Source: Halosolutus amylolyticus (lineage in GTDB: Archaea; Halobacteriota; Halobacteria; Halobacteriales; Natrialbaceae). From it: a DNA stretch of 64,000 nt. Position numbers and translations under genes: made by a program. Below the pieces are notes generated by a model, which was not told the origin of the DNA, did no database searches, and saw only the letters and a list, made by a program, of their open reading frames with translations. The stretch covers positions 620,001-684,000 of the forward strand of contig NZ_JALIQP010000002.1 in assembly GCF_023566055.1 (NCBI RefSeq). The letters run 5' to 3'. Positions 1 to 64,000 of this stretch are shown here, piece by piece. Each line of letters starts with the position of its first letter. Within the stretch, counting starts at the first letter, position 1.

Positions 1-94
1 CGACAATCACCGGACGAAGATTTTCACGCGGTATACACGTACAACTCAGTTCGGAAAAGAAATCAAATACAGCTTTGGTGAAGACTCCTGTGAG

Positions 95-370
95 ATGAAC
101 GACCTCACTGGTTTCCAGCGAGACTTGCTGTACGTGATTGCAGGTGCTGACCGGCCGTCCGGCCAAGACGTCAAGGAGGAAGTCGAGCAATACTACAGCG
201 CCGAAATCAACCACGGCCGACTGTATCCGAATCTCGATACCCTCGTCAACAACGAACTCGTCGAAAAAGGGCAAATCGACCGGCGGACGAACTACTACGC
301 CATCACCGACGCCGGAGAAGAAGAGATCCACGAGCGGCGGGAGTGGGAGAACCACTACGTGGAGATGTAA
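95..370 (+). CDS. PadR-type winged-helix transcriptional regulator
   Basis: A 91-residue protein that is almost entirely one winged-helix domain. The stretch containing GRLYPNLDTLVNNELVEKG (about residues 41-59) matches the recognition helix and wing entry of PadR-type repressors, followed by a wing with RTNYYAITDAG. Small PadR-like proteins of this size are common in haloarchaea and usually act as dimeric DNA-binding regulators, with targets not predictable from sequence. It lies outside the integrated element, in the left chromosomal flank. The ATG at 95 is the first good start, and no ligand or C-terminal dimerisation helix of the longer PadR-s2 type is seen. Confidence 0.85.
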   Translation: MNDLTGFQRDLLYVIAGADRPSGQDVKEEVEQYYSAEINHGRLYPNLDTLVNNELVEKGQIDRRTNYYAITDAGEEEIHERREWENHYVEM

Positions 371-462
371 GCCGAGTCGCATTCGTCCGTATCGAACGTT
401 CACCGACTCCGATGTTTTCGTGGAAAAGAAAGCTTATACCGGCGGAATAGCGTTAGCAAAGT

Positions 463-774
463 ATGCCCGCAGATACTACCGAAACGCTGCCAAATCTCGT
501 GACGATCGTTGGCCGAGGCGTGCCATCGAACTACGAAATTACCGTCGACGGCGACATCGAACTCGTCGGTGCCGACCCGATCGAGGAGGCAACCGTCGTC
601 ACGGACCACTCCGCAGAGGGGGCGGTCGATACCGGCGTGATGCGGTTCCGGTTCTCCGGCCAGATGGCGAACGTTCACGTCGTCGACTGGAACGGCGTCC
701 CCGCACCGGACTCACCCAGTACACCAGAAGTCCACATCGACTACGGCGTACCGCCCCGGAGCGACAACAACTAG
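463..774 (+). CDS. Conserved small haloarchaeal protein, function unknown
   Basis: A 103-residue acidic protein with no catalytic motif, signal peptide or membrane segment that I can recognise. The pattern of short beta strands (VTIVGRGVPSNYEITVDGDIEL and later VHIDYGV) suggests a small beta-rich fold. A TATA-like CTTATAC at 433-439 is centred about 27 bases before the ATG at 463, which fits the leaderless transcripts usual in haloarchaea and supports this start. It belongs to the chromosomal flank. Function cannot be assigned. Confidence 0.7.
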   Translation: MPADTTETLPNLVTIVGRGVPSNYEITVDGDIELVGADPIEEATVVTDHSAEGAVDTGVMRFRFSGQMANVHVVDWNGVPAPDSPSTPEVHIDYGVPPRSDNN

Positions 775-820
775 ATTTTACTCTTTCGATCGGGTCCGCA
801 GTTGACGTGCTACCTGGGCG

Positions 821-844
821 CTCTGATACGGGGTGCTGTACTAT
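821..844. repeat. Degenerate half-copy of the palindromic repeat family
   Basis: CTGATACGG followed by GTGCTGTA closely matches the outer arm of the four full palindromic elements seen at 46708, 55600, 62219 and 62680. The central GC-rich stem and the second arm are missing, so it is either a truncated copy or a chance match. Confidence 0.4.
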
Positions 845-930
845 CGCTCGTGATTTCGGTGGTGTGTCCCGATTTCAGTAGCGGGTCACTGACGTCCGCC
901 CCAGTCAGGTTTGGGTGACGTGTAAATCGA

Positions 931-946
931 TGGCCTCGGCACTCAT
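931..946 (+). repeat. attL: left 16-bp direct repeat of the element
   Basis: The sequence TGGCCTCGGCACTCAT is identical to 40670-40685. The flanking bases differ on both sides, so the exact core is 16 bp. It sits where composition changes from GC-rich chromosome to the AT-richer stretch around 950-1430. It is not part of a recognisable tRNA gene. Confidence 0.85.
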
Positions 947-1091
947 GGTTTTCTACTGTGGTACTACAATTACCACAGTCTTCTATAGGATCTGAGACGA
1001 CTAGAATACTTCGGTAATGGGTGATACTCTAGTTCAATTCATTTTCGAAAGTGCTTTCTAGAAATACTGTCAGTACTTTAGTTATAATCTC

Positions 1092-1304
1092 TTAGACATA
1101 TAGTTCACTCAACTTATTGCCAGATGATATGATATTATCAATGCTAACTGGACCAAGTCCTATATCAAAGGATCGGCGAATGTGACGTACCGGGGACTGA
1201 ACATTAATATCGAGCTCTGCGATATCCACGAAAATGAGCATGAGTGTATCTGTGAGTTCCTTGAACGTAGACTCTATATCGTCCTCTGACACCAAGATCG
1301 GCAC
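1092..1304 (-). CDS. Possible small hypothetical protein (weak)
   Basis: A 70-residue reverse-strand frame in AT-rich DNA just inside attL. The translation is ordinary looking (acidic, amphipathic, with DDIESTFKELTDTLMLIFVDIAEL near the start) rather than arginine-rich like most shadow frames in this genome, which is the only reason for listing it. No ribosome-binding site or family similarity is recognisable. It could be a decayed gene end. Confidence 0.25.
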   Translation of the reverse strand: MPILVSEDDIESTFKELTDTLMLIFVDIAELDINVQSPVRHIRRSFDIGLGPVSIDNIISSGNKLSELYV

Positions 1305-1433
1305 CTTCTGGATTTAGACGCTCATACACGGATACAGTGGTAAGATCTGAGTGATATCTCTCTCACGCTTATATGGACACGATTCGCTTCATAACCCAAA
1401 CGGCTTAACTAACTGGTATAGTAAGTCCTTGCT

Positions 1434-2366
1434 ATGGGAAAACGGCCTGAGATTGGCGCATTTGCGGAGGAAGTCGAGGACTTCCACGCGGATCCTGATG
1501 ACTTGGAACATTTTGATCCTCATCTGGTCTTAGGATACTTTCAACGCCTGGAGATGATTTTGGATGAATGTCCTGTGGAGATCTATGCGGCCTCGTCTCT
1601 TAAGCATCCCTGGCCATATCGATTGCAAAAGGCCGGGGAGTGTGCTCCGGCATCGTTCTGGCGGAGTCAGCACCGTATCTTGGATTCTAATATCACCGAT
1701 CCACGGGTCACCAATGAGGACATCCTTGAGGAGGCGATACAGAAGGACGCGACAGCTGTCGTTGCCAAAGACTACCTACCATTTCATCTCTATGATCGCA
1801 AGTTTGACCTGGAAGAGCTGACGGGGGCAACAAACCATAGAGAGGCAACGACCCAAAGCATCCAGGAATTTATCGACCTCCACGACCCGGATCGGCATCC
1901 CCCGGCATATATCCCGCTGCAGCCCCCGTATGTCGATCACATACAAGATATCAGGGAAATCGTCGTCGACAGTCATCTCGAGGAGAAGTACATGCTTGGC
2001 GGGCTCAAAAACGCGAACCCGAAACGACGGATCAGTGAAGCTCAGGCCCTCCGGGACAAAATCGGTGGTGAGCCGGACCTCCATGGACTGGGCTGGGGGC
2101 TCTCGGACGCCCTTGTTGAATCCCTCCGCCACAATCCGGACCTGATTGAGTCCGTTGATAACAGCGGGCCATCACAGGCTATTCTTAACGACGGCCTGCT
2201 TGACAAGCACTGGCAAAAACAGCCATTTGGATTGGTCGAAGGACAGATGCGGAACTCGGTCGCAGGTGCATTCGAGTTCGGAATCCTCCTCCAGGCAACG
2301 CACCGGCTCACCAAGTACAATACTGAGTTTACCACGAACCAGAAGAGTATCAGCGACTATCAATAA
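1434..2366 (+). CDS. Compact TGT-fold protein (DpdA-like, paralogue A)
   Basis: A 310-residue protein whose second half has the late strands of a tRNA-guanine-transglycosylase barrel: YMLGGLK at 187-192, then DLHGLGWGLSDALVESLRHNPDLI (215-238) leading into SVDNSGPSQ with Asp242. These correspond to the VGGL strand, the GVG-P-DL helix and the FD nucleophile strand of TGT enzymes. AYIPLQPPY (158-166) may be the strand that carries the base-binding glutamine. The C-x-C-x2-C zinc site of classical TGTs is absent and the chain is shorter than usual (about 375). TGT enzymes swap guanine for a 7-deazaguanine, and the DpdA branch does this in DNA. It is first in the cassette, 8 bases before the next gene. 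Whether it is catalytic or a non-catalytic partner of the second TGT is open. Confidence 0.65.
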   Translation: MGKRPEIGAFAEEVEDFHADPDDLEHFDPHLVLGYFQRLEMILDECPVEIYAASSLKHPWPYRLQKAGECAPASFWRSQHRILDSNITDPRVTNEDILEEAIQKDATAVVAKDYLPFHLYDRKFDLEELTGATNHREATTQSIQEFIDLHDPDRHPPAYIPLQPPYVDHIQDIREIVVDSHLEEKYMLGGLKNANPKRRISEAQALRDKIGGEPDLHGLGWGLSDALVESLRHNPDLIESVDNSGPSQAILNDGLLDKHWQKQPFGLVEGQMRNSVAGAFEFGILLQATHRLTKYNTEFTTNQKSISDYQ

Positions 2367-2374
2367 CCCGGGTC

Positions 2375-2824
2375 ATGACGAAAACCTTGGCGCTTGTAGG
2401 CTGTGGCAGCGAAAAACGTGATAAGCGGACGGAAGCGAAGTCACTCTATACCTCCACCTACTTCGCTAAAAAACGGCAGTGGGCCGAAGGATGCGATACC
2501 TGGCTTATCCTTTCTGCTGAACACGGGGTTGTCCATCCGGCCACTGTTTTGGAACCGTACGATACTGCGATGGCCGACCTCAGCGACGAGCAGACTAGTG
2601 AATGGGCGACAAATGTCATGGCCGATTTGGGTCCACAGCTCAGTTGCTTTGACGAAGTTGTCGTCCTCGCTGGCCGTGACTACTTTGCCCCAATCAGTGA
2701 CGAACTTCGCCAAGCAGCACCCACGGTGCAGTGGCCGTTCCAGGGAAAGAGGCTGTTCGAACAGATGGAATGGCTCGACCAAACCTCTCCCCCAGATCAG
2801 TCCACACTTGAATCGTTCGAATGA
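2375..2824 (+). CDS. DUF6884/YaaA-like protein A
   Basis: A 149-residue protein with the pattern I associate with DUF6884: VGCGSEK near the N-terminus (8-14), LYTSTYFAKKR-WAE (24-38), LSAEHGVV-P-EPYD (46-62) and LAGRDYF in the second half. The LSA-HG-PYD signature also occurs in the YaaA/DUF328 fold, which binds DNA. The start lies just downstream of the compact TGT gene, so the two are probably co-transcribed. I infer a role in base modification from this placement; biochemistry is not predictable from sequence alone. Confidence 0.65.
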   Translation: MTKTLALVGCGSEKRDKRTEAKSLYTSTYFAKKRQWAEGCDTWLILSAEHGVVHPATVLEPYDTAMADLSDEQTSEWATNVMADLGPQLSCFDEVVVLAGRDYFAPISDELRQAAPTVQWPFQGKRLFEQMEWLDQTSPPDQSTLESFE

Positions 2825-3022
2825 CGTCCGATAAAATCTAACACCCATCACCAAAACAAAATTATAAGAGTATATAATTAACTAGCCGGTTCCGGTTACC
2901 ACTCTATATCTATACACTTCAGAAACCCCTGGTATGATGCCTGTACTTGTTGAATTCTTCTGTTGCACGGCGCGGTAGAGAACGTGGTAAGCTATAAGGT
3001 CTCGGGGTCGAAAGAAGCAACC

Positions 3023-3505
3023 ATGTCAATACTGCTGGTACAGTCATGCTCAAAGTCCAAAAATAGGCCGGGAGAACCGGTTAATGCCCTTGAATTGTAC
3101 TCGGGATACTTCTTCAAAATTATCAAGAAAGCGATACGTGATGATGAACTGCAGGATGAAATCGATATTTGCGTTCTCTCGGCCGAACACGGATTAATCG
3201 ATACAACTGACGAAATCAGCTACTACGACCGACGCATGAACCCGGATCGAGCAGCTGAAATCCGGGATGACATTACAACGGAACTGCGAGGAAAAGTTGC
3301 TGAGAACGATTATGACCATGTCATCTTCAATCTCGGATCAGCATACAGGAGTGCGATCGGCGATCTGTCTGACCTTCCGGCATCGGTCCAGTTTATCGAA
3401 GGCGATGGCATCGGATACAAAGGACACACACTCAAACAGATCATCCGGGGCAACTATTCGTCGCTTGAGATGGAGGTGAGGAATGCCACAGCTCAAGCAA
3501 ACTGA
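3023..3505 (+). CDS. DUF6884/YaaA-like protein B
   Basis: A 160-residue paralogue of the previous DUF6884-type protein: QSCSKSKNRPG at the N-terminus, ALELYSGYFFK, then LSAEHGLI followed by YYDRRM. A TATA-like CTATAAG at about 2991-2997 lies 27-30 bases upstream of the ATG at 3023, so I prefer that start to the TTG further upstream; this implies a second promoter inside the cassette. Its end overlaps the next gene by 23 bases, indicating translational coupling with the full-length TGT. Function is inferred only from this coupling. Confidence 0.6.
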   Translation: MSILLVQSCSKSKNRPGEPVNALELYSGYFFKIIKKAIRDDELQDEIDICVLSAEHGLIDTTDEISYYDRRMNPDRAAEIRDDITTELRGKVAENDYDHVIFNLGSAYRSAIGDLSDLPASVQFIEGDGIGYKGHTLKQIIRGNYSSLEMEVRNATAQAN

Positions 3506-4727
3506 GCAGACTGCCTCGTTCCAGGTTACCGCGACAGCCGGCGATGCCCGTGCCGGGACCCTCACCATCAACGGCCAGTCACTCGACACTCCAACGTTTT
3601 TCCCCGTTCTAAGTTTCTACGGCGGTGGAACGAAATCCAGCGTCTTCGGCGGCGGCGTTCATAGGACAATAAAGGAGTTCATGCTCGGAAAGGAGGAGAT
3701 CGGTGGCGGAACGTACGACAAATACTTCCGCGGAACGATGACCTCCGTTGCCTCCCTCACCGACTATGGCATCAACCAAGAACGGTTTAACGATTACACC
3801 TCAGACCGAATCAAAGACCGAGAAACGTTTTCCGACTATAACGGCCTCATCTTCGTTGATTCTGGCGGATACAAATTCTTACATAACAATGGGCTTGACG
3901 GGAGTGATTTCGAGATAGAGATCGATCAGCGGGAAGCGTTCCGCATCCAGAAGCAGCTCGGCGGCGATATCATCGTCAACCTTGATCGGCCGATCGCACC
4001 CAACGACACGTTCGACGAACGGCAACAGAAGGCCGAACGCACCGCCGAAAATGCGGTCGAGTTCGCACGTCTTACCCAGACCTATCCCGGTGCCCGGTAC
4101 CTGACCGTCCACGGATATAACTATTCGATGCTCGACCGGTTCTTCGACCACATTCAATCCCAGTTCGGGAATATCGATATCTCCACCCTGTTTGACGGGA
4201 TCGCCCTCGGAAGCCTTGTCCCGAAGAAAGATGACAAGGCAGCGTTGATCACCGCGGTCATGGACTGCGTCGAAATCATGGAGGAACGCGGGCTTGCCGA
4301 TCTGCCACTCCACGTACTGGGGATTGGCAGTGGATCTATCCCGCTCCTCGTCGCCGCCGGCGCGGACACGTTCGACTCAACGACCTACATCCAGAACGCG
4401 ATCAACCAAAAGTACGCCGTGAGTTTGACCAAGCACATTCCGCTGGACGCAGTTGATTTCAACCAGTGTGACTGTGCTGTCTGCTCCGACCCAAAGCTGG
4501 TCAACTGGATGCAGGGCAACACTGAATACCAGAAAGATGTTCTTGGCCCGGTTGCTATGCACAATCTTATCATCCACAGACAGGAGGTGCGAGAACTCCG
4601 GCAGCGGATCAAACAGCACGGCACAGACCCAGTTATCGACTACCTTGACGAGACCGTGGGCCGGAACGACTCAATCCGCAAACAGACGCATCGCGTTGTC
4701 AACGAAGCGCTCGGAGGATATTTCTAA
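3483..4727 (+). CDS. TGT-family guanine transglycosylase with zinc site (DpdA-like, paralogue B)
   Basis: A 414-residue TIM-barrel transglycosylase with most hallmarks of the TGT family. These are the general-base motif VDSGGY (Asp126), NLDRP with Asp168 where TGTs hold the base, GIALGSL (239-245) for the VGGL loop, the nucleophile motif FDSTTY (Asp298), and a complete zinc site Cys329-x-Cys331-x2-Cys334-x25-His360, the exact classical spacing. It lacks the PUA and linker domains of archaeal tRNA TGT, which argues against ordinary archaeosine synthesis. Expected reaction: replacing guanine with a 7-deazaguanine such as preQ0, which the host makes for tRNA. A strong Shine-Dalgarno-like GAGGTGAGG precedes the ATG. 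The next gene starts 2 bases after its stop. DNA as substrate is an inference. Confidence 0.8.
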   Translation: MPQLKQTEQTASFQVTATAGDARAGTLTINGQSLDTPTFFPVLSFYGGGTKSSVFGGGVHRTIKEFMLGKEEIGGGTYDKYFRGTMTSVASLTDYGINQERFNDYTSDRIKDRETFSDYNGLIFVDSGGYKFLHNNGLDGSDFEIEIDQREAFRIQKQLGGDIIVNLDRPIAPNDTFDERQQKAERTAENAVEFARLTQTYPGARYLTVHGYNYSMLDRFFDHIQSQFGNIDISTLFDGIALGSLVPKKDDKAALITAVMDCVEIMEERGLADLPLHVLGIGSGSIPLLVAAGADTFDSTTYIQNAINQKYAVSLTKHIPLDAVDFNQCDCAVCSDPKLVNWMQGNTEYQKDVLGPVAMHNLIIHRQEVRELRQRIKQHGTDPVIDYLDETVGRNDSIRKQTHRVVNEALGGYF

Positions 4728-4729
4728 CA

Positions 4730-6295
4730 ATGAAACAACACCCGGAAGTCAACGAAGTACAGGAGTTTCTTGAGATTGCCAGCGATTTCGAGGACCCCCT
4801 CGAGATCATCCGCGAATCACTATCGAATGCGTACGATGCCGGTGCGACAGAGGTCGTGATAACGATCCGCGACAGTGCCGCAGGCTCCGACATAATCATC
4901 GAAGACGACGGGCACGGCATGTCCCGGGACGACCTCAAGTCCTTCTTCGACCTCGGTAACTCCCGAAAGACCGACTCGATCGGCCACAAAGGCCACGGAA
5001 CAAAAATCTTCTACAAGAGCGACCGTATCGTCGTTGACACCGCACACAACGGTTCAAACTTCCACGCGGTCATGGACCGGCCCTGGGAGAAGCTCAATGA
5101 GAAGACATTACCGGAATACGAGGTCTCAAAGACAGATACACGGCCAGGAAATACCGGTACTAGGATCCAGATCAGTGGTTTCCGGTCTGGTGAAGGATTC
5201 GACCCGCAATCCCTGACGTACGACAAGATCCACCACTACCTGAAGTGGAAGACCATCGCCGGATCGACAGCACACTTTTTCGATGATAGCCAGCGGGAGA
5301 TGGAGGTCGTGGTGGACCTGGATGACGAAATCGATGACACCCGTGACCAGCTCACCACAACCAATCAGCTCACATTCCCCCGTGAACAGCTTCAGCCATC
5401 AACCGGCGAATTCCCCGCGACCCGTATGTGTAAACACTACCCTCCACGCAAAATCGAATTTGAACATGACGAGGGATCATCGACCGTCGAAATCGTTGGC
5501 ATGATCGGAGGGAAAGACGCCCGCAACGAACTTCCCACGTACGGGCGGCACTCCGTCCAGTTCGGTGTCTGGCTGGCGAAAGACCATATCAAGGTCGAAC
5601 AGGTCAACGAAGTCCTCACCCACGACAACGAGTTCATCCACTTCTTCTTTATCGCCAACTGCCAGGACCTGGAACTCGCCGCGAACCGGGGGAAGGTCCG
5701 GAACAAAGCAAGCTCGCTGTACAAAACGTTGAAACAGGAACTGAAGCACTATATGACGAAGATTGCGGAGGACCCCTGGTTCAAGGAAGACTACCTGGAA
5801 ACCCGCAAGCGCGCACAGCTTCGGCGACGCGCACAGTCCCAGACAACGTCACTCGAAGAACGGCTGGAGTCCATTGATACCAACGACCAGTTCAAACCGA
5901 CCAACCGATCGGAGGTCCTGCTCGCACTTGAACGCTCAAACAATGAGGTGGACAACAGTATCACCGTGAAAGAATACAAAGCAGACCATGAGGTCCCGGC
6001 TATCCTGCTAGACGATGATACGCTACGAACCAGTCACGTATACGTCGAACTCACCGAGCACTTCGAAGACGACTACCCGCTCGGTTCAGCCGACACGATT
6101 CTCTGCTGGAGCTACGGCGACATCGATATCCTACGAGAATATGAACGGAACGGATATCACGGCGGTGACGTGGAAATCGATCTTCAAGACAACCAGATCA
6201 TCTACCACCATGAGGACCGCCACACCGTGGACATCATCACGGTCTCTGACCGGTTGGCCGCGCTAGAGCACCAGCCACTCACCTCACTGGATTAA
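4730..6295 (+). CDS. GHKL (HSP90/MORC-like) ATPase
   Basis: A 521-residue protein with an N-terminal Bergerat ATP-binding fold: the N-box around RESLSNAYDAGA (Glu29, Asn33), DDGHGM (59-64) and GHKGHGTK (85-92). This combination marks HSP90, MutL, histidine-kinase and MORC-type ATPases; the lack of phospho-acceptor or sensor domains favours the MORC/HSP90 side. The remaining 400 residues are charged and mixed alpha/beta, with no motif I recognise. ATP-driven dimer clamping is typical of the family. It begins 2 bases after the TGT gene, so it is probably translated with it. In this context I infer a sensing or gating role between DNA modification and the downstream nuclease. Confidence 0.8.
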   Translation: MKQHPEVNEVQEFLEIASDFEDPLEIIRESLSNAYDAGATEVVITIRDSAAGSDIIIEDDGHGMSRDDLKSFFDLGNSRKTDSIGHKGHGTKIFYKSDRIVVDTAHNGSNFHAVMDRPWEKLNEKTLPEYEVSKTDTRPGNTGTRIQISGFRSGEGFDPQSLTYDKIHHYLKWKTIAGSTAHFFDDSQREMEVVVDLDDEIDDTRDQLTTTNQLTFPREQLQPSTGEFPATRMCKHYPPRKIEFEHDEGSSTVEIVGMIGGKDARNELPTYGRHSVQFGVWLAKDHIKVEQVNEVLTHDNEFIHFFFIANCQDLELAANRGKVRNKASSLYKTLKQELKHYMTKIAEDPWFKEDYLETRKRAQLRRRAQSQTTSLEERLESIDTNDQFKPTNRSEVLLALERSNNEVDNSITVKEYKADHEVPAILLDDDTLRTSHVYVELTEHFEDDYPLGSADTILCWSYGDIDILREYERNGYHGGDVEIDLQDNQIIYHHEDRHTVDIITVSDRLAALEHQPLTSLD

Positions 6296-6379
6296 CACGG
6301 TAACCGCTACCTCTTAAACCGGAGTACCGGACTGTCTGCTACCACAATATTAACATGAAGCTGATACGGGTGTAGAGAC

Positions 6380-8869
6380 ATGGAAAGCTCAGACGAAACA
6401 CCACTTTGCGGTACTCGGGTCTTCCTGTATCCTGGTGACCCAGACGGGACAGGGATCATCGACTACGATCCCACCGATTACCGGGAGATCTATCAGGATC
6501 TAGACTTCGTGGACAGTACCCAGTTCATCCGCTCTCTCGAGCAAGATATCAAGCTGAAGAACCGGTCTCTCCTCCGCGTAACCGACGGGGAGCGGTTCGA
6601 AGTCCCGGAGTACCAGCGAAACTTCTCGTGGGAAGAAGAACAGCACGAGGAACTCTGGGATACGTTGCTGTCAATTCTGACGCTGAAACCGAAATCGGGC
6701 GAACTCCCCGTGGACACCTACTTCGGCACTGTGTATATTGCCCGGTCCGCCCAGGGCGAAGTCTATGAGATCATTGACGGCCAACAACGCCTCTCCACGG
6801 TCTCCATCCTGCTGAAGAACATCAAGGACCACCTCGAAGACAAGCGGACGAAGGTTGACGGTCAACTTCAGGCGTACGCCGAGCATATCTGCGAGGAATA
6901 CCTTGATGAATTGCTGTATCGGCGGAAAGGTCCGACCGAAACACCGTTCCTGGAACTCAACGACCACGACGACAGCATCTACGAACTGCTGTTCCAGGAC
7001 CCGGAGAAAAAGGTTCAGACCCTGAAGGCGATGGACCAGTACGACGGCCGGAAGCAGAACGCCATCCGTCTCCGGGACCTCTTCGACGAGGTCGGTATCC
7101 CGGAAGAGGTCTACGAAGAGGACGAGGAACTGGCTGACACCGATCTGCTGGAGTCGTTCCGGTACTTTGGTGATTCCCACCGGCGGCTCGTACGAACCGA
7201 CGAATACTACGACGCGAAGGTTGCCGCGTTCGCTGACCGGGAGGAGTTCGATACGCCCGAGAAGGAGGTCAAGGCCCTGCTCAACCTCGCCCATTTCACG
7301 CTGCGGTCTCTCCGCGTCTCCGAGTGCATCTTCCAGACTGATAACCAGGAACTCCGGATCGAGGTCTTCCAGTCGCTGAACGACCGTGGTGTTGAGCTCT
7401 CCAGTATGGACAAGGTCCGGGCCCGGATCGTCGGCCGGTTCCAGGGCGAGTCCGACAGTGACAAACAGATCGCCCGCTGGGAGAACGTGGTCCAGATGTT
7501 CGGCGGTGATGCAGACGCCGTTGAAGACTTCCTTGCCCATTACCTAGCTGCGACCGAGAAATCGTTCGAGACCGTGACGGATGCCCGCAGTAACATGCTG
7601 GAAGCGTTCCGGTTGAAGCAGATCGGCCGCCGTGATATCAAGTCACGGCTGGCAAGCCCCGGGCAGGCCCGCGACTTCCTCGAGGAACTGGAAAACTACG
7701 CTGGCCGGTACCGGGAGATCGTGACCGCGGACCTGACCGATGACGACACCGAACTGAAAAAGGAGTACCGGGAAGAGTGCGAAGCTATCCTCCAACGGCT
7801 CAACAAGCTGGGAACAACACAGTGGCGGCCGTTCGTCATGTACGTCTACCAGGCCGTGACCGAGGCCCCCGGGAAGGATGCGTTCCTGCGCGACATCCTG
7901 AAAACGGTCGAGAACATCACGTTCCGCGTCGCGATCTCCGATCTCGTGGCGACCGTTGTGGATGATACGTATCCGAAAACCTGCCAAGCGTTCCGGGAGC
8001 TCGAACAGTCCGGGAACCAGTTCGATACTGAGCAGATCAGTGCAACACTGGTCGATAACATCGACAGTTCGGCACGGCAGCTCTTCGGCGAGTCGTTTAT
8101 CGATATTCTCGTCACCAGTGAAAACTGGCGGAACAACCAGACGAAGCAATTGTTCCTGAAGATCGCGGACGAGGATTTCCGGCGACGTAACCAGACCGGG
8201 ATCACGAAGTCCGAATTAAGTGAGGATCCAAGCGAGGTCCACATCGAGCACATCCTCCCCATCTCGTACTTCCTCCCCGGCAAAGAGAACCCGTATGCAT
8301 GGCTGGAGTGCTTCTTCGATAATGGGAAGCGCAACATGATCGAAACACAGATCGATTATCTGCGTACACGGGATGCCCATCTCCTCTCCTCTAACGATCC
8401 CGGCTACGATGAGATTGAGCAGATCATCGAGGGAATCGAGGAACGGTTCGTCCGCGACCTAGGGAACATGATGCTCCTCGACGAAGAGGTCAATAAACCG
8501 ATCAAGAACCGGCTGTTCTCGGTGAAGCTCCGAGAATACCACCTCCGGCACAGTAAGGACATGGACAACCTCGTGAACCAGTACTTCTCGACCGCCGATA
8601 ACGTCTCGACCGACAAACTCGAGGAGCTTCTCGGGTTGGAGCTGCCAGAGGATGAAACTCAGTTCGGAGACGTCTATCCCACGGTCCAGTACTTCAACGA
8701 GTGGTGGACCTACGAACAGCTGATCGACCGGAAAGCACAGCTCATCACGGCCATTCTGGAATCGTTGAAGTTCCGCACGGAACCTGACGAGTTCGAACCG
8801 TACATGGACAATATCGAAGACTACGTCGGGGAAGACATCGAAAAACGGCTGGCAGTGCTGACCGCCTGA
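6380..8869 (+). CDS. GmrSD-like DUF262/DUF1524 restriction nuclease
   Basis: An 829-residue protein with both halves of a GmrSD-type enzyme. The N-terminal DUF262 domain has VPEYQRNFSW (75-84) and the NTP-handling motif DGQQRLS (133-139). The C-terminal DUF1524 HNH-like nuclease has HIEHILP (621-627). GmrSD-type proteins are modification-dependent restriction enzymes, and DUF262 motifs also occur in systems that read non-canonical DNA marks. It follows the GHKL ATPase on the same strand with an 84-base gap. Its residues 1-45 before DUF262 are an unassigned extension. Likely role: cleaving DNA according to modification state. Whether it attacks modified or unmodified DNA cannot be told from sequence. 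Confidence 0.85.
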   Translation: MESSDETPLCGTRVFLYPGDPDGTGIIDYDPTDYREIYQDLDFVDSTQFIRSLEQDIKLKNRSLLRVTDGERFEVPEYQRNFSWEEEQHEELWDTLLSILTLKPKSGELPVDTYFGTVYIARSAQGEVYEIIDGQQRLSTVSILLKNIKDHLEDKRTKVDGQLQAYAEHICEEYLDELLYRRKGPTETPFLELNDHDDSIYELLFQDPEKKVQTLKAMDQYDGRKQNAIRLRDLFDEVGIPEEVYEEDEELADTDLLESFRYFGDSHRRLVRTDEYYDAKVAAFADREEFDTPEKEVKALLNLAHFTLRSLRVSECIFQTDNQELRIEVFQSLNDRGVELSSMDKVRARIVGRFQGESDSDKQIARWENVVQMFGGDADAVEDFLAHYLAATEKSFETVTDARSNMLEAFRLKQIGRRDIKSRLASPGQARDFLEELENYAGRYREIVTADLTDDDTELKKEYREECEAILQRLNKLGTTQWRPFVMYVYQAVTEAPGKDAFLRDILKTVENITFRVAISDLVATVVDDTYPKTCQAFRELEQSGNQFDTEQISATLVDNIDSSARQLFGESFIDILVTSENWRNNQTKQLFLKIADEDFRRRNQTGITKSELSEDPSEVHIEHILPISYFLPGKENPYAWLECFFDNGKRNMIETQIDYLRTRDAHLLSSNDPGYDEIEQIIEGIEERFVRDLGNMMLLDEEVNKPIKNRLFSVKLREYHLRHSKDMDNLVNQYFSTADNVSTDKLEELLGLELPEDETQFGDVYPTVQYFNEWWTYEQLIDRKAQLITAILESLKFRTEPDEFEPYMDNIEDYVGEDIEKRLAVLTA

Positions 8870-8965
8870 CACTCATTGCCCACCCCCATCAGAGCTGCGA
8901 ACCTCTGTTTACTACTCACGGTGTTGGCAGTGGAGCACCGGCCACAGAACGGGTCGTGTTCTGGG

Positions 8966-9529
8966 CTATTCGGTCCAGTCGGAAAGAGTAGAAGAAGCCT
9001 CTTCGGGATCCACTTCGAGGAACTCGGACACGTTCTCGTGGAAAATACGCTGATGGACATACAACGTTTTCTTGGTGGCCTCGCTGTGGCCGGCCAGTTT
9101 GATCGTGTCGACCATCCGCAGCAGGTGCTCCAGTTTCTGCTTTGACCGGTTGTATGGATCGGCCCGGAACGCCCGCTCTTCATCAGATACCAGTTCAAGC
9201 GTGCCGTCCGGCCGGTCAAGATCGAGGGCGACCGACCCCTGTGGTGCGGCGATCTCGGCGTCAAAGTTGAGGTACGGCGTGTGCGTGGAGAGGACCTTTC
9301 GTTCGGCGCGATCCGTGTCGGTTGTTTCCCACCAGTCCACGTAGGCGATATCCCAGATGTCTAACCGCCCATAACTCACGACACTAGAATCCTGGCGGAT
9401 AAAGTGTTGTCGAAGCCGATTTCGAAGATTACAGGTCTGCCCGGCATAAGCCGGCTTCCCGTCAAGATCGAACATGCAGTAGACTCCAGCAGTCCCGGCT
9501 GGCACCGATTTGAGATTTTCTGATATCAT
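8966..9529 (-). CDS. GIY-YIG nuclease-domain protein
   Basis: A 187-residue protein with an N-terminal GIY-YIG domain: GVYCMF (15-20), AYAGQT in place of the YIG strand, LRNRLRQH with the catalytic arginine region, and AERKVLSTHTPYLN supplying the conserved glutamate and asparagine. The C-terminal 90 residues are helical and acidic. GIY-YIG domains make single-strand or double-strand cuts in homing, repair and restriction enzymes. It converges on the GmrSD-like gene with a 96-base gap, so it is transcribed separately and may be a fifth component of the cassette or an independent neighbour. Confidence 0.75.
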   Translation of the reverse strand: MISENLKSVPAGTAGVYCMFDLDGKPAYAGQTCNLRNRLRQHFIRQDSSVVSYGRLDIWDIAYVDWWETTDTDRAERKVLSTHTPYLNFDAEIAAPQGSVALDLDRPDGTLELVSDEERAFRADPYNRSKQKLEHLLRMVDTIKLAGHSEATKKTLYVHQRIFHENVSEFLEVDPEEASSTLSDWTE

Positions 9530-9572
9530 CCGTCAGCGGTGATTTCCAGTTTCCAACTAGTTAAAGCCCCTA

Positions 9573-9893
9573 CTATTTCACGTAGTGGTCACTCCACTGC
9601 TCCAACAGATCATACGCAGGATGCTTGTACAGTACCTCATCACAGGATTTGCATGCGGTGTACAGACTCCCCTTCTGGTCCCAATAATCGGTGCGTTGGA
9701 CCACTCCGTCCTCGTGGTGGCCGTAGTGCCCGCCCTCATACCGCAGGTGATCGAACTCAGTGCCCTGGCACTTGGGACACGGCTCAGACAAGGCATTCCA
9801 GTCCGCCCGGATGACCGACTCGAGTTCGAGCAGTTCATCTGCTGAGAGCCGTAGCTCGTATGTTTCCACAATTCTGTTCTCATCATTGATTCC
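9573..9893 (-). CDS. Small zinc-ribbon protein, function unknown
   Basis: About 106 residues starting at MGIND, with two Cys pairs (CPKC and CKSC) separated by about 40 residues, as in a zinc ribbon. The segment between them is rich in His and Tyr (HYGHHEDG). An upstream ATG at 9905 adds four residues and is equally possible. No enzyme motif is seen. It lies 43 bases upstream of the GIY-YIG gene on the same strand and may be co-transcribed with it. Confidence 0.55.
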   Translation of the reverse strand, partial: GINDENRIVETYELRLSADELLELESVIRADWNALSEPCPKCQGTEFDHLRYEGGHYGHHEDGVVQRTDYWDQKGSLYTACKSCDEVLYKHPAYDLLEQWSDHYVK

Positions 9894-10174
9894 CATTCCG
9901 GTCACCTGATTGTTCTACTCGGACAGTACCCCTGATTCATCGAGACTTATTTGTTCAGCACCCTACCTGTGTTATCTGGTAGTGCAGATTTTGATATACT
10001 TCCGTCACTTCTGATCGGTTTCCGTAGAGTCTACGGCGTTCACGTCAACTGGCTCGACCGTTCGTCCATCCACAGCACTGTTATTTGTACACTAGTTGGC
10101 AGTGCAGCAGAGTTATAAATAACGAGAGGCCGTGTTACAGTTGTTACCTCTAATTCAGCGTCAGGGAACTTAGT

Positions 10175-11425
10175 TTACTCTTCTTCGTTTGACTGTGTGA
10201 ACGCGTCCAATTGGTCGAGTATTCCTTTCTCCTCGAGTTCTGCGAGCCGTTCGAGGATCTGGTGTTTCTCCTTCTGTGTCGACTGTTTCTCGAGGGACAA
10301 TGGTCGTCCGCATGTCCGGCATTCGGTTTCTTTTGGCTGGTTCTCAGTACCACAGAAACTGCAGTTTACAGGTTGGTTCTCGTCTTCTTCGCCACTGAGC
10401 CCGTATTCATCTCTGATGGCTTGGTTGACGTCGTCGTTGTTGAGGTGTACGTAGACCTTCGCACGATTACTCCCGGGTTTCCAGCCAGCGAACTTGTTCA
10501 GTTGCTCGTATCCCATGAACGTCGCGACCTCTGTCAGACGGGTGTGGCGCAAGTTGTACGGTCGACGTTTGTTCTCTGGGACCTCGGCCTTTTCACATGC
10601 ATGTTTGAATCGGCGGAGAAAGGCATCATATGGCAGTCGATCGCTGCGGTCGGGTTCGTAGCCGCAGTCTTCAGGGTGACTCTGTGGTGTGTTTCCGCAG
10701 TGGTGGCATTGTTGCTGTTCAGTCTTCACCCAGAGCGGAGCCGATAGATCTTTGATGTCTCCGAGTTCGCCGCCAAATGGGTGTTGGGCGAGCCACTCTC
10801 TGACTGTTCGTCCGGCGCGAACGAGCTGGTTGGTTCGATCTGGTGTGCCTTTGAGACCTTCGAGGAAGATGAAGTCGCCGTGTTCGGTGCTAGTGAAGTC
10901 ACAGATGTTCGTCGCAAGGAGTTCGCCTGGTCGTGCTGCGGACTCGTATAGGATTTTGGTGAATGCACGGTCACGCGTGTTGGTGAACGCCTGGTAGAGT
11001 CGTTTGAGTTCGTCGGCCGTGAAGAGGTCCTCTCGTGTGACCTGTGTCTGTTTGCCGCCAGCCAGACTAAAGAACTGGACTTTCTCTGGATGTTCGCGTC
11101 CGCCGTTCTCGACTTTGTAGAATTTCTTGAGCGCGCTCTTGAGCGTGTACTTCGTGGCGTCTGCGTAGTCACTCCGATTGAGGCCAGCGACTAATTGCTT
11201 GAGGTCGTCTTCATTCGCGGTACGGAGTATGAACTCGTCGGGCGCGAAGTTCTTAAGCAGTGTCTTGAAGGCGGAGACGAGCCGGGTCTGTCGGACTTCA
11301 CTGATGCCTTCGGCGGCGCAGTGATCGACGAACGATTGTATCGCGTCGATGTTCTCTGCTTGGAGTTCGCTTTCTGTTAGGTTTTGAAGGGTTCGATCGA
11401 TATCGACGTAATCGGTTGTGCTCAT
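10175..11425 (-). CDS. Tyrosine recombinase with zinc-ribbon insert and tail
   Basis: A 416-residue phage-integrase-family protein. An N-terminal SAM-like DNA-binding region (about 10-105) is followed by the catalytic domain with Arg165 (AARPGELL), the box-II LRHTR (292-296), the GW pair at 314-315 and nucleophile Tyr325 (KVYVHLN). Two Cys clusters stand out: CHHC (240-243) inside the catalytic domain, and CSFC...CRTC (355-372) forming a C-terminal zinc ribbon, followed by a coiled-coil-like tail. It is far from both attachment repeats and differs from the recombinase at 39146, so it may belong to a nested element or to the defence island that follows. Confidence 0.85.
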   Translation of the reverse strand: MSTTDYVDIDRTLQNLTESELQAENIDAIQSFVDHCAAEGISEVRQTRLVSAFKTLLKNFAPDEFILRTANEDDLKQLVAGLNRSDYADATKYTLKSALKKFYKVENGGREHPEKVQFFSLAGGKQTQVTREDLFTADELKRLYQAFTNTRDRAFTKILYESAARPGELLATNICDFTSTEHGDFIFLEGLKGTPDRTNQLVRAGRTVREWLAQHPFGGELGDIKDLSAPLWVKTEQQQCHHCGNTPQSHPEDCGYEPDRSDRLPYDAFLRRFKHACEKAEVPENKRRPYNLRHTRLTEVATFMGYEQLNKFAGWKPGSNRAKVYVHLNNDDVNQAIRDEYGLSGEEDENQPVNCSFCGTENQPKETECRTCGRPLSLEKQSTQKEKHQILERLAELEEKGILDQLDAFTQSNEEE

Positions 11426-12032
11426 GGTGTAGGTTCACGTGGTAATAGAGATGAGGTGTCGGTGAGGCCACGCTTCTATTGACCGTCTTTTACCGGAGTT
11501 CGGTTGGTAGGCAGTGAACTGTGTGTCCGACGCCCTCTCGGGGCTCTGAACTAACGGTTCGGAGCGTGGTCTCGGTCCACTATTTCTCCTCGTTTCGATT
11601 GGGTTTCATCTTTATCCTCTCGAGCAATAGTTTTAAGCACTACTGCAGATCCCTGTATATTTCATCTGTTGTTCTGCGGTGCTGTCGACACCGTCTGGTG
11701 ACTCGCGCAGCCATCGTACGATCGGATACCCATTTTATGTGCTCTATCACGCATCGGAACTGGCAGGTGCATTTGCTCTTAGTGACGTGCGACTGGTATC
11801 CTTCTCAGGCAAGCGAGTTACCAGACACTATGTTCCGTCTTGCCGAATACCCCTAAGACCCTACTGAGCAGGATTCTTTGGCATGGTTTTCTGCCGAAGT
11901 GGCCGAACTAGGTCGCCTTTCCCACATCCTTCTTGTTCCAACCGTTTCTGGTGTACTGGGTGGCAGATTACAGAGAATAGTCTGCAGTAGATGATGCCAG
12001 AACAAGACGTTATACCGTTTGATACGGCGACT
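11426..12032. other. 607-base stretch with no supportable gene
   Basis: Between the zinc-ribbon recombinase and the end of the HerA-type ATPase gene there are only arginine- and cysteine-rich or shadow frames. No RNA gene, terminator or repeat array was recognised. A short direct match to 26538-26551 (GTTACCAGACACTA) is within chance expectation. Confidence 0.5.
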
Positions 12033-14054
12033 CTATGGCCATTCGTCGAGGGCATCGGAAACGTCCCGTACCAAGTGAAAGACGACCTGATCCGTATCAA
12101 TCCCTGCATCGTCGAACCGTCGTTTCAACCCGTCCAGGATGTTCTCTGTTTTGCATACAACCCAGATCACATCGAACCCGTATTCGAGGTGTTTCTCGAC
12201 GTGTTCCCGCTCTCGCGGGGTGTTTTCCATAGCAACCTCGATAGCGACTTCGGATTGGCCAGTATTGACATAGACATCTGCATCGAAGAGTTCGAGAGTT
12301 GTGGCCCACCCCGCTTCTTCGAAGGCGTTTTTCACCTTGTGTTGCCAGTACCTGTGGACAACACCGCCACGACCTTCGTGGCTTGGATCGAGATCCAACG
12401 TATCCTTGACGTGAGTACGGCCTCTGTCCGTCAGCTCAAGCAGTTTCCGAGCACCGGTTTCTGTATGGGTCGAATGTTCTGTGACTAATCCTGTCTCTAC
12501 CAGTTCGGTCTTAGCCTTATTACCCTTGTACCGACTTGAAAAGCGGTCATACCGCTTGGTCAACGGAATGAACGGTTTTTCCACCACCCCTTTCAGGAGG
12601 TGTTCCGCTTCGTCGGAGACCGTGACTTTGGATGGCGGGTCGTCGATTACCGAGGTTTCCTCGGAGTCGGTGTTCTCGGACTGGACGGTTTCTGAGAACC
12701 GTGGTGGCTGCTTGCGTGGCTCAGCCGTCAGTGAGTTCCAGAGTTGGCCTTGATTCCTCTGTAGATCCGGGTCCGTAACCGTTTTCGCCAACTGGTACTC
12801 GTCAAGCGTTACTCTGGCCGGATCGCTGTTTCCGACCTGTACGACTGCTTCCCCGATATCGAGGTCTTTAGCGGCATTGGCTTGCCGCTGAGTAAGGTTC
12901 ATTGACTCCGCAACCGCGTGGAACTGTTTCCGGTCGCCGGTAGAGAGAAGGATCTTGGTGTACGTGTTTGCTTTGATTGAATCGGTCAATTTCGAAGCCT
13001 CCTGATCTGCTACGATCAGTCCTTCCCCGAACTCCCTCATTTTCGCCGTCAGTTCGTCGACGGCCGGGATACCTGCTTCATCCTGCCTTTCTTTGTAGAC
13101 GCTGAATACTTGCTTTGCCTCGTCAAGGACGAACACATGGTTGAGATCGTCTGAACGGTGGGACTGGGCTAGTCGGTATTCGTAGACAGCCGCGAGGATA
13201 ATCTCCATCAGAAAGTTCTGCGTGTCACGACTTAATCCGTCAAACTCGAACACGACGTTCCGTTCGAGGAGTTCAGCGAGTGGATAGCCCTGGCTACAGT
13301 CGAAGATGGTTCCGGCTCCGAGGTTCATCGCTTCTATACGGTTGAGGACTGTGTCCCGGTAGTTCGAGGTTTTCCGCACGTAGTTAATGTAGTCGGAGGT
13401 GAGGAACTGCTCGAGTTCATGGAAGCTGGGATACGGCGGCGAGTTCTCATCGAAGAGCCCGTACAGACGGTACAGTTTGAGAATGGATTTTAAGAGATGG
13501 TTTTTTGATCCGGACAGGAGGGCGGTAGCGTGGCCGAAGATCTCGCTGACGACCTGTGCCCATCGCCGAGGTTGGACATCAGGTGGTGGGACTAACGGAT
13601 TCAACTTGAGTTCTGTCCACGGTAAAACCAGTATGTCGTCTCTTTCTTGGGTGAGGTGGCGGTAGTCCTGTTTGAGATCGAAGCACCAGAACGGGACGTC
13701 TAACTGGGAGAGAAGGTTATAGAACAATGTGGTTTTTCCGGAACCTGACTGGCCGATGGCCAGGAGGTGTTTCGAGAGCAGTGATTCATCGAGGCCGTAG
13801 GCATGTTTCGAACCGGTTGTCCCGATACTGAGTCCCTCTGAAGTAGGAGTGCCTGCTGTAACCGGAGGTTTGAACGGGTATGCGCGGTTCTGTGCTAACG
13901 TGGCTGCCAGTGCTTGGCGTCCGTGTTTCTGAAGCGGCTCCGGTGCAAGGGTGTTGAACAGTACGAGACGCCGGATACGTGGATCCGAGAGCTCCTCTTT
14001 CTCAAGTACTTTAAGGAAGGACATCCGATTTCTCGAGCGAGAGTCAGTGGCCAT
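12033..14054 (-). CDS. HerA-type ATPase with C-terminal nuclease-like domain
   Basis: A 673-residue protein. Residues 80-430 form a HerA/VirB4/FtsK-type ATPase with Walker A GQSGSGKTT (101-109), FWCFDLKQDYR, and Walker B HVFVLDEAK. After a charged linker and a winged-helix-like segment, residues 560-673 form a domain with DADVYV (Asp591/Asp593) and VAIEVA (Glu606), resembling a PD-(D/E)XK core without an obvious lysine. The same arrangement occurs in the coupling protein at 32516. HerA ATPases pump or unwind DNA with an associated nuclease, so a motor-nuclease fusion is reasonable. It follows the DISARM-like genes in the same direction after a 224-base gap. Confidence 0.75.
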   Translation of the reverse strand: MATDSRSRNRMSFLKVLEKEELSDPRIRRLVLFNTLAPEPLQKHGRQALAATLAQNRAYPFKPPVTAGTPTSEGLSIGTTGSKHAYGLDESLLSKHLLAIGQSGSGKTTLFYNLLSQLDVPFWCFDLKQDYRHLTQERDDILVLPWTELKLNPLVPPPDVQPRRWAQVVSEIFGHATALLSGSKNHLLKSILKLYRLYGLFDENSPPYPSFHELEQFLTSDYINYVRKTSNYRDTVLNRIEAMNLGAGTIFDCSQGYPLAELLERNVVFEFDGLSRDTQNFLMEIILAAVYEYRLAQSHRSDDLNHVFVLDEAKQVFSVYKERQDEAGIPAVDELTAKMREFGEGLIVADQEASKLTDSIKANTYTKILLSTGDRKQFHAVAESMNLTQRQANAAKDLDIGEAVVQVGNSDPARVTLDEYQLAKTVTDPDLQRNQGQLWNSLTAEPRKQPPRFSETVQSENTDSEETSVIDDPPSKVTVSDEAEHLLKGVVEKPFIPLTKRYDRFSSRYKGNKAKTELVETGLVTEHSTHTETGARKLLELTDRGRTHVKDTLDLDPSHEGRGGVVHRYWQHKVKNAFEEAGWATTLELFDADVYVNTGQSEVAIEVAMENTPREREHVEKHLEYGFDVIWVVCKTENILDGLKRRFDDAGIDTDQVVFHLVRDVSDALDEWP

Positions 14055-14278
14055 ACGTTAACGCTTGAGAGACAAGTTCGAATATAATTGTGGACACTCT
14101 GTTTCCCTTACCGGTCGATGGTAATTCTGTTTCTTTATCTGGGGTACTCTGTGAAACGCACGGCAAAGTTACTACTTTATGGAAATTAGGCCGATAATCT
14201 TCTATCAGCTCGAGCTTTTGATCGTGTCACAATGGGACAGCGTTGAAAAATTATACCGCCCCGCTACTCCCGTCGCTA

Positions 14279-15154
14279 CTATTCTACTGACTCCTCAAGA
14301 ATTTCACGTGTCACAGCGTCTGCCTTGGCTTCGAAGAAATCGAAGAAACCGGTCCACGTCTCAATGTCTGTTTGGCTGCGCGTCAGATATCCCGCTTCGC
14401 CATTAAGCATCATAGAGCTATTGCGTAACTCACCACTTCCGACGTACGCAAGTTGATTGTCCGCAATTATCATTTTCGCATGAATGCTTCGGTCCAGCTT
14501 CGGCTGTTTTCCTCCAATCGCGTGATAGAAATCATACACGGAGAGTGAACTCTCAGAGGAGGCGACCGATTCGAACCGATCCATAAGTTCTAGAATAGCC
14601 TTTCGACCTCGGTTGTGGCCGAAGTCGTCTGCTGGTCGTAAGAGTTCTCTCGTCAGGAATTTTATATTCACTCCCGACGAAGCTGCCTGATGGAACTCGT
14701 CTTCTAAGCGAAGTAATCCATCAAGTTCGAAGAATGGTACTACTAATCGGAGTGTTGAATCGGCTGTCTCGAACACTTCGGCGAGTGCGTTCTCTAACCA
14801 GACCCCCGAATTGATGTTCTGGTGTTCCGCATAGTCTTTCCACTCTTCCTGATGTTTGGTGGGGATACTCACAACCGGTTGGTACGTTTCGTCTGTCACT
14901 CCCCTCCCTCCTGGAAGCGTTTCGGATTCTAACACCTGGTAATAGGCTTCCCGTTCCGCTTCTGGATCCTCGAGTTTGAATTGGCCGTCGCTGTGCCCGG
15001 CGACGATGTCTCTCCGTACGAGAGCGTCGAGGTATTCTCTCACAAAGTTTCGGACATCCGGGTCATCGTACTGGTCTGGAATCCCGTCGAGCGACACCTT
15101 ACCGGTGGTACGCAACCTCTCGTGAATCCAGAGGTAGATGTCGTCCTCACGCAC
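14279..15154 (-). CDS. drmC: DrmC-like phospholipase-D-fold protein
   Basis: A 291-residue protein with one clear PLD motif in its C-terminal half: His225-x-Lys227 and Asp232, then GSGELRNSS (IHAKMIIAD-GSGE). The N-terminal 110 residues are winged-helix-like. In DISARM, DrmC is the PLD-fold member and is often dispensable for protection. The start is GTG at 15154 and overlaps the drmB-like stop by 8 bases, so the two are translationally coupled. PLD nucleases work as dimers when only one motif is present, which fits this chain. Confidence 0.75.
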   Translation of the reverse strand: MREDDIYLWIHERLRTTGKVSLDGIPDQYDDPDVRNFVREYLDALVRRDIVAGHSDGQFKLEDPEAEREAYYQVLESETLPGGRGVTDETYQPVVSIPTKHQEEWKDYAEHQNINSGVWLENALAEVFETADSTLRLVVPFFELDGLLRLEDEFHQAASSGVNIKFLTRELLRPADDFGHNRGRKAILELMDRFESVASSESSLSVYDFYHAIGGKQPKLDRSIHAKMIIADNQLAYVGSGELRNSSMMLNGEAGYLTRSQTDIETWTGFFDFFEAKADAVTREILEESVE

Positions 15155-16895
15155 GACGGATCACCTCCGCTGCGAGGTGCCGGTCAAGAAGGCTATTTGC
15201 AGGAACGTATCCTTCGACCTCTCGTGAGACAAACGGATGACACCGAGCGTCATCAGTGAACACACATGAAAGGCAGGCGTCAGTACAATCACGGGAACAG
15301 TCGCTGAGTATCTCTTCAGTCCGCTGTAATGTCCGTAGGAGTACGCTGCCTGTCTTGTTCATCGTGATTTGACTCAGTCCACCCGCGCCTACGTCTCGTT
15401 GTTCGACGAGAACGATCGCACCTTCTTCGATGAGTACCTTCGCGGCGAGGAAGTCCTCAAGACCTGTCTCCTCAATGGCTGCTTGGTACAAGGCGTGCTG
15501 GTAAGCATGAAGGAGTGGAGTAAGTCGTAACCCAGTCTCACCATCTGCAATTTCGTCTGTGTCAAAATCGTTCAACTGTGTCAGTTCCCGTGCTGCGATT
15601 GCCTCGTACTCGGCATCGCCATTACTCACGACATCTGCCAAGACATCGGTCCGGAGGTCGAAGACGATGCCACGTCCCTCGCGTCGGGTAAGGTAGGCTG
15701 TACGTTCTCGGTCTGAATCGCTCGAACTAAAGCTACGAGCTAACCGACCGTGTGTCTCGAGGTCGGTTCCACGTGAGTCGACGTTTGATTCATACCCATA
15801 CACTGCGGACACGGAACTGACATCAGAAACTGTGAAGACATCGTTTAGACTGAACGTATCGTAGAAGATGGCCTGACTGCCAGGCGTGATTGTGTCGAGG
15901 TTCCAGTGATACGTATCGTCGTCAGCCTGGTTTATCTCGCTCGCTTCGTAGAGTGCTTCTAGGCTTGTTCCCGTCCCGTCGTTACTCACGATGTCCTCGA
16001 GGATAAGCGGTTGCGTGTGTTTAGCGTCGATAGTCTTCGGCCGCATCTCAGAGAGGACTTCTTCTTCGCCGTCAGCAGCTGGTTTGTGACAGGTCGGACA
16101 CTGCCCATAGAACTGGTCATTGTGGTTGCGACTCTCCGAGCAAAAGAACCGAACGCCGGCAAGCCGATCACCAAGATTGACGTGCAGGTGACCACTACAA
16201 TTGTTCTCTGGACAGGCAATGCGGTCTCTAGTGTCTTCCTTGCTGATCACCACGCTCGGCCCTGGCCCGTCAATGGATTCTTGCATCCATTGGTGTGGAC
16301 TCGCCTGTTCAATGTGTGCACATCGTGGACAGACAAACAAGTACGGGAACCGGCGCATCTGATGACGTGGGCTGTGGGGACAGTCGACGGATCGTTTCAT
16401 CGCATCCGGACTCTCGACTCCGAAATGATTACACGACGGATCAGTGCACCGATACACTCGCGGGAATGGGACACTAATAACTTCTGAGTCCTCACATAAC
16501 TCCGCTAATTCGATATCGCTAGGCGAAAAATCGTACGAACGTGTCGTTTCGTTGGTATCGCCGGCGCTATTCGTATTATTGGTCGCGCTTGAGCGTTCGG
16601 CGTAGCGGCGGAATGCGTCTGGCATATCATCTGTGACCGGTTCGTCAGCCACAGCTTCGTCCGTGTCTCGCTGTTCGTATGCCGCCTGCTGTCGGTTGCT
16701 CGCGTCGGCTGTGTACGAGTAAAACTCGGTGTCCAAGTTGGTAATAACGGTCGCGAGTCGGTCAGCGAATGGACCAAGATCAGTTGGTTCTTTGTTTTCA
16801 CGAATGGTCTGCACTTGCACTCGGTGACCATCTTCGGAACGGACTCTCCCAGGATACGCCGTCAGTAGGACCTGATATTGCGATAACCGTGACAT
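15147..16895 (-). CDS. drmB: DrmB-like DUF1998 zinc protein
   Basis: A 582-residue protein from the ATG at 16895 (MSRLSQ). Repeated Cys pairs (CTDPSCNH, FVCPRCAH, CPENNCSG, CPTCHKP) lie in the first half. The C-terminus has GAGGLSQ and CSRDCTDACLSC, the layout of DUF1998 proteins such as DrmB. DrmB partners the DrmA helicase in DISARM and contributes to recognition of incoming DNA. The ATG overlaps the drmA-like stop (TAATG), and the gene end overlaps drmC, so all three form one operon on the minus strand. Confidence 0.8.
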   Translation of the reverse strand: MSRLSQYQVLLTAYPGRVRSEDGHRVQVQTIRENKEPTDLGPFADRLATVITNLDTEFYSYTADASNRQQAAYEQRDTDEAVADEPVTDDMPDAFRRYAERSSATNNTNSAGDTNETTRSYDFSPSDIELAELCEDSEVISVPFPRVYRCTDPSCNHFGVESPDAMKRSVDCPHSPRHQMRRFPYLFVCPRCAHIEQASPHQWMQESIDGPGPSVVISKEDTRDRIACPENNCSGHLHVNLGDRLAGVRFFCSESRNHNDQFYGQCPTCHKPAADGEEEVLSEMRPKTIDAKHTQPLILEDIVSNDGTGTSLEALYEASEINQADDDTYHWNLDTITPGSQAIFYDTFSLNDVFTVSDVSSVSAVYGYESNVDSRGTDLETHGRLARSFSSSDSDRERTAYLTRREGRGIVFDLRTDVLADVVSNGDAEYEAIAARELTQLNDFDTDEIADGETGLRLTPLLHAYQHALYQAAIEETGLEDFLAAKVLIEEGAIVLVEQRDVGAGGLSQITMNKTGSVLLRTLQRTEEILSDCSRDCTDACLSCVFTDDARCHPFVSREVEGYVPANSLLDRHLAAEVIRRA

Positions 16896-19800
16896 TACTC
16901 GTTCACCTCCGAGGGCAGCTTCCACTCAATCTTTGTCCCGACCTGTTCGTCCGAGGTTCCCCGGAGTTCGAGATCTTTGTCTTCGAAGTATTCAGAGAAC
17001 CACTCGTTGATGTTCATGGATCTATTATTTACGCGGGCCTGGGTCGCAGCCTCAAACCATTTACTCTCATGCTCTCTGGTCCCGATAAAATCAAACAACT
17101 GATCTGTTACCTGTTCATCAATAACGTCTAGAATCTGACTGTCAAGTTGAACGTCGGGAGGACAGAAAATGCTGCGCATGTCAGCATACAGTTCCTGTGC
17201 ATGAGGGTTCTGTAATGGCCGGTCGTGTTCGTCGAACATTTTGACTAAGTCTTGGATGTCGTGCGGATTATCATAGTCGAACGCCTGCTCGCGAATCGCG
17301 TATTCTATCGTCAGAAACGGCCCGAGCAAGAATTCGAAGAGAATACGCGCCAAGTATGGATTTGTTGGATGAATTGCGGCAGTGTCGTAGTAGTCGTCAA
17401 CGTTCCCAAGTAACTGGTGAAATTTCCGTTCGATCTGCATGTCGCGTGGCTTTCCAGGATACAGATGGATAGCTGCGTGGCCAGCTGCATCTTTTCGTCC
17501 TGTTCGTCCAATGGTCTGCATCTGCTCCGACATGCTTCGGGGCGCACCGAACAAGAGTAGGTTATTGAGCTCCGGGATGTCGATACCCAGTGACACCACC
17601 AAGTTCGCTAGCACTACCGGGTCTGCCGCTTCACTCCCCATCCCCATTGATTTTCGAAGGGCAGATTTTGACGACTCGCCGGAAATAAACTGTAGATCAC
17701 TCAGGCCTCCGTCACTGATCTGATCCGCTCGGTCCCCGATAGACTCCCGTAGCGAATACCCGTCCGATTTCCGGTGAAGATAGCCCAGAATCTGTTCGTA
17801 GTGACTGATATCAGCATCGACACGGGCGTCTCGGATCGCTTCCTCGAAATCATTGCGGAACTCCGTTCCAGACGTCGTATTGTGGAAGTCATCATACAGT
17901 TGTACGATCGCTTCCCGGAATGACCCTCTGTTCGACGTTGCGACCGGTGTCCCTGCGAGGATTCGATAGCGAACACGGTTCTCTACCATACTAAAGTAGT
18001 CGCCATGTTCACCACTGTCTGGGACGGCAACTATCTCGTCTTCGGAGGCGCGTAGTAACCGCGAGATGTGTTCGAATTTGTTACTGATCGTCGCTGTCCC
18101 TGAGTCGACTGAGATGGCATGGCTATCTCGGTCCCGAGTCTCACCAGACCGTAGACGCGAAGCCAGTACTTCGAAAAAGCGGAGAATGATCGAAATGGAG
18201 ATTCCGAACTGGCCAGTGTACATGTGCGTCTCATCTAGCACGATGTGACCGATTGGTGAGTGCTCGGCACCCTCGCGATCCGATTCACTCACCTTCCAAT
18301 CCACCCCGTTCCATGGAGTGGTGACACGATCGTTGGTGTTACAAACGAAACACACCAGTCCATCCCGGTCGTTGAGCACTCGATAATTGTTCATATCAGT
18401 GAGTGCTCTTCCGCAGTTCTCGCATTTACTGTATGGAGCGCCATAGAACGGCAACGTGGAGAAGGTTGAGTGGTGCGTATTCGACTCTACGGTCGGCATC
18501 GTGAAGAACTTCTCCGGCGTTCCGACGGTCAAACTCGGCAGATACTGTTGGGTTCGCTCCACGTCGTATACGAAGTCGTATAGGAACCCGCACTCAGAGT
18601 TGGTGCAGACGGGGAACTGTAGGTGATTGTCCATCGTGTCGAGACAGTGTCTGGAGTCACAATCCTGACACTCTGTGTCCAACTCGGAGCCACAGCAATC
18701 ACAGCTCCCAATATACCCAACGAGATCATCGGCATCCAAGTATGTCCGCTCACCGGTCTCATCATACTGCCGCCCGATTGCGACCCCCACAGAGAACTCT
18801 TGATCGGGCATCGAACTCCCTGCATTGGAATGGTGTTGTCCTTGGACGTATCGCTTGTATTTTGTAGCGAGTTCGATCACTTCCTCTAGTTTGTCTTCGG
18901 TTAGCATCCGCGTCGGAAACGGGAATGCGGCGCGTGTATCTCGCTCGAGGATTGTCAACAGCGTTGAACCGTAGTAAACGATGGTCTTCCCAGCAGAGGT
19001 CGGTGCCTGAACGACGACTGGTGACGTCTCATCATCAAGGAGTGCAAGTGCCCTTTCTTGGATTGCGTCCCACTGGAATTTGTGAAGTGTTGGTTCGTCG
19101 GCTGCGGTACGCCCTGATTCGTACTCGTCGCTCTCGATGGGAGGCAGGTCACCAAGGTAGTGTCGAAGTGCCAATAGAACTCCCCGAAGATTTCGGAGCA
19201 GGGTCTCGTGTTCACGAGCGGCCGTCGCCTCTTGGGCTAGCACAGGAGCAGCTTCGAGCAGCTCATCATTGTCCATACAGACTAACTGGTCCAGCCGGTA
19301 ACCCGAGGTGACCGGTTCCTCTTCGACGTAATCGTACACCCCGAATGATGTCGTTCTGAACCGCTCGCCTGCTTGTGGCACATCTCTTGTCTCCAACCGT
19401 GTCTCGAATGATTCGACGGTCCGTGTGAGGTAGCAGTCCTGTTGCCGATACCGGTTCTCTTCACTTACGTCACGGGAATTATCTTCTGCAGACAGTGCCG
19501 ACTGTAGTTTCACGTCGTGCTGTTGACTCGGAAAATCAACGACCATTTCGTCGAATTCGAGTTCCATTGATGGATAGAAGACGCGCCGTTCGGCCCACCC
19601 TGACTGGTCGTTTTCGTCCACATATGTCTCGTTCCTCATCGTCACTGTGAGCCGGACGTAGTCATCGGAATCGCCCGCCGGCGTCAAACCCCCGAGATCT
19701 TCGTTCACCGATACTGTGAGACTCAGTGTTAGTGTCGGCCGATTATAATTAATCTCGGCAGTATCTCCACTCAATTCTGAGAGATTATCATCGGTTGCAC

Positions 19801-20389
19801 CCGTGCGATCAAGCGCACGTCTCTCCTGAGCATCTCGGTTTGGGTTGATGACTGCAGCCTGCGTCTGGGTTCCTGCGATCGTGATCGTTTCTTCGTAGTC
19901 TGTATCGTTCGAAATGGGGATGGATTCTGGCCCAGCTTCGAACTGAACGGGAATCGCTGTGGTCGCAAACGGTCGCTCCGCGGTATACATGTTGTGTGGT
20001 TCCCCACCAATCATGAGCGTTGGCAAGTGATTCTCTGTTAGTTGATACGGCGAACTGTAATCAACATCCAGATATGCACCGACGAATCCGTCGATAGCGA
20101 CGGTTAACTCAGCGTCAAGACTGTCGCGTTCGACAAGAACGTGGACACGGTGGGCAGACGGGTTTTTGAACATTGCATCGTCGAACCCACCAACCGGGCG
20201 CGGGACGAGACAATTTCCATCACCAACTTCGTCAGTACGGACGCCGCGGCGGTAGGTAAAATCTGTGAGGTGCTCTACAGAGAGTCGGTCGAGATATGAT
20301 GCATCCTTAGTGGTTGGCCGCAGTTGTGGAAGCAATTGATCTTGGAGAACCGTCTGTGGGTCACCGTCAGGAAGAAGCCGTGAATCCAT
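16895..20389 (-). CDS. drmA: DrmA-like SF2 helicase
   Basis: A 1164-residue protein. After about 430 residues of beta-rich N-terminal region comes an SF2 helicase core: Walker A APTSAGKT (462-469), DExH-box variant LDETHMY, and motif VI QTIGRTGRKD. The core is interrupted by Cys clusters (CDCCGSEL-CQDC, CENCGRAL-CFVC), typical of helicases that pair with DUF1998 proteins. This matches DrmA, the large helicase of DISARM. It is the first gene of the drmA-drmB-drmC run. No DISARM methyltransferase (drmMI/drmMII type) or class-specific drmD/drmE is recognisable nearby. Confidence 0.8.
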   Translation of the reverse strand: MDSRLLPDGDPQTVLQDQLLPQLRPTTKDASYLDRLSVEHLTDFTYRRGVRTDEVGDGNCLVPRPVGGFDDAMFKNPSAHRVHVLVERDSLDAELTVAIDGFVGAYLDVDYSSPYQLTENHLPTLMIGGEPHNMYTAERPFATTAIPVQFEAGPESIPISNDTDYEETITIAGTQTQAAVINPNRDAQERRALDRTGATDDNLSELSGDTAEINYNRPTLTLSLTVSVNEDLGGLTPAGDSDDYVRLTVTMRNETYVDENDQSGWAERRVFYPSMELEFDEMVVDFPSQQHDVKLQSALSAEDNSRDVSEENRYRQQDCYLTRTVESFETRLETRDVPQAGERFRTTSFGVYDYVEEEPVTSGYRLDQLVCMDNDELLEAAPVLAQEATAAREHETLLRNLRGVLLALRHYLGDLPPIESDEYESGRTAADEPTLHKFQWDAIQERALALLDDETSPVVVQAPTSAGKTIVYYGSTLLTILERDTRAAFPFPTRMLTEDKLEEVIELATKYKRYVQGQHHSNAGSSMPDQEFSVGVAIGRQYDETGERTYLDADDLVGYIGSCDCCGSELDTECQDCDSRHCLDTMDNHLQFPVCTNSECGFLYDFVYDVERTQQYLPSLTVGTPEKFFTMPTVESNTHHSTFSTLPFYGAPYSKCENCGRALTDMNNYRVLNDRDGLVCFVCNTNDRVTTPWNGVDWKVSESDREGAEHSPIGHIVLDETHMYTGQFGISISIILRFFEVLASRLRSGETRDRDSHAISVDSGTATISNKFEHISRLLRASEDEIVAVPDSGEHGDYFSMVENRVRYRILAGTPVATSNRGSFREAIVQLYDDFHNTTSGTEFRNDFEEAIRDARVDADISHYEQILGYLHRKSDGYSLRESIGDRADQISDGGLSDLQFISGESSKSALRKSMGMGSEAADPVVLANLVVSLGIDIPELNNLLLFGAPRSMSEQMQTIGRTGRKDAAGHAAIHLYPGKPRDMQIERKFHQLLGNVDDYYDTAAIHPTNPYLARILFEFLLGPFLTIEYAIREQAFDYDNPHDIQDLVKMFDEHDRPLQNPHAQELYADMRSIFCPPDVQLDSQILDVIDEQVTDQLFDFIGTREHESKWFEAATQARVNNRSMNINEWFSEYFEDKDLELRGTSDEQVGTKIEWKLPSEVNE

Positions 20390-20502
20390 TCTTAGTTAAT
20401 AAATTCCCGCACTTCTCATTAACTTGTCCTATTCATTCCCTTCCTACTAAGGGAAAAGAACTAGACGGTACACGGTAGTAGTGATTTCGTCGAGTACTGC
20501 CC

Positions 20503-21078
20503 TCATCTATCTTTCTGTCGTAGCCATTCTTTATACGAAACCCATGGGCTGTATCGTCTGTGTATGGTGGCGAGTTCGCTTGCCCGCTCCTGCACATCGT
20601 GGGGGCTCTTGATGTGACGACCAGTGAATGTGAAAAATTTCTGTCCGTCAAAGAGTTCAACCGGGAAGTTCTTTGCATGACCGTATTCACTTTCTAAATT
20701 GTAACCTGATGCTAAGATATGGAGTCCATGGCCGCCGACCGAGACCTCGGTGTACGAATTGACTGTGGTAAAGATATCCTTGCTGGCGTCGTTAGTGAAT
20801 CGAAGTTCGTTGTCAAGACAATCGTCTAAATCAATAAGGACAAGTTCGTCATCAAGACCCATGGCAAAGCCGACTCCTTCTGGAGCTTCGTGATCGGCGT
20901 ACGCAAGTTGTGCTTCCTGATAACTCATATGATGTTCCTGCGTTTTGAGTACATCAACGGCCCTGCCTGATGCAGGGTCAATAGGCTCCTTATCGGCATT
21001 GAAACATGCCCACCTATCACGTTGTTTCAGCGAGTGTAAGAGTTCGTTCGATGCTATCTCTGATTCCTGAAGTTGCAT
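20503..21078 (-). CDS. Primase-polymerase (AEP) N-terminal-like protein, short
   Basis: About 191 residues from the ATG at 21078 (MQLQES). It has the motifs of bifunctional primase-polymerases: LVLIDLDDC (acidic pair) and SVGGHGLHIL (the s-x-H-like motif), then ELFDGQKFFTFTGRHI, as in phage and plasmid NrS-1-type polymerases. Such proteins usually continue into a helicase domain, so this is either a stand-alone short primase or a remnant. A frame upstream to 21129 exists but would abut the divergent gene. It probably served replication of this or an earlier element. Confidence 0.65.
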   Translation of the reverse strand: MQLQESEIASNELLHSLKQRDRWACFNADKEPIDPASGRAVDVLKTQEHHMSYQEAQLAYADHEAPEGVGFAMGLDDELVLIDLDDCLDNELRFTNDASKDIFTTVNSYTEVSVGGHGLHILASGYNLESEYGHAKNFPVELFDGQKFFTFTGRHIKSPHDVQERASELATIHRRYSPWVSYKEWLRQKDR

Positions 21079-21153
21079 TAGTGGGTCTGTGGGATTGGAA
21101 CTGGAAAAATATTTACACCCATTGTACAATTGATACCGTACACTCTCTTGACG

Positions 21154-21852
21154 ATGAATTCTGATACAGATGATGATTCTTGGCGGAGGCGAGAATTACT
21201 GTTCCGACAGGCGATGAAAGATAAGAATCTGTTATACAAGACCTACAGTCGGTATTATAGGGCCCATCACATCACAACGAAAGCAGGTTGGATCTCCACG
21301 GGGCTCACAGCAATCATTGGTGCCGTTCTTCTGTATGTGATCACATCAGCCACGTTCAACTTACCAGTGATCAGTGGATATCTTCAAGGAACCGACGACG
21401 TTCTAGCGATTTTGTTGCTCATCGTCTCATTGATAGACGCATTTTACTCACCGGAGGCCCGGTCGATCAGGTACTATAGAGCAGGGCAGGACCTTCAAGA
21501 ACTTCATGACGAGTACGAGAACTTTGTCAACCTGGCTATCGCTGACCCTGGTCGAAATATCGATATGCTAGCCGAAGAATTCGAACAGCTGCACAAAAGA
21601 CGACACAGTTTGAACAAATCAGTCCCTCAACTCAGTGGAATTTGGCATTCGATGGTCAAAATGGATCAACACGGCTACCGAACGTTGATACCTTTCGTTC
21701 CTAGCAAGCAGGAATTGTCGGTTCGGAGTTTGATTGAGTCGAAGCTCTCATCGGAAAATGAGGGACGTTCGTCCCCTAAAAAACAGTGGGAAGAGACGCT
21801 GTCGGAGAAAGTTAATGGGTTCAAACAGAAAGAGACTGTAAATCAAAACTGA
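21154..21852 (+). CDS. SLATT-type two-helix membrane protein
   Basis: A 232-residue protein. A charged N-terminal helix (RRRELLFRQAMKDKNLLYKTYSRYYR) is followed by two transmembrane helices (about 45-65 and 80-97), then a long soluble helical tail starting ARSIRYYRAGQDLQELHDEYENF. This order is characteristic of the SLATT group of membrane effectors, which are thought to open pores when triggered by partner sensors or nucleotide signals. No nucleotidyltransferase, STING-like or reverse-transcriptase partner is adjacent, so it is an orphan here. The ATG at 21154 is preferred over the TTG at 21130. Confidence 0.65.
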   Translation: MNSDTDDDSWRRRELLFRQAMKDKNLLYKTYSRYYRAHHITTKAGWISTGLTAIIGAVLLYVITSATFNLPVISGYLQGTDDVLAILLLIVSLIDAFYSPEARSIRYYRAGQDLQELHDEYENFVNLAIADPGRNIDMLAEEFEQLHKRRHSLNKSVPQLSGIWHSMVKMDQHGYRTLIPFVPSKQELSVRSLIESKLSSENEGRSSPKKQWEETLSEKVNGFKQKETVNQN

Positions 21853-21986
21853 AATTAGCAGGAATGGTTTAGGAGATTACTGGTCCAGCATAACCAGCAC
21901 GCAAACAGACTTGTCGAACCCATAATTATTTACACTTCTTAGATAGAGCTTGTTACAACTGCTTAAAAAGAGGAAAAGGCAGGGGT

Positions 21987-22994
21987 TTAGGCCCGTGTCT
22001 GATGTTCTGCCATAAGTTCCCGGAGGCTTTCTTCTTCCCCATTCCAGTACGTCTCTGTCTCGTCTTGTTCTTCGATGAACTGGTCAGCCCGGTCCTCTAC
22101 CGTTTCTTTTCCAAGTTTGTTGGCATTCGGTAGTTTCGAGTATCCGTTTTCCAGGAGGGTCGCTGCCTTCTCGAAGCCAGTGTCGAGTTCATAGTCGGGA
22201 ACATCTTTGCTGTAGTGTGTGAGCGCACGTGTCGCAGCGTTGTATGTCTCCCAGAGCGTCGGACTGTCTTTGTCGTTGATCTCGTCGTGTAAGGAGTTCA
22301 GGAGGTCGGGTACTGGCTGCTCGAGGTACTCTCCGAGACCTTTCTCAAGTAGGACCAGTAGTGCTTCGTCCTGGTTGAGAAAGGTCTGGTTCTGTGCTTC
22401 TTCAATCCGGTTCTCGACGATTTCCGGGCTTTCAACAACGCTGTCAACCGCGTTGTAGGCAAGGCTGGGTTGGAATGGCTCGCTGTGTGTCTGTTCGAAA
22501 TGAAGCCGTCCGTCGAAGGCCATCATTCCGTTGCTGCAGACCTGACGCATCCCTCCGACATCGTATTTGACTGCGTGGAAGCCGGAGTGGCCAGACTGGA
22601 TCTGTAGTCCGAGCTCGATAGGATCATCGTCGGCTGCATATACAGTTGTGTCGCCGGTGAAGCCGATTTTAGCACTCATTTTGTGTGCAGTAGGTGATAG
22701 ACTGATGGTTCCAGTGACACCAAGATCGTAGCTGTCTTGATGACGATCTATAGCATCACAAATCGTCTCCAAGATATCTCCGTATTGGATGATGTTGTAG
22801 AAGTCTTTCGAGGAGGAGACCACGCCGGTTGCCCGCAGATCATCCGTCCACAGCGAGTCTCTATACGGGATTTCCTCCCACACGTCCTCGCCCTCGTGAT
22901 GTGCGTAGACCTCGTGACGCTCAACCTGTGGTAGTTTATCCGTGGTTTCGTATAGTTGGTCTAAGTCGTCGAAAGCATAGGTTTGTTCTTGCAT
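21987..22994 (-). CDS. DUF932-family plasmid-type protein
   Basis: A 335-residue protein from the ATG at 22994 (MQEQTY); the longer frame would need a TTG start overlapping the upstream gene. It contains the RQVCSNGMMAFD segment typical of DUF932, a family found on plasmids and phages with unproven function. A conserved sequence lies 57 bases upstream (23051-23070), and a near-identical element lies at the same distance before the next gene upstream, suggesting a shared regulator. Confidence 0.7.
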   Translation of the reverse strand: MQEQTYAFDDLDQLYETTDKLPQVERHEVYAHHEGEDVWEEIPYRDSLWTDDLRATGVVSSSKDFYNIIQYGDILETICDAIDRHQDSYDLGVTGTISLSPTAHKMSAKIGFTGDTTVYAADDDPIELGLQIQSGHSGFHAVKYDVGGMRQVCSNGMMAFDGRLHFEQTHSEPFQPSLAYNAVDSVVESPEIVENRIEEAQNQTFLNQDEALLVLLEKGLGEYLEQPVPDLLNSLHDEINDKDSPTLWETYNAATRALTHYSKDVPDYELDTGFEKAATLLENGYSKLPNANKLGKETVEDRADQFIEEQDETETYWNGEEESLRELMAEHQTRA

Positions 22995-23050
22995 CTGTAC
23001 ATCGCCTCGTTCTACCAGAGGAAGTGGGGTTGAAGAGAGTAGTAGCCAAG

Positions 23051-23070
23051 GGGATACCCTGTTTCGTATG
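23051..23070 (-). promoter_or_regulatory. Conserved upstream element 1 (GGGATACCC-TTTCGTATG)
   Basis: The top-strand sequence reads GGGATACCCTG followed by TTTCGTATG. It matches 23940-23957 except for two extra bases in the middle. On the minus strand it ends 57 bases before the DUF932 ATG. It could be an operator, or a promoter with a BRE-like CGAAA. Confidence 0.55.
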
Positions 23071-23077
23071 AATTCAA

Positions 23078-23884
23078 TCAATCATCTACTTCGGTGAGAT
23101 CCTGTTCTGTGACCTCGCGTGTGCCTTGCCGCATTGCCCGGTGTCCGGCCTGAAGCAGTTGTTCGAAAGCTTGCCGGCAATCACCTGTATTGTCTGCGAC
23201 CTGTTCTGCGATAGTCTCAATCACTTCGTTGCTGACCGTTCCGGGTTTGAATGTCTGTTCCACGGCATCTTGAAGGATCTTTTCAAGCTGGGTAGCGGTG
23301 TAGGGTTCGAACTCGATGGTTCGGCAGTTAAGCCGGCTCCAGCTCCGTGAGTCAAGCATGATCTCGTCCGGTGGGAGATTGGATGTCACGATTAGTCCAA
23401 GTTTGTTTTCGGTTTGTTGGCTGAGCATATGGAGGTCGTACGCAACCTCGGTCTTTTCTTTCAACTGGTCGAATTCATCAAGCGATACGGCGACACTCCG
23501 GTTTTTCTGAAGCCATTCACGGAGTTTGGAGAGTAGTTCGTCGACCGGTTTGCCTTTGCGTGGTGCTGGATATCCGAGTTGGATCAGTAGTTCGGTGAGT
23601 AACGCGGAACGAGTAGAGTACTGCCAGCAGTTGATCTGAATGGTTTTCACACTGGTCTCGGTTGCGAGTGCGTCGAACACATGGTTGACACACATGGTTT
23701 TCCCGGTTCCGGGCGTTCCGTGGATAAGCAGGGTTTCAGGTGTATTGCGTTTAATCAGTGGCCGGAGACCGTCACGGATCGCATGGATTTCTTTGTCGCG
23801 ACCCGTGGGCTTGAGGCTGGCTTCACCGTTCAGGTAGCGTTCTGAATAGATGATGCCACTGCTAGTAGAGGTGTTGTCAAACAT
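23078..23884 (-). CDS. Orc1/Cdc6-like AAA+ ATPase lacking the winged helix
   Basis: A 268-residue AAA+ protein with Walker A HGTPGTGKT, a Walker B variant VSLDEFD, sensor-1 LIVTSN and an arginine-finger region (RSWSRLNCR). The fold and the GRDKEI start match Orc1/Cdc6 proteins, but the C-terminal winged-helix DNA-binding domain (about 100 residues) is missing. It may act with the second, full-length copy at 24096. It is divergent from that copy across 211 bases. Its stop lies just upstream of the DUF932 gene region. Confidence 0.75.
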   Translation of the reverse strand: MFDNTSTSSGIIYSERYLNGEASLKPTGRDKEIHAIRDGLRPLIKRNTPETLLIHGTPGTGKTMCVNHVFDALATETSVKTIQINCWQYSTRSALLTELLIQLGYPAPRKGKPVDELLSKLREWLQKNRSVAVSLDEFDQLKEKTEVAYDLHMLSQQTENKLGLIVTSNLPPDEIMLDSRSWSRLNCRTIEFEPYTATQLEKILQDAVEQTFKPGTVSNEVIETIAEQVADNTGDCRQAFEQLLQAGHRAMRQGTREVTEQDLTEVDD

Positions 23885-24095
23885 TGGTGGATCACCTTCA
23901 CTTGGTTTGTCTGTCAGTGGGTATTCAAAAGCAGAACCTGGGATACTATTTCGTATGTGGGAGAGTGTACAGGCTTTCGAATGGATACACCGCTAATAGT
24001 TTTCTCATGGGGTATCCCCCTTGGGTCATGTTTTTCCCAACTGAAGGCCAGTGTCCGAAAATCCGTGTGAGTCCTGACCTCCAAATACTAAGTCT
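23885..24095. other. Candidate replication origin between divergent orc-like genes
   Basis: This 211-base divergent intergenic region lies between two Orc1/Cdc6-type genes. It contains GGGGTATCCCC (24009-24019, related to the GGGATACCC motif) and an adjacent inverted repeat TTGGG...CCCAA (24021-24040). Haloarchaeal origins normally sit beside an orc gene and carry such repeats. It is short for an origin and no clear ORB consensus is visible, so the regulatory reading is equally possible. Confidence 0.4.
23940..23957 (-). promoter_or_regulatory. Conserved upstream element 2
   Basis: GGGATACTA followed by TTTCGTATG on the top strand. It lies 56 bases before the ATG of the short Orc-like gene. 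The equal spacing to the element at 23051 makes shared regulation or a shared promoter architecture likely. Confidence 0.55.
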
Positions 24096-25154
24096 ATGAC
24101 CGATATTATCGATACCGCTGACCCGTTGACTCGAACGTATCTCCCCGCACAACTCGTCGATAGAGAATCAGAACAGGAGACCCTGTCAGAAGCGTTTGCG
24201 GCTGATACAGAGACTCGGCTTCAGCACATCCATATCTACGGACCCCGTGGGACCGGGAAAACCCATCTAGTCAAACAGTTTCTTACAACGTTTCCTTCAA
24301 CAGTGACCACCTGCTACGTCTCAGGACGGCCACACGACACCCAGTACAAAGTCTTGGAACGACTGCTCCAACAGTTGACCGGTGAACGCGTTGGAACCGG
24401 CCATCATGTCTCTGGTCTCCAGCGCCGGATTGAACAGACGCTGACCTTGGAGACCGTGATCGTTCTCGACGAAGTTGACTTCCTTCTCTTGAATGATGGC
24501 GATGATCTGCTCTACTTCCTCACCCGGCTGGAAAATACCGCAGTGATAACGGTTTCAGCCAACCACCGAAGCCTCGAATCCGAGTTGGATGCACGAACTT
24601 ATAGTTCGTTCCAGCCTCAAGTCCTTACATTGAACCCGTACACACCAAGTCAAGTAGAACAGATTCTTTCAGAACGTGCCCGACGGGCGCTGGAGCCGCA
24701 GTCAGTTGAACGTACAGCGCTCTCACGGATTGCCTCAACAACCCCGAACATCGCTATCTGTCTCTCCTGGCTACGGGTGGCTGCTGAAGCAACTGATGAC
24801 GCAGTTACTCGCGACGTCGTTGACGAGGTTCAGTATACTGGTTATGCTGAGTACGTCTCTGAGTTACTCGACGAGTTCACACCTCACCATCGGCGGTTAT
24901 ACGAAACGATTGAACTCTTGGAACAGAACGAATCAGAGACTCTTCTCTCGGGAACGGTGTATGATACGTACCGCGAACGGTGTTCTGACACCGATGTCAG
25001 ACCGTTAAGCGAGCGGCGGACCAGCGATTTCTTGACCCATCTCGAACTCCTGAGATTAATCGAGGCAGACTACCACTACGGGGGACGGAAAGGCAAAACC
25101 CGGGAAATCCGGCTCGTAGACTGGAACAGCGATAATCCGTCAGAAGAAGAGTGA
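24096..25154 (+). CDS. Orc1/Cdc6-family replication initiator
   Basis: A 352-residue protein with Walker A GPRGTGKTH (49-57), Walker B VIVLDEVDF and sensor-1 VITVSANH in the AAA+ part. A C-terminal winged-helix-like region (about 255-345) follows, ending in a basic GGRKGKTREIRLVDW wing. This is the full Orc1/Cdc6 layout that recognises archaeal origins. It is the likely replication initiator of the element. The gene end overlaps the convergent coiled-coil gene by 15 bases. Confidence 0.8.
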   Translation: MTDIIDTADPLTRTYLPAQLVDRESEQETLSEAFAADTETRLQHIHIYGPRGTGKTHLVKQFLTTFPSTVTTCYVSGRPHDTQYKVLERLLQQLTGERVGTGHHVSGLQRRIEQTLTLETVIVLDEVDFLLLNDGDDLLYFLTRLENTAVITVSANHRSLESELDARTYSSFQPQVLTLNPYTPSQVEQILSERARRALEPQSVERTALSRIASTTPNIAICLSWLRVAAEATDDAVTRDVVDEVQYTGYAEYVSELLDEFTPHHRRLYETIELLEQNESETLLSGTVYDTYRERCSDTDVRPLSERRTSDFLTHLELLRLIEADYHYGGRKGKTREIRLVDWNSDNPSEEE

Positions 25155-25592
25155 GAGGTCGGTATCGGTGAGTTCAGTTAGTTCCCGTTGCAGCCGACGT
25201 CTCTCCCGCTGAAGCTGTTCACAGTCCTGCCAGTATGCTCGCTGTAGCTCTTGAAGCTGTTGCTCAAGCTCTCGTATCCGCCGCTTCTGACTGGTCACAC
25301 GGTCCTCCGCAGAGAAAGGGTGCTGCAACCGCTGTAGCCGATCCTTCTCAACGCGAACAGCATCCTCCAGTTCAGCAACCGATTCATCGTGGAGTTCTTT
25401 CCGGTCCTGGAGTCGGCTCTCAATCTGACCGAGTTCCGCTTCTATGCGTCCCTGTTCCTGATTTTGTGACCTGGTCAATAGTCTCTCTATATCCACATCT
25501 TCCTCGAGTAGATCAGTCTGGGTGTGCGGGGTATAGGCCGCAGTACCGGGACGTGATTCTGCCAACAACTCTTCATACTCGGGATACCGCAT
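25140..25592 (-). CDS. Coiled-coil protein, function unknown
   Basis: A 150-residue protein. The first 45 residues are unstructured looking, and from about 50 to 140 there is an almost continuous heptad pattern of Leu, Glu, Arg and Gln, marking a long coiled coil. No enzyme motif is present. It converges with the Orc1/Cdc6 gene and leads a run of small minus-strand genes (25140-27715) that sits between the replication and transfer modules. Confidence 0.6.
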   Translation of the reverse strand: MRYPEYEELLAESRPGTAAYTPHTQTDLLEEDVDIERLLTRSQNQEQGRIEAELGQIESRLQDRKELHDESVAELEDAVRVEKDRLQRLQHPFSAEDRVTSQKRRIRELEQQLQELQRAYWQDCEQLQRERRRLQRELTELTDTDLSLFF

Positions 25593-25625
25593 ACTGGATT
25601 CTATGTTAGTAGGTCCAGCGCAGAC

Positions 25626-25778
25626 TTACCTGGGTTCTGTGTCGCCTTGGTTCAGTAGTTCACGGTACTGTTCAGCGGCCTCCCGGTAGAACCGTGGAAG
25701 CGACTTGACCTCGTCTTCTGACCAGGACGATATCTCTTCGAGAAGTGCTTCGGCTTCCGCTAGTTCATTCATCGACAT
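25626..25778 (-). CDS. Small acidic protein of 50 residues
   Basis: A short reverse-strand frame starting MSMNELAEAEALLEEI and ending NQGDTEPR, with a clean amphipathic helix pattern and acidic bias unlike the arginine-rich shadow frames. It lies 33 bases upstream of the coiled-coil gene in the same direction, so it may be the preceding gene of the same transcript. Function is unknown. Confidence 0.5.
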   Translation of the reverse strand: MSMNELAEAEALLEEISSWSEDEVKSLPRFYREAAEQYRELLNQGDTEPR

Positions 25779-25868
25779 CTGTGGCTACCACCCTTTTGGA
25801 ACTGTTCGAACGGAGAGGCTTAGTGAATACGTGGAGGCCCGGCTACACTTGAGACTCTTCAGTTTATT

Positions 25869-26147
25869 CTACTGGAAGTCGTCGATCTCGGACTGGTCCA
25901 TCAAGATGTTCGCAGCGTATTCGACCCGTTGAACATGGATCTCGTACAGACACATCCTGGTGTAGTCCTTTCCGGTGTCTTGGGCTGCTTCCTGCTTCAG
26001 GAATCGTTCTGCTTCACCGACCGAGTGGAAAAACAGGTCTGTTTCAGCACCGTCCGTCCGGTACAGCGTGTCCCCGCTTTCCGGGTTAAACCAGCAGTAG
26101 ACCGTGTCTCTTGTCTGATCAAGATAGTGGTCATAGCCGTCATTCAC
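25869..26147 (-). CDS. Small hypothetical protein
   Basis: A 92-residue acidic protein (starting MNDGYDHYLDQ) with a mixed alpha/beta pattern: a TVYCWFN strand, then a SVGEAERFLKQEA helix and a CLYEIHVQRVEY strand. No family is recognised. It is part of the minus-strand run of small genes on the element, 90 bases upstream of the 50-residue protein gene. Confidence 0.5.
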   Translation of the reverse strand: MNDGYDHYLDQTRDTVYCWFNPESGDTLYRTDGAETDLFFHSVGEAERFLKQEAAQDTGKDYTRMCLYEIHVQRVEYAANILMDQSEIDDFQ

Positions 26148-26179
26148 TTCCGGTCTCTTTGAGTACTCCAGTAGTTCAG

Positions 26180-26503
26180 CTATCTCCCGAATAGGCCATC
26201 ACCGGATTCTTGGAATGCTTCGAACTCGGTTTCAACAACCCGGGTTAGTTTGTAGCCGCCATCCGGGAATAATTTCTTGTCACTGTCGACTGAGATATCA
26301 ACACGGTACGCGCCTGCCGTCTCCAGTTGTTCCCGGCTGAAAGATCCGTACTCCCACCGGCCATAGGTATTAGGAGATCTTACCCTGCCAAGATACAGGT
26401 TTTCCTCTGTTTTCTCGTAGGCTTCCCACCGCCAGTTCGGTAAGAGAAATGCTTCCCAGACCGCTAACGGCTCCTCATTGTCATAACCCATCATATCAAT
26501 CAC
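26180..26503 (-). CDS. Small hypothetical protein
   Basis: A 107-residue protein rich in Trp and Tyr (WEAFLLPNWRWEAYEK, YGRWEYGSF), with no recognised domain. Starts at 26503, 26494 or 26491 are all in frame, and the choice cannot be settled from sequence. It is 32 bases upstream of the previous gene on the same strand, so they are probably co-transcribed. Confidence 0.5.
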   Translation of the reverse strand: MIDMMGYDNEEPLAVWEAFLLPNWRWEAYEKTEENLYLGRVRSPNTYGRWEYGSFSREQLETAGAYRVDISVDSDKKLFPDGGYKLTRVVETEFEAFQESGDGLFGR

Positions 26504-26602
26504 CGGTATCTAAACTAGAGAGTAGTACTCAAACCCGTTACCAGACACTACGGTTCAGATGAACGTACAAAAAATAACGTTGCTCGAGAACCAGTGAGTT
26601 CT

Positions 26603-27715
26603 CTATTCACTCATAGTTTTAGCAGGGACATAGAGCCGAACCCCATCTTCATCATCACGGTCCTCCGGAAAGAATCCGTACCAGCCGTCACTCACTCTTC
26701 TTTCCCAGCCTTTGCTCTCCTGAACCTGCTCCAGTGATGAACGACTAAGCCAGGTTTTGAGTGTCCCATCTCGAGTAGTAGATTTCACAAGGAAGTACCC
26801 CTGTTTTGGAAGAATCACCGATGTCTCAGTACAATTCTCGGTCTCAAGCAGCTTAATCGACGGATCATGGTTCTTTTTCTCGCTGCGTGGATCCCACCAA
26901 ATCTCTAAGTTTCCTACTTCCATACGTGGAAGATCGCCATTCCTACAGATTTTAAAGAAGAGATCTGATGACGGAACAGTGTATTCATTAAACTCTCTCT
27001 CAGACTGCTCGGCGAAAACAGGATGGTGAGCATCAAAAGCCACCAGTCGGAATTCATCTCCCACAAGTGGTCCAGAGCAGTCCACCGGCCGATCAGTGTA
27101 CTTGGAGAATATCCCTCCCAGAACCGGGAATGACCGTGGAACCAAGTTGGAACCTGCTTGACTCCGCTCGTGAAACCGATAGCGAAAGTAGTCCTCGACT
27201 GTGTATATCCGAAGATGGTTCTTTTTGGTTCCCAACTGGTCTCCCCTATGGTTGACTTCTAACATTACATCGTCTCCTTTGTCGAGATCGGTCAAGGGGC
27301 TTTTATAGAACGTCAGACACTCCGAGGGACAGGTGAGTGCATACCTGAACTCCTCTGAATTAGGGTTCTTAGACAAACTGTAGGGTGTTTCACCGTTATC
27401 CGAAAGGTCCACCCGGATATAATTCGGTGGGTCCTTGTCCAGTTTCGGCTCCGGCTTGTCTTCAACTGAACCTCCTTCGACAATTTTGGGGTAGAAGGTC
27501 TTCCGTCTCTCTAGCTTAATTCTCTCAGTTGAATCCCCCTCTGTCTCCTCTAACTGCTGAATCCGTTGTTTTAGCTCTGTAAGCTCTTCACATTCGAAGG
27601 CAGCGTCCGGAACTGGAACATAGTGCGTCCCTGAGTTATACTTTAGTTCCACCCGGTATGGTTCGTCTTCTTCCCCAGTCTTGTCTGTATTTTTAGACTT
27701 CACCTGTCTGCACAC
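26603..27715 (-). CDS. Hypothetical 370-residue protein
   Basis: A soluble, charged protein with a short coiled-coil segment (about 43-70, ELTELKQRIQQLEETEG) followed by a beta-rich region and a tail containing GWYGFFPEDRDD. No catalytic motif, signal peptide or membrane segment is seen. It is divergent from the transfer operon across 44 bases, so the two share a promoter region. The function could relate to conjugation control, but this is only positional. Confidence 0.5.
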   Translation of the reverse strand: MCRQVKSKNTDKTGEEDEPYRVELKYNSGTHYVPVPDAAFECEELTELKQRIQQLEETEGDSTERIKLERRKTFYPKIVEGGSVEDKPEPKLDKDPPNYIRVDLSDNGETPYSLSKNPNSEEFRYALTCPSECLTFYKSPLTDLDKGDDVMLEVNHRGDQLGTKKNHLRIYTVEDYFRYRFHERSQAGSNLVPRSFPVLGGIFSKYTDRPVDCSGPLVGDEFRLVAFDAHHPVFAEQSEREFNEYTVPSSDLFFKICRNGDLPRMEVGNLEIWWDPRSEKKNHDPSIKLLETENCTETSVILPKQGYFLVKSTTRDGTLKTWLSRSSLEQVQESKGWERRVSDGWYGFFPEDRDDEDGVRLYVPAKTMSE

Positions 27716-27759
27716 CTATTCTAGATGACATTCATACCTCCATTTCCTTTGTTATTTCG

Positions 27760-28125
27760 ATGGCAAATTGGATCCGATACGGTAAACATGGTTGGAATAG
27801 CATCGGTGAAGTCCCTGCAGTACTGGGCTTATCCGTACAGTACACGGCTCAAGCTGCTCCGCAATGTTCTAACGAGGTATCGCCAGCGATTGTTCAGCTT
27901 ATCGAGTTGACTCGTCATCTTCAGACCACCGCAGTTACCTTCGCGATTCCATTTGCGGGCCTGATGCTGACAGTGTCCGGGTTTCTCTGGCAAACCGGTT
28001 CGGCAGAGCATCAGCGACGAGCACGCCGAATATTCATTAACACATTTGTCGGCCTCACCATCGTAATCCTGAGTGATGGACTGGTCTCCATCGTTACGAA
28101 CGTGCTTTGTGGGGGCGGTGTTTGA
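27760..28125 (+). CDS. VirB2/TrbC-like small membrane protein (candidate pilin)
   Basis: A 121-residue protein with two hydrophobic helices (about 55-78 and 92-115) separated by a short basic loop (EHQRRARR), the topology of VirB2/TrbC conjugative pilins. The N-terminal 35 residues could be a leader that is removed. It is first in the transfer operon. The stop and the next start overlap (TGATG), indicating translational coupling. Identification rests on size, topology and position before VirB6- and VirB4-like genes. Confidence 0.6.
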   Translation: MANWIRYGKHGWNSIGEVPAVLGLSVQYTAQAAPQCSNEVSPAIVQLIELTRHLQTTAVTFAIPFAGLMLTVSGFLWQTGSAEHQRRARRIFINTFVGLTIVILSDGLVSIVTNVLCGGGV

Positions 28126-29147
28126 TGCGGCCCACCGCTCTCAGCCTTGTCGTCCTTCTGCTGGTTATCATGGCTGTAGTCCCTGGAATTGCGGTAGCAG
28201 TCAATAATACGACTTCGGAGTCGATGCCAGTTCAGGACGGATCTGATGAAGGTATTGGTCTCGATATTGGCGGCCAGTTTCAGAAAGCCATAGTCTCGGT
28301 CCTGATGGACATGGTGGAAAGACTGATAGAGACTCTGAATCAGGTGTTGATCCGGATCTTCGTGAGCTACCCCGAAGTAAAGCAGTCCGCTGTTCTGAGT
28401 CTCCACCAGAAGGTGTTTCAGGTATCGCTGGGCTTGGCATCAGCCGCCGCTGCTTGGATCGGGATACTGCATATGTCGAACCGTGTTGATGGTGTCCGAC
28501 CAGTGGTCTACCTACTGGGAGCGGTGGCGTTTGGAGCAGTCGCACCCTCGCTTCTCCGGTACCCGGTTGAGCTGTCGCGTCTAACCACTGAGGCGCTTGC
28601 ACCGACTGATCAAGGGATTGCAGCGTTGACACGGTTATCTTTCGAACTGTTTCTGGTCGCGGTTATCGATGTCTTCCTATTGTTGGGCACCGTGATGATC
28701 TTCGTCGCCCGCGATGTCTATCTGATGCTGGGTGTAGCAATGGCACCCTTGATTGCGTTGATGGCGGTGACGCCTCCTTTCCGACGGTTTGCGGACAGAC
28801 TGATTAGTATCTGGCTGGCCTGTCTACTGATCGGTCCACTCAACGTCGTGGTTCTGGATCTAACCCTGTCGTTGATGGGATCACTCACTGAGACTCCGCA
28901 CTATCTCTGGGGCTTAGGAGGAATCGCTCTCCTCTTCGGGTTGCCGTTGATCCTGTTGGGTGCGGGAGCCATCGTGTTCGCTCCGATGACACGTGTTGTT
29001 AACAGGGGGGCTGGAAAGGCCTGGGGCGGTGTCAAATCAGGCTGGAAACAGGCTCGAGACACTGGACAAGACGAGGAAAGCGATTGGTCGGATGAGTCCG
29101 GCCCACGAGGCCGTGGAAACCGTTACCGAAGAGGGGGTGATGACTGA
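28125..29147 (+). CDS. VirB6/TrbL-like polytopic membrane protein
   Basis: A 340-residue protein from the ATG at 28125. A signal-like hydrophobic N-terminus (VVLLLVIMAVVPGIAVAV) and roughly six further membrane helices are followed by a cytosolic basic and acidic tail rich in Gly, Arg and Asp. This matches VirB6/TrbL components that form the inner-membrane channel of type IV secretion systems. It overlaps both neighbours by one base, so expression is coupled to the pilin-like protein and the VirB4-like ATPase. Confidence 0.65.
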   Translation: MRPTALSLVVLLLVIMAVVPGIAVAVNNTTSESMPVQDGSDEGIGLDIGGQFQKAIVSVLMDMVERLIETLNQVLIRIFVSYPEVKQSAVLSLHQKVFQVSLGLASAAAAWIGILHMSNRVDGVRPVVYLLGAVAFGAVAPSLLRYPVELSRLTTEALAPTDQGIAALTRLSFELFLVAVIDVFLLLGTVMIFVARDVYLMLGVAMAPLIALMAVTPPFRRFADRLISIWLACLLIGPLNVVVLDLTLSLMGSLTETPHYLWGLGGIALLFGLPLILLGAGAIVFAPMTRVVNRGAGKAWGGVKSGWKQARDTGQDEESDWSDESGPRGRGNRYRRGGDD

Positions 29148-31543
29148 TGGTGAAAGCAGATTTCCCGTCGTCCATTGATCCGAGAGTCAAGTTTCTGGAT
29201 CGCTACACGGTCTGGGATATTATCCGGATCAGCATCCTGGCTTCCATCGGGTGGCTTCTCGCGGAGTCTGCCGGAGCCACCATCGGTATCTTTCTCGGGT
29301 TCTTGCTTACTGAGTTCAAGCTCGGTGGCAAAACCCTCGATGCCTACCTTATTGACGCTGTCCAGCGGATAACGACCGCTCCTACTGTCTCCAGTCCAGA
29401 GCTAAGGAAACTCGTAGATGGAACAGTTATTTTGGATGATGATACCGTTCTCAGAATTGTTCGAGTCTCTTCCCATGACTTAGATTATGCCTCGGAACCA
29501 GAAAGGAGAGCAAATCGCGATACAGTCTCGGAACTGCTGAACGGCGTTGATTGCCCTGTAGAAATCTATTCCCGGCAACGACTTGTTGATCTGTCGGAAT
29601 ACCTGGGAGCCAATGGATCAACGGTCACAACCGACCACTATGTCATCGTAAAGTCATCCAGACAGACGTTGGCTGAAAATCACCGTGAGGTGAAACGACG
29701 GGGCTCAGAAGTTCGGGGCCTATTGACCGCAGGTGACCTCTATGCCGAATCTTTGACCGGGGCGGAGTTGAAGGCCGCCGTCGAGAACCTCTATCTTGGT
29801 AAGCTACGACTCTCCCGGAAGGGGTTCGAGACCGAGTATGGCCAGAAACGGGTCTGCCGTATGCTCTACATCGACGAATACCCCGGTCAGCTACCGCTCG
29901 GATGGATAGCCGAGGTATTGAACCAGAAGAATCCAGGACTGATAGATGTAGTCCAAGACGTAAAGCCGGTCTCCAACTACCAGCGGAGTTGGATGGACCG
30001 GATGCTCGCCCGGGTACGAACAGAGATATCTGCTACATGGAGGCCGTCACGCCAGGCAAGTCTCCGGGAACAAGAACACGGCATAGAGCAACGGATGGAT
30101 GCTGAGGCAAGCGGAGAAACACTGGTCAATCACGGGATCTATGTCGTCGCTCGTGGCGAAACAAGTAGTGAAGCCGATAAAACCATGGACGCAGTCAAGT
30201 CCGTTCTAAACAGGCTCCGTGTGGAGACCCGTGAACCACGGTATTCTAACCAAGCCGTGAAGGCTATCTCAGCCTTCCACCGCTGTAGATTCGACGAGTC
30301 AGAGATCGTTCCCGGAGACTCCGCGGCCACGGGATTCACCTTCGGTACTAAGGATAGCATAGAAGCCGGCGGAATTAAGATAGGTGACCATCGGAACGAT
30401 GCCCCTGTAATTCTGGACCGGTTTTCCTGGGACGCAAGTCACATCACCGTTATGGGTAAGAATGGCTCCGGAAAGACCTACTGGACCGGTCTAACCTTGG
30501 TTCGGTCTGCCATAGCCTATGATGATCTTGAGATCTATATTGTCGACCCGAAGAAAGGCGACTACAGCGATATCGTTGATGCGCTAGACGGCGAAACCGT
30601 GTTCATCAGCCAAGCAGACTTCAATGGAAACAGGAATGACGTGGTTCGGTTCACGGTCGAAGACCCTTCACGGGACAACACGGAGAAATTAGCTGAGACG
30701 GTACGACATATCCATCGTCAGGCCTCGAAGACCGATAGAAAGACACTGGTGGTTATAGACGAAGCTCACCGTGTCACCACGAAAGGCAACAGAATCTACC
30801 AAGACGGCGTTCAGGCTCTCTCCAACTTGATCCGTGAAACCCGGCATAAAAACGTGGCTGCAACACTCGTCACACAGAACGCCGACGAGTTCACACGGTC
30901 CAACGAGGGCAGAAACATTCTACGGAACGTCGACTGCAACCTCTTCTTCAAGCAGAAAGATGTCGCCAGCCAAGTCACCGACTTCTTCCAACTTTCCGAA
31001 AAGCAAAGTGTTGAACTCCGGAAGCTTAGAACCGGAAATAGTCTACCGTTCAGTGAGGCAATTGTTAAAGGGCCAGTTGATACCCGTATCAGAGTCCAAG
31101 CCAGTCAGGAGGAACACCGTCTGCTGGAAAACAGTGAAAACCGAGACATGATGCTTCCATCACTGGACTCTGCTGGTTCCGTAGAACCTCGGACTGAGGA
31201 AAACGGAGAGAAGAAAAGTCGAGCCGACGGTGGCCACAAAACCATGTCAACCGATAACACGGACTCAGGATCCACCGAAGAGTGCGGGTTCCTGAAGGTG
31301 ATCGGATTCGTTCTAGGAGCTCCAATCGGTTTGTTCGAGTGCGGTTTACTTGCTGGATTCCCTGTAGCTACGGCTCTCCACTGGAATGACATGTTGACGT
31401 CGGTTCTTCCAATAAACGGGTTGCCTCTCAACGGGACACTGGTCGATGTCCTCGCAGTTTGGACAGCTACCCTCATAGCGGCCGAACTTCTCTGGACACT
31501 GCTCTTGAGCGTAGATAACTGGCTGGCACAGCCCAGGAGGTAA
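29147..31543 (+). CDS. virB4: VirB4-like type IV secretion ATPase
   Basis: A 798-residue protein. Two N-terminal membrane helices (about 25-62) are followed by a cytosolic region and the P-loop domain with Walker A GKNGSGKT (437-444), VDPKKGDY, and Walker B TLVVIDEAHR. Unusually, two more hydrophobic helices occur near the C-terminus (about 705-790). VirB4 ATPases energise pilus and channel assembly and are the best marker of a conjugation apparatus. The stop codon lies inside the Shine-Dalgarno sequence of the next gene (GGAGGTAA). Confidence 0.8.
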   Translation: MVKADFPSSIDPRVKFLDRYTVWDIIRISILASIGWLLAESAGATIGIFLGFLLTEFKLGGKTLDAYLIDAVQRITTAPTVSSPELRKLVDGTVILDDDTVLRIVRVSSHDLDYASEPERRANRDTVSELLNGVDCPVEIYSRQRLVDLSEYLGANGSTVTTDHYVIVKSSRQTLAENHREVKRRGSEVRGLLTAGDLYAESLTGAELKAAVENLYLGKLRLSRKGFETEYGQKRVCRMLYIDEYPGQLPLGWIAEVLNQKNPGLIDVVQDVKPVSNYQRSWMDRMLARVRTEISATWRPSRQASLREQEHGIEQRMDAEASGETLVNHGIYVVARGETSSEADKTMDAVKSVLNRLRVETREPRYSNQAVKAISAFHRCRFDESEIVPGDSAATGFTFGTKDSIEAGGIKIGDHRNDAPVILDRFSWDASHITVMGKNGSGKTYWTGLTLVRSAIAYDDLEIYIVDPKKGDYSDIVDALDGETVFISQADFNGNRNDVVRFTVEDPSRDNTEKLAETVRHIHRQASKTDRKTLVVIDEAHRVTTKGNRIYQDGVQALSNLIRETRHKNVAATLVTQNADEFTRSNEGRNILRNVDCNLFFKQKDVASQVTDFFQLSEKQSVELRKLRTGNSLPFSEAIVKGPVDTRIRVQASQEEHRLLENSENRDMMLPSLDSAGSVEPRTEENGEKKSRADGGHKTMSTDNTDSGSTEECGFLKVIGFVLGAPIGLFECGLLAGFPVATALHWNDMLTSVLPINGLPLNGTLVDVLAVWTATLIAAELLWTLLLSVDNWLAQPRR

Positions 31544-31547
31544 GTCG

Positions 31548-32519
31548 ATGGGGATTTTCTCAGGCGTCGGCAACAGCTACGTGACACTCGACGAGGCTAC
31601 AGCGAAACAGCTTGGGCAGCCCTCAGAGCGTTTTCTGACCGCTCAAGTCCAACTACCGTTTGACACCGAGCTACCCGCCACGCTTGATCGGTTTGTGAAG
31701 GGAATCACGGAGTACCAGACACAGTTGCTCGGACTGAAGAACACTTCACCAACCATTGCTTTCGAAATCCAGCGGTTTGACCCAACAAGGATCCGGCTAC
31801 AGTTCGCGGTTCAGTCAAGCCGATTAGACAGGAAGATTCGAACCCATCTCCTCGAGCAGATCCCTGAAATCAACTTTCAAGAAGGGACTACCAAGCTTCC
31901 TCTGTCAGACGGCGTTTCTGTCGGTGTCGGAGCTCTAACCCTCCGTAGAAAGGACGTCTACCCATTAGAGACTGAGTTTGAAAGACCGCCGATCAACTCA
32001 GTCATCACACCACTGCACCCTGATGCGATGCGCGACACCAGTATAGTCATCCAAATCCTATTCAAGCCCATGGCAGGGAACCCGGTTGGGAAACGTATCT
32101 GGAATCGGGAAGCATCGACCGAAAGCCGGAATCTTCGGAGCGAGAAGGTAGGACTGCTTCCTTGGAATGACCGGGATGCAACTCCGCGTGAAAAGCACCA
32201 AGCACGCCGCATCGACGAAAAAGCGGGAAGTCCTCGGTTCAAAATATCGGCCAGGATACTGGCGATCGGCGCGGACGAGTATACAGCCAGCAGAATTAAG
32301 GAGATCTCAGGTGGTTTTAACGTATTCGCTAGCTCGGATACCGGTCAGTCGTTCAGAACCACTACGGTTCGAAGCCTGCGAAAATCTCCTATTTGCAGGG
32401 CTGTAGAAGCTGTTAGAGACCGGAGCTTCAGTCATTCATTCCAGCTCTCGACTCAAGAGCTCGCAGCTCTAGTCTCAATCCCGGACCGTGAACAAGAGAA
32501 CCTGATAAAGACTGTATGA
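31548..32519 (+). CDS. Transfer-operon protein preceding the coupling ATPase
   Basis: A 323-residue soluble protein with no P-loop and no membrane helix. Its alternating strands (TIAFEIQRFDPTRIRLQFAV and repeats later) resemble the N-terminal module that sits before the ATPase core in some VirD4/HerA-type proteins, here as a separate gene. A strong Shine-Dalgarno sequence (GGAGG) lies 7 bases before the ATG. Its end overlaps the coupling-protein gene by 4 bases (ATGA), so the two products are probably made in equal amounts and interact. Confidence 0.55.
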   Translation: MGIFSGVGNSYVTLDEATAKQLGQPSERFLTAQVQLPFDTELPATLDRFVKGITEYQTQLLGLKNTSPTIAFEIQRFDPTRIRLQFAVQSSRLDRKIRTHLLEQIPEINFQEGTTKLPLSDGVSVGVGALTLRRKDVYPLETEFERPPINSVITPLHPDAMRDTSIVIQILFKPMAGNPVGKRIWNREASTESRNLRSEKVGLLPWNDRDATPREKHQARRIDEKAGSPRFKISARILAIGADEYTASRIKEISGGFNVFASSDTGQSFRTTTVRSLRKSPICRAVEAVRDRSFSHSFQLSTQELAALVSIPDREQENLIKTV

Positions 32520-34651
32520 AGCCCAGTGAGACACGGAAGCTGATCAGAAACTCCAAGAATTCCAATGTAACGCACATAGGTTCCCGGACCAGCATCCTCG
32601 GAGTGGAAAAGAATGTCTCCATCAAGGATAAACACCGCATCAAACACGTTCTGACAACTGGAGCTAACGGCACCGGTAAAACCAAGGAACTTCTACACGT
32701 CGCGTTACAGGACACTCAGAAAGGCCGCGGACTCGTCATCATCAACCCTAAGGGAAAACTCATCGACGAATACCTGGCTAAAATCCCTGAAAATCGGTAC
32801 GACGACCTAATCTATGTCAACCCTTCGGAGCAACCGATCACCGGGATCAACGTCCTCGAACCCTATATCGGAGCAACCGGCTCGCTTGCAGCGAAAACCA
32901 ATCAAACAGAACTCATCGTATCAAATCTTATCCAGTTATTTAAGAGACGTACCGACAACTGGGGCGCAAGATTCGGAAGAGTGCTCGCCACACTGCTTCG
33001 CGCTGGAATCGATGCCAACATCGAACACCAATCCGGATACACGCTTTTCGACATAAAGCACTGCGCCACCGACGACGACAAACTCAAAGACCTAATCGAT
33101 GATACCGAAGATCCCGAACTCCGCTCACAACTGGTCAACATCAAGAACAACCTCTCAGACCGTGAGCTTGAACCACTTGTCCGACGATTAAACGACTTTA
33201 CTGAAAACAAAACCGTTAGACATGTTATCAACCGGGAAAAAAGCGATATCGACTTTCAAGAAGTACTGAGCCACCAGAAAATACTGCTAATCGACGCCCG
33301 TGAAGGAGAAGTCGGAACGACAGTAACCGAACTACTGACCTCAATAGTGATTACGAAGCTTTGGGCTGCCGCACAAGCAAGGTACTACCAAAACCACGAT
33401 GTCCATGATCCCTTCTTTTTGTTCGTTGATGAGCTTCAATCGTTTCCAAGCGAGGGCACCCATTTTGCAGAGATCTTGAGTAAGGCCCGTGAATATGGCT
33501 TAGGCTGCTGGTTCGCCACACAGTACCTCTCACAGCTTCCACGTGCTATGCGTGACGCAGCTTCTAACAACTGCAGAACCAAGCTTGTCTTCGACCCTTC
33601 AGGATCAGAAGATCTTCCCAAACTCAAGAGGATGCTTCGCGGTACCGATCAGAGACAGCTGACTGCCTTGGGCGACTATCGCGCCGTTGTTCAATCGCCA
33701 GGAACTCATCGTCGACAGATCGCCACCATCGTGGACACCTATCCGCCCTGGGAGACTGAAAACGTCGATATCAGCCAAATTAAACAAGCTGCCACATCTG
33801 CTACCGCACCTGACTCTACACTTGAAGACCTTGTTGTGGGAACCAGTGGGAATGCAGGTGGAAGGAGACATACCGAACTACTGTCGATGGCGAAGAGTGA
33901 GTTAGCCGAACGCGGTCTCCGCGTAAAGGATCTCCACCAAGAAGTAGGGGAGGACAAGCCGGACGCATACGTCTACCTCCCGGACAGCTCCGTAGCCCAT
34001 CTGGAAGTAGAATACCACACACTCTCCAAACCGTCGAAAACTCTCACAAACCTTCAGAGAGCCCATGAACGGGATCGTGAATGTATCTTCGTCGTTGAAG
34101 AAGGTCAAGTCAAGAAGCTTGTCAACATCCTCTCTGACCCAGTTAACCGACAAGGCAGACAGCATGAGGATGACAAGGGCCCGTTCAGCTACTATATTGA
34201 TGAAGAGGGAGAACCGTTTACCGATATCGAGTGGGTAGAGAATGCCGACTACAGGATTCTGGAAGTCTCCGAAGATGGACTCATTCTCAACAACACTTCT
34301 GATGAAGCGAGTGCTGAAGACAGCCAGTACGACACCACAGAAACACAGAATTCCGAGAATCGGTTTGAAGACCTTAGAGAGATTGATCAGACCGTCCTCA
34401 GTTGTATCAAAAAGGGTAAGGATGATGTCCAGCAGGTCACCTCCACTACCGGTCTCCCGAACCACAAGGTCAATTACAGCTTCAGGAAACTCGCGGAACT
34501 CGGGTTGATAACCGTTGAGAAACCAGATGAGCCTGTTGAGCGGATAATTGATGGACAGAAACGGGTGTTCCAGGTGAAAGTCGCTGAGCTAACGCCAAAG
34601 GCCGAAGCCGGGTTTGAATTAGGTGGCTCTGTTGAAACCCTCAATCAGTGA
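32516..34651 (+). CDS. virD4: VirD4/TraD-like coupling ATPase with nuclease-like C-terminal domain
   Basis: A 711-residue protein with Walker A GANGTGKT (49-56), LVIINPKGKLIDEYL and Walker B FFLFVDELQ (about 300), typical of VirD4/TraG coupling proteins that feed DNA into the type IV channel. No membrane anchor is present. Residues about 455-530 form a domain with DAYVYL (Asp483), VAHLEVE (Glu497) and CIFVVEE that aligns with the C-terminal domain of the HerA-type ATPase at 12033 and looks like a PD-(D/E)XK fold. A winged-helix-like C-terminus (about 630-690) follows. It closes the transfer operon. Confidence 0.8.
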   Translation: MKPSETRKLIRNSKNSNVTHIGSRTSILGVEKNVSIKDKHRIKHVLTTGANGTGKTKELLHVALQDTQKGRGLVIINPKGKLIDEYLAKIPENRYDDLIYVNPSEQPITGINVLEPYIGATGSLAAKTNQTELIVSNLIQLFKRRTDNWGARFGRVLATLLRAGIDANIEHQSGYTLFDIKHCATDDDKLKDLIDDTEDPELRSQLVNIKNNLSDRELEPLVRRLNDFTENKTVRHVINREKSDIDFQEVLSHQKILLIDAREGEVGTTVTELLTSIVITKLWAAAQARYYQNHDVHDPFFLFVDELQSFPSEGTHFAEILSKAREYGLGCWFATQYLSQLPRAMRDAASNNCRTKLVFDPSGSEDLPKLKRMLRGTDQRQLTALGDYRAVVQSPGTHRRQIATIVDTYPPWETENVDISQIKQAATSATAPDSTLEDLVVGTSGNAGGRRHTELLSMAKSELAERGLRVKDLHQEVGEDKPDAYVYLPDSSVAHLEVEYHTLSKPSKTLTNLQRAHERDRECIFVVEEGQVKKLVNILSDPVNRQGRQHEDDKGPFSYYIDEEGEPFTDIEWVENADYRILEVSEDGLILNNTSDEASAEDSQYDTTETQNSENRFEDLREIDQTVLSCIKKGKDDVQQVTSTTGLPNHKVNYSFRKLAELGLITVEKPDEPVERIIDGQKRVFQVKVAELTPKAEAGFELGGSVETLNQ

Positions 34652-34741
34652 TATTTTGGTGAGAGTGTGCTAAATACAGGGCGCATACAGCAAGGTCTGA
34701 AAGTCTGTTAGAAAAAGGGCGTAGTTCTATGAGATGTCGAC

Positions 34742-36862
34742 TCAATCATTATTATGGATTGTTATATGAACTCCAGTAGTTCCTTGCGGCCGGAATTCTC
34801 CCTTGTAACAGATTCTTGCACGAGCTACATCATGCCATTGGTTGATCTTGTCTTCGGTCATTTGATTTCGATCTTCCTCTGACAGGGCTTCTTCTCCGGG
34901 TTCGATTTCTATCTCTAACGGGGCTTCAGACAGATCAGGTTCAACTATTTGGTCAGGTTTGTCAAACAACAATACGACGACTGGTTCTTCATAACGGATT
35001 GATATGACTGGGATCCCTGCATAGGTTCCGCGTTGGTTCTCAAAGATTCGTTCGTCTGGTGGGACAAACGGATCGTACTTAGAGTCGTCTCTAAACACCT
35101 GATCTGTAATACCAAGCGAAGTCAGAACGGCTTCCACACCCCTTGAATCGGAATATTCATCGATTCGCTGAATAAGTTGGTCGTTCGAGTTTACCTGTAC
35201 TGGTTCAAACTCCAATTCCTCAAACACGAGCCTCGAGAACTTCTCAATAATCGGATTTGCATACCGCTGAATCGAGTCCATTATTGGAATCGCATCAACC
35301 GATACCAACTTTCGTCTAGGAATTTGCAGGTCGACGAGATGATGGCTTTTATCTCTGATTTCTCCTACTGTAATCAATGACTGCGTAGACATAACATTCC
35401 GAAGCGTGCACTCCTCGTCGAATTTTTTCTTAACAGATGCGCGAAATTCGTCTTTCTTCGATTCATCAAGATCCTGATTACGAATTTCCTCTCTCATGTC
35501 ATCCCGATATTGCTCAGCCGCATCGTCATGTAACTGGACGAGAGTATCGATGAGTATATCGAGGTCGTCAACATCGGCAGTAAGAAACTCCGTAAGAGAT
35601 TCATCCCTTAATTGGCCGAATCCCTTATTCAGACTCTCGGATTCGTTCGTGACTTGACGTACAGCAGGGATTGGTGTCTCTCGCTCGGATTCCTGATCAG
35701 TAACCCAATCAGAATCACTACCCAAACGCAGAAGCTCGGCACAATAGAAGTCCCGAAGCCACGAGTGGACAGACATCGAAGTAACCGCAGCACCCATTTC
35801 TTCTTCAAGTGCTTCATCCATATTCCACCGTTCCCAGTATCCAAGTTCACCATCAACTGGACTCCTAATCATCGTGTAGTAGGTCTCAGCAACTTCCTCT
35901 ATTGAGGAGCGTTCAGATTGAGTTTCAGCAGCAATCTCAGAATACGTCTCCCGTGTCATCCGATCATTCTTGAGAAGCCGGAATGCCCAGGCTGAGATAA
36001 CAAATGTCATAACCGAGACCTCGGAGCGAACCTTTTCTCCGTACTCGATTTTTAATTCTCTCCATTCGTATTGCCCCCTTGAGTTAGTGTAGTAGCCATC
36101 TGGATGAACCATCTCATATGGAAAGAACTCCGTAAACCTCGATGCGAGATGTGAGTAGCTCTCTTCGTCAGAATACTCAACATTCGTTCGAAGCAACTCA
36201 ATCTTCCTTTCCGTGCTATTGTTGTCGCCATTTGAATGAACCATCTCATATGGGTAGAAGTCCGTAAACCTCGATACAAGATGTGAGTAGCTTTTTTTAT
36301 CAGAATATTCAACCATCGTTCGAAGCAATTCGATCGCTTGCATGAATGCTTGTTTCCAAACCTCGAACCTATTCTCCAGTTGCTCCTCCGTTTTGCTTGT
36401 CTTGAGCTCATCAAGTGGTTGATCAAGTAGGATCGAATACCGACGGACAAAGAATCGTTTCAGGTCGAAGACCATTTCCCCAGACTGCTGTTCCATTACA
36501 TAGCACCGTTTAAGGTCGGAAAGTAAATTAATGTAGAGAGAATTGAAATCGCGCTGTTTTGCGCCTCTTGCTGCACTTACAATCGCACTGAGAACCTCTC
36601 GCCGGTAATCATATGATTCGTCGAGCAACGAATCATACAACGATCGAAATCCATTGCGGAGAGTCCGTTGAATTGTACGATCACTATGTTCGTTGACGGT
36701 GTCTGCCAGTTTCTCCCGCTCTGAGAGATAATCTTCAACAATCTCAGAATAGTCGACAAGGTAATCGACGAAGCTGTCCTTCTTATCCTGATTTGCGGCG
36801 GACAGACAACGGTCGGTGATATATTCAATAAGAGTCTGTAACTCCGGCTCGTCGCTAGTCAT
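34742..36862 (-). CDS. Large helical protein of a two-gene membrane cassette
   Basis: A 706-residue, mostly alpha-helical acidic protein with no family I recognise. Residues about 176-265 hold a tandem duplication: ELLRTMVEYSDKKSYSHL recurs 44 residues later as ELLRTNVEYSDEESYSHL, each followed by a PYEMVH motif. The C-terminal part has a beta-rich segment (GIPVISIRYEEPVVVLLFD). Its ATG overlaps the stop of the upstream membrane-protein gene by 4 bases, so the pair is one operon. The AT-rich coding sequence differs from the chromosome. A defence or membrane-signalling role is only inferred from location. Confidence 0.6.
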   Translation of the reverse strand: MTSDEPELQTLIEYITDRCLSAANQDKKDSFVDYLVDYSEIVEDYLSEREKLADTVNEHSDRTIQRTLRNGFRSLYDSLLDESYDYRREVLSAIVSAARGAKQRDFNSLYINLLSDLKRCYVMEQQSGEMVFDLKRFFVRRYSILLDQPLDELKTSKTEEQLENRFEVWKQAFMQAIELLRTMVEYSDKKSYSHLVSRFTDFYPYEMVHSNGDNNSTERKIELLRTNVEYSDEESYSHLASRFTEFFPYEMVHPDGYYTNSRGQYEWRELKIEYGEKVRSEVSVMTFVISAWAFRLLKNDRMTRETYSEIAAETQSERSSIEEVAETYYTMIRSPVDGELGYWERWNMDEALEEEMGAAVTSMSVHSWLRDFYCAELLRLGSDSDWVTDQESERETPIPAVRQVTNESESLNKGFGQLRDESLTEFLTADVDDLDILIDTLVQLHDDAAEQYRDDMREEIRNQDLDESKKDEFRASVKKKFDEECTLRNVMSTQSLITVGEIRDKSHHLVDLQIPRRKLVSVDAIPIMDSIQRYANPIIEKFSRLVFEELEFEPVQVNSNDQLIQRIDEYSDSRGVEAVLTSLGITDQVFRDDSKYDPFVPPDERIFENQRGTYAGIPVISIRYEEPVVVLLFDKPDQIVEPDLSEAPLEIEIEPGEEALSEEDRNQMTEDKINQWHDVARARICYKGEFRPQGTTGVHITIHNND
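36104..36335 (-). repeat. In-frame tandem duplication, 132-base period
   Basis: Two diverged copies (36104-36203 and 36236-36335) share stretches such as ATGAACCATCTCATATGG, offset by exactly 132 bases (44 codons). They encode the repeated helical unit of the 706-residue protein. The sequence divergence shows the duplication is not very recent. Confidence 0.85.
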
Positions 36863-37959
36863 CGTGTTGTTTTCACCATGTTCCGAAGCTGCCTTAGAAA
36901 CTCCTCTTCTGTACTATCTGGGATCTGCCCCTCATATACGAATATTTCATCATTGCGGGTATATCTCTGACCGAGCTCCGGTAACTGTTTTAATTGTACG
37001 CCAGCATCGCCCGCCGTATCAAACAGATTCTCTAGCTGCTTCTCATGGATGTCAGTTACTTTGCCCAGTGTTTCTACTTCTTTTGCGGTAAAGACATGCT
37101 CATTCGTGTGTCCAAAGGAGGCCACAGGCCCACGAGGATATCTTTCTCCTACCTGTTCTGAGACGATTTCAAACCATGGAGGATGAGTTGGTTTCTTCAA
37201 TAATTTTTGCATCTGTACTCTGATTTCGTTCTTCACACGATTGTCGAGCGGCCTGCTTGTCATTTCATTATAAATTGTGAAGTAGATCAGGAGCACTGCG
37301 ACGATGCTTACTATCAAAAGTATTCCTGCTGTCCCGATGTAATATATCCCGTCATTTTCTTGTGCATGTAATGTAAGCCATCCCATGACTGCGATCACTG
37401 AAATTAAAAACACAATCAAGTGTGACGCCCATGTATGTCGAATATTTGTCTCGATAAGCGACGGATTGGAATGTCTATTTGTGAGGTAATCCCAGTAGAA
37501 GACTAACACAACAAAGCTGAACCCAGTGATTGTCGCGTGCACTTGCCAAGAGGCTCGGAGTAATCCCGCTCCAGATGTGTGAGTGATACTCCAAAGTGGG
37601 ATTTGGAACTGGGGATATTGCGTCAGTTGAAATCCGACTAATCCCATAGCTAAGGCGGGTATACTACCGGCAATGGGATGTCTACGGAGAAATGATAATA
37701 TGACTACCTTCCGATTTTGTTTCCAGACTGAGCGGGTTGACTCCTCGACTGCGACGAGCCGGGATTGCAACCAAATCGAAGACGGACCCAAGAACTGTTT
37801 TCGCCAATATTTGAAAATTGCGAGCACTACTAAAAATAAATAAGAGATACTGATTAGAGGCCTGAAAAAAGTTATAGTGAGAATTAAACCACATAATAGG
37901 ATTATGAACACACCGCTAACAACGAGTGAAGCCCTTTGTCGGGGGGTCCATTCGGGCAT
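36859..37959 (-). CDS. Polytopic membrane protein of a two-gene cassette
   Basis: A 366-residue protein with about six membrane helices (two near 10-50, one near 95-112, three between 143 and 230) and a cytosolic C-terminal region of about 135 residues. No transporter or enzyme signature is evident. The stop overlaps the start of the 706-residue helical protein (ATGA). A membrane protein paired with a large soluble partner on a defence-rich element suggests a membrane effector and sensor, but nothing in the sequence proves it. Confidence 0.6.
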   Translation of the reverse strand: MPEWTPRQRASLVVSGVFIILLCGLILTITFFRPLISISYLFLVVLAIFKYWRKQFLGPSSIWLQSRLVAVEESTRSVWKQNRKVVILSFLRRHPIAGSIPALAMGLVGFQLTQYPQFQIPLWSITHTSGAGLLRASWQVHATITGFSFVVLVFYWDYLTNRHSNPSLIETNIRHTWASHLIVFLISVIAVMGWLTLHAQENDGIYYIGTAGILLIVSIVAVLLIYFTIYNEMTSRPLDNRVKNEIRVQMQKLLKKPTHPPWFEIVSEQVGERYPRGPVASFGHTNEHVFTAKEVETLGKVTDIHEKQLENLFDTAGDAGVQLKQLPELGQRYTRNDEIFVYEGQIPDSTEEEFLRQLRNMVKTTR

Positions 37960-38163
37960 GATATATTAAATCCTTTTGAGGGTTGACACATATGTTTTGG
38001 CTTTCGTGATGCTGATTAGAGGATAAGGCATCTAATAGTACAGTACGCCAGGTTCACTATTGAGTAATCAAAATCTTCCTCATGGTTTTTCAGCACGCCG
38101 GTTGTGTAAGTCGTTAAGATATAGTAGTGTAATTGAAGTGGTATCACTGAGGTGTTTGAGCAA

Positions 38164-38793
38164 ATGGGCGGACCACCAGAAGCACCAAAGGGAAATACTG
38201 AACCAGAGGCTCTGCCTCAGAACCATCTGAGTCGTGTGGTCTGGATGCTTTCACTGATTGTGGCCTCTCTTCTCGTCTATACGCCAGGAATAAGACAGAG
38301 CATGTTAGCGAGTCCCGTTTCCACCATGTCTGGATTCACTACCTTCGCGACCAGCAACCGGTTTCTATATATTGGTGCAATTATCGCGGTTGTCCCGGTC
38401 GCATTCATCAACCTTGTCATCCATGAAGAGGTACACAAAGTCGCATCAAGGATGGCCGGATACCGCTCTGAGGTTAAACTGAAACCGATATGCCATGGAC
38501 GGGAACCCTATAACTACATCCCGGACGAGTGGATTAACAAGGGTGAGTACCAGCTAATATTGCTTGCCCCTCTGTTCGTCATCAACCTATTTGCAGCATC
38601 GCTGGTTATCATGGATATTTCTCCGACAGCCGCTACGCTTGGAAAAGCCTTCTTGGTGGTGAATACAGCGACATCAGGCGATGACATCCAGATGTTCCTT
38701 AGAGGGATAACGTATGATATGTCCACAATATATCAGCATAGGATTGAGAAACACTCACTAGTCGTTTACAGATCCGTTACAACGGACAAGTAG
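38164..38793 (+). CDS. DUF3267-type membrane zincin
   Basis: A 209-residue protein with four membrane helices and an HExxH zinc-peptidase motif (HEEVHK, at the end of the second helix), as in DUF3267 putative membrane metallopeptidases. A short loop with CHGREPYNYIPDEWINKGEY follows. Start at the ATG 38164; a GTG at 38152 would add four residues. Substrate unknown. It stands alone between the membrane cassette and the integrase module. Confidence 0.65.
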   Translation: MGGPPEAPKGNTEPEALPQNHLSRVVWMLSLIVASLLVYTPGIRQSMLASPVSTMSGFTTFATSNRFLYIGAIIAVVPVAFINLVIHEEVHKVASRMAGYRSEVKLKPICHGREPYNYIPDEWINKGEYQLILLAPLFVINLFAASLVIMDISPTAATLGKAFLVVNTATSGDDIQMFLRGITYDMSTIYQHRIEKHSLVVYRSVTTDK

Positions 38794-39145
38794 ATAGGCA
38801 ACCAGACTCACAATTCCATCGTCTATAAGGGCCAATACCATACTGTTGTGAATGTAGTGTGATTGGTAGTAGAGGAGCAGTCTCTATGCGGATTTTGACG
38901 CTGGTTAGTTTGCGGTATCTCTGCAACCCAGAGGATTGGCCTATGTCGAACACGCTTGCTGTGCTGAATAGATTCTCTGTATCTTGCACGCGATTTCTAT
39001 TAACGGCTGAAGGTTTCAACAGAGTGAATCAGGTTAGTATAAGCCCGAATCCGGTCTGCGAACCCAGGTCGGAATCAGGTTGTAAAAACCGGCGACTATA
39101 CACTGTATCCTGTTTCCAAGCCAAGGGAGAGAAGAGGGTTGGTGT
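38794..39145. other. 352-base stretch with no supportable gene
   Basis: Forward and reverse frames here have poor composition and no start context. No repeat or RNA gene was recognised. It separates the zincin gene from the convergent end of the recombinase gene. Confidence 0.45.
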
Positions 39146-40108
39146 TTAGATGTGGACGTCCAGCTTCTTGATACAGTCTAAGTATTCTTCTCGTGCTTGT
39201 GTCCGGTCAACACGGGTGTAGATATCCATTGTCTCGGTCTTTGAGTCACCACGAATGTACTTTAGGACGTGGTCGCTCATCCCCTGGTTCCGCATCAATG
39301 TGGTGAACACGGTTCGGAAGGTGTGAGGTGTGAACTTCTTGTGGAACCTTGTTTCACCTTCTTCCATGACTCCGGCTCGGACCGCGGCATCACGGACGTG
39401 CCGACGTAACTGCTCCCGCGTCATTCGTCCTCCTTTCACCGATTCGAAGAGATAGCCTGAGCCCTTGTCCGTCCGTATTAGTTGGTAGAACTCGATAATC
39501 TCTCTAAGTTCGTTGTCGATCGGGACGACAGTCTGTTTGCCTCCTTTCCGTTTCCGTAGTCTGATGAATCCTTCATCGAGAAGGAGGTCGTCTTCCCGTA
39601 TTTCACAGGCTTCACGGGCTCGACACCCGGTTTTTGCGAGTACCGCTGTCACTGTGAAGTTTCGCGGGTCTTCGACAGCGTCAACGATTTTCCTTGCGTT
39701 TTCCCAGGTTGCGCAGTCGGGTCGGTTGGGAACATTCTTCGGCACTTCCTCGAGGATGACGGCAGCCGGGTTTCCCGTGATTTCTTCGTATCGTGGTCGT
39801 TGGAGAGCCCAGCTGTAGAACGCTGACAGGCTTTCAAGGTAGCGTCGTTTGGTGTTCTGGCTGAGCTCTCGCTGGTTCAACCGGCTCAGATATCTTTCAA
39901 TGTCTCTGACCTCGACGTCTTCAGGATTGAGATCAGGAAACTCGTCGTGGAAGAATATCTTGGCAGTACGGCTGTACTCGTTGAGTGTTCGCCGTGTTTT
40001 TCCCGTGGTTTCCTTGCTTCGAAGCCAGTCATTGATGGCTGTGTGCTGGTTCCGGTAGACTTTCTCTTCCCAGCTATCAGCCTCGAAGAGATATTCAGAA
40101 CTGCTCAT
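39146..40108 (-). CDS. Tyrosine recombinase of the element (integrase)
   Basis: A 320-residue XerC/D-like recombinase with an N-terminal core-binding domain (about 20-120) and a catalytic domain with Arg163 (GCRAREA), the Lys of RKRKGGKQ, His262-x2-Arg265 (TPHTFR) and nucleophile Tyr297 (MDIYTRV). The usual second His/Trp position reads RGDS. It lies about 560 bases from attR and is translated after the RHH-like gene with a 4-base overlap. It is the best candidate for recombining the 16-bp repeats. Confidence 0.85.
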   Translation of the reverse strand: MSSSEYLFEADSWEEKVYRNQHTAINDWLRSKETTGKTRRTLNEYSRTAKIFFHDEFPDLNPEDVEVRDIERYLSRLNQRELSQNTKRRYLESLSAFYSWALQRPRYEEITGNPAAVILEEVPKNVPNRPDCATWENARKIVDAVEDPRNFTVTAVLAKTGCRAREACEIREDDLLLDEGFIRLRKRKGGKQTVVPIDNELREIIEFYQLIRTDKGSGYLFESVKGGRMTREQLRRHVRDAAVRAGVMEEGETRFHKKFTPHTFRTVFTTLMRNQGMSDHVLKYIRGDSKTETMDIYTRVDRTQAREEYLDCIKKLDVHI

Positions 40109-40605
40109 CGCCGATCACCGCCGTTGTTCCGGAGTGTTTTCCAGCCGCTACCTCGCCGGTACTCAACTTTGCCTTGGTTCGCTGACCGGTAGAGCTCTGA
40201 TTTCAGTTCGTTGCGGAGACGTTGCTGAAACTCCTCACTACCTACTAACTCTCTCAAGACTTGATCTAATGGCTTGTACTCCGAAGTGACCAGTTCCTCT
40301 AGTGTCCGGGTTTGAATCAGGTTAGAACCAGATTCCGGGTTTGAATGGGTCTGCTTCCGGTTCTCCAACCGGGTCTGGAGTTCGTCGACTTCCTGCTGTA
40401 GCTCTTCTACCCGTCGACGATCACCGATTTTCAATCGGCCTTGTTGCCGCATCGCCCGTGATTCCTGAATCAGGTTGTGAAGATACCGGCTGAGCGACAA
40501 GCCTTCTTCTTTCGCCTCGGACTTCCACTCTCGCTTCACTTCTTCGACCGCATAGGTTTTGACTACTTCCCGTTCTTCACTTTTGGACAATCGTCGACCA
40601 GTCAT
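40105..40605 (-). CDS. RHH-like small DNA-binding protein next to the integrase
   Basis: About 166 residues from the ATG at 40605 (MTGRRLSK). An alternative ATG at 40632 adds nine residues. The N-terminal helix pair (VEEVKREWKSEAKEEG, SLSRYLHNLI) resembles a ribbon-helix-helix or MobC-like segment and is followed by a coiled coil (about 60-90). A TATA-like GATAAAAG (40648-40655, minus strand) lies between attR and the gene, so the promoter is at the very edge of the element. Likely role: excisionase or regulator of the recombinase. Confidence 0.6.
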   Translation of the reverse strand: MTGRRLSKSEEREVVKTYAVEEVKREWKSEAKEEGLSLSRYLHNLIQESRAMRQQGRLKIGDRRRVEELQQEVDELQTRLENRKQTHSNPESGSNLIQTRTLEELVTSEYKPLDQVLRELVGSEEFQQRLRNELKSELYRSANQGKVEYRRGSGWKTLRNNGGDRR

Positions 40606-40669
40606 CGCAATATCGCACCCCAATATGGACATTTGTCTAACAATGCTTTTATCTCTAGTCCTAATAGTG

Positions 40670-40685
40670 TGGCCTCGGCACTCAT
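40670..40685 (+). repeat. attR: right 16-bp direct repeat of the element
   Basis: Identical to 931-946. It is followed at once by GC-rich chromosome, and the integrase module lies just inside it. On the minus strand it begins ATGAGTGCC, which opens a short frame that runs into the RHH-like gene start. Confidence 0.85.
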
Positions 40686-41265
40686 AGGGCTCGTCACGAT
40701 CGGATGCCGAGTCCGACTCGGAGTGGGTGCATCGTCATCGGCCGATCGGCCATACGGCCGACGGTCAAAAGACGGTTTGGATCGGCAGGTCAGGACTGCG
40801 TCTCACGATCGGCAGTCGAACCGGGGAACCCGGCGTTGAACTCGTCGACGAGGTTCTGGAGGCGGTGGGAACTCCGCGTGAACGTCCGTGGCGCTCGATC
40901 GGTCGGGGTCCGGACGATCGGTTCGGGAGGGGTCCGGGCGGGCGATCGGTTCGTGGGTCGGTCCGGCGTCGGGTCGGGCTGGGTGTGTCGTGTGTGCATG
41001 TCGGTCGGGTGGTGATGGGGTCGTCGCGAAACGATGCGCTACGCGGAAAACGAATTCAGGCGCCTACGTGTACGACCGACATCTGTACCCATCGCTACAG
41101 GCCACACATGCATAAAAGTTCGTGATAGATCAACTATGGCCGCACCGAGGTGTGAAAACAACCCGCACGCGTTCCGGTCGGGCTGCTGATCCGGACGGGG
41201 TCCAGCGCTCGACCAGCGGTAGCGTCACCGAGTACTTAAGCCGCCGCCGGGAGATAGCCCGGGCG
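40686..41265. other. 580-base GC-rich intergenic stretch beside attR
   Basis: Only proline/arginine-rich or glycine-rich frames are present, with many repeats of short words such as CGATCGG. No tRNA, SRP or RNase P signature was recognised. A TATA-like TACTTAAG (41233-41240) about 26-33 bases before 41266 fits a leaderless promoter for the glycosyltransferase gene. Confidence 0.5.
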
Positions 41266-42006
41266 ATGGCAGAGGGAGTCGAGACGGACGCGCCGGTCGC
41301 GAGTTTCGTCGTGCCCGCGAAGAACGAGGCGGACTGGCTCCGGGGGACGCTCGCGAGCATCGCGGGACTCGACACGGACTACGAGTACGAGGTAATCGTC
41401 GTCGACGGCGACTCCCGGGACGAGACCCCGGAGATCGCCCGCGAGTACGGCGCGGCCGTGCTCACCGACGGCGGAACGAGCGTCGCGGTCGCCAGGAACC
41501 TCGGGGCCGCGCACGCCTCGGGAGCGTGGCTCGCGTTCGTCGACGCCGACACGCGAGTCCGGGCGAACTACCTGACTGCGATGCTCGGATTCGTCGAGGC
41601 CACCGATCTCGCCGCCGCGAGTTCCCGCTGCCGGATGACCGGGCCCGGGCGCGCAAAGTTCGTGGAGGCGACGATCAACCACGTCTTCCCGCGATTCGAT
41701 CGGCCGATTTTTCCCGGGTTCAATTTCTTCGTCGATCGGACGAGTTTCGAGCGGGCTGGCGGGTTTCCGACGGTTCCGAACGAGGACACCGCGTTCAGCC
41801 GACGACTCGGTCGTCGCGTGCCGACGGGATACTGCCCCGACGTCCTCGTCGAGAGATCGGGCAGGCGGATCGCAGACCTGGGCCTGACCGGAACGCTCTG
41901 GCACTACGTCCGCCTCGACGTCGAACGGATCCGATCGTCGCTGGAGCGATCGGCCGCGATCGACGGGGGCCCGATCGACGACGGCGCAGTCGAGTCCGAT
42001 CGGTAA
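41266..42006 (+). CDS. Family 2 glycosyltransferase
   Basis: A 246-residue GT-A fold glycosyltransferase. FVVPAKNEADWL is the N-terminal nucleotide-sugar strand, followed by VIVVDGDSRDET and the metal-binding FVDADTR (DxD-like), then a NEDTAFSRRL acceptor-side motif. No membrane helices are evident. It likely transfers a sugar from an NDP-sugar in cell-envelope glycan or glycolipid synthesis. Start chosen at the ATG 41266 because a TATA-like box sits at the leaderless distance; the longer frame from 41122 would include the promoter. Confidence 0.8.
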   Translation: MAEGVETDAPVASFVVPAKNEADWLRGTLASIAGLDTDYEYEVIVVDGDSRDETPEIAREYGAAVLTDGGTSVAVARNLGAAHASGAWLAFVDADTRVRANYLTAMLGFVEATDLAAASSRCRMTGPGRAKFVEATINHVFPRFDRPIFPGFNFFVDRTSFERAGGFPTVPNEDTAFSRRLGRRVPTGYCPDVLVERSGRRIADLGLTGTLWHYVRLDVERIRSSLERSAAIDGGPIDDGAVESDR

Positions 42007-42116
42007 CGTGGCGACGCGCCGGAATCACGAGGCACGTCCGGCAAGCAGGGCCCGTTCGCGACGGGTCCGGCACCAGCATGGCGATCGCTTTTGACGGTCG
42101 AGGCCGCCTACCGATC

Positions 42117-42503
42117 GTGACAGATGTCCCGGCGGAAGCGGAGCGATTGCTCGAGAGCGAGCCGGTGATGGCCCACCTCGGGACCTGCGTCGAGGGGCGG
42201 CCCCACGTCGCGCCGGTGTGGTACCGGTACGCGGACGACGCCGTCGAGATCGTGACCACGGGTCGGAAGCTGGCGAATATCCGCGAGAATCCCCGCGTCG
42301 CGCTCTCGGTGCAGGCCGACGAGGCGGGCGAGACCAAGTGGACGGTGACGCTGCTCGGCACGGCGACGATCGTTGACGACGAGAAAGAGACGGAACGAGC
42401 CCGCGAACGGATCAACGAGAAGTACGGCGCGGAGCCGGAGGCTTACGCCGAGAACGAACTCGTGCGGATCGACGTGGGATCGACGAGCTACCGGACCTAC
42501 TGA
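42117..42503 (+). CDS. Pyridoxamine-5'-phosphate-oxidase-like flavin protein
   Basis: A 128-residue split-barrel protein with HLGTCVEGRPHVAPVWY (early strands), KLANIRENPRVALSV and a short C-terminal part. Members bind FMN, F420 or heme and reduce varied substrates. The GTG at 42117 (MTDVPAEAE) fits a leaderless transcript with a TTTTGA box about 27 bases upstream. The ATG at 42078 would add 13 residues. It converges with the next gene. Confidence 0.75.
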   Translation: MTDVPAEAERLLESEPVMAHLGTCVEGRPHVAPVWYRYADDAVEIVTTGRKLANIRENPRVALSVQADEAGETKWTVTLLGTATIVDDEKETERARERINEKYGAEPEAYAENELVRIDVGSTSYRTY

Positions 42504-42562
42504 GCGGAGTCCACCGGACCGGCCGAACGGGACGGTGTGCGTCCGAGAAGGCCTGGCCCCGA

Positions 42563-43657
42563 TCAGTCCCGCCCGGGCGACGGCTCGCGGAGCCCCGGAT
42601 GCGTCCGCATCTCTCGCACCCGGCGCATCTGCGCCCGCAGGTCGGGCGGACTCCCGGGGACCTGCGTTTCGACGGCCTCCGCCGCGGCGGCCTCGTCCTC
42701 GATCGCCGCGACCGGCTTCGGGAACGGGCGCAGGTCCTTGTGGATCGCGAGGCCGGCGGCCGCGTCGTCGCCGATCGCGATCGTGGTCTGGTTCTGGCCG
42801 TGTGTGACGTCGCCGACGGCGTAGATCCCGTCGACGCTGGTCTGCCGGTCGGCGTCGACGTCGATCGCGCCGTCCGCGCCCAGTTCACAGCCCAGGTCCG
42901 CGGCGAGATCGGCATTGTAGGAGGTACCGTACATCGCGAACCCCCCGACGTAGCCCCGCTCGGTACCGTCCTCGAACGAGAGGCCGCCGAGCCACGGCGG
43001 TTCGTCCGGGTCGAGGCTCTCGTCCTCGAAAGCGGAGGCGACGGCCGTGTCGATCCGATCGATCGGGTGGGCATCGAGCTGAGCCTCGGTTTCCGCGTCC
43101 CACTCCGGATCGCGCCCGTCCAGCAGCAGGTCGACGTCGGTGGTGAAGTTGAGCATCGTCATGGCGACGTGGGCCGCGTGCTCGGTGTGACCGAGCACGA
43201 AGACGGAGCCGTCGGCGAGCGTGTAGGCGTCGCAGTGGAGACAGTAGTGGAGTCCGCGCCCCGTAAACCGCTCTATATCCGGCACGTCGGGACGCCGATC
43301 GCGAAAGCCGGTCGCGAACACTACCCGTTCCGCGTCGACGGTCGCATGCGCCGCCTCGACGCGAAACCGGGGCTCGTCGTCGCGTTCGTCGCGACGGGTC
43401 ACTGCGTCGACGGCGTCGGGATAGAAGTCGCCGCCGTAGTGTTCGACCTGATCGATCGCGTGCGTCGCCAGTTCGCGTCCCGAGACGTTCTCGGAGACGC
43501 CGAGCAGGTTGTGGACGTGGGAGGCCCTCGCGTGACGGCCCCCTTCCTTCTCGAAGACGGCCGTCCGGTGGCCGAGGCGGGTCGTGTACAGCGCCGTCGT
43601 CATGCCGGCCGGGCCACCGCCGACGACCGCGACGTCGTATGCAGGCACAGTGGTCAT
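42563..43657 (-). CDS. Thioredoxin-reductase-like FAD oxidoreductase
   Basis: A 364-residue flavoprotein starting MTTVPAYD. The FAD-binding GGGPAGMTTA, redox-active CLHC, the second dinucleotide motif (VLGHTEHAAH, with the glycine pattern altered) and the C-terminal GIYAVGD motif are present. It resembles thioredoxin reductase or related NAD(P)H oxidoreductases; the altered NAD(P)H motif leaves the electron donor unsure. The C-terminal 60 residues are a charged extension. Confidence 0.75.
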   Translation of the reverse strand: MTTVPAYDVAVVGGGPAGMTTALYTTRLGHRTAVFEKEGGRHARASHVHNLLGVSENVSGRELATHAIDQVEHYGGDFYPDAVDAVTRRDERDDEPRFRVEAAHATVDAERVVFATGFRDRRPDVPDIERFTGRGLHYCLHCDAYTLADGSVFVLGHTEHAAHVAMTMLNFTTDVDLLLDGRDPEWDAETEAQLDAHPIDRIDTAVASAFEDESLDPDEPPWLGGLSFEDGTERGYVGGFAMYGTSYNADLAADLGCELGADGAIDVDADRQTSVDGIYAVGDVTHGQNQTTIAIGDDAAAGLAIHKDLRPFPKPVAAIEDEAAAAEAVETQVPGSPPDLRAQMRRVREMRTHPGLREPSPGRD

Positions 43658-43778
43658 CGCACCCGCACTCGGACGGCTGTCGGGTTGAGTCTGTACCGTG
43701 AATATGCGGCCGCGACCGATCGAGTCGCTCGCGCCCCACGCGAGGCGTCGGCTACTCGCACCCGCCGCAACGTGGCGG

Positions 43779-44825
43779 CTATTCCTCGAGGCGTTCCCGT
43801 GCGGCGGCGACCACGAGCGGGAGCGTAATCGTCGCGTCGGCGTAGACCGAGACGTTCTCGGCGTCCTTCTCGAGTTTGCCCCACGATCGGGCCTCGTCGA
43901 GCGTGGCACCGGAGAGCCCGCCGGTCTGTTTGGGATCCATCGTCAACTGGACGCCGTAGTCGTACGCGCCGGGGGTGACGAGCATCGTCTGCAGGGTGAA
44001 GTTCTTGGGGACGCCGCCGCCGACGAGGAAGGCCCCGGCCTTCTCCGCCTCGAAGGCGCGATCGGTGAGGGCGGTCATGTCCGCGAGCGCGTCGAGCGAG
44101 AAGTCGGAGGTCTGGGAGTACATCCAGGCCTGCAGGCCGAGCACGGAGTCCTGGACCGCAGGACAGTAGATCGGCACGTCGTTCTCGGAGGCCGCGGCCG
44201 CGATGCCGGGGGCCTCGTCGACGTCGTCGCGCTCGTTGACCGCGGCGTTGGCACGGCCGAGTTCGCGGGTGAGCCGTTCGATCGAGACTGGGCCGTCCGC
44301 TTCGGCTTCGGCCTCGAGCACCGGGAAAACCTCCTCGCGCAGGTGCGACTCGAACGTCGCGAAGTACTCCTGTGGCAGGTAGACGTTGTAGATCCGATCG
44401 ACGCCCTCGTCACGGAGCGTCTCGTCGTGTTCGCGCTCCGTCTTGCCCTCGGCGTGGGCGCACCCGTGGTGGTGCTTGCCGCCGATCGCCTCGATGGCGT
44501 CGTGGGTGAGGTTCGCCCCCGTCGTCACCAGGACGTCGATGTAGCCGTCGCGAATCAGGTCGGCGACGATCCGGCGCATCCCGCTCGGAACCATCGCGCC
44601 CGCGAGCGAGAAGAAGACAGTCACGTCGTCGTCGAACATGGCTTCGGCCACGTTCACCGCCTCGTGGAGCGACGACGCGCCGATGCCCGCCTCGCCGTAC
44701 TCGTCGGCCAGTTCGCCGACGGTCATTCCGGCCCGGGCCTCGGCGTGGCCGATCGGATCGTGGCTAAACGTCTCCCGATCGGGGTCGTGGTGCGCGTCGT
44801 GCTCGTCGCTGTCCTCGTCCGTCAT
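43779..44825 (-). CDS. dys: Deoxyhypusine synthase
   Basis: A 348-residue protein starting MTDEDS. It has the family signatures VTTGANLTHD, GGGVPKNF, and the C-terminal active-site block SWGKLEKDAENVSVYADATITLPL with the catalytic lysine. It modifies the lysine of aIF5A. The aIF5A gene and an agmatinase-type gene lie about 3.3 kb away, which fits the haloarchaeal route that uses agmatine as donor. Confidence 0.9.
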   Translation of the reverse strand: MTDEDSDEHDAHHDPDRETFSHDPIGHAEARAGMTVGELADEYGEAGIGASSLHEAVNVAEAMFDDDVTVFFSLAGAMVPSGMRRIVADLIRDGYIDVLVTTGANLTHDAIEAIGGKHHHGCAHAEGKTEREHDETLRDEGVDRIYNVYLPQEYFATFESHLREEVFPVLEAEAEADGPVSIERLTRELGRANAAVNERDDVDEAPGIAAAASENDVPIYCPAVQDSVLGLQAWMYSQTSDFSLDALADMTALTDRAFEAEKAGAFLVGGGVPKNFTLQTMLVTPGAYDYGVQLTMDPKQTGGLSGATLDEARSWGKLEKDAENVSVYADATITLPLVVAAARERLEE

Positions 44826-44914
44826 GTCCCAGCGTCGGAGACCCAGCGATTTGAACGCCGCGGTTCCGCGAGGGCGGCGGCGTCGATCAGCGGGCCGTCC
44901 CCGGCAGCGGGCCG

Positions 44915-45682
44915 TTAGAGCCCGGTCGGCACCTCGAGGTAGGTCGTCTCGAGCCCCCACTCGTCGGCGAGTCCCTGCAGGGCGCGGACGCCGAAGGTCT
45001 CGGTCGCGTAGTGGCCCGCGAGGAAGACGTGAATCCCCGCCTCGCGAGCCTCGTGGTACGCTTTCTGTTTCCCTTCGCCGGTCACCAGCGCGTCCGCGTC
45101 GGCCGCGACGGCCTCGTCGAGCCAGTCCGTCCCGCTCCCGGTGACGATCGCGACCTCGTCGATCTCCTCGGGGCCGAACTCGAGCACCTGGACGGGCTGG
45201 CCGCCGGTCTCGAGGTCGTTCTCGAGCCGATCGCGCAGTTCGTCCGGCGCGAACGACTCGGGTGCGACGCCGCGCTGGCCGACGTACTCGGGACCGAGTT
45301 CGCCGAACGGGGCCCGGTTCTCGAGGCCGAGACAGTCGGCCACGCCCGCCGCGTTCCCGAGTTCCGGATGGCCGTCCAGCGGCAGGTGCGAGACGTACAG
45401 CGCGAGGTCGTGCTCGATCAGGGGGGCGATCCGATCGTACGTGCGGCCGGTCACGCGATCGAACCCGCCCCAGGAGAGTCCGTGGTGAGTGACCAGGGCG
45501 TCGGCCCCGGCGTCGATCGCCCGATCGGTCGTCTCGCGAACGCCGTCGACCGCGAACGCGACGTGATCGACGGATCCCTCGTCGGGGCCGACCTGCAACC
45601 CGTTCGCGCTCGCGTCGAGATCGGCGTAGTCGTCGGTCCGTAACTCCTCGTCGAGTCGATCGGCGAACTCCGAGAGGTCCAT
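44915..45682 (-). CDS. Nif3/DUF34 family metal-binding protein
   Basis: A 255-residue protein with the Nif3 signatures ANGLQVGP near the N-terminus, DALVTHHGLSWGG (metal-binding histidines), and the C-terminal HVFLAGHYATETFGV. These proteins form toroidal hexamers with a dinuclear metal centre. Some are GTP cyclohydrolase-like or metal-insertion proteins, but the role is not settled. Start at 45682 (MDLSEF). Confidence 0.85.
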   Translation of the reverse strand: MDLSEFADRLDEELRTDDYADLDASANGLQVGPDEGSVDHVAFAVDGVRETTDRAIDAGADALVTHHGLSWGGFDRVTGRTYDRIAPLIEHDLALYVSHLPLDGHPELGNAAGVADCLGLENRAPFGELGPEYVGQRGVAPESFAPDELRDRLENDLETGGQPVQVLEFGPEEIDEVAIVTGSGTDWLDEAVAADADALVTGEGKQKAYHEAREAGIHVFLAGHYATETFGVRALQGLADEWGLETTYLEVPTGL

Positions 45683-45805
45683 GCCCCCGGTTTCGGACGC
45701 GATCGGCTTGTACCCTAGCGACTCCGATCGCGTGCCTGCCGCGTGCCTGCTGGTCGCGACCTCAGCCGGCGGGGCGTTTACGGTACTCCCCGGCGACGGA
45801 TAACT

Positions 45806-46711
45806 ATGGCACGCCAGACCGTCTCCCACGAGGACGGCGCGATCTACGAGTTTACCCCGGATCTCGAGGCGATCACGACGATAGACCCGGGAACGGATCT
45901 GACGATCGAGACGCGGGACAGCCTGGACGGCGCAGTACAGGACGAGTCGGACGTGATCGAGTCGGTCCCCGAGGAGGTCAACGCCGCGACCGGGCCGATC
46001 GCGATCGAGGGTGCGACGCCGGGCGACGTCCTCCGGGTCGAAATCGAGGAGATCCGACTCGCAGAAGCCCAGGGCCGGGTAATCACCATCGACGGCTTCG
46101 GCCTGCTCGATCGGCACGAGGACATCGACGCACCCCGCACGCGGATGACGCCGGTCGAGGACGGGACGATCGCGTTCGCCGACCTCGAGGTACCCGTCGA
46201 CCCCGTCATCGGCACGATCGGCGTCGCTCCCGACTCGGAGTCGTACACGACGCTGGTCCCCCACGACCACGGCGGCAACCTGGACACGACGGACGTGACC
46301 GCTGGAAACGTGATCTACTTCCCCGTCTTCCAGGACGGCGCGATGCTGGCCATGGGCGACTGCAAGGCCGCGATGGCGGACGGCGAGATGTGTGGCACGG
46401 GGTCGGAGATCGCCACGGAGATCGACGCGACGGTCGAGGTGATCGACGCGCCCGCGATCGATCTCGAACGCCCGCTCGTCGAGACCCCCGACTCGTGGAA
46501 GACGATCGCGAGCGCGGAGACGCTCCAGGCGGCCTGCGAACTCGCGAACCGGGACGCGATCGACCTGCTCCGGGCCGAGCACGGGTTCGACGCCACCGAC
46601 GCCTACATGGCCTCGAGTCTCGTCGGCGGCCTCGAGATCAGCCAGGTGGTCGACCCGCTCGTGACGGTGCGCAACGCGGTGCCGAAGGCGTACCTCTCCG
46701 ACCCGTTCTGA
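45806..46711 (+). CDS. Acetamidase/formamidase family protein
   Basis: A 301-residue protein starting at the ATG 45806. It has the family pattern NAATGPIAIEGATPGDVLRVEIEEI, LVPHDHGGNLDTTDV and GDCKAAMADGEMCGTGSE, which carry the metal and substrate residues. It hydrolyses short amides to acid and ammonia. The stop TGA lies in the left end of the first palindromic repeat. Confidence 0.85.
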   Translation: MARQTVSHEDGAIYEFTPDLEAITTIDPGTDLTIETRDSLDGAVQDESDVIESVPEEVNAATGPIAIEGATPGDVLRVEIEEIRLAEAQGRVITIDGFGLLDRHEDIDAPRTRMTPVEDGTIAFADLEVPVDPVIGTIGVAPDSESYTTLVPHDHGGNLDTTDVTAGNVIYFPVFQDGAMLAMGDCKAAMADGEMCGTGSEIATEIDATVEVIDAPAIDLERPLVETPDSWKTIASAETLQAACELANRDAIDLLRAEHGFDATDAYMASSLVGGLEISQVVDPLVTVRNAVPKAYLSDPF

Positions 46712-46797
46712 GACGATTTACTGTACGTCAGTTCCGGCGCAACCGCCGCCCGGATCGCGGTTGCGCCGGTACATCGGTACAGCAATCCGTATGAGAC
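46708..46797. repeat. Palindromic repeat copy 1
   Basis: An imperfect palindrome of about 90 bases with inner arms CCGGCGCAACCGC and GCGGTTGCGCCGG and outer arms CTGAGACG...CTGTA and TACAG...CCGTATGAG. It fills the gap between two convergent genes, and the forward gene's TGA is within the left end. It may act as a bidirectional terminator. Confidence 0.85.
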
Positions 46798-46803
46798 GGT
46801 CGC

Positions 46804-47151
46804 TCAGTCGGATTCGACGAGCGGTTCGAACGCACCCTCGGTCGGGACCAGTTCCGCGATCGGCGTCGTCAAGACGACCTCGTTCGACGCCGGTCGATAG
46901 TCGACGACGTCGTGGTCGTCCAGTCGCGGGAGGTGGTGGTGGACGAGCGAAACCGCGATCCGCGATCGATCGCCCGGGCCGCCGTCGGCGGACGGTTCCG
47001 TCCGCTCCCGAGCGGCGAGTTCGTCGACGAGTTCCTCGACGGTTGCCCGTTTCCCCGGGTCCAGGTACGAGAGCACGCGCTGGCGATCGGGATCGGCGAG
47101 AAGTGCGGAGACCGTCGCTGACTCGAGTGCGGTTGGCTCGGGACGGGTCAT
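46804..47151 (-). CDS. Winged-helix regulator (DUF7344-type)
   Basis: About 115 residues starting MTRPEP. A single helix-turn-helix with LLADPDRQRVLSYL and ATVEELVDELAARE is followed by HHHLPRLDDHDVVDYRP, the usual recognition-helix and wing segments of small haloarchaeal regulators. It converges with the acetamidase gene across the palindromic repeat. The target is unknown. Confidence 0.75.
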   Translation of the reverse strand: MTRPEPTALESATVSALLADPDRQRVLSYLDPGKRATVEELVDELAARERTEPSADGGPGDRSRIAVSLVHHHLPRLDDHDVVDYRPASNEVVLTTPIAELVPTEGAFEPLVESD

Positions 47152-47289
47152 GTGATACCGATTCGGGCACGTTCCCACCAAGTTCTTGAGCCAAACCAGT
47201 TGGGTGCCCGACCGAGTCGTGGCCACCGCGGTCCCGATCGCTCCGCGGAGAGTCCCCCGCGAGATCGAACCGAGACGCGCACCGCGGCG

Positions 47290-48150
47290 CTACGATCGAT
47301 CGGCGGCCTTCAAGAAGACGAACTCCCGCAGGAGTTTCCCCGCGAGTGCGGCGGCCTGGCCGTCGTCCCGATCGTTGACTTCTACGACGTCGAACCCGGT
47401 CGCGTGCGGGGCGACCTGGCGAACGGCGTTGCGCATCTCGCGCGGTTCGAGGCCGAACGGCTCCATCGTCCCGGTTCCCGGCGCGTACGCGGGGTCGGCC
47501 GCGTCGATGTCGACGCTCAGGTAGACGTCCCGATCGGCCAGCGAGTCGGGCGCGGTCCACGCCGCGACGTCTTCGGGCGCGACGACGGTCACGTCGGCCT
47601 CGGTCGCGCGATCCCACTCGGCCTCGCTGCCCGTTCGCGCGCCGAGGACGACCAGCTCCTCGACCGAGTCCGTGTCGTCGAGGATCCGGCGCATCACGCT
47701 GGCGTGGCTGAGCGGGTTCCCGTCGTAGGCGTCGCGCAGGTCGAGGTGGGCGTCGAGCGAGACGACGACCTCGGGTTCGACCGCGCGTGCGCCGGCCAGC
47801 GAGACGGTGTGTTCTCCGCCGAGCGTCAGGGGGACGGCGTCGTCCCGGACGACGTCGCGCAGGGTCCCAGTCAGCCACTCGAGGTACTCGTCGACGTCGT
47901 CCCACGCGCGAACGTCGCCGCGATCGGCGACGCCGCAGTCGGAAAAGTACTGGTCGGTTCGACGATCGTAATCGTCGAAGGTCTCCGCAAACGTCCGGAT
48001 GCGCCGGGGCCCGAAGCGGGTGCCCGGCTGAAAGGTCGTCGAGGCGTCCAGGGGCGCACCGACGACCACGAAGTTCGCGTCCTCCGAATCGGCCGCGCGG
48101 CCGGTGTCGTCGGACCCGTCCGTCCGGTAGTCGGTCGCCCCGGGAAACAT
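47290..48150 (-). CDS. speB: Agmatinase/ureohydrolase
   Basis: A 286-residue ureohydrolase with GGEHTVS, VVSLDAHLDLRD and SVDIDAADPAYAPG, the manganese ligands of arginase/agmatinase enzymes, in a full-length fold. It directly follows the aIF5A gene (stop and start share a base), a strong link to hypusine synthesis in haloarchaea, where agmatine replaces spermidine as donor and an agmatinase-like step completes the side chain. Confidence 0.85.
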   Translation of the reverse strand: MFPGATDYRTDGSDDTGRAADSEDANFVVVGAPLDASTTFQPGTRFGPRRIRTFAETFDDYDRRTDQYFSDCGVADRGDVRAWDDVDEYLEWLTGTLRDVVRDDAVPLTLGGEHTVSLAGARAVEPEVVVSLDAHLDLRDAYDGNPLSHASVMRRILDDTDSVEELVVLGARTGSEAEWDRATEADVTVVAPEDVAAWTAPDSLADRDVYLSVDIDAADPAYAPGTGTMEPFGLEPREMRNAVRQVAPHATGFDVVEVNDRDDGQAAALAGKLLREFVFLKAADRS

Positions 48151-48524
48151 CAGACGATCTTTCGCTGGTCGTCCATCTCGAGGTACTCGATGTTGTCGTC
48201 AGGCGAGACGTCCTGGTCCTCGGGGACCCGCATCGTGATCGTCTCGTAGGTCTCGAGGTCCATGACCTGCATGTCCGAGCCGTCGACGGAGACGACCTGT
48301 CCCTGTTTGCGCTCGATGATCGGGACCCAGATCTTCGCGTCGACCGGCTGGGAGAGCGATCGCTTCTTGCCGTCGAAGACGCCCTCTGCCTCGACGCGGG
48401 CCTTGGCGCTGCCGTGTTTGCCCGGCTTCGCCGTCGAGTACGAGTTGATCTTGCACGCGGCGTCGTCGATCATGACGTAGCTCCCTTCCTGGAGGTCGCG
48501 AACTTCTTGCTGCTGTTTCGCCAT
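48150..48524 (-). CDS. eif5a: Translation factor aIF5A
   Basis: A 124-residue protein with an SH3-like N-terminal half containing the modification loop [11 protein letters not shown], where Lys36 is the target of deoxyhypusine synthase, and an OB-fold C-terminal half. It helps ribosomes through difficult peptide sequences. Size and motif are fully typical. It is cotranscribed with the agmatinase-type gene. Confidence 0.95.
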
Positions 48525-48719
48525 GTCCCGGGGTAATCAACCGACGCTCATAAACCGTTTGGAACACCGCCGGACGTGTCACGTCGGCAGACAGCGGGAC
48601 GGCCGGCCGAGCGACCGTTCGCGATCGATCGGCGACTCGCAACTGCGATATCATTGCCGATCGATTCTCGCGCCCGTCGGGACGATCGACTGACGTGTTA
48701 CCCGGCGGATTCGATCGGT

Positions 48720-49793
48720 TCACCACCGGAATCCGCGCGCCTCAGCCGGCGGTTCGAGCGGACTCGCCGGCAACTCGGCCGCGAGGTCGGGATCGTTGTA
48801 GATGCCGGGGGCGACGTCGTTCGGCCCGTCGGGGTAGCACAGCGACGCGAGCAACTGGACGTGGCCGCGGCCGACGCCGAGTTCGAACTGGCCGCCGCCG
48901 TACAGCCGGATCCCGCGCTCGTCGCAGTAGCGAATCGTCTCGAACAGCGACTCGATCGAGCCGAACCGCGACGGTTTGACGTTCAGCCAGTCGGGCTCCC
49001 ACGGGAGCGCTTCGACGTCCGCGACGCCGTGGATCGGCGCGTCCCACGAGACGCGGGACCGGACGTCGGGGTCGTCGAACAGGGGTTCGGTCTCGTCGGT
49101 CAGTGCGGGGTCCTCGATCACGGCGTCCGGGAACGCCTCGAGGACGAGCGAATACAGGTCGGGATCCGCGGGCACGTCCACGTCGGTGCCCTCGTACTGG
49201 CCTTTGAGATCGAGGATCCGGACGGCATCCCGGCCGACGGATTCGTCGATCCCGTCGACGAGGGCCGCGTCCCACTCCGGGGTCGGATCGAGTTTGAACT
49301 CGATGTCGGGCACCCGATCGCGCAGGTCGGCGAGCCGATCGGTCGTCGGCGGATCGCCGAGTCGCGTGCTGGCCACGAACCGGACCGAGTCGCGCGATCG
49401 ATCGAGGGCGCTCGCGAGGTCCGTCCCGGCCTGTCGCAGGGCGAGATCCAGCGCGGCGCTCTCGATCCCCCAGCGCCGGTAGTTCCGGAAGACGTTCCGA
49501 CCGGGAGCGCCCCCGAGAAACAGGTCGCGCTCCGCGAGCGCGTCCGAGAACGAGTCGATCGTGTACTCGCCGGTCAGGTCGGGGAGGCCGCTATCGGCCA
49601 GCGCGTCGTGGTCGTCCGTCTCGTACGTGACGTCTTCGCCGATCCCGACGACCGACTCCCCGTCGGGGCCGGGACCTGACAGCGAGATTTCGGTTGTCAC
49701 GCGCGTGAAGTCGCTCGAGGTGTCGCGCTCGAGGCGATCGGTCGAGACGGAATCGATCGTCACCGGGAGATCGGCGAGTCGGTCGTACTCCAT
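48720..49793 (-). CDS. Enolase-superfamily protein
   Basis: A 357-residue protein starting MEYDRL. The C-terminal barrel has FKLDPTPEW, LDLKGQY, AVIEDPAL, WDAPIHG and LNVKPSRFGSI, the places of the metal and lysine residues of mandelate-racemase/muconate-cycloisomerase enzymes. The usual K-x-K motif reads FKLD, so catalytic class is uncertain. Divergent from the sulfite-oxidase-like gene. Confidence 0.75.
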   Translation of the reverse strand: MEYDRLADLPVTIDSVSTDRLERDTSSDFTRVTTEISLSGPGPDGESVVGIGEDVTYETDDHDALADSGLPDLTGEYTIDSFSDALAERDLFLGGAPGRNVFRNYRRWGIESAALDLALRQAGTDLASALDRSRDSVRFVASTRLGDPPTTDRLADLRDRVPDIEFKLDPTPEWDAALVDGIDESVGRDAVRILDLKGQYEGTDVDVPADPDLYSLVLEAFPDAVIEDPALTDETEPLFDDPDVRSRVSWDAPIHGVADVEALPWEPDWLNVKPSRFGSIESLFETIRYCDERGIRLYGGGQFELGVGRGHVQLLASLCYPDGPNDVAPGIYNDPDLAAELPASPLEPPAEARGFRW

Positions 49794-49883
49794 GGACGAC
49801 ACCTCGGACGCCAGCGAAAAGAACATTGGAGTCGACGAACGTGAGGACCAGTTATTTCGTCGTGGCTGTGGGCCGTGTTAGAC

Positions 49884-51149
49884 ATGGCCACAGAAAGTCC
49901 ACGGGAGGGGCGTCACGAGGAGATCGAGGCGATCGTCGACCGAAAGGCGGGCGGCGTCTCGGAGACGCGGGACGAGGCCGACAAGTACACTGTCGTTGGG
50001 GCCGCCGATCGGCGCACGTACGCGAACTGGTTGACGCCGATCGAGGAACACTTCGTCTGCCACCGGAACGACATCCCGGACGCCGACGCGGACGACTGGA
50101 CCGTCGCGCTCACCGGGCACGTCGAGGGTGATCTTCCGCTGAGCGAGATCGAGGAGTCGTACCCGACGGTGGCGGTCGCGCACACGATGGAGTGTGCCGG
50201 CAACGGTCGCGGCCAGCACCGACCCGAGACGGGGAGCGTCCAGTGGGGGTTCGAAGCGGCCGCCACGGCCTTCTGGACCGGCACCCCGGTCAGTTCGATC
50301 CTCCGCGAGCACGGCGTGGACTCGGCGGACGGGCGGTGGCTCACCGCGATCGGCGGCGATCCGGCGGACGGCGACGACGTGTTCGCGCGATCGATCCCGC
50401 TCTCGAAGGCGCTCGACGACTGCATCCTGGCCTACGAGATGAACGGCGAGGCGCTGCCGCGCGAGCACGGCTATCCGGTCCGCCTGATCGTTCCCGGCTG
50501 GTACGGCGTGAACAACGTGAAGTGGGTCGAAGAACTCCGGATCATGGACTCGATGGTGGTCCAGGGGTCGCTCGATCGCGACGGCGAACACGCCTACTGG
50601 CAACAGACCGCCTACCGAATGCATCCCGAAGGGGTCGAACCAGAGACGAACGAGACCGTCGAGACGGCCGACACGTGGGACCAGCTCGAGGGCGCGGTCG
50701 AGCACCCCTACACGTTCGACGCGACCGTGATGTCGGTGATCGGGACGCCGTCCGGGGAGGAACCGGTTCCGGTGGGCGCGGACGAACCGATCGAGGTTCG
50801 CGGAGTCGCCTGGGCGGGCGACGAGGGGGTCGATCGCGTCGAGGTGTCGACCGACGGCGGCGACACCTGGGTCGACGCGGACCTGTTCGGTCCCGAGTAC
50901 GCCGGCGCGTGGCGGCTGTTCCGGTACGACTGGGACGCCGACCCGGGCGAGTACCGGATGTACTCCCGCGCGACCGACGACCGGGGGCGGCGACAGCCGG
51001 CAACTATCTCCGGGCCGGACGACTGGCGCGACGCCCTCGATGACGAGGCGTTCCCCTGGAACGAGGGCGGGTACGCCGCGAACGCGTACGAGCCGAACGG
51101 CGTGGACGTCGCGGTCCGCGAGACGGACGAATCATCGTCTGCGGAGTAG
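49884..51149 (+). CDS. Sulfite-oxidase-family molybdenum enzyme
   Basis: About 421 residues from the ATG at 49884. The molybdopterin domain has HTMECAGNGRG with ligand Cys104, GWYGVNNVKW and RMHPEG. The C-terminal part (about 285-390) is the Mo-cofactor oxidoreductase dimerisation domain (GVAWAGDEGVDRVEVSTDGG). No signal peptide or heme domain is seen, so it is probably cytoplasmic. A TATA-like GTTATTT sits 27-33 bases upstream of the start. Two MoeA genes nearby could serve its cofactor. Confidence 0.85.
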   Translation: MATESPREGRHEEIEAIVDRKAGGVSETRDEADKYTVVGAADRRTYANWLTPIEEHFVCHRNDIPDADADDWTVALTGHVEGDLPLSEIEESYPTVAVAHTMECAGNGRGQHRPETGSVQWGFEAAATAFWTGTPVSSILREHGVDSADGRWLTAIGGDPADGDDVFARSIPLSKALDDCILAYEMNGEALPREHGYPVRLIVPGWYGVNNVKWVEELRIMDSMVVQGSLDRDGEHAYWQQTAYRMHPEGVEPETNETVETADTWDQLEGAVEHPYTFDATVMSVIGTPSGEEPVPVGADEPIEVRGVAWAGDEGVDRVEVSTDGGDTWVDADLFGPEYAGAWRLFRYDWDADPGEYRMYSRATDDRGRRQPATISGPDDWRDALDDEAFPWNEGGYAANAYEPNGVDVAVRETDESSSAE

Positions 51150-51162
51150 CGGCCCGCCGGCG

Positions 51163-52869
51163 TTACTCGTTTCCGCGACGCTGACGGAGGTTCTGCCGCG
51201 TGAACTGCGGCTTCGCGCCGATCGACTTCGCTCCGCGGAACGATCGGTACAGCAGGAGGACGACGAGCGCGGAGAAGACGGCCGCGACGATCGACGCCTC
51301 CGGGGCCTCGAGCGCGTAGAGGACGCCCATCGAGAACAGCGACATCGTCAGCAGCATGCCGTAGATCAGTCGCCTGGCGAGGGTCTCGAAGACGCCCTTC
51401 GAGTCCTCGACGCCGATACGGACGTAGAGGTCGTCGCGATCGAGTCGATCGAGCGTGCGCTCGGTCTTCGGCGCGATCCGGGTCAGGGACTCGCCCGATC
51501 GGCGGAGTTGTTCGCCCGAGTTCTCGATGTACTGGCGGATGGACTCCTCGCGGTAGCCCTGCTCGGTCAGGTAGTCCGTCGCGGTCGCGATGAAGTCGAA
51601 GTTCGAGTCCAGGGTGACACAGACCCCCTCGACGACGGTCGCGACCCGCAGGACGAGCGCGAGATTCTTCGGCAGGCGGAAGGGAAACTCGTAGATCGAG
51701 TCCTCGATCTGGCCGACGATCTGCTGGACGCGGTACTGTTCGATGTCCTGGCCGCGGGCGTCGGCGATCGCCAGTTCCATCACCTCCGCCATCACGCCCC
51801 GATCGGCCTCCGGACTCAGGGTACCGATCTCGATCAGCGCGTCGAGGATGGCGTCGATGTCCTGGTTGGCGACGGCGATGTAGAAGTCGACGATCTTCTC
51901 CTGGACGAACTCGTCGACCCGGCCGGACATCCCGAAGTCGTAGAAGATGATCCGGCCCTCGTCGGTCACCGCGAGATTGCCCGGGTGCGGGTCGGCGTGG
52001 AAGACCCCGTCGTCGATGATCATCTGGAGGTACGATCGCTGGAGGTTCTCCGCGACTTCGGTGCGGTCGATCCCCTTGCGATCGAGTTCCGCGACGTCGT
52101 TGATCTTCGTTCCCCCAACGTACTCCATCGTGAGCACGCGCGGGCCCGAGTGACTCTCGATCACCCGCGGAATGACGAACCGATCGTCGTCGTCGAAATT
52201 CGCCCGAATCTCGGTGAGCATCGTCGCCTCGCGCTCGTAGTCCATCTCCTCGCGGATCGTCTTGGCGAACTCGTCGGCGAGGTTTTCGAGCGAGAAGGCC
52301 CGCGAGTCGTCGACGAAGTACATCAGGATCGGGAGCGACCAGCGGACGACTCGCAGGTCGGCCTCCACCAGGTCCTCGATGCCGGGGCGGCGGACTTTGA
52401 CGGCGACGTCGTGGACCACCTCCTGTTCCGGTCCGTTCTCTCGGACTTCGGCCTGCCCGTCGATTCGGGCCCGGTACACCTGACCGAGACTCGCGCCGCT
52501 GATCGCGTCGGTGTCGAACTCGACGAACCGCTCCTCGACGGGACCGAGTTCGTCCTCGAGCACCCGCTTTGCGCCGGCCCACTCCGCGGGCGGCACTTCG
52601 TCCTGAAGTGCCGAAAGCACCTCGATGTACTCCGGCGGGAGCACGTCAGGGCGGGTCGACAGCAACTGACCGAGTTTGATGAACGTCGGGCCGAGGGTCA
52701 GCAGCGACTCGAGCAACACCTCGGCACGGTGGCGGTGGGTCGCAGAATCGACCCGCCGTCGCCGACCGAACAGCAGGAACCGCCGCCGATCGCGCGCATA
52801 TGCGAGCAACAGCGGGAGGAAGTGCCAGGCGACGATGACGAAGCGCTTGTAGGCGCGAAGCTGAGCCAG
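51163..52869 (-). CDS. ABC1/UbiB-family kinase-like protein, probable CTG start
   Basis: About 568 residues if read from CTG at 52869. Motifs are the KxGQ segment (FIKLGQLLSTRPDVLP), ASLGQVYRA, the kinase VKVRRPG, ADPHPGNL and YDFGMSG, all typical of ABC1/ADCK/UbiB proteins. Two C-terminal membrane helices follow. No ATG, GTG or TTG lies in frame upstream of the TTG at 52809, but the residues before it (QLRAYKRFVIVAWHFLPLLL) match the usual N-terminus of the family, and CTG at 52869 has an ideal Shine-Dalgarno sequence. These proteins support lipid-quinone metabolism. Confidence 0.85.
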   Translation of the reverse strand: MAQLRAYKRFVIVAWHFLPLLLAYARDRRRFLLFGRRRRVDSATHRHRAEVLLESLLTLGPTFIKLGQLLSTRPDVLPPEYIEVLSALQDEVPPAEWAGAKRVLEDELGPVEERFVEFDTDAISGASLGQVYRARIDGQAEVRENGPEQEVVHDVAVKVRRPGIEDLVEADLRVVRWSLPILMYFVDDSRAFSLENLADEFAKTIREEMDYEREATMLTEIRANFDDDDRFVIPRVIESHSGPRVLTMEYVGGTKINDVAELDRKGIDRTEVAENLQRSYLQMIIDDGVFHADPHPGNLAVTDEGRIIFYDFGMSGRVDEFVQEKIVDFYIAVANQDIDAILDALIEIGTLSPEADRGVMAEVMELAIADARGQDIEQYRVQQIVGQIEDSIYEFPFRLPKNLALVLRVATVVEGVCVTLDSNFDFIATATDYLTEQGYREESIRQYIENSGEQLRRSGESLTRIAPKTERTLDRLDRDDLYVRIGVEDSKGVFETLARRLIYGMLLTMSLFSMGVLYALEAPEASIVAAVFSALVVLLLYRSFRGAKSIGAKPQFTRQNLRQRRGNE

Positions 52870-52882
52870 TCTCGGTCACCTC
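52867..52882 (-). promoter_or_regulatory. Shine-Dalgarno sequence deciding a CTG start
   Basis: On the minus strand, GAGGTGA (complementary to the 16S rRNA tail) is followed after six bases by CTG at 52869-52867, in frame with the ABC1/UbiB gene. A stop codon lies in frame just upstream of the CTG, so no earlier start is possible. Confidence 0.65.
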
Positions 52883-52885
52883 GGA

Positions 52886-53248
52886 TTAGACGTCACCGTC
52901 GACGACGTCGATCGTCGTTTCGTCGACGCCCGATCGCTTCGGGAGCGTCAGTTCGAGGACGCCCCGTTCGACCACCGCTTCGGACTCCGACTCCGCCGCG
53001 TCGTCGGGCAGTGGTACCTCGAGGTCGAGAAAGAGCGATCGGTTCTCCTCGACGTAGTCGTAGTCGTCGGCGAGGTCTTTCTCCCGGCGAGCCTCGATCG
53101 AGATGCGGCCCTCCTCGATCGAGAGGTCGAGCGAGTCGGCGGAGGCCCCGGGCACGTCCAGCACGAGCAAGTAGGCCTCCTCGCTTTCGAGGAGATCGAA
53201 GAAGACGTCTTCCGAGAGATCCCGCAACGCATCGCGGAGCGCTGACAT
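52886..53248 (-). CDS. Hsp20/alpha-crystallin small heat-shock protein
   Basis: A 120-residue protein starting MSALRD. The alpha-crystallin domain is seen as LLVLDVPGASADSLDLSIEEGRISIEA, a loop, then RGVLELTLPKRSG, with the short C-terminal extension typical of archaeal Hsp20. It binds unfolded proteins to prevent aggregation. It is 16 bases upstream of the kinase-like gene, so they may be co-transcribed. Confidence 0.85.
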   Translation of the reverse strand: MSALRDALRDLSEDVFFDLLESEEAYLLVLDVPGASADSLDLSIEEGRISIEARREKDLADDYDYVEENRSLFLDLEVPLPDDAAESESEAVVERGVLELTLPKRSGVDETTIDVVDGDV

Positions 53249-53329
53249 GACCGTCAATTGGGTCGCCGATACGAAAAAGGCCGCGGTCGCGGCGGTTCGG
53301 ACGCGGCCGTTCGCGCGGGCACGAAGCCG

Positions 53330-54151
53330 TCAGAGCACCCAGGCGATCGCGAGGCCGATCACGGCGACGGCGGCCACGACGGCCCCGCCGCCACGGAGTC
53401 CGGCCCGAAGTCCCAGCCGGCGTTCGGTGCTGTCGGAGACGACGAACGGGTAGCCGAACAGCCGATGGCGCAATCGGATCCAGCGACTGTCGGAGAGGAC
53501 ACGCTCGTCGATTCCGACGGCGGCGTTCACCTCGCCCGATCGGCGGGAGACGGTCGTGTCGTACCGCGCCGTGCCGAGGACGAGGATCTCCTCGCCGGGT
53601 TCGAGGACGCGCTCTCGAAACCGCCGATCGGTCCCGGTGCGGAGTTCGAACAGGCGCAGGTCCAGCCGCCGGTTCTGGCTGTCGACGTCCTCGGTCCGGT
53701 CGATGAACGCCCGGATCGGCTCCGGCGGTGCCCGCCCGCCGTCGACGTCGATCCGGGCGTGTTCCTCGAGTCGGAAGTCCGCTCCCGGCGGTTCGATCAG
53801 GACGCTACCCGATCCGTCGTCGAGTCGGAACGGGACGTACCGCTCGCCGGAGGCGATCGTCGTCCACGACCGCCCGTGCTTCGAGTCGCGGGCCTCCTCG
53901 ACGACGTACTCGGAGGCGAGACAGGAGGTGTCGGTGAACGGCGATCGGACGCGGCCGCCGGCCGGCTTCGCGGTCCCCCGGAGCTGAATCGGGCCGCCGT
54001 CCGGCGCGTCGAGCACCGCGTCCGGGCGCGATCGGAGCACGTGCGACGCGAGTCGGAGTTCGCGGACCCCGTACACCAGCGCGAGGAGGGTGCCCGCGGC
54101 GACGACCACGAGACCGACGAGCGCGACGGGACTGGGCGACGGCGCGACCAT
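53330..54151 (-). CDS. GIDE-like two-helix membrane protein
   Basis: A 273-residue protein with one N-terminal and one C-terminal membrane helix flanking a soluble domain containing RSPFTDTSCLASEYVVEE, resembling the GIDE/MULAN-type domain that in eukaryotes precedes a RING finger. No RING is present, so the name refers only to the fold. The role in archaea is unknown. Confidence 0.65.
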   Translation of the reverse strand: MVAPSPSPVALVGLVVVAAGTLLALVYGVRELRLASHVLRSRPDAVLDAPDGGPIQLRGTAKPAGGRVRSPFTDTSCLASEYVVEEARDSKHGRSWTTIASGERYVPFRLDDGSGSVLIEPPGADFRLEEHARIDVDGGRAPPEPIRAFIDRTEDVDSQNRRLDLRLFELRTGTDRRFRERVLEPGEEILVLGTARYDTTVSRRSGEVNAAVGIDERVLSDSRWIRLRHRLFGYPFVVSDSTERRLGLRAGLRGGGAVVAAVAVIGLAIAWVL

Positions 54152-54261
54152 ACCCTCACTCTCCCGGACGGTACGGTAAGTGTGTCGACACGTCGACGGC
54201 CGCGGCTGCAGACCGCGACGGTCCCCGTACGCTTTTGGCTCCCGGCGACCCGATTCAGGGT

Positions 54262-55542
54262 ATGGAAGGTGCCGATCGGGAGCGCACGGAGGCCGGGTTC
54301 AAAGTACGGACTCCCGTCGACGAGGCGCGGCGGATACTCAGGGACGCCGTCGTCCCCGACGGTGATAGCGAGGGCCCGCGGACGGGAACCGAGACCGTCG
54401 AGATCGAGCGCGCCGACGGGCGGACCCTCGCCCAGTCGATCACCGCCGCGCGGAACGTGCCCCACTACGAGCGGGCGGCGATGGACGGCTACGCGGTCCG
54501 GGCGAGCGACACCTTCGGCGCGAGCGATCGATCGCCGGAGGTTCTCCGGATCGCGGACGGGATCGGTCAGGATGCCGCCGTCGCGCCCGGAACGGCGGCG
54601 CGGGTCCACACCGGGAGCGCGCTCCCCGAGGGAGCCGACGCCGTCGTGATGATCGAACACGTCGACGAGTTCGACGCGATGGGTGAACTCGAGGTCGCGG
54701 ACGCCGTCGCGGAGGGCGAGAACGTCGCCCCGGTCGGGGAAGACGTCGAGGAGGGAGCGGTGCTGTACGAACCGGGACACCGGCTTCGGCCCTCCGATCT
54801 CGGCCTGCTCCGATCGGCGGGCTACGCGCGGGTCGACGTCGCGCAGCGGCCGACCGTCGGCGTGGTGCCGACGGGCGAGGAACTCGTCGCGGCCGATCCC
54901 GACCCGGGCGAGGTGATCGAGACGAACGGCCTCACCGTCTCCAGGCTGGCCGAGCGCTGGGGGGCGCGGGCGACCTACCGCGACGTGGTCACCGACGACC
55001 CCGAGTCGCTCCGGGTCGCCATCCAGCGCGACCTGACGAAAGACGTCGTCGTCACGACCGGCGGCTCCTCCGTCGGCGAGCGCGACCTCATTCCGGAGGT
55101 GATCGACGACCTGGGGGAGGTGATCGTCCACGGCGTCGGTCTCAAACCCGGCCACCCCGTCTGTCTGGGCGTCGTCGAGGACACGCCGGTCCTCGCGCTC
55201 CCGGGCTACCCCGTCGCCTGTATCGTCAACGCCGTCCAGTTCCTCCGGCCGACCCTGCGCTGGCTCGAGGGGACGACACCCGATCCACACCCGCGCGTGC
55301 AGGCGGAACTCGATCGCAAGATCCCGAGCGAGCCAGGGACCCGGACGTTCGCACGAGTCCGCCTGGAGGAACGGGACGCCGACGAGGGCCCCGAGTTCAG
55401 GGCGATCCCGACACGAGCGAGCGGCTCCGGCGTCCTCTCGAGCGTCGCCCTGGCCGACGGCTGGGTCGTCGTCGACGACGATCGGGAGGGCATCCCGGCC
55501 GGCGAGACGGTCGCCGTCGAGAACTGGGAAGTGAATCCGTAG
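54262..55542 (+). CDS. moeA: MoeA molybdopterin molybdotransferase
   Basis: A 426-residue MoeA with MDGYAVRA, the nucleotide-binding PTGEEL, GGSSVGERD and the LPGYPVA motif, in the canonical order of the four domains. It inserts molybdate (or tungstate) into adenylated molybdopterin to form the cofactor. A second MoeA lies at 58424. Start at the ATG 54262. Confidence 0.9.
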   Translation: MEGADRERTEAGFKVRTPVDEARRILRDAVVPDGDSEGPRTGTETVEIERADGRTLAQSITAARNVPHYERAAMDGYAVRASDTFGASDRSPEVLRIADGIGQDAAVAPGTAARVHTGSALPEGADAVVMIEHVDEFDAMGELEVADAVAEGENVAPVGEDVEEGAVLYEPGHRLRPSDLGLLRSAGYARVDVAQRPTVGVVPTGEELVAADPDPGEVIETNGLTVSRLAERWGARATYRDVVTDDPESLRVAIQRDLTKDVVVTTGGSSVGERDLIPEVIDDLGEVIVHGVGLKPGHPVCLGVVEDTPVLALPGYPVACIVNAVQFLRPTLRWLEGTTPDPHPRVQAELDRKIPSEPGTRTFARVRLEERDADEGPEFRAIPTRASGSGVLSSVALADGWVVVDDDREGIPAGETVAVENWEVNP

Positions 55543-55599
55543 CGGTCCGCGATCCGCCCACTCGCGGTTCGGCTCCGCACCGATCGGAGAGAGGCGATT

Positions 55600-55686
55600 C
55601 TCATACGGACTGCTGTAAGTCATTTCCGGCGCAACCGCGACCTGTCAGCGGTTGCGCCGGTAGATCGGTACAGTAATCCGTATCAG
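55600..55686. repeat. Palindromic repeat copy 2
   Basis: The inner arms CCGGCGCAACCGC and GCGGTTGCGCCGG are perfect, and the outer arms are CATACGG...CTGTA and TACAG...CCGTATCAG. It lies between convergent genes, and the reverse-strand gene's TGA is within the CCGTATCAG terminus. MoeA ends 58 bases before it. Confidence 0.85.
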
Positions 55687-56222
55687 TGTAGCGTCCCCTC
55701 GCGGTGCTCGGCGTCGTAGGCGAACAGTGCATAGCCGACTTCGGCCGGGGAGAAGCCCGTCTCCGCCGCGATCTCGCGGATCGGGTCGATCATCGCCACG
55801 TAGTCGGCGGCGTCGAACGACTCCTTGCGGCCGTCGAGGTAGTCGAACCGATCGAGCGTCGCCCACACGCGCGTGTCGACGACGACGTGGGCCGACGGGT
55901 CGAGCGCGGTCAGCACGCACGATGCCGTCGGGGCCTTGAATCCCGAGAGCCCGGTCAGGAGCTGGATCTTCGAGAAGTCGTCGTCGACGGCCAGCACGTT
56001 CGCTGTGACCGTCCGACACCGGTCCTCGGGGTTCGACTCGACGTGATAGGCGCTCCGCGTCGAGGACTCGTAGGCGATGTCGTACAGTTGCTCGCGAGTG
56101 AGATACCCCTGTTCGCGATACCGATCGCCGAACGATTCCAGTCGGTCGGGCAGAACGCCCTGCGTCTCGGCGTACCGATCGAGATACTCGGCGACGAGGT
56201 CGCGGTCGACGTTCGTAGCCAT
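55683..56222 (-). CDS. HhH-motif protein (DNA-glycosylase-like)
   Basis: A 179-residue helical protein starting MATNVD. A helix-hairpin-helix-type segment LTGLSGFKAPTASCVLTALDP is followed by VVVDTRVW, resembling the HhH and catalytic-aspartate region of HhH-GPD base-excision glycosylases. Overall similarity is limited, so function as a glycosylase is only probable. Its stop lies in palindromic repeat copy 2. Confidence 0.55.
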   Translation of the reverse strand: MATNVDRDLVAEYLDRYAETQGVLPDRLESFGDRYREQGYLTREQLYDIAYESSTRSAYHVESNPEDRCRTVTANVLAVDDDFSKIQLLTGLSGFKAPTASCVLTALDPSAHVVVDTRVWATLDRFDYLDGRKESFDAADYVAMIDPIREIAAETGFSPAEVGYALFAYDAEHREGTLH

Positions 56223-56359
56223 CCGCTCGATTCGAGGGCATGTAGCGCCGAGAGCGTTTTCATATCGGGGATCCAGACGGTCACTCCCCCACGAAGTCCC
56301 GGAACTGTCCTGAACCACCCTCAGTCATTTATCATCGATGACGGCGAAGGTACACTGTT

Positions 56360-57160
56360 ATGCCGTACAGGCGATGCAACGGGGCGGATCTCTACTACGA
56401 AGACGCCGGGGACGGGACACCGATCGTCTTCTTGCACGGCGTTATGGCGAGTCACAGGTTCTTCGAGCCCCAGTTGACGGCGCTCTCGTCCGACTATCGA
56501 ACGATCGCCCTCGATTTCAGGGGTCACGGCCGATCGGAGAAGACGGAGCTGGGACACACGGTCGCGCAGTACGCCCGCGATCTGCACGCCTTTACGGACC
56601 AGTGCGACCTCGAGGACGTCGTCCTGGTCGGGTGGTCGATGGGTGCGCTCGTCTCGTGGGACTACGTCGATCAGTTCGGTACCGAGGGGGTTCGAGGGCT
56701 GGTGGACGTCGACATGGAAGCCACCCGATTCCGATGGGACGACTACGAATACGGGCTCACCGATCTGGACGGACTCGAAACGACGCTGAGGCTGGCTCAA
56801 CAGGATCGGACGAGTCTCATCGAACGTCTCACGGAGCAGGTCTTCGCGGACCCGCCCTCGGCCGAGACGAGAGCCCTGGTGTTCGACGAACTCTCACGGA
56901 CGCCACCGTCGATCAAGAGCGCGATCCTCTTCGATGCGCTCACCCGCGATTACCGGGACGTGCTCCCCGAAATCGACGTCCCGTTGCTGGCGTGTGCCGG
57001 TGCGGACGAGAAACGAGGGACCGTCGACTCGATCGAACACGTCGCAACGCTCGTCCCGGACGGGCGGTTCGAACGCTTCGACGACAGCGGACACTGCCCG
57101 ACGATCGAAGAGCCCGAGCGATTCAATCGGGTCGTGAGCCGGTTTGTCGATTCGCTGTGA
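56360..57160 (+). CDS. Alpha/beta hydrolase
   Basis: A 266-residue protein with the nucleophile elbow GWSMGA, oxyanion-side HGVMASH, an acid-region LACAGADE and the catalytic histidine in DSGHCP. It lacks a signal peptide and is likely cytoplasmic. The family includes esterases, lipases and haloperoxidase-like enzymes; the substrate is unknown. Confidence 0.85.
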   Translation: MPYRRCNGADLYYEDAGDGTPIVFLHGVMASHRFFEPQLTALSSDYRTIALDFRGHGRSEKTELGHTVAQYARDLHAFTDQCDLEDVVLVGWSMGALVSWDYVDQFGTEGVRGLVDVDMEATRFRWDDYEYGLTDLDGLETTLRLAQQDRTSLIERLTEQVFADPPSAETRALVFDELSRTPPSIKSAILFDALTRDYRDVLPEIDVPLLACAGADEKRGTVDSIEHVATLVPDGRFERFDDSGHCPTIEEPERFNRVVSRFVDSL

Positions 57161-57173
57161 CGACCGACGACTG

Positions 57174-58301
57174 TCACTGGAGCGCCACCCGAACCGCGTC
57201 CGCCAGCTGTCGCACGCGGGCGACGTGCTCGTACGATCCCTCTCGCACGCCGTTGGTCACGTACGAGAAGCCCACGTTCGCCTCGGGGTCGGCCCAGCCG
57301 ACGCTGCTCCCGAGGCCGGCGTGGCCGAACACGTACTCGGGGGTGAGCGAGCCGTAGGGGTCGGCCGTCGTGCCGCCCTTCCAGAAGCCGAGCGCGAACC
57401 GCCCCGGGCGGCCGAGCGTACCGTCCGCGTCCGTCTCGGCCTCGAGTGCCGTCATCTCCGCGACGGTCTCGGCCGAGAGGAGCCGGGTCCCGTCGAGTTC
57501 GCCGCCGTTCGCGAGACAGGCGTAGAACCGAGCCATGTCGCGAGCGGTCCCGAGACCAGTCGCGGCGGGGATGACGGACCGGTGGACCGCTTCGGTGTTG
57601 AACGGGGCCGCAACTTCGGTGTGGTCGCCGAGTCCCTCTCCGGGGTCGCGACAGCGATCGAACGCCTCGAAGGCGACGAGGGTGGCCACGTCGTCGTCCT
57701 CGTCGTCGCGAAGGCCGATCCCGGTGTCGTCCATCCCCAGCGGCTCGAAGACGCGCTCCCGTGCGGCGTCCTCGATCGGCGTCCCCGCTACCCGGCGCAC
57801 GAGTTCCCCGACCAGCCAGCCGAACGTGAGCGGGTGGTACGCCGGCCGCTCGCCCGGCGAGAATACTGGCTCCATCGCCTCGATCCGCTCGACGCAGGCG
57901 TCCCAGTCGTCCCAGAGATCGGGGCGCTCGTCGATCTCGCCCTGCGTGAGTCCGGCGGTGTGGCTGAGCACCTGCCGCACCGTGATCTCGGCCTTCTCCG
58001 TCCCCGAATCGGCGAACTCGGGCCAGTGATCGACAACGCGATCGTCGTACGACAGTTCGCCCTCGTCGACGAGGGTGTGTAGCGTGACGGCCGCGTAGGG
58101 TTTCGTCGAGGAGAAGAGGACGTGTCGCTGCGTCCTCGTCGTCTCCTCGCCGTCGGGCCCCGTCACGCCGCCGGCCAGGTCGAGTACCGCCTCGCCGTCG
58201 ACGTAGACGGCCAGTTGTGCGCCGTGGTGGAGTCCGAGTTCGAGTTGGCGATCGAACAGGGCGGCGATCCGCTCCCGATCGCGGTCGGCGAGTCGTGACA
58301 T
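57174..58301 (-). CDS. Serine beta-lactamase-like hydrolase
   Basis: A 375-residue protein with the SxxK motif in FSSTKPY (Ser and Lys of the active site), YDDRVVDHWP for the second element, and FGHAGLGSSVGW (HxG) toward the C-terminus. No signal peptide is evident, so it is probably a cytoplasmic esterase or peptidase-like enzyme rather than a lactamase. It converges with the hydrolase gene. Confidence 0.8.
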   Translation of the reverse strand: MSRLADRDRERIAALFDRQLELGLHHGAQLAVYVDGEAVLDLAGGVTGPDGEETTRTQRHVLFSSTKPYAAVTLHTLVDEGELSYDDRVVDHWPEFADSGTEKAEITVRQVLSHTAGLTQGEIDERPDLWDDWDACVERIEAMEPVFSPGERPAYHPLTFGWLVGELVRRVAGTPIEDAARERVFEPLGMDDTGIGLRDDEDDDVATLVAFEAFDRCRDPGEGLGDHTEVAAPFNTEAVHRSVIPAATGLGTARDMARFYACLANGGELDGTRLLSAETVAEMTALEAETDADGTLGRPGRFALGFWKGGTTADPYGSLTPEYVFGHAGLGSSVGWADPEANVGFSYVTNGVREGSYEHVARVRQLADAVRVALQ

Positions 58302-58423
58302 ATCACGGTGTGTATCGAGCGAGGGCTTAATCGTTGTCGTCTGCGAACATATCTCAGTCGGTCCGATCGACCGGCCGACCCGATCCGACCGACGTTTTTA
58401 CTCCCGGCGCGCGAAGGGCCGGT

Positions 58424-60376
58424 ATGGACCGAAAGGAGTTTCGCGATCTCGCATCTCCGGACGAGGCGCGCGAGGCGATCGGGTCGCTCTCGCTCGAGGG
58501 CGGCGTCGAACGCGTCCCGCTCGACGACGCGCGCGGACGGGTGCTCGTCGCCCGTCTCGACGCCGAACTCGACGTGCCGGGGTTCGATCGGGCGAGCCTG
58601 GACGGCTACGCCCTCCGGGCGAAAGACACGTTCGGGGCCGACGAGGCGGATCCGGCGCGCCTGACCGTGACCGACGAGGTACACGCCGGCGAGGAACCGG
58701 CGATCGAGGTCGGCGAGGGCGAGGCCGTCGAGATCTCGACGGGCGCAGTGATGCCGACGGGCGCGGACGCGATGGTTCCCGTCGAACGAACCGATACGGA
58801 GGGCGACGACGTGCTCGTCCGAACGGCCGTCGCGCCCGGGGACAACGTCATGTTCGCCGGGGCGGACGTCGCCGCGGGCGAGCGCGCGCTCGGCCCGGGA
58901 ACGCGGATCACGCCCCGGGATATCGGCCTGCTCTCGGCGCTCGGGATCGACGAGGTCCCGGTCAGGGCCAGGCCCCGGGTCGGCATCGTCTCGACCGGGG
59001 ACGAACTCGTTCGGCCCGGCGAACCCGTCGACAGCGATCGCGGCGAGATCTACGACGTCAACAGCTACACGATCGCCGCGGGGGTCGAGGATGCCGGCGG
59101 CGAGGCCGTCCTCTACCCCCACGCCGGCGACGACCAGGACGAGATGGAGCGACTCCTCCGGGAGGCCACCGAGGAGTGCGACCTCGTGCTCTCCTCGGGG
59201 TCGACCAGCGCGAGCGCGGTCGACGTCATCTACCGCGTGATCGAGGAGCAAGGGAAGTTGCTCCTCCACGGCGTGGCGGTCAAGCCGGGGAAGCCGATGC
59301 TCGTCGGGCGACTGGACGTCTCCGCGCCACGCTCGGACGGCTCGGAAGACGAGCAACGGTCGTCTTCCGGCCAGTCCGCGTACGTCGGCCTCCCGGGCTA
59401 CCCCGTCTCCGCGATGATGGTCTTCCGGACGTTCGTCGCCCCCGCGATCCGCGAGGCCGCGGGGCTTCCCGAACCCGAGGCGGCGACCGTCGAGGGCCGG
59501 ATGGCCAGACAGGAGCGCTACGCCGAGGGACGGCTCCGGCTGATGCCGGTCGGAGTAGTGACCGACGGCGACGGCGAGACGCTCGTCTACCCCGTCGACA
59601 AGGGTAGCGGCGCGACGACGAGCCTCGCCGAGGCGGACGGCGTCGTCGAGGTCGACCCCGGGACCGACTACCTCGACGAGGGTGAGTCCGTCACCGTTCA
59701 CCTCTTCTCGCCGGACGTCCGCCCGCCGACGCTGCTCGGGGTCGGCGAGGACGATCCAACCCTCAACCGACTCCTCGACCGGCTCGAGAACCCGCGGTAC
59801 CTCGCGGTCGGCACGCGACCCGGCCGCCGACGGCTCCGGGAGGGCGTTCCCGACGTCGCGGTCGTCGCCGGCCCGATCGATCGGCACGGGGCGGCTACAG
59901 CCGAAGCGGAGCACGCCGGCGAGCGCGCGACCGGAACGGTCGAACTCGGGCGCTGGGACCGGGAGTGGGGGCTGATCGTCCGCCCGGGCAATCCGGCTGA
60001 GATCGAGGGGCTCGCCGATCTGATCGATCGGGACCTCCGGTTCGTCAACCGGACGACCGACTCCGGCCTCCGGACGAGCCTGGGGGCGGCGATCGCCGAT
60101 CTCGCCGACGAACGCGGGACGACCCGTCACGACCTCGTCGACGCGATCGACGGCTTCGACCTCGGGCTGCGGGCCCACGAGAGCCCCGCCAGAAACGTCG
60201 CCGCCGGCGACGCCGACGCCGGCCTCGGGCTCCGCACGACTGCGGATCGGCTCGACCTCGGGTTCGTCCCGATCGACGACCAGCCAGTCCGCGTCCTCGC
60301 GAACCCGGACCGGCGCGAGAAACCGGGCGTCCGGGAACTCGCCCGGACGCTGGAGACGGACGGGTATCAACAGTAG
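58424..60376 (+). CDS. moeA: MoeA fused to a PBP/LysR-substrate-like domain
   Basis: A 650-residue protein. Residues 1-410 are MoeA with LDGYALRA, STGDEL, SSGSTSASAVDVIY and LPGYPVSAMM. A C-terminal region of about 220 residues (LAVGTRPGRRRLREGVPDV onward) resembles periplasmic-binding-protein or LysR-effector domains, a known archaeal/bacterial fusion thought to sense a molybdate or tungstate form. It is the second MoeA in this window and possibly specific for another metal or enzyme. Confidence 0.85.
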   Translation: MDRKEFRDLASPDEAREAIGSLSLEGGVERVPLDDARGRVLVARLDAELDVPGFDRASLDGYALRAKDTFGADEADPARLTVTDEVHAGEEPAIEVGEGEAVEISTGAVMPTGADAMVPVERTDTEGDDVLVRTAVAPGDNVMFAGADVAAGERALGPGTRITPRDIGLLSALGIDEVPVRARPRVGIVSTGDELVRPGEPVDSDRGEIYDVNSYTIAAGVEDAGGEAVLYPHAGDDQDEMERLLREATEECDLVLSSGSTSASAVDVIYRVIEEQGKLLLHGVAVKPGKPMLVGRLDVSAPRSDGSEDEQRSSSGQSAYVGLPGYPVSAMMVFRTFVAPAIREAAGLPEPEAATVEGRMARQERYAEGRLRLMPVGVVTDGDGETLVYPVDKGSGATTSLAEADGVVEVDPGTDYLDEGESVTVHLFSPDVRPPTLLGVGEDDPTLNRLLDRLENPRYLAVGTRPGRRRLREGVPDVAVVAGPIDRHGAATAEAEHAGERATGTVELGRWDREWGLIVRPGNPAEIEGLADLIDRDLRFVNRTTDSGLRTSLGAAIADLADERGTTRHDLVDAIDGFDLGLRAHESPARNVAAGDADAGLGLRTTADRLDLGFVPIDDQPVRVLANPDRREKPGVRELARTLETDGYQQ

Positions 60377-60433
60377 CGACTGTCACGATCGCCTCGACAG
60401 CGATTTTTACGTGATCGCGGTGTACGAGTCGTG

Positions 60434-61078
60434 ATGTCGACCATAGCCGAGTTCCGGCTCCCAGCGCCGGATACGACCCTGGCGGTCGTCTTCGACCGCG
60501 TTCCCGAAGCGACGGTCGAACTCGAATCGGCCGTCTCCCGGACGCGTCCCTGCCTCTGGGTATCCGGGGTCGACCACACTGCGACTGCGGCCGCATTCGA
60601 GGCGGATCCGTCGATCGAGGCGCACGAACTGCTCGTCGAAGCGGGGGACCGGTTGCTCTACGACGTGACGTTTACGAACGGGACGATGACCCTGTGCGAC
60701 CAGTTGCTCGCCGACGGCGGCTCCCTGCTCGAGGCGTGGGGCACCGACGGCTGGTGGCAGGTCAGGGTCCGGTATCACGATCGAGAGACCCTCTGTGCCG
60801 TCCACGACCGGCTCGTCGATCGCGGCGTCACCGTCGACCTGCGGCGGGTGACCGACGTCTCGAACGCCGCCGGGACGGAGACGCAGCTGACCCCCCAGCA
60901 GCGGGAGGCACTCGAGGCCGCACTCGAGCGGGGCTACTTCGAGATTCCGCGGGACATCTCGATGGAGGAACTCGCGTCCGAACTCGGAATCTCTCACCAG
61001 GCGCTCTCGGAACGGCTGCGACGGGCCTACGAGACGCTGGTCGACGAGGAGTTACAGCCCGCGACGAATCCGCCCTAA
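60434..61078 (+). CDS. Bat-type HTH-10 transcriptional regulator
   Basis: A 214-residue protein with an N-terminal beta-rich sensory region and a C-terminal HTH-10 domain: LTPQQREALEAALERGYFEIPRDISMEELASELGISHQALSERLRRA. This is the bacterio-opsin-activator family. The ATG at 60434 is used; a GTG directly before it is possible. The ligand and targets are unknown. Confidence 0.9.
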   Translation: MSTIAEFRLPAPDTTLAVVFDRVPEATVELESAVSRTRPCLWVSGVDHTATAAAFEADPSIEAHELLVEAGDRLLYDVTFTNGTMTLCDQLLADGGSLLEAWGTDGWWQVRVRYHDRETLCAVHDRLVDRGVTVDLRRVTDVSNAAGTETQLTPQQREALEAALERGYFEIPRDISMEELASELGISHQALSERLRRAYETLVDEELQPATNPP

Positions 61079-61126
61079 CCCGGGCGGCGATCGCACGTTC
61101 GGCCGTCGACCGCGGCGTTTCGACGG

Positions 61127-61756
61127 TCAGTACAGTTCGTCGAACGACTGTACGCGGTAGTCCCCGAGCACGCACCGGCCGCGCCGATCGTGGCCGAACC
61201 GTTCGACGTGAATCGCGTCGAGCCCGGCGTTCCACGCGGCACCGACGTCACAGGAGCCGTCACCAGCCAGCACGCCACGGTGACCGTTGTGTGCGACGCC
61301 CAGATCGTGCATGACCGACTGGACGGGATCCGGATCGGGCTTCCAGCCGGTCTCTTCGGTACAGCAGAGGCGAGCGTCGAACCAGTCGCGGATGCCGAGA
61401 TTGTCCAGCACGGGCTCACAGAGGAACTCCTGGCAGTGAGTGACGAGTCCCACCGGTTCGTCGAGGTTCGCGACGAACGCGGCGTCGTCGTGGAGATAGG
61501 TCTGTTCGGCACGGACGAGCGGATCTTCCTCCTCGTGAAACGCCGTCCAGAACGCGTCGGGATCGACGCCCCACTCCAGGAGCTGGTGATCGCGGGACCC
61601 GGTCAGGCCGTGCCAGAGGATCTCGGCTTCCCGATCGGTGAACCCGCGACCGAGCCGATCGCCGACCCGATCGAACACCTCCCGGGTGTACGACCACTCG
61701 ACGTCGACGAGCGTTCCGTCGAGATCGAGCAGCCAGAAGTCGTACTCGGAGACCAT
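61127..61756 (-). CDS. HAD-superfamily phosphatase
   Basis: A 209-residue protein starting MVSEYD with motif I DLDGTLVD, motif II in LVTHCQE, motif III lysine in GWKPDPDPV and motif IV GDGSCDVGAAWNAG. It resembles phosphoglycolate phosphatase-type HAD enzymes with a helical cap, but the substrate is uncertain. Confidence 0.85.
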   Translation of the reverse strand: MVSEYDFWLLDLDGTLVDVEWSYTREVFDRVGDRLGRGFTDREAEILWHGLTGSRDHQLLEWGVDPDAFWTAFHEEEDPLVRAEQTYLHDDAAFVANLDEPVGLVTHCQEFLCEPVLDNLGIRDWFDARLCCTEETGWKPDPDPVQSVMHDLGVAHNGHRGVLAGDGSCDVGAAWNAGLDAIHVERFGHDRRGRCVLGDYRVQSFDELY

Positions 61757-61798
61757 CGGGACACAGATATACGGGATTCTCAAGTAAATGGTTATCGC

Positions 61799-62194
61799 TT
61801 ACGTGTCACTGCCGGTGACCCGGATACTCGAACCGAGGTACTTCGAGAGGACCTCCGAGACGGTTTCGGCGTTGAACGCGTCGAGATCGGCCGCGATCTC
61901 GTCTTTCAACGCCTCGAAGTACGCATCGTCGACCTGAAGTTCGCGAAACGAGACCGATTCGATTCGATCGGGAGACACGTCGAGCCACTCCGCGGCGAGT
62001 TCCCGGCCGTACTCGTCGTCGCCGATCTCGCCGCGCCAGAGCGTATTCCGGAAGAACAGCCAGCCCGCCGTACCGGGTTCCGGCGCCTCGCGGGATAGCG
62101 TGACCGTCGTCTCATCAGTCGCCGGATCGATGGTGATCGCGTCCCGTGACGACTCGAGACGGAGCGTCACACGGAAGACGTACTGTCCGTTCAT
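61799..62194 (-). CDS. LWR-salt protein
   Basis: A 131-residue protein starting MNGQYVFRV. It contains the family signature FFRNTLWRGEIGDD and a beta-rich N-terminus. This family is restricted to haloarchaea and its function is not known. Palindromic repeat copy 3 begins 25 bases upstream of the start. Confidence 0.85.
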   Translation of the reverse strand: MNGQYVFRVTLRLESSRDAITIDPATDETTVTLSREAPEPGTAGWLFFRNTLWRGEIGDDEYGRELAAEWLDVSPDRIESVSFRELQVDDAYFEALKDEIAADLDAFNAETVSEVLSKYLGSSIRVTGSDT

Positions 62195-62218
62195 CTGACT
62201 CGATACGGGCGTCCGATG

Positions 62219-62304
62219 GTCATACGGTCTACTGTACGTCGTTCCGGTACAATCGCGACCACCCTGCGGTTGCACCGGGACATCGGTACAGCAGACCGTA
62301 TCAG
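62219..62304. repeat. Palindromic repeat copy 3
   Basis: Outer arms CATACGG...CTGTA and TACAG...CCGTATCAG, with the inner stem partly diverged (TTCCGGTACAATCGCG and CGGTTGCACCGG). It lies between two genes in the same direction. The TGA of the pterin dehydratase gene falls in the terminal CCGTATCAG. Confidence 0.8.
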
Positions 62305-62582
62305 GCGTCGCGCTCGGACTCGATCAGGTCGGCCATCTCGACGTCGTCGTCCGTGATCCCGCCGGCCTCGTGGGAGGTCAATCGGATCTCGACCTCCTCG
62401 TAGCGGATGACGATCTCGGGATGGTGAAACTGCGCTTCGGCGATCTCGCCGACCATCTGGGCGAAGTTGACGCCGCGAAGGTAGTCGTCGAACTCGTAGG
62501 TTCGAACGACCTCGTCACCCTCGCGATCCCACGCGTCGGGCAGCCGGTCGGCGATCTCGTCGTCGGAAAGCAGGTCGGCCAT
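62301..62582 (-). CDS. 4a-hydroxytetrahydrobiopterin dehydratase (PCD-like)
   Basis: A 93-residue protein starting MADLLS. It has the catalytic EAQFHHPEIVIRYEEVEIRLTSHEAGGIT block of pterin-4a-carbinolamine dehydratases, with the His-His-Pro and second histidine. In prokaryotes these support pterin recycling or molybdopterin-related functions. Its stop codon is embedded in palindromic repeat copy 3. Confidence 0.9.
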   Translation of the reverse strand: MADLLSDDEIADRLPDAWDREGDEVVRTYEFDDYLRGVNFAQMVGEIAEAQFHHPEIVIRYEEVEIRLTSHEAGGITDDDVEMADLIESERDA

Positions 62583-62679
62583 GTGCGGCCGAACGCAAGC
62601 CAATCAAATAACGATTGTGCCTCGTACACATTCGACGCAGGTCCGAGATCGCCGGTCCGTGGCCCGATCGGTCGAGCGG

Positions 62680-62765
62680 CATACGAACTCCTGTCAGTTA
62701 GAGCCGCCGCACCCGCGACCCGCCGTGTGAGTGCGCCGGTACCTCGGTACAGGGGACCGTCTCAG
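62680..62765. repeat. Palindromic repeat copy 4 (diverged)
   Basis: CATACGAACTCCTGTCAG on the left and GTGCGCCGGTACCTCGGTAC then CCGTCTCAG on the right match the other copies, while the central stem is largely decayed. The hemA TGA is again in the right terminus. Confidence 0.7.
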
Positions 62766-64000
62766 TCGTCGTCGATCGCGCCGAGTCCGGCGTCGGAGCG
62801 CTCGGTGACGAACGGTTCCACGACGGACGCGGGAGCCAGGGGGCCGTCGTCGCCGAAATCGGGATCGAACAGTTGCAGGGCCGTGTTGATCGTGCTCCAG
62901 TCGTCCTCGGCCGCGGCCTCCCGGAGGCTCTTCGTCGGCGGCGCGAGCAACTGGCTGACCAGCGAGTCGGCCATCGCCTCGACGATCTCGCGTTGCTCCT
63001 CGGAGAGGTCGTCGCCGAGTCGCGAGAGGGCCGTCTCGAGTTCGCGTTGCTTGAGCCGTTCGGCGGACTCGTACATCGCGGCGATGACCTCGTCCGCGCG
63101 GGCCCGTTTGTACTGGTCACAGAGCAACTCGAACTCGTGGTCGATCATCGACTCGACCTCGCGCGCCGCGTCGGACCGCTGGGACCGTGTTTCCTCGGTG
63201 ATCGACTCGAGATCGTCCAGGTCGTAGACCGCCACGGAGTCGAGTGATCCCGTCGCGGGCGCGACGTCCCTGGGCTGGCCGAGATCGACGATTACCCGCT
63301 CCGAATCGGGGTCGGCAGCGTCGGCCGCCGCGTCGTTTGCCCGCCTCTCGATCGGAGCGCCGGACTCGGCCGCCTCGCGTACGGCGTCCAGGTCGTCCTC
63401 GTCGGTCGCGAGGTGGCGAGGTTCGAGGACGGGATCGTCGCTCCCGGTCGCGGTTACGACGACGTCCGCCTCGGTCGCGACGCTCCCGAGTGCCTCGAGC
63501 GGGGCGACGCTGGTCTCGGCGTCGAGTTCCGCCGCGAGGTGGTCGGCGTGGGAGACGGTCCGGTTGGCGACGACGATCTCGTCCGCGCCGGCGTCCGCGA
63601 GACTGCGGGCGGCGAGCCGTCCCATCTCGCCGGCGCCGACGACCAGCGCGGTCGCGCCCTCGAGTCGGACCTCGGTCGCGGCGAGTTTCGTGGCCGCCGA
63701 GCCGAGCGAGACGACGCCCTCGTTGATGGCGGTCTCCGTGCGTGCGCGCTCGCCGACGTGGATCGCCTTGGTGACGGCTGCCTCGAGCATCGACCCGATT
63801 CCGCCCTCGGCGCGGGCGTCCTCGTAGGCCGTCCGGACCTGGCCGATGATCTGGTCCTCGCCCAGGACGACCGATTCGAGTCCGGCCGCGACGCGAAGCA
63901 GGTGTCGTAGACTCTCGTCGTGATCCGTCACCACGATCGCGTCGTCGTCGATCGACGCGAAGAACTCCTCGAGGGCGGCCCGTCCGACGGCCGCGTCCGC
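62762..64000 (-). CDS. hemA: Glutamyl-tRNA reductase, start beyond the window
   Basis: At least 412 residues are visible; the frame is open to base 64000, so the N-terminus is missing. It has the conserved GLESVVLGEDQIIGQVR, the NADPH-binding VVGAGEMGRLAARSL and ANRTVSHADHLA, and the C-terminal dimerisation helix. It makes glutamate-1-semialdehyde from Glu-tRNA, the first step of heme and siroheme synthesis. The stop lies in palindromic repeat copy 4. Confidence 0.95.
   Translation of the reverse strand, partial: ADAAVGRAALEEFFASIDDDAIVVTDHDESLRHLLRVAAGLESVVLGEDQIIGQVRTAYEDARAEGGIGSMLEAAVTKAIHVGERARTETAINEGVVSLGSAATKLAATEVRLEGATALVVGAGEMGRLAARSLADAGADEIVVANRTVSHADHLAAELDAETSVAPLEALGSVATEADVVVTATGSDDPVLEPRHLATDEDDLDAVREAAESGAPIERRANDAAADAADPDSERVIVDLGQPRDVAPATGSLDSVAVYDLDDLESITEETRSQRSDAAREVESMIDHEFELLCDQYKRARADEVIAAMYESAERLKQRELETALSRLGDDLSEEQREIVEAMADSLVSQLLAPPTKSLREAAAEDDWSTINTALQLFDPDFGDDGPLAPASVVEPFVTERSDAGLGAIDDD

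Follow-up and report, generated by a model that had tools for sequence, protein, structure and literature searches.

A conserved, probable CTG start codon in an ABC1/UbiB-family gene of Natrialbaceae

The infC gene of bacteria begins with a non-standard AUU codon that is kept by selection, and it is autoregulated by IF3. The start of the ABC1/UbiB-family gene described here (below, the kinase gene) likewise seems to be non-standard and kept by selection; however, it is another codon in another domain of life, and the autoregulation of infC has no shown parallel in it.

The start codons named in the accessible text of an archaeal review are AUG, GUG and UUG (PMC7531240). In the available sections of Belinky et al. 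(2017; PMC5622118), prokaryotic CUG starts turn up sporadically, by switches from AUG (2 of 61,358 ancestral AUG starts), and the Shine-Dalgarno region is more strongly conserved before the weak starts GUG and UUG. What these cases share with the kinase gene is CUG as a start codon. However, in those sections CUG was too rare for the Shine-Dalgarno analysis, whereas in the kinase gene it appears to be kept through nearly the whole archaeal family. The one haloarchaeal CTG-start precedent found in the open-licence literature is leuA2 (HVO_1510), for orthologues of which an in-frame CTG or a slipped ATG start was proposed in 2021 (PMC8305020, in the text available). There too, a conserved N-terminal region lacks a conventional start in several haloarchaeal species, and CTG was suggested. 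However, according to the same text the leuA2 start region is irregular between species, slippage is not excluded and Hfx. volcanii has GTG, whereas in the kinase gene, which is a different gene, the motif, the spacing and the CTG are uniform. No report of the CTG start of the kinase gene was found in the open-licence literature, a scope outside which most subscription papers fall. The word CTG is absent from the available texts of PMC6728339 and PMC3986360 and from that of a paper on manual curation of haloarchaeal genomes (PMC4500146). CUG starts are known but rare, and judging from the comparisons below the kinase gene is a new, unusually well-conserved case.

The second kind of related system is termination-reinitiation. 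In Hfx. volcanii, Shine-Dalgarno motifs are enriched before distal operon genes, where the accessible text proposes that they serve re-initiation, not recruitment of free subunits (PMC3986360). The sequence GGAGGUGA in the same source contains UGA (Kramer et al. 2014, PMC3986360, available text). The available text of Huber et al. (2019; PMC6728339) reports strict coupling for 13 of the 14 overlapping pairs tested, nine of the 14 coming from Hfx. volcanii; the contribution of the Shine-Dalgarno motif to coupling varied widely, and its mutation raised re-initiation in one of seven cases.

The locus was analysed in a window, that is, the whole stretch of DNA under study (64,000 nt). The features considered, with the evidence for each in brackets, are as follows.

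52886-53248, minus strand: Hsp20-family gene directly upstream, from ATG 53248 to the stop codon TAA 52888-52886, 16 nt before the CTG (PF00011)
52876-52882, minus strand: Shine-Dalgarno motif GAGGTGA, containing the in-frame TGA 52878-52876 (conserved GGTG(A); 16S pairing)
52870-52875, minus strand: six-base spacer CCGAGA from the motif to the CTG (GGTG-to-column distance constant in 102 of 102 genes without another start)
52867-52869, minus strand: probable CTG start codon of the ABC1/UbiB-family gene (column conservation as CTG; ATG, GTG or TTG in other-family orthologues)
52810-52866, minus strand: codons 2 to 20, the conserved N-terminus, which would be lost with the first residue under a TTG start (codon-position entropy; predicted helix)
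52807-52809, minus strand: TTG, first of the conventional starts, read most likely as ordinary leucine (the column drifts among leucine codons; background pairing)
51163-52869, minus strand: ABC1/UbiB atypical-kinase gene, 568 codons from the CTG plus the stop (PF03109 and TIGR01982 matches)

At the junction the minus strand reads GACGTC TAA TCC GAGGTGA CCGAGA CTG GCT CAG CTT CGC GCC TAC. As the preliminary description had it, the CTG at 52869 stands exactly six bases after GAGGTGA, a stop lies in frame just before the N-terminal extension, and the extension contains no ATG, GTG or TTG. The stop is TGA 52878-52876, two codons upstream of the CTG and inside the ribosome-binding motif, so that no start farther upstream is usable without read-through or a frameshift. 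The stop-to-stop frame of the kinase occupies 51163-52875 (570 codons). Its first conventional start is TTG 52809, exactly 20 codons past the CTG; it had been called the only one, which does not hold, as GTG and TTG also occur in this frame at codons 51 and 52.

The motif and the CTG by themselves are weak evidence. The pattern GRGGTGANNNNNNCTG occurs once in the window against 0.26 occurrences expected, and at least once in 21 of 100 shuffles; genome-wide there are 11 occurrences against 9 for the reversed control pattern. This is near chance frequency and thus the case rests on conservation, which raises it above chance. Of the 11 genome sites with the exact geometry, the kinase site alone leads into a long frame (501 codons in the piece retrieved), the next-longest having 150 codons.

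A protein search found the kinase gene in 124 of 125 Natrialbaceae genomes, the exception being a genome that is 53% complete, and the 5' regions were compared in all 124. The start column contains CTG in 118 genomes, GTG in three, TTG in two and CCG in one. In 102 of the 118 CTG genomes there is no ATG, GTG or TTG between the preceding in-frame stop and the CTG, and in 96 of these 102 the stop is two codons upstream of the CTG. The genome counts describe related species, not independent events, and therefore other leucine columns with the same species history were used as a control. When all 124 genes are aligned, leucine occupies at least 90% of the rows in 43 columns. The start column is the sole one in which none of the leucine codons (0 of 120) is CTC, CTT, CTA or TTA; in each of the remaining 42 columns these four account for 10% or more of leucine codons (median 69%). 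Since all 43 columns share one species tree, relatedness does not explain the difference, and the pattern argues that the column is kept as a CTG start and not merely as leucine. An earlier codon test on the 102 genes, in which 1 of 34 leucine columns had a single codon and 3 non-leucine single-codon columns were seen among 181 invariant ones, was partly circular, as the genes had been picked for CTG at the column; it is superseded by the test on 124 genes. On public contigs of named species, which overlap with the Natrialbaceae genomes and are not independent of them, the column is CTG in 65 of 80 loci, 39 of the 65 having no upstream alternative within eight codons. The Natrialbaceae loci without CTG have TTG (L187 and L039, the 5' region of L039 being common to one more locus), GTG (L205, L208, L083) or CCG followed by GTG (L042).

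The ribosome-binding motif is conserved at a fixed place. The distance from GGTG to the start column is identical in all 102 genes without another start. Among all 124 genes, taken without selection, GGTGA is found at the place in 101, GGTG at the exact place in 108, and GGTG there or one base nearer in 123. GGTGA is present in 94 of 94 distinct sequences, partly by selection, since the in-frame stop was the criterion for including the sequences. In three members of the genus the 16S gene ends in ...GGCTGGATCACCTCC. The sole match to the pattern GGATCACCTCCT was rejected as 16S, its surroundings not being 16S-like, and the 16S 3' end was taken from RNA-family matches. Pairing energies were computed against the 11-base 16S 3' end from the genome. 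The GAGGTGA of the window gives -14.9 kcal/mol, and the median before the CTG is -14.0 kcal/mol (102 genes), against -4.4 kcal/mol in a control 120 nt upstream (102 genes). Where the column holds ATG, GTG or TTG, the median is -7.8 kcal/mol (21 genes, five of them from Natrialbaceae). A stronger motif ahead of a weaker start is in line with what the available part of PMC5622118 reports as compensation in GUG and UUG genes. A special RNA structure element at the junction was considered and dropped: there is no Rfam match in 52600-53400, and the local RNA fold is unremarkable (z -0.94).

The same column was compared in 51 genomes of other families, drawn from the best-scoring matches listed and not a random sample. 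It contains CTG in 24, GTG in 11, ATG in four and TTG in one, so that a conventional start occupies the column in 16 of 51; the comparison with orthologues that had been proposed as a check thus finds ATG at exactly this position. The other 11 genomes have TCG (3), TAG (3), TCA (2), TCT, CGG or CCG at the column, and GTG one codon later in all of them. In the other-family CTG genomes the CTG seems not to be the only choice of start, because GTG is also available upstream (23 of 24) or one codon later (three of these 23 and the 24th). In Natrialbaceae, an upstream in-frame GTG is found three codons before the CTG in nine genomes, two codons before it in five and at both places in one. Altogether, an in-frame GTG precedes the column by three codons in 38 of the 175 genes from the 124 and 51 genomes. 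In these 38 the column is CTG in 33, TTG in two, GTG in two and CCG in one, with no CTC, CTT, CTA or TTA, and in all 33 CTG genes the pairing with 16S is stronger before the CTG than before the upstream GTG, although the bases scored for the CTG include that GTG. The junction of Haloferax volcanii, GTG-GTC-ACG-CTG, has both codons. These genes are likely CTG starters too, with less certainty. On a tree of the 175 rows built with the start region left out, CTG versus other requires 10 changes, their direction not being inferred and four rows with CTG plus GTG one codon later being scored as other.

The 20 codons that follow the CTG show the constraint expected of the conserved N-terminus that the preliminary description had placed upstream of TTG 52809. 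In 94 distinct sequences, the mean entropy of codons 2-21 at codon positions 1, 2 and 3 is 0.37, 0.20 and 0.92 bits, whereas for the upstream bases -42 to -13 it is 1.65, 1.40 and 1.43 bits. By this measure the codons between CTG and TTG evolve as translated protein. The TTG column drifts: in the 102 genes it contains TTG in 75, CTG in eight, CTC in eight, CTA in four, TTA in two, and TTC, ATG, GTG, TTT and CTT in one each. Judging from this column, TTG 52809 is most likely an ordinary leucine codon.

Two alternatives involve this TTG. The first is that the CTG form is accompanied by a shorter second form of the protein, started at TTG 52809 or made on an internal transcript that lacks a leader. 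In its favour, TTG is common at the column, and the available text of PMC3986360 describes leaderless transcripts as typical of Hfx. volcanii; however, the codon is not kept as a start, a quarter of the genes (25 of 102) having neither ATG, GTG nor TTG there, and we consider a second form improbable. The other is that translation starts at TTG 52809 alone and the 20 codons upstream are untranslated. This would agree with TTG being the first conventional start and with its presence in three quarters of the genes. It is at odds with the strong constraint at the amino acid level on the codons ahead of it and with the 27 genes that lack TTG at the column, 23 of which have another leucine codon. 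Moreover, 17 of the 102 genes have no ATG, GTG or TTG within the first 30 codons, including one from the same genus, G001, in which the first conventional start is at codon 51, and G015, in which it is at codon 103. The median pairing energy before the TTG, -4.5 kcal/mol (75 genes), is about background. Finally, a structure model from 26 sequences (mean pLDDT 70.4) predicts a helix spanning residues 2-28, which a start at the TTG would cut; this is minor support for the CTG. Taken together, this evidence makes a sole start at the TTG very improbable.

A frameshift is less plausible still. It would have translation begin ten bases ahead of the CTG, at the GTG that GGTGA contains out of frame, and then shift by +1. 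This GTG is present in all 96 genes of the main class, a class selected for a stop that shares two bases with it, and in some relatives a GTG lies in frame three codons ahead of the column. However, the GGTGA motif already accounts for the GTG, species differ in the spacer, and the lack of CTC, CTT, CTA and TTA at the column would be left without a reason. In six of the 96 genes the GTG frame meets a stop at its third codon, before the CTG, and on this ground we reject the frameshift, leaving it only the slightest probability.

The gene upstream is a member of the Hsp20 family (PF00011, E 2.4e-12 with a query started one codon after the ATG). An Hsp20 C-terminus upstream of the kinase gene was recognized by its motif in 168 of 175 loci, and the translations of six of the seven misses seem to contain a like C-terminus, with no clear one in L166. 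The gap between the Hsp20 stop and the start column is 2 to 18 nt in 166 of the 168 loci and 97 nt in two. Among the 98 loci of the 102-gene class in which the motif recognized Hsp20, it is 16 nt in 47, 15 nt in seven, 14 nt in two and 6 nt in 42.

In these last 42 relatives the UGA within the Shine-Dalgarno motif is itself the Hsp20 stop, and Hsp20 and the kinase stand in one frame with a single UGA between them. Such an arrangement would allow read-through of the UGA to yield an Hsp20-kinase fusion. However, the gap is 16 or 14 nt in 49 of the 98, the window included, so that Hsp20 is in another frame and the two cannot be joined; in seven more (15 nt) the Hsp20 stop is in the kinase frame but upstream of the motif UGA. 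Read-through also gives no reason for the constancy of the CTG. It is rejected in the window, where Hsp20 ends in a frame different from that of the kinase, and as a general explanation its probability is as slight as that of the frameshift. A sequencing or assembly error hiding an ATG, for which nothing was found in favour and which had been named as a possible refutation, is excluded by the same CTG in 118 of 124 Natrialbaceae genomes.

The ABC1/UbiB-family gene thus very probably starts at CTG 52869, as was first proposed from the sequence of the window; codon-level conservation, the constant distance to GGTG and the starts of orthologues all support this. We regard four points as established at the level of sequence comparison: where the start lies, that it is conserved as CTG, that a Shine-Dalgarno motif is conserved with it, and that the junction with Hsp20 is tight.

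The junction resembles the termination-reinitiation pairs of Hfx. volcanii, as described in the available texts, in having closely spaced operon genes and a Shine-Dalgarno motif at the end of the upstream gene. A close stop and start with such a motif at the upstream 3' end, a trait of these pairs, is found at the Hsp20-kinase junction. A stop/start overlap (ATGA or TGATG) is absent from it, with 16 nt from TAA to CTG in the window: in the accessible text of Huber et al. the stop and start of coupled pairs overlap, whereas 6 to 16 nt separate Hsp20 from the kinase. On the reading that we favour, ribosomes finishing Hsp20 would be held at the junction through base pairing between GRGGUGA and the 16S 3' end, and would resume translation at the CUG six bases on. 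The CUG would be read by initiator Met-tRNA, and the protein would then begin with Met. The start codon being weak, the kinase would stay scarce, its synthesis tied to the translation of Hsp20. We regard the re-initiation step alone, in which ribosomes arriving from Hsp20 restart on the CUG, as somewhat more likely than not. A stronger proposal is that the CUG is kept on purpose, being usable only by ribosomes just released upstream, in haloarchaea whose Shine-Dalgarno motifs are proposed not to attract free ribosomes. It would then act as a lock making the kinase strictly dependent on Hsp20 translation, and similar hidden CUG starts might exist on other second genes of haloarchaeal operons. 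This we put forward as speculative and rather doubtful.

The locus would be a clear archaeal example of a CTG start with deep conservation. It would also offer a natural system for testing if start codons unsuited to new initiation are tolerated in termination-reinitiation. Since the start is unusual but conserved, gene-finding software will probably place the beginning of the protein too far downstream. A gene finder limited to ATG, GTG and TTG would shorten the kinase by 20 residues, and in 17 of 102 relatives it would shorten the protein by 32 to 102 residues. When the window was compared with the surroundings of the gene in five genomes, a conserved extension ahead of the first conventional start was seen in 10 of 34 codon-like frames. 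Judging from coordinates, several of the nine frames other than the kinase overlap or oppose other frames, and another consists of the Hsp20 frame plus its upstream region; all that follows from the screen is that the kinase gene is among the hits.

The kinase gene matches PF03109 with E 3e-69 (233.3 bits against a cut-off of 22.9). The match to TIGR01982, the UbiB equivalog, has E 2.4e-98; however, its score of 329.6 bits is under the NCBI cut-off of 487.55, and for this reason the gene is classified as a relative of UbiB and apparently not a UbiB equivalog. Residues 65-68 are KLGQ, which we take to be the KxGQ motif of ABC1/UbiB kinases; K65, G67 and Q68 do not vary among 26 aligned sequences. 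A second ABC1-family gene, 43% identical, is present in the genome of the window (L002) and in a member of the genus (L005), the latter with an ATG near the N-terminus.

The Hsp20-kinase pair is flanked on the opposite strand by genes for a molybdopterin-binding oxidoreductase (PF00174) and a MoeA-like protein (49875-51149 and 54235-55542, plus strand). Upstream of Hsp20 lies a gene (53330-54151, minus strand) with a match at E 1.1e-11 to GIDE, a Pfam family whose description is E3 ubiquitin ligase. The 368-codon frame at 48720-49826 (minus strand) has no Pfam match at E 0.001 and is matched in all five relatives compared.
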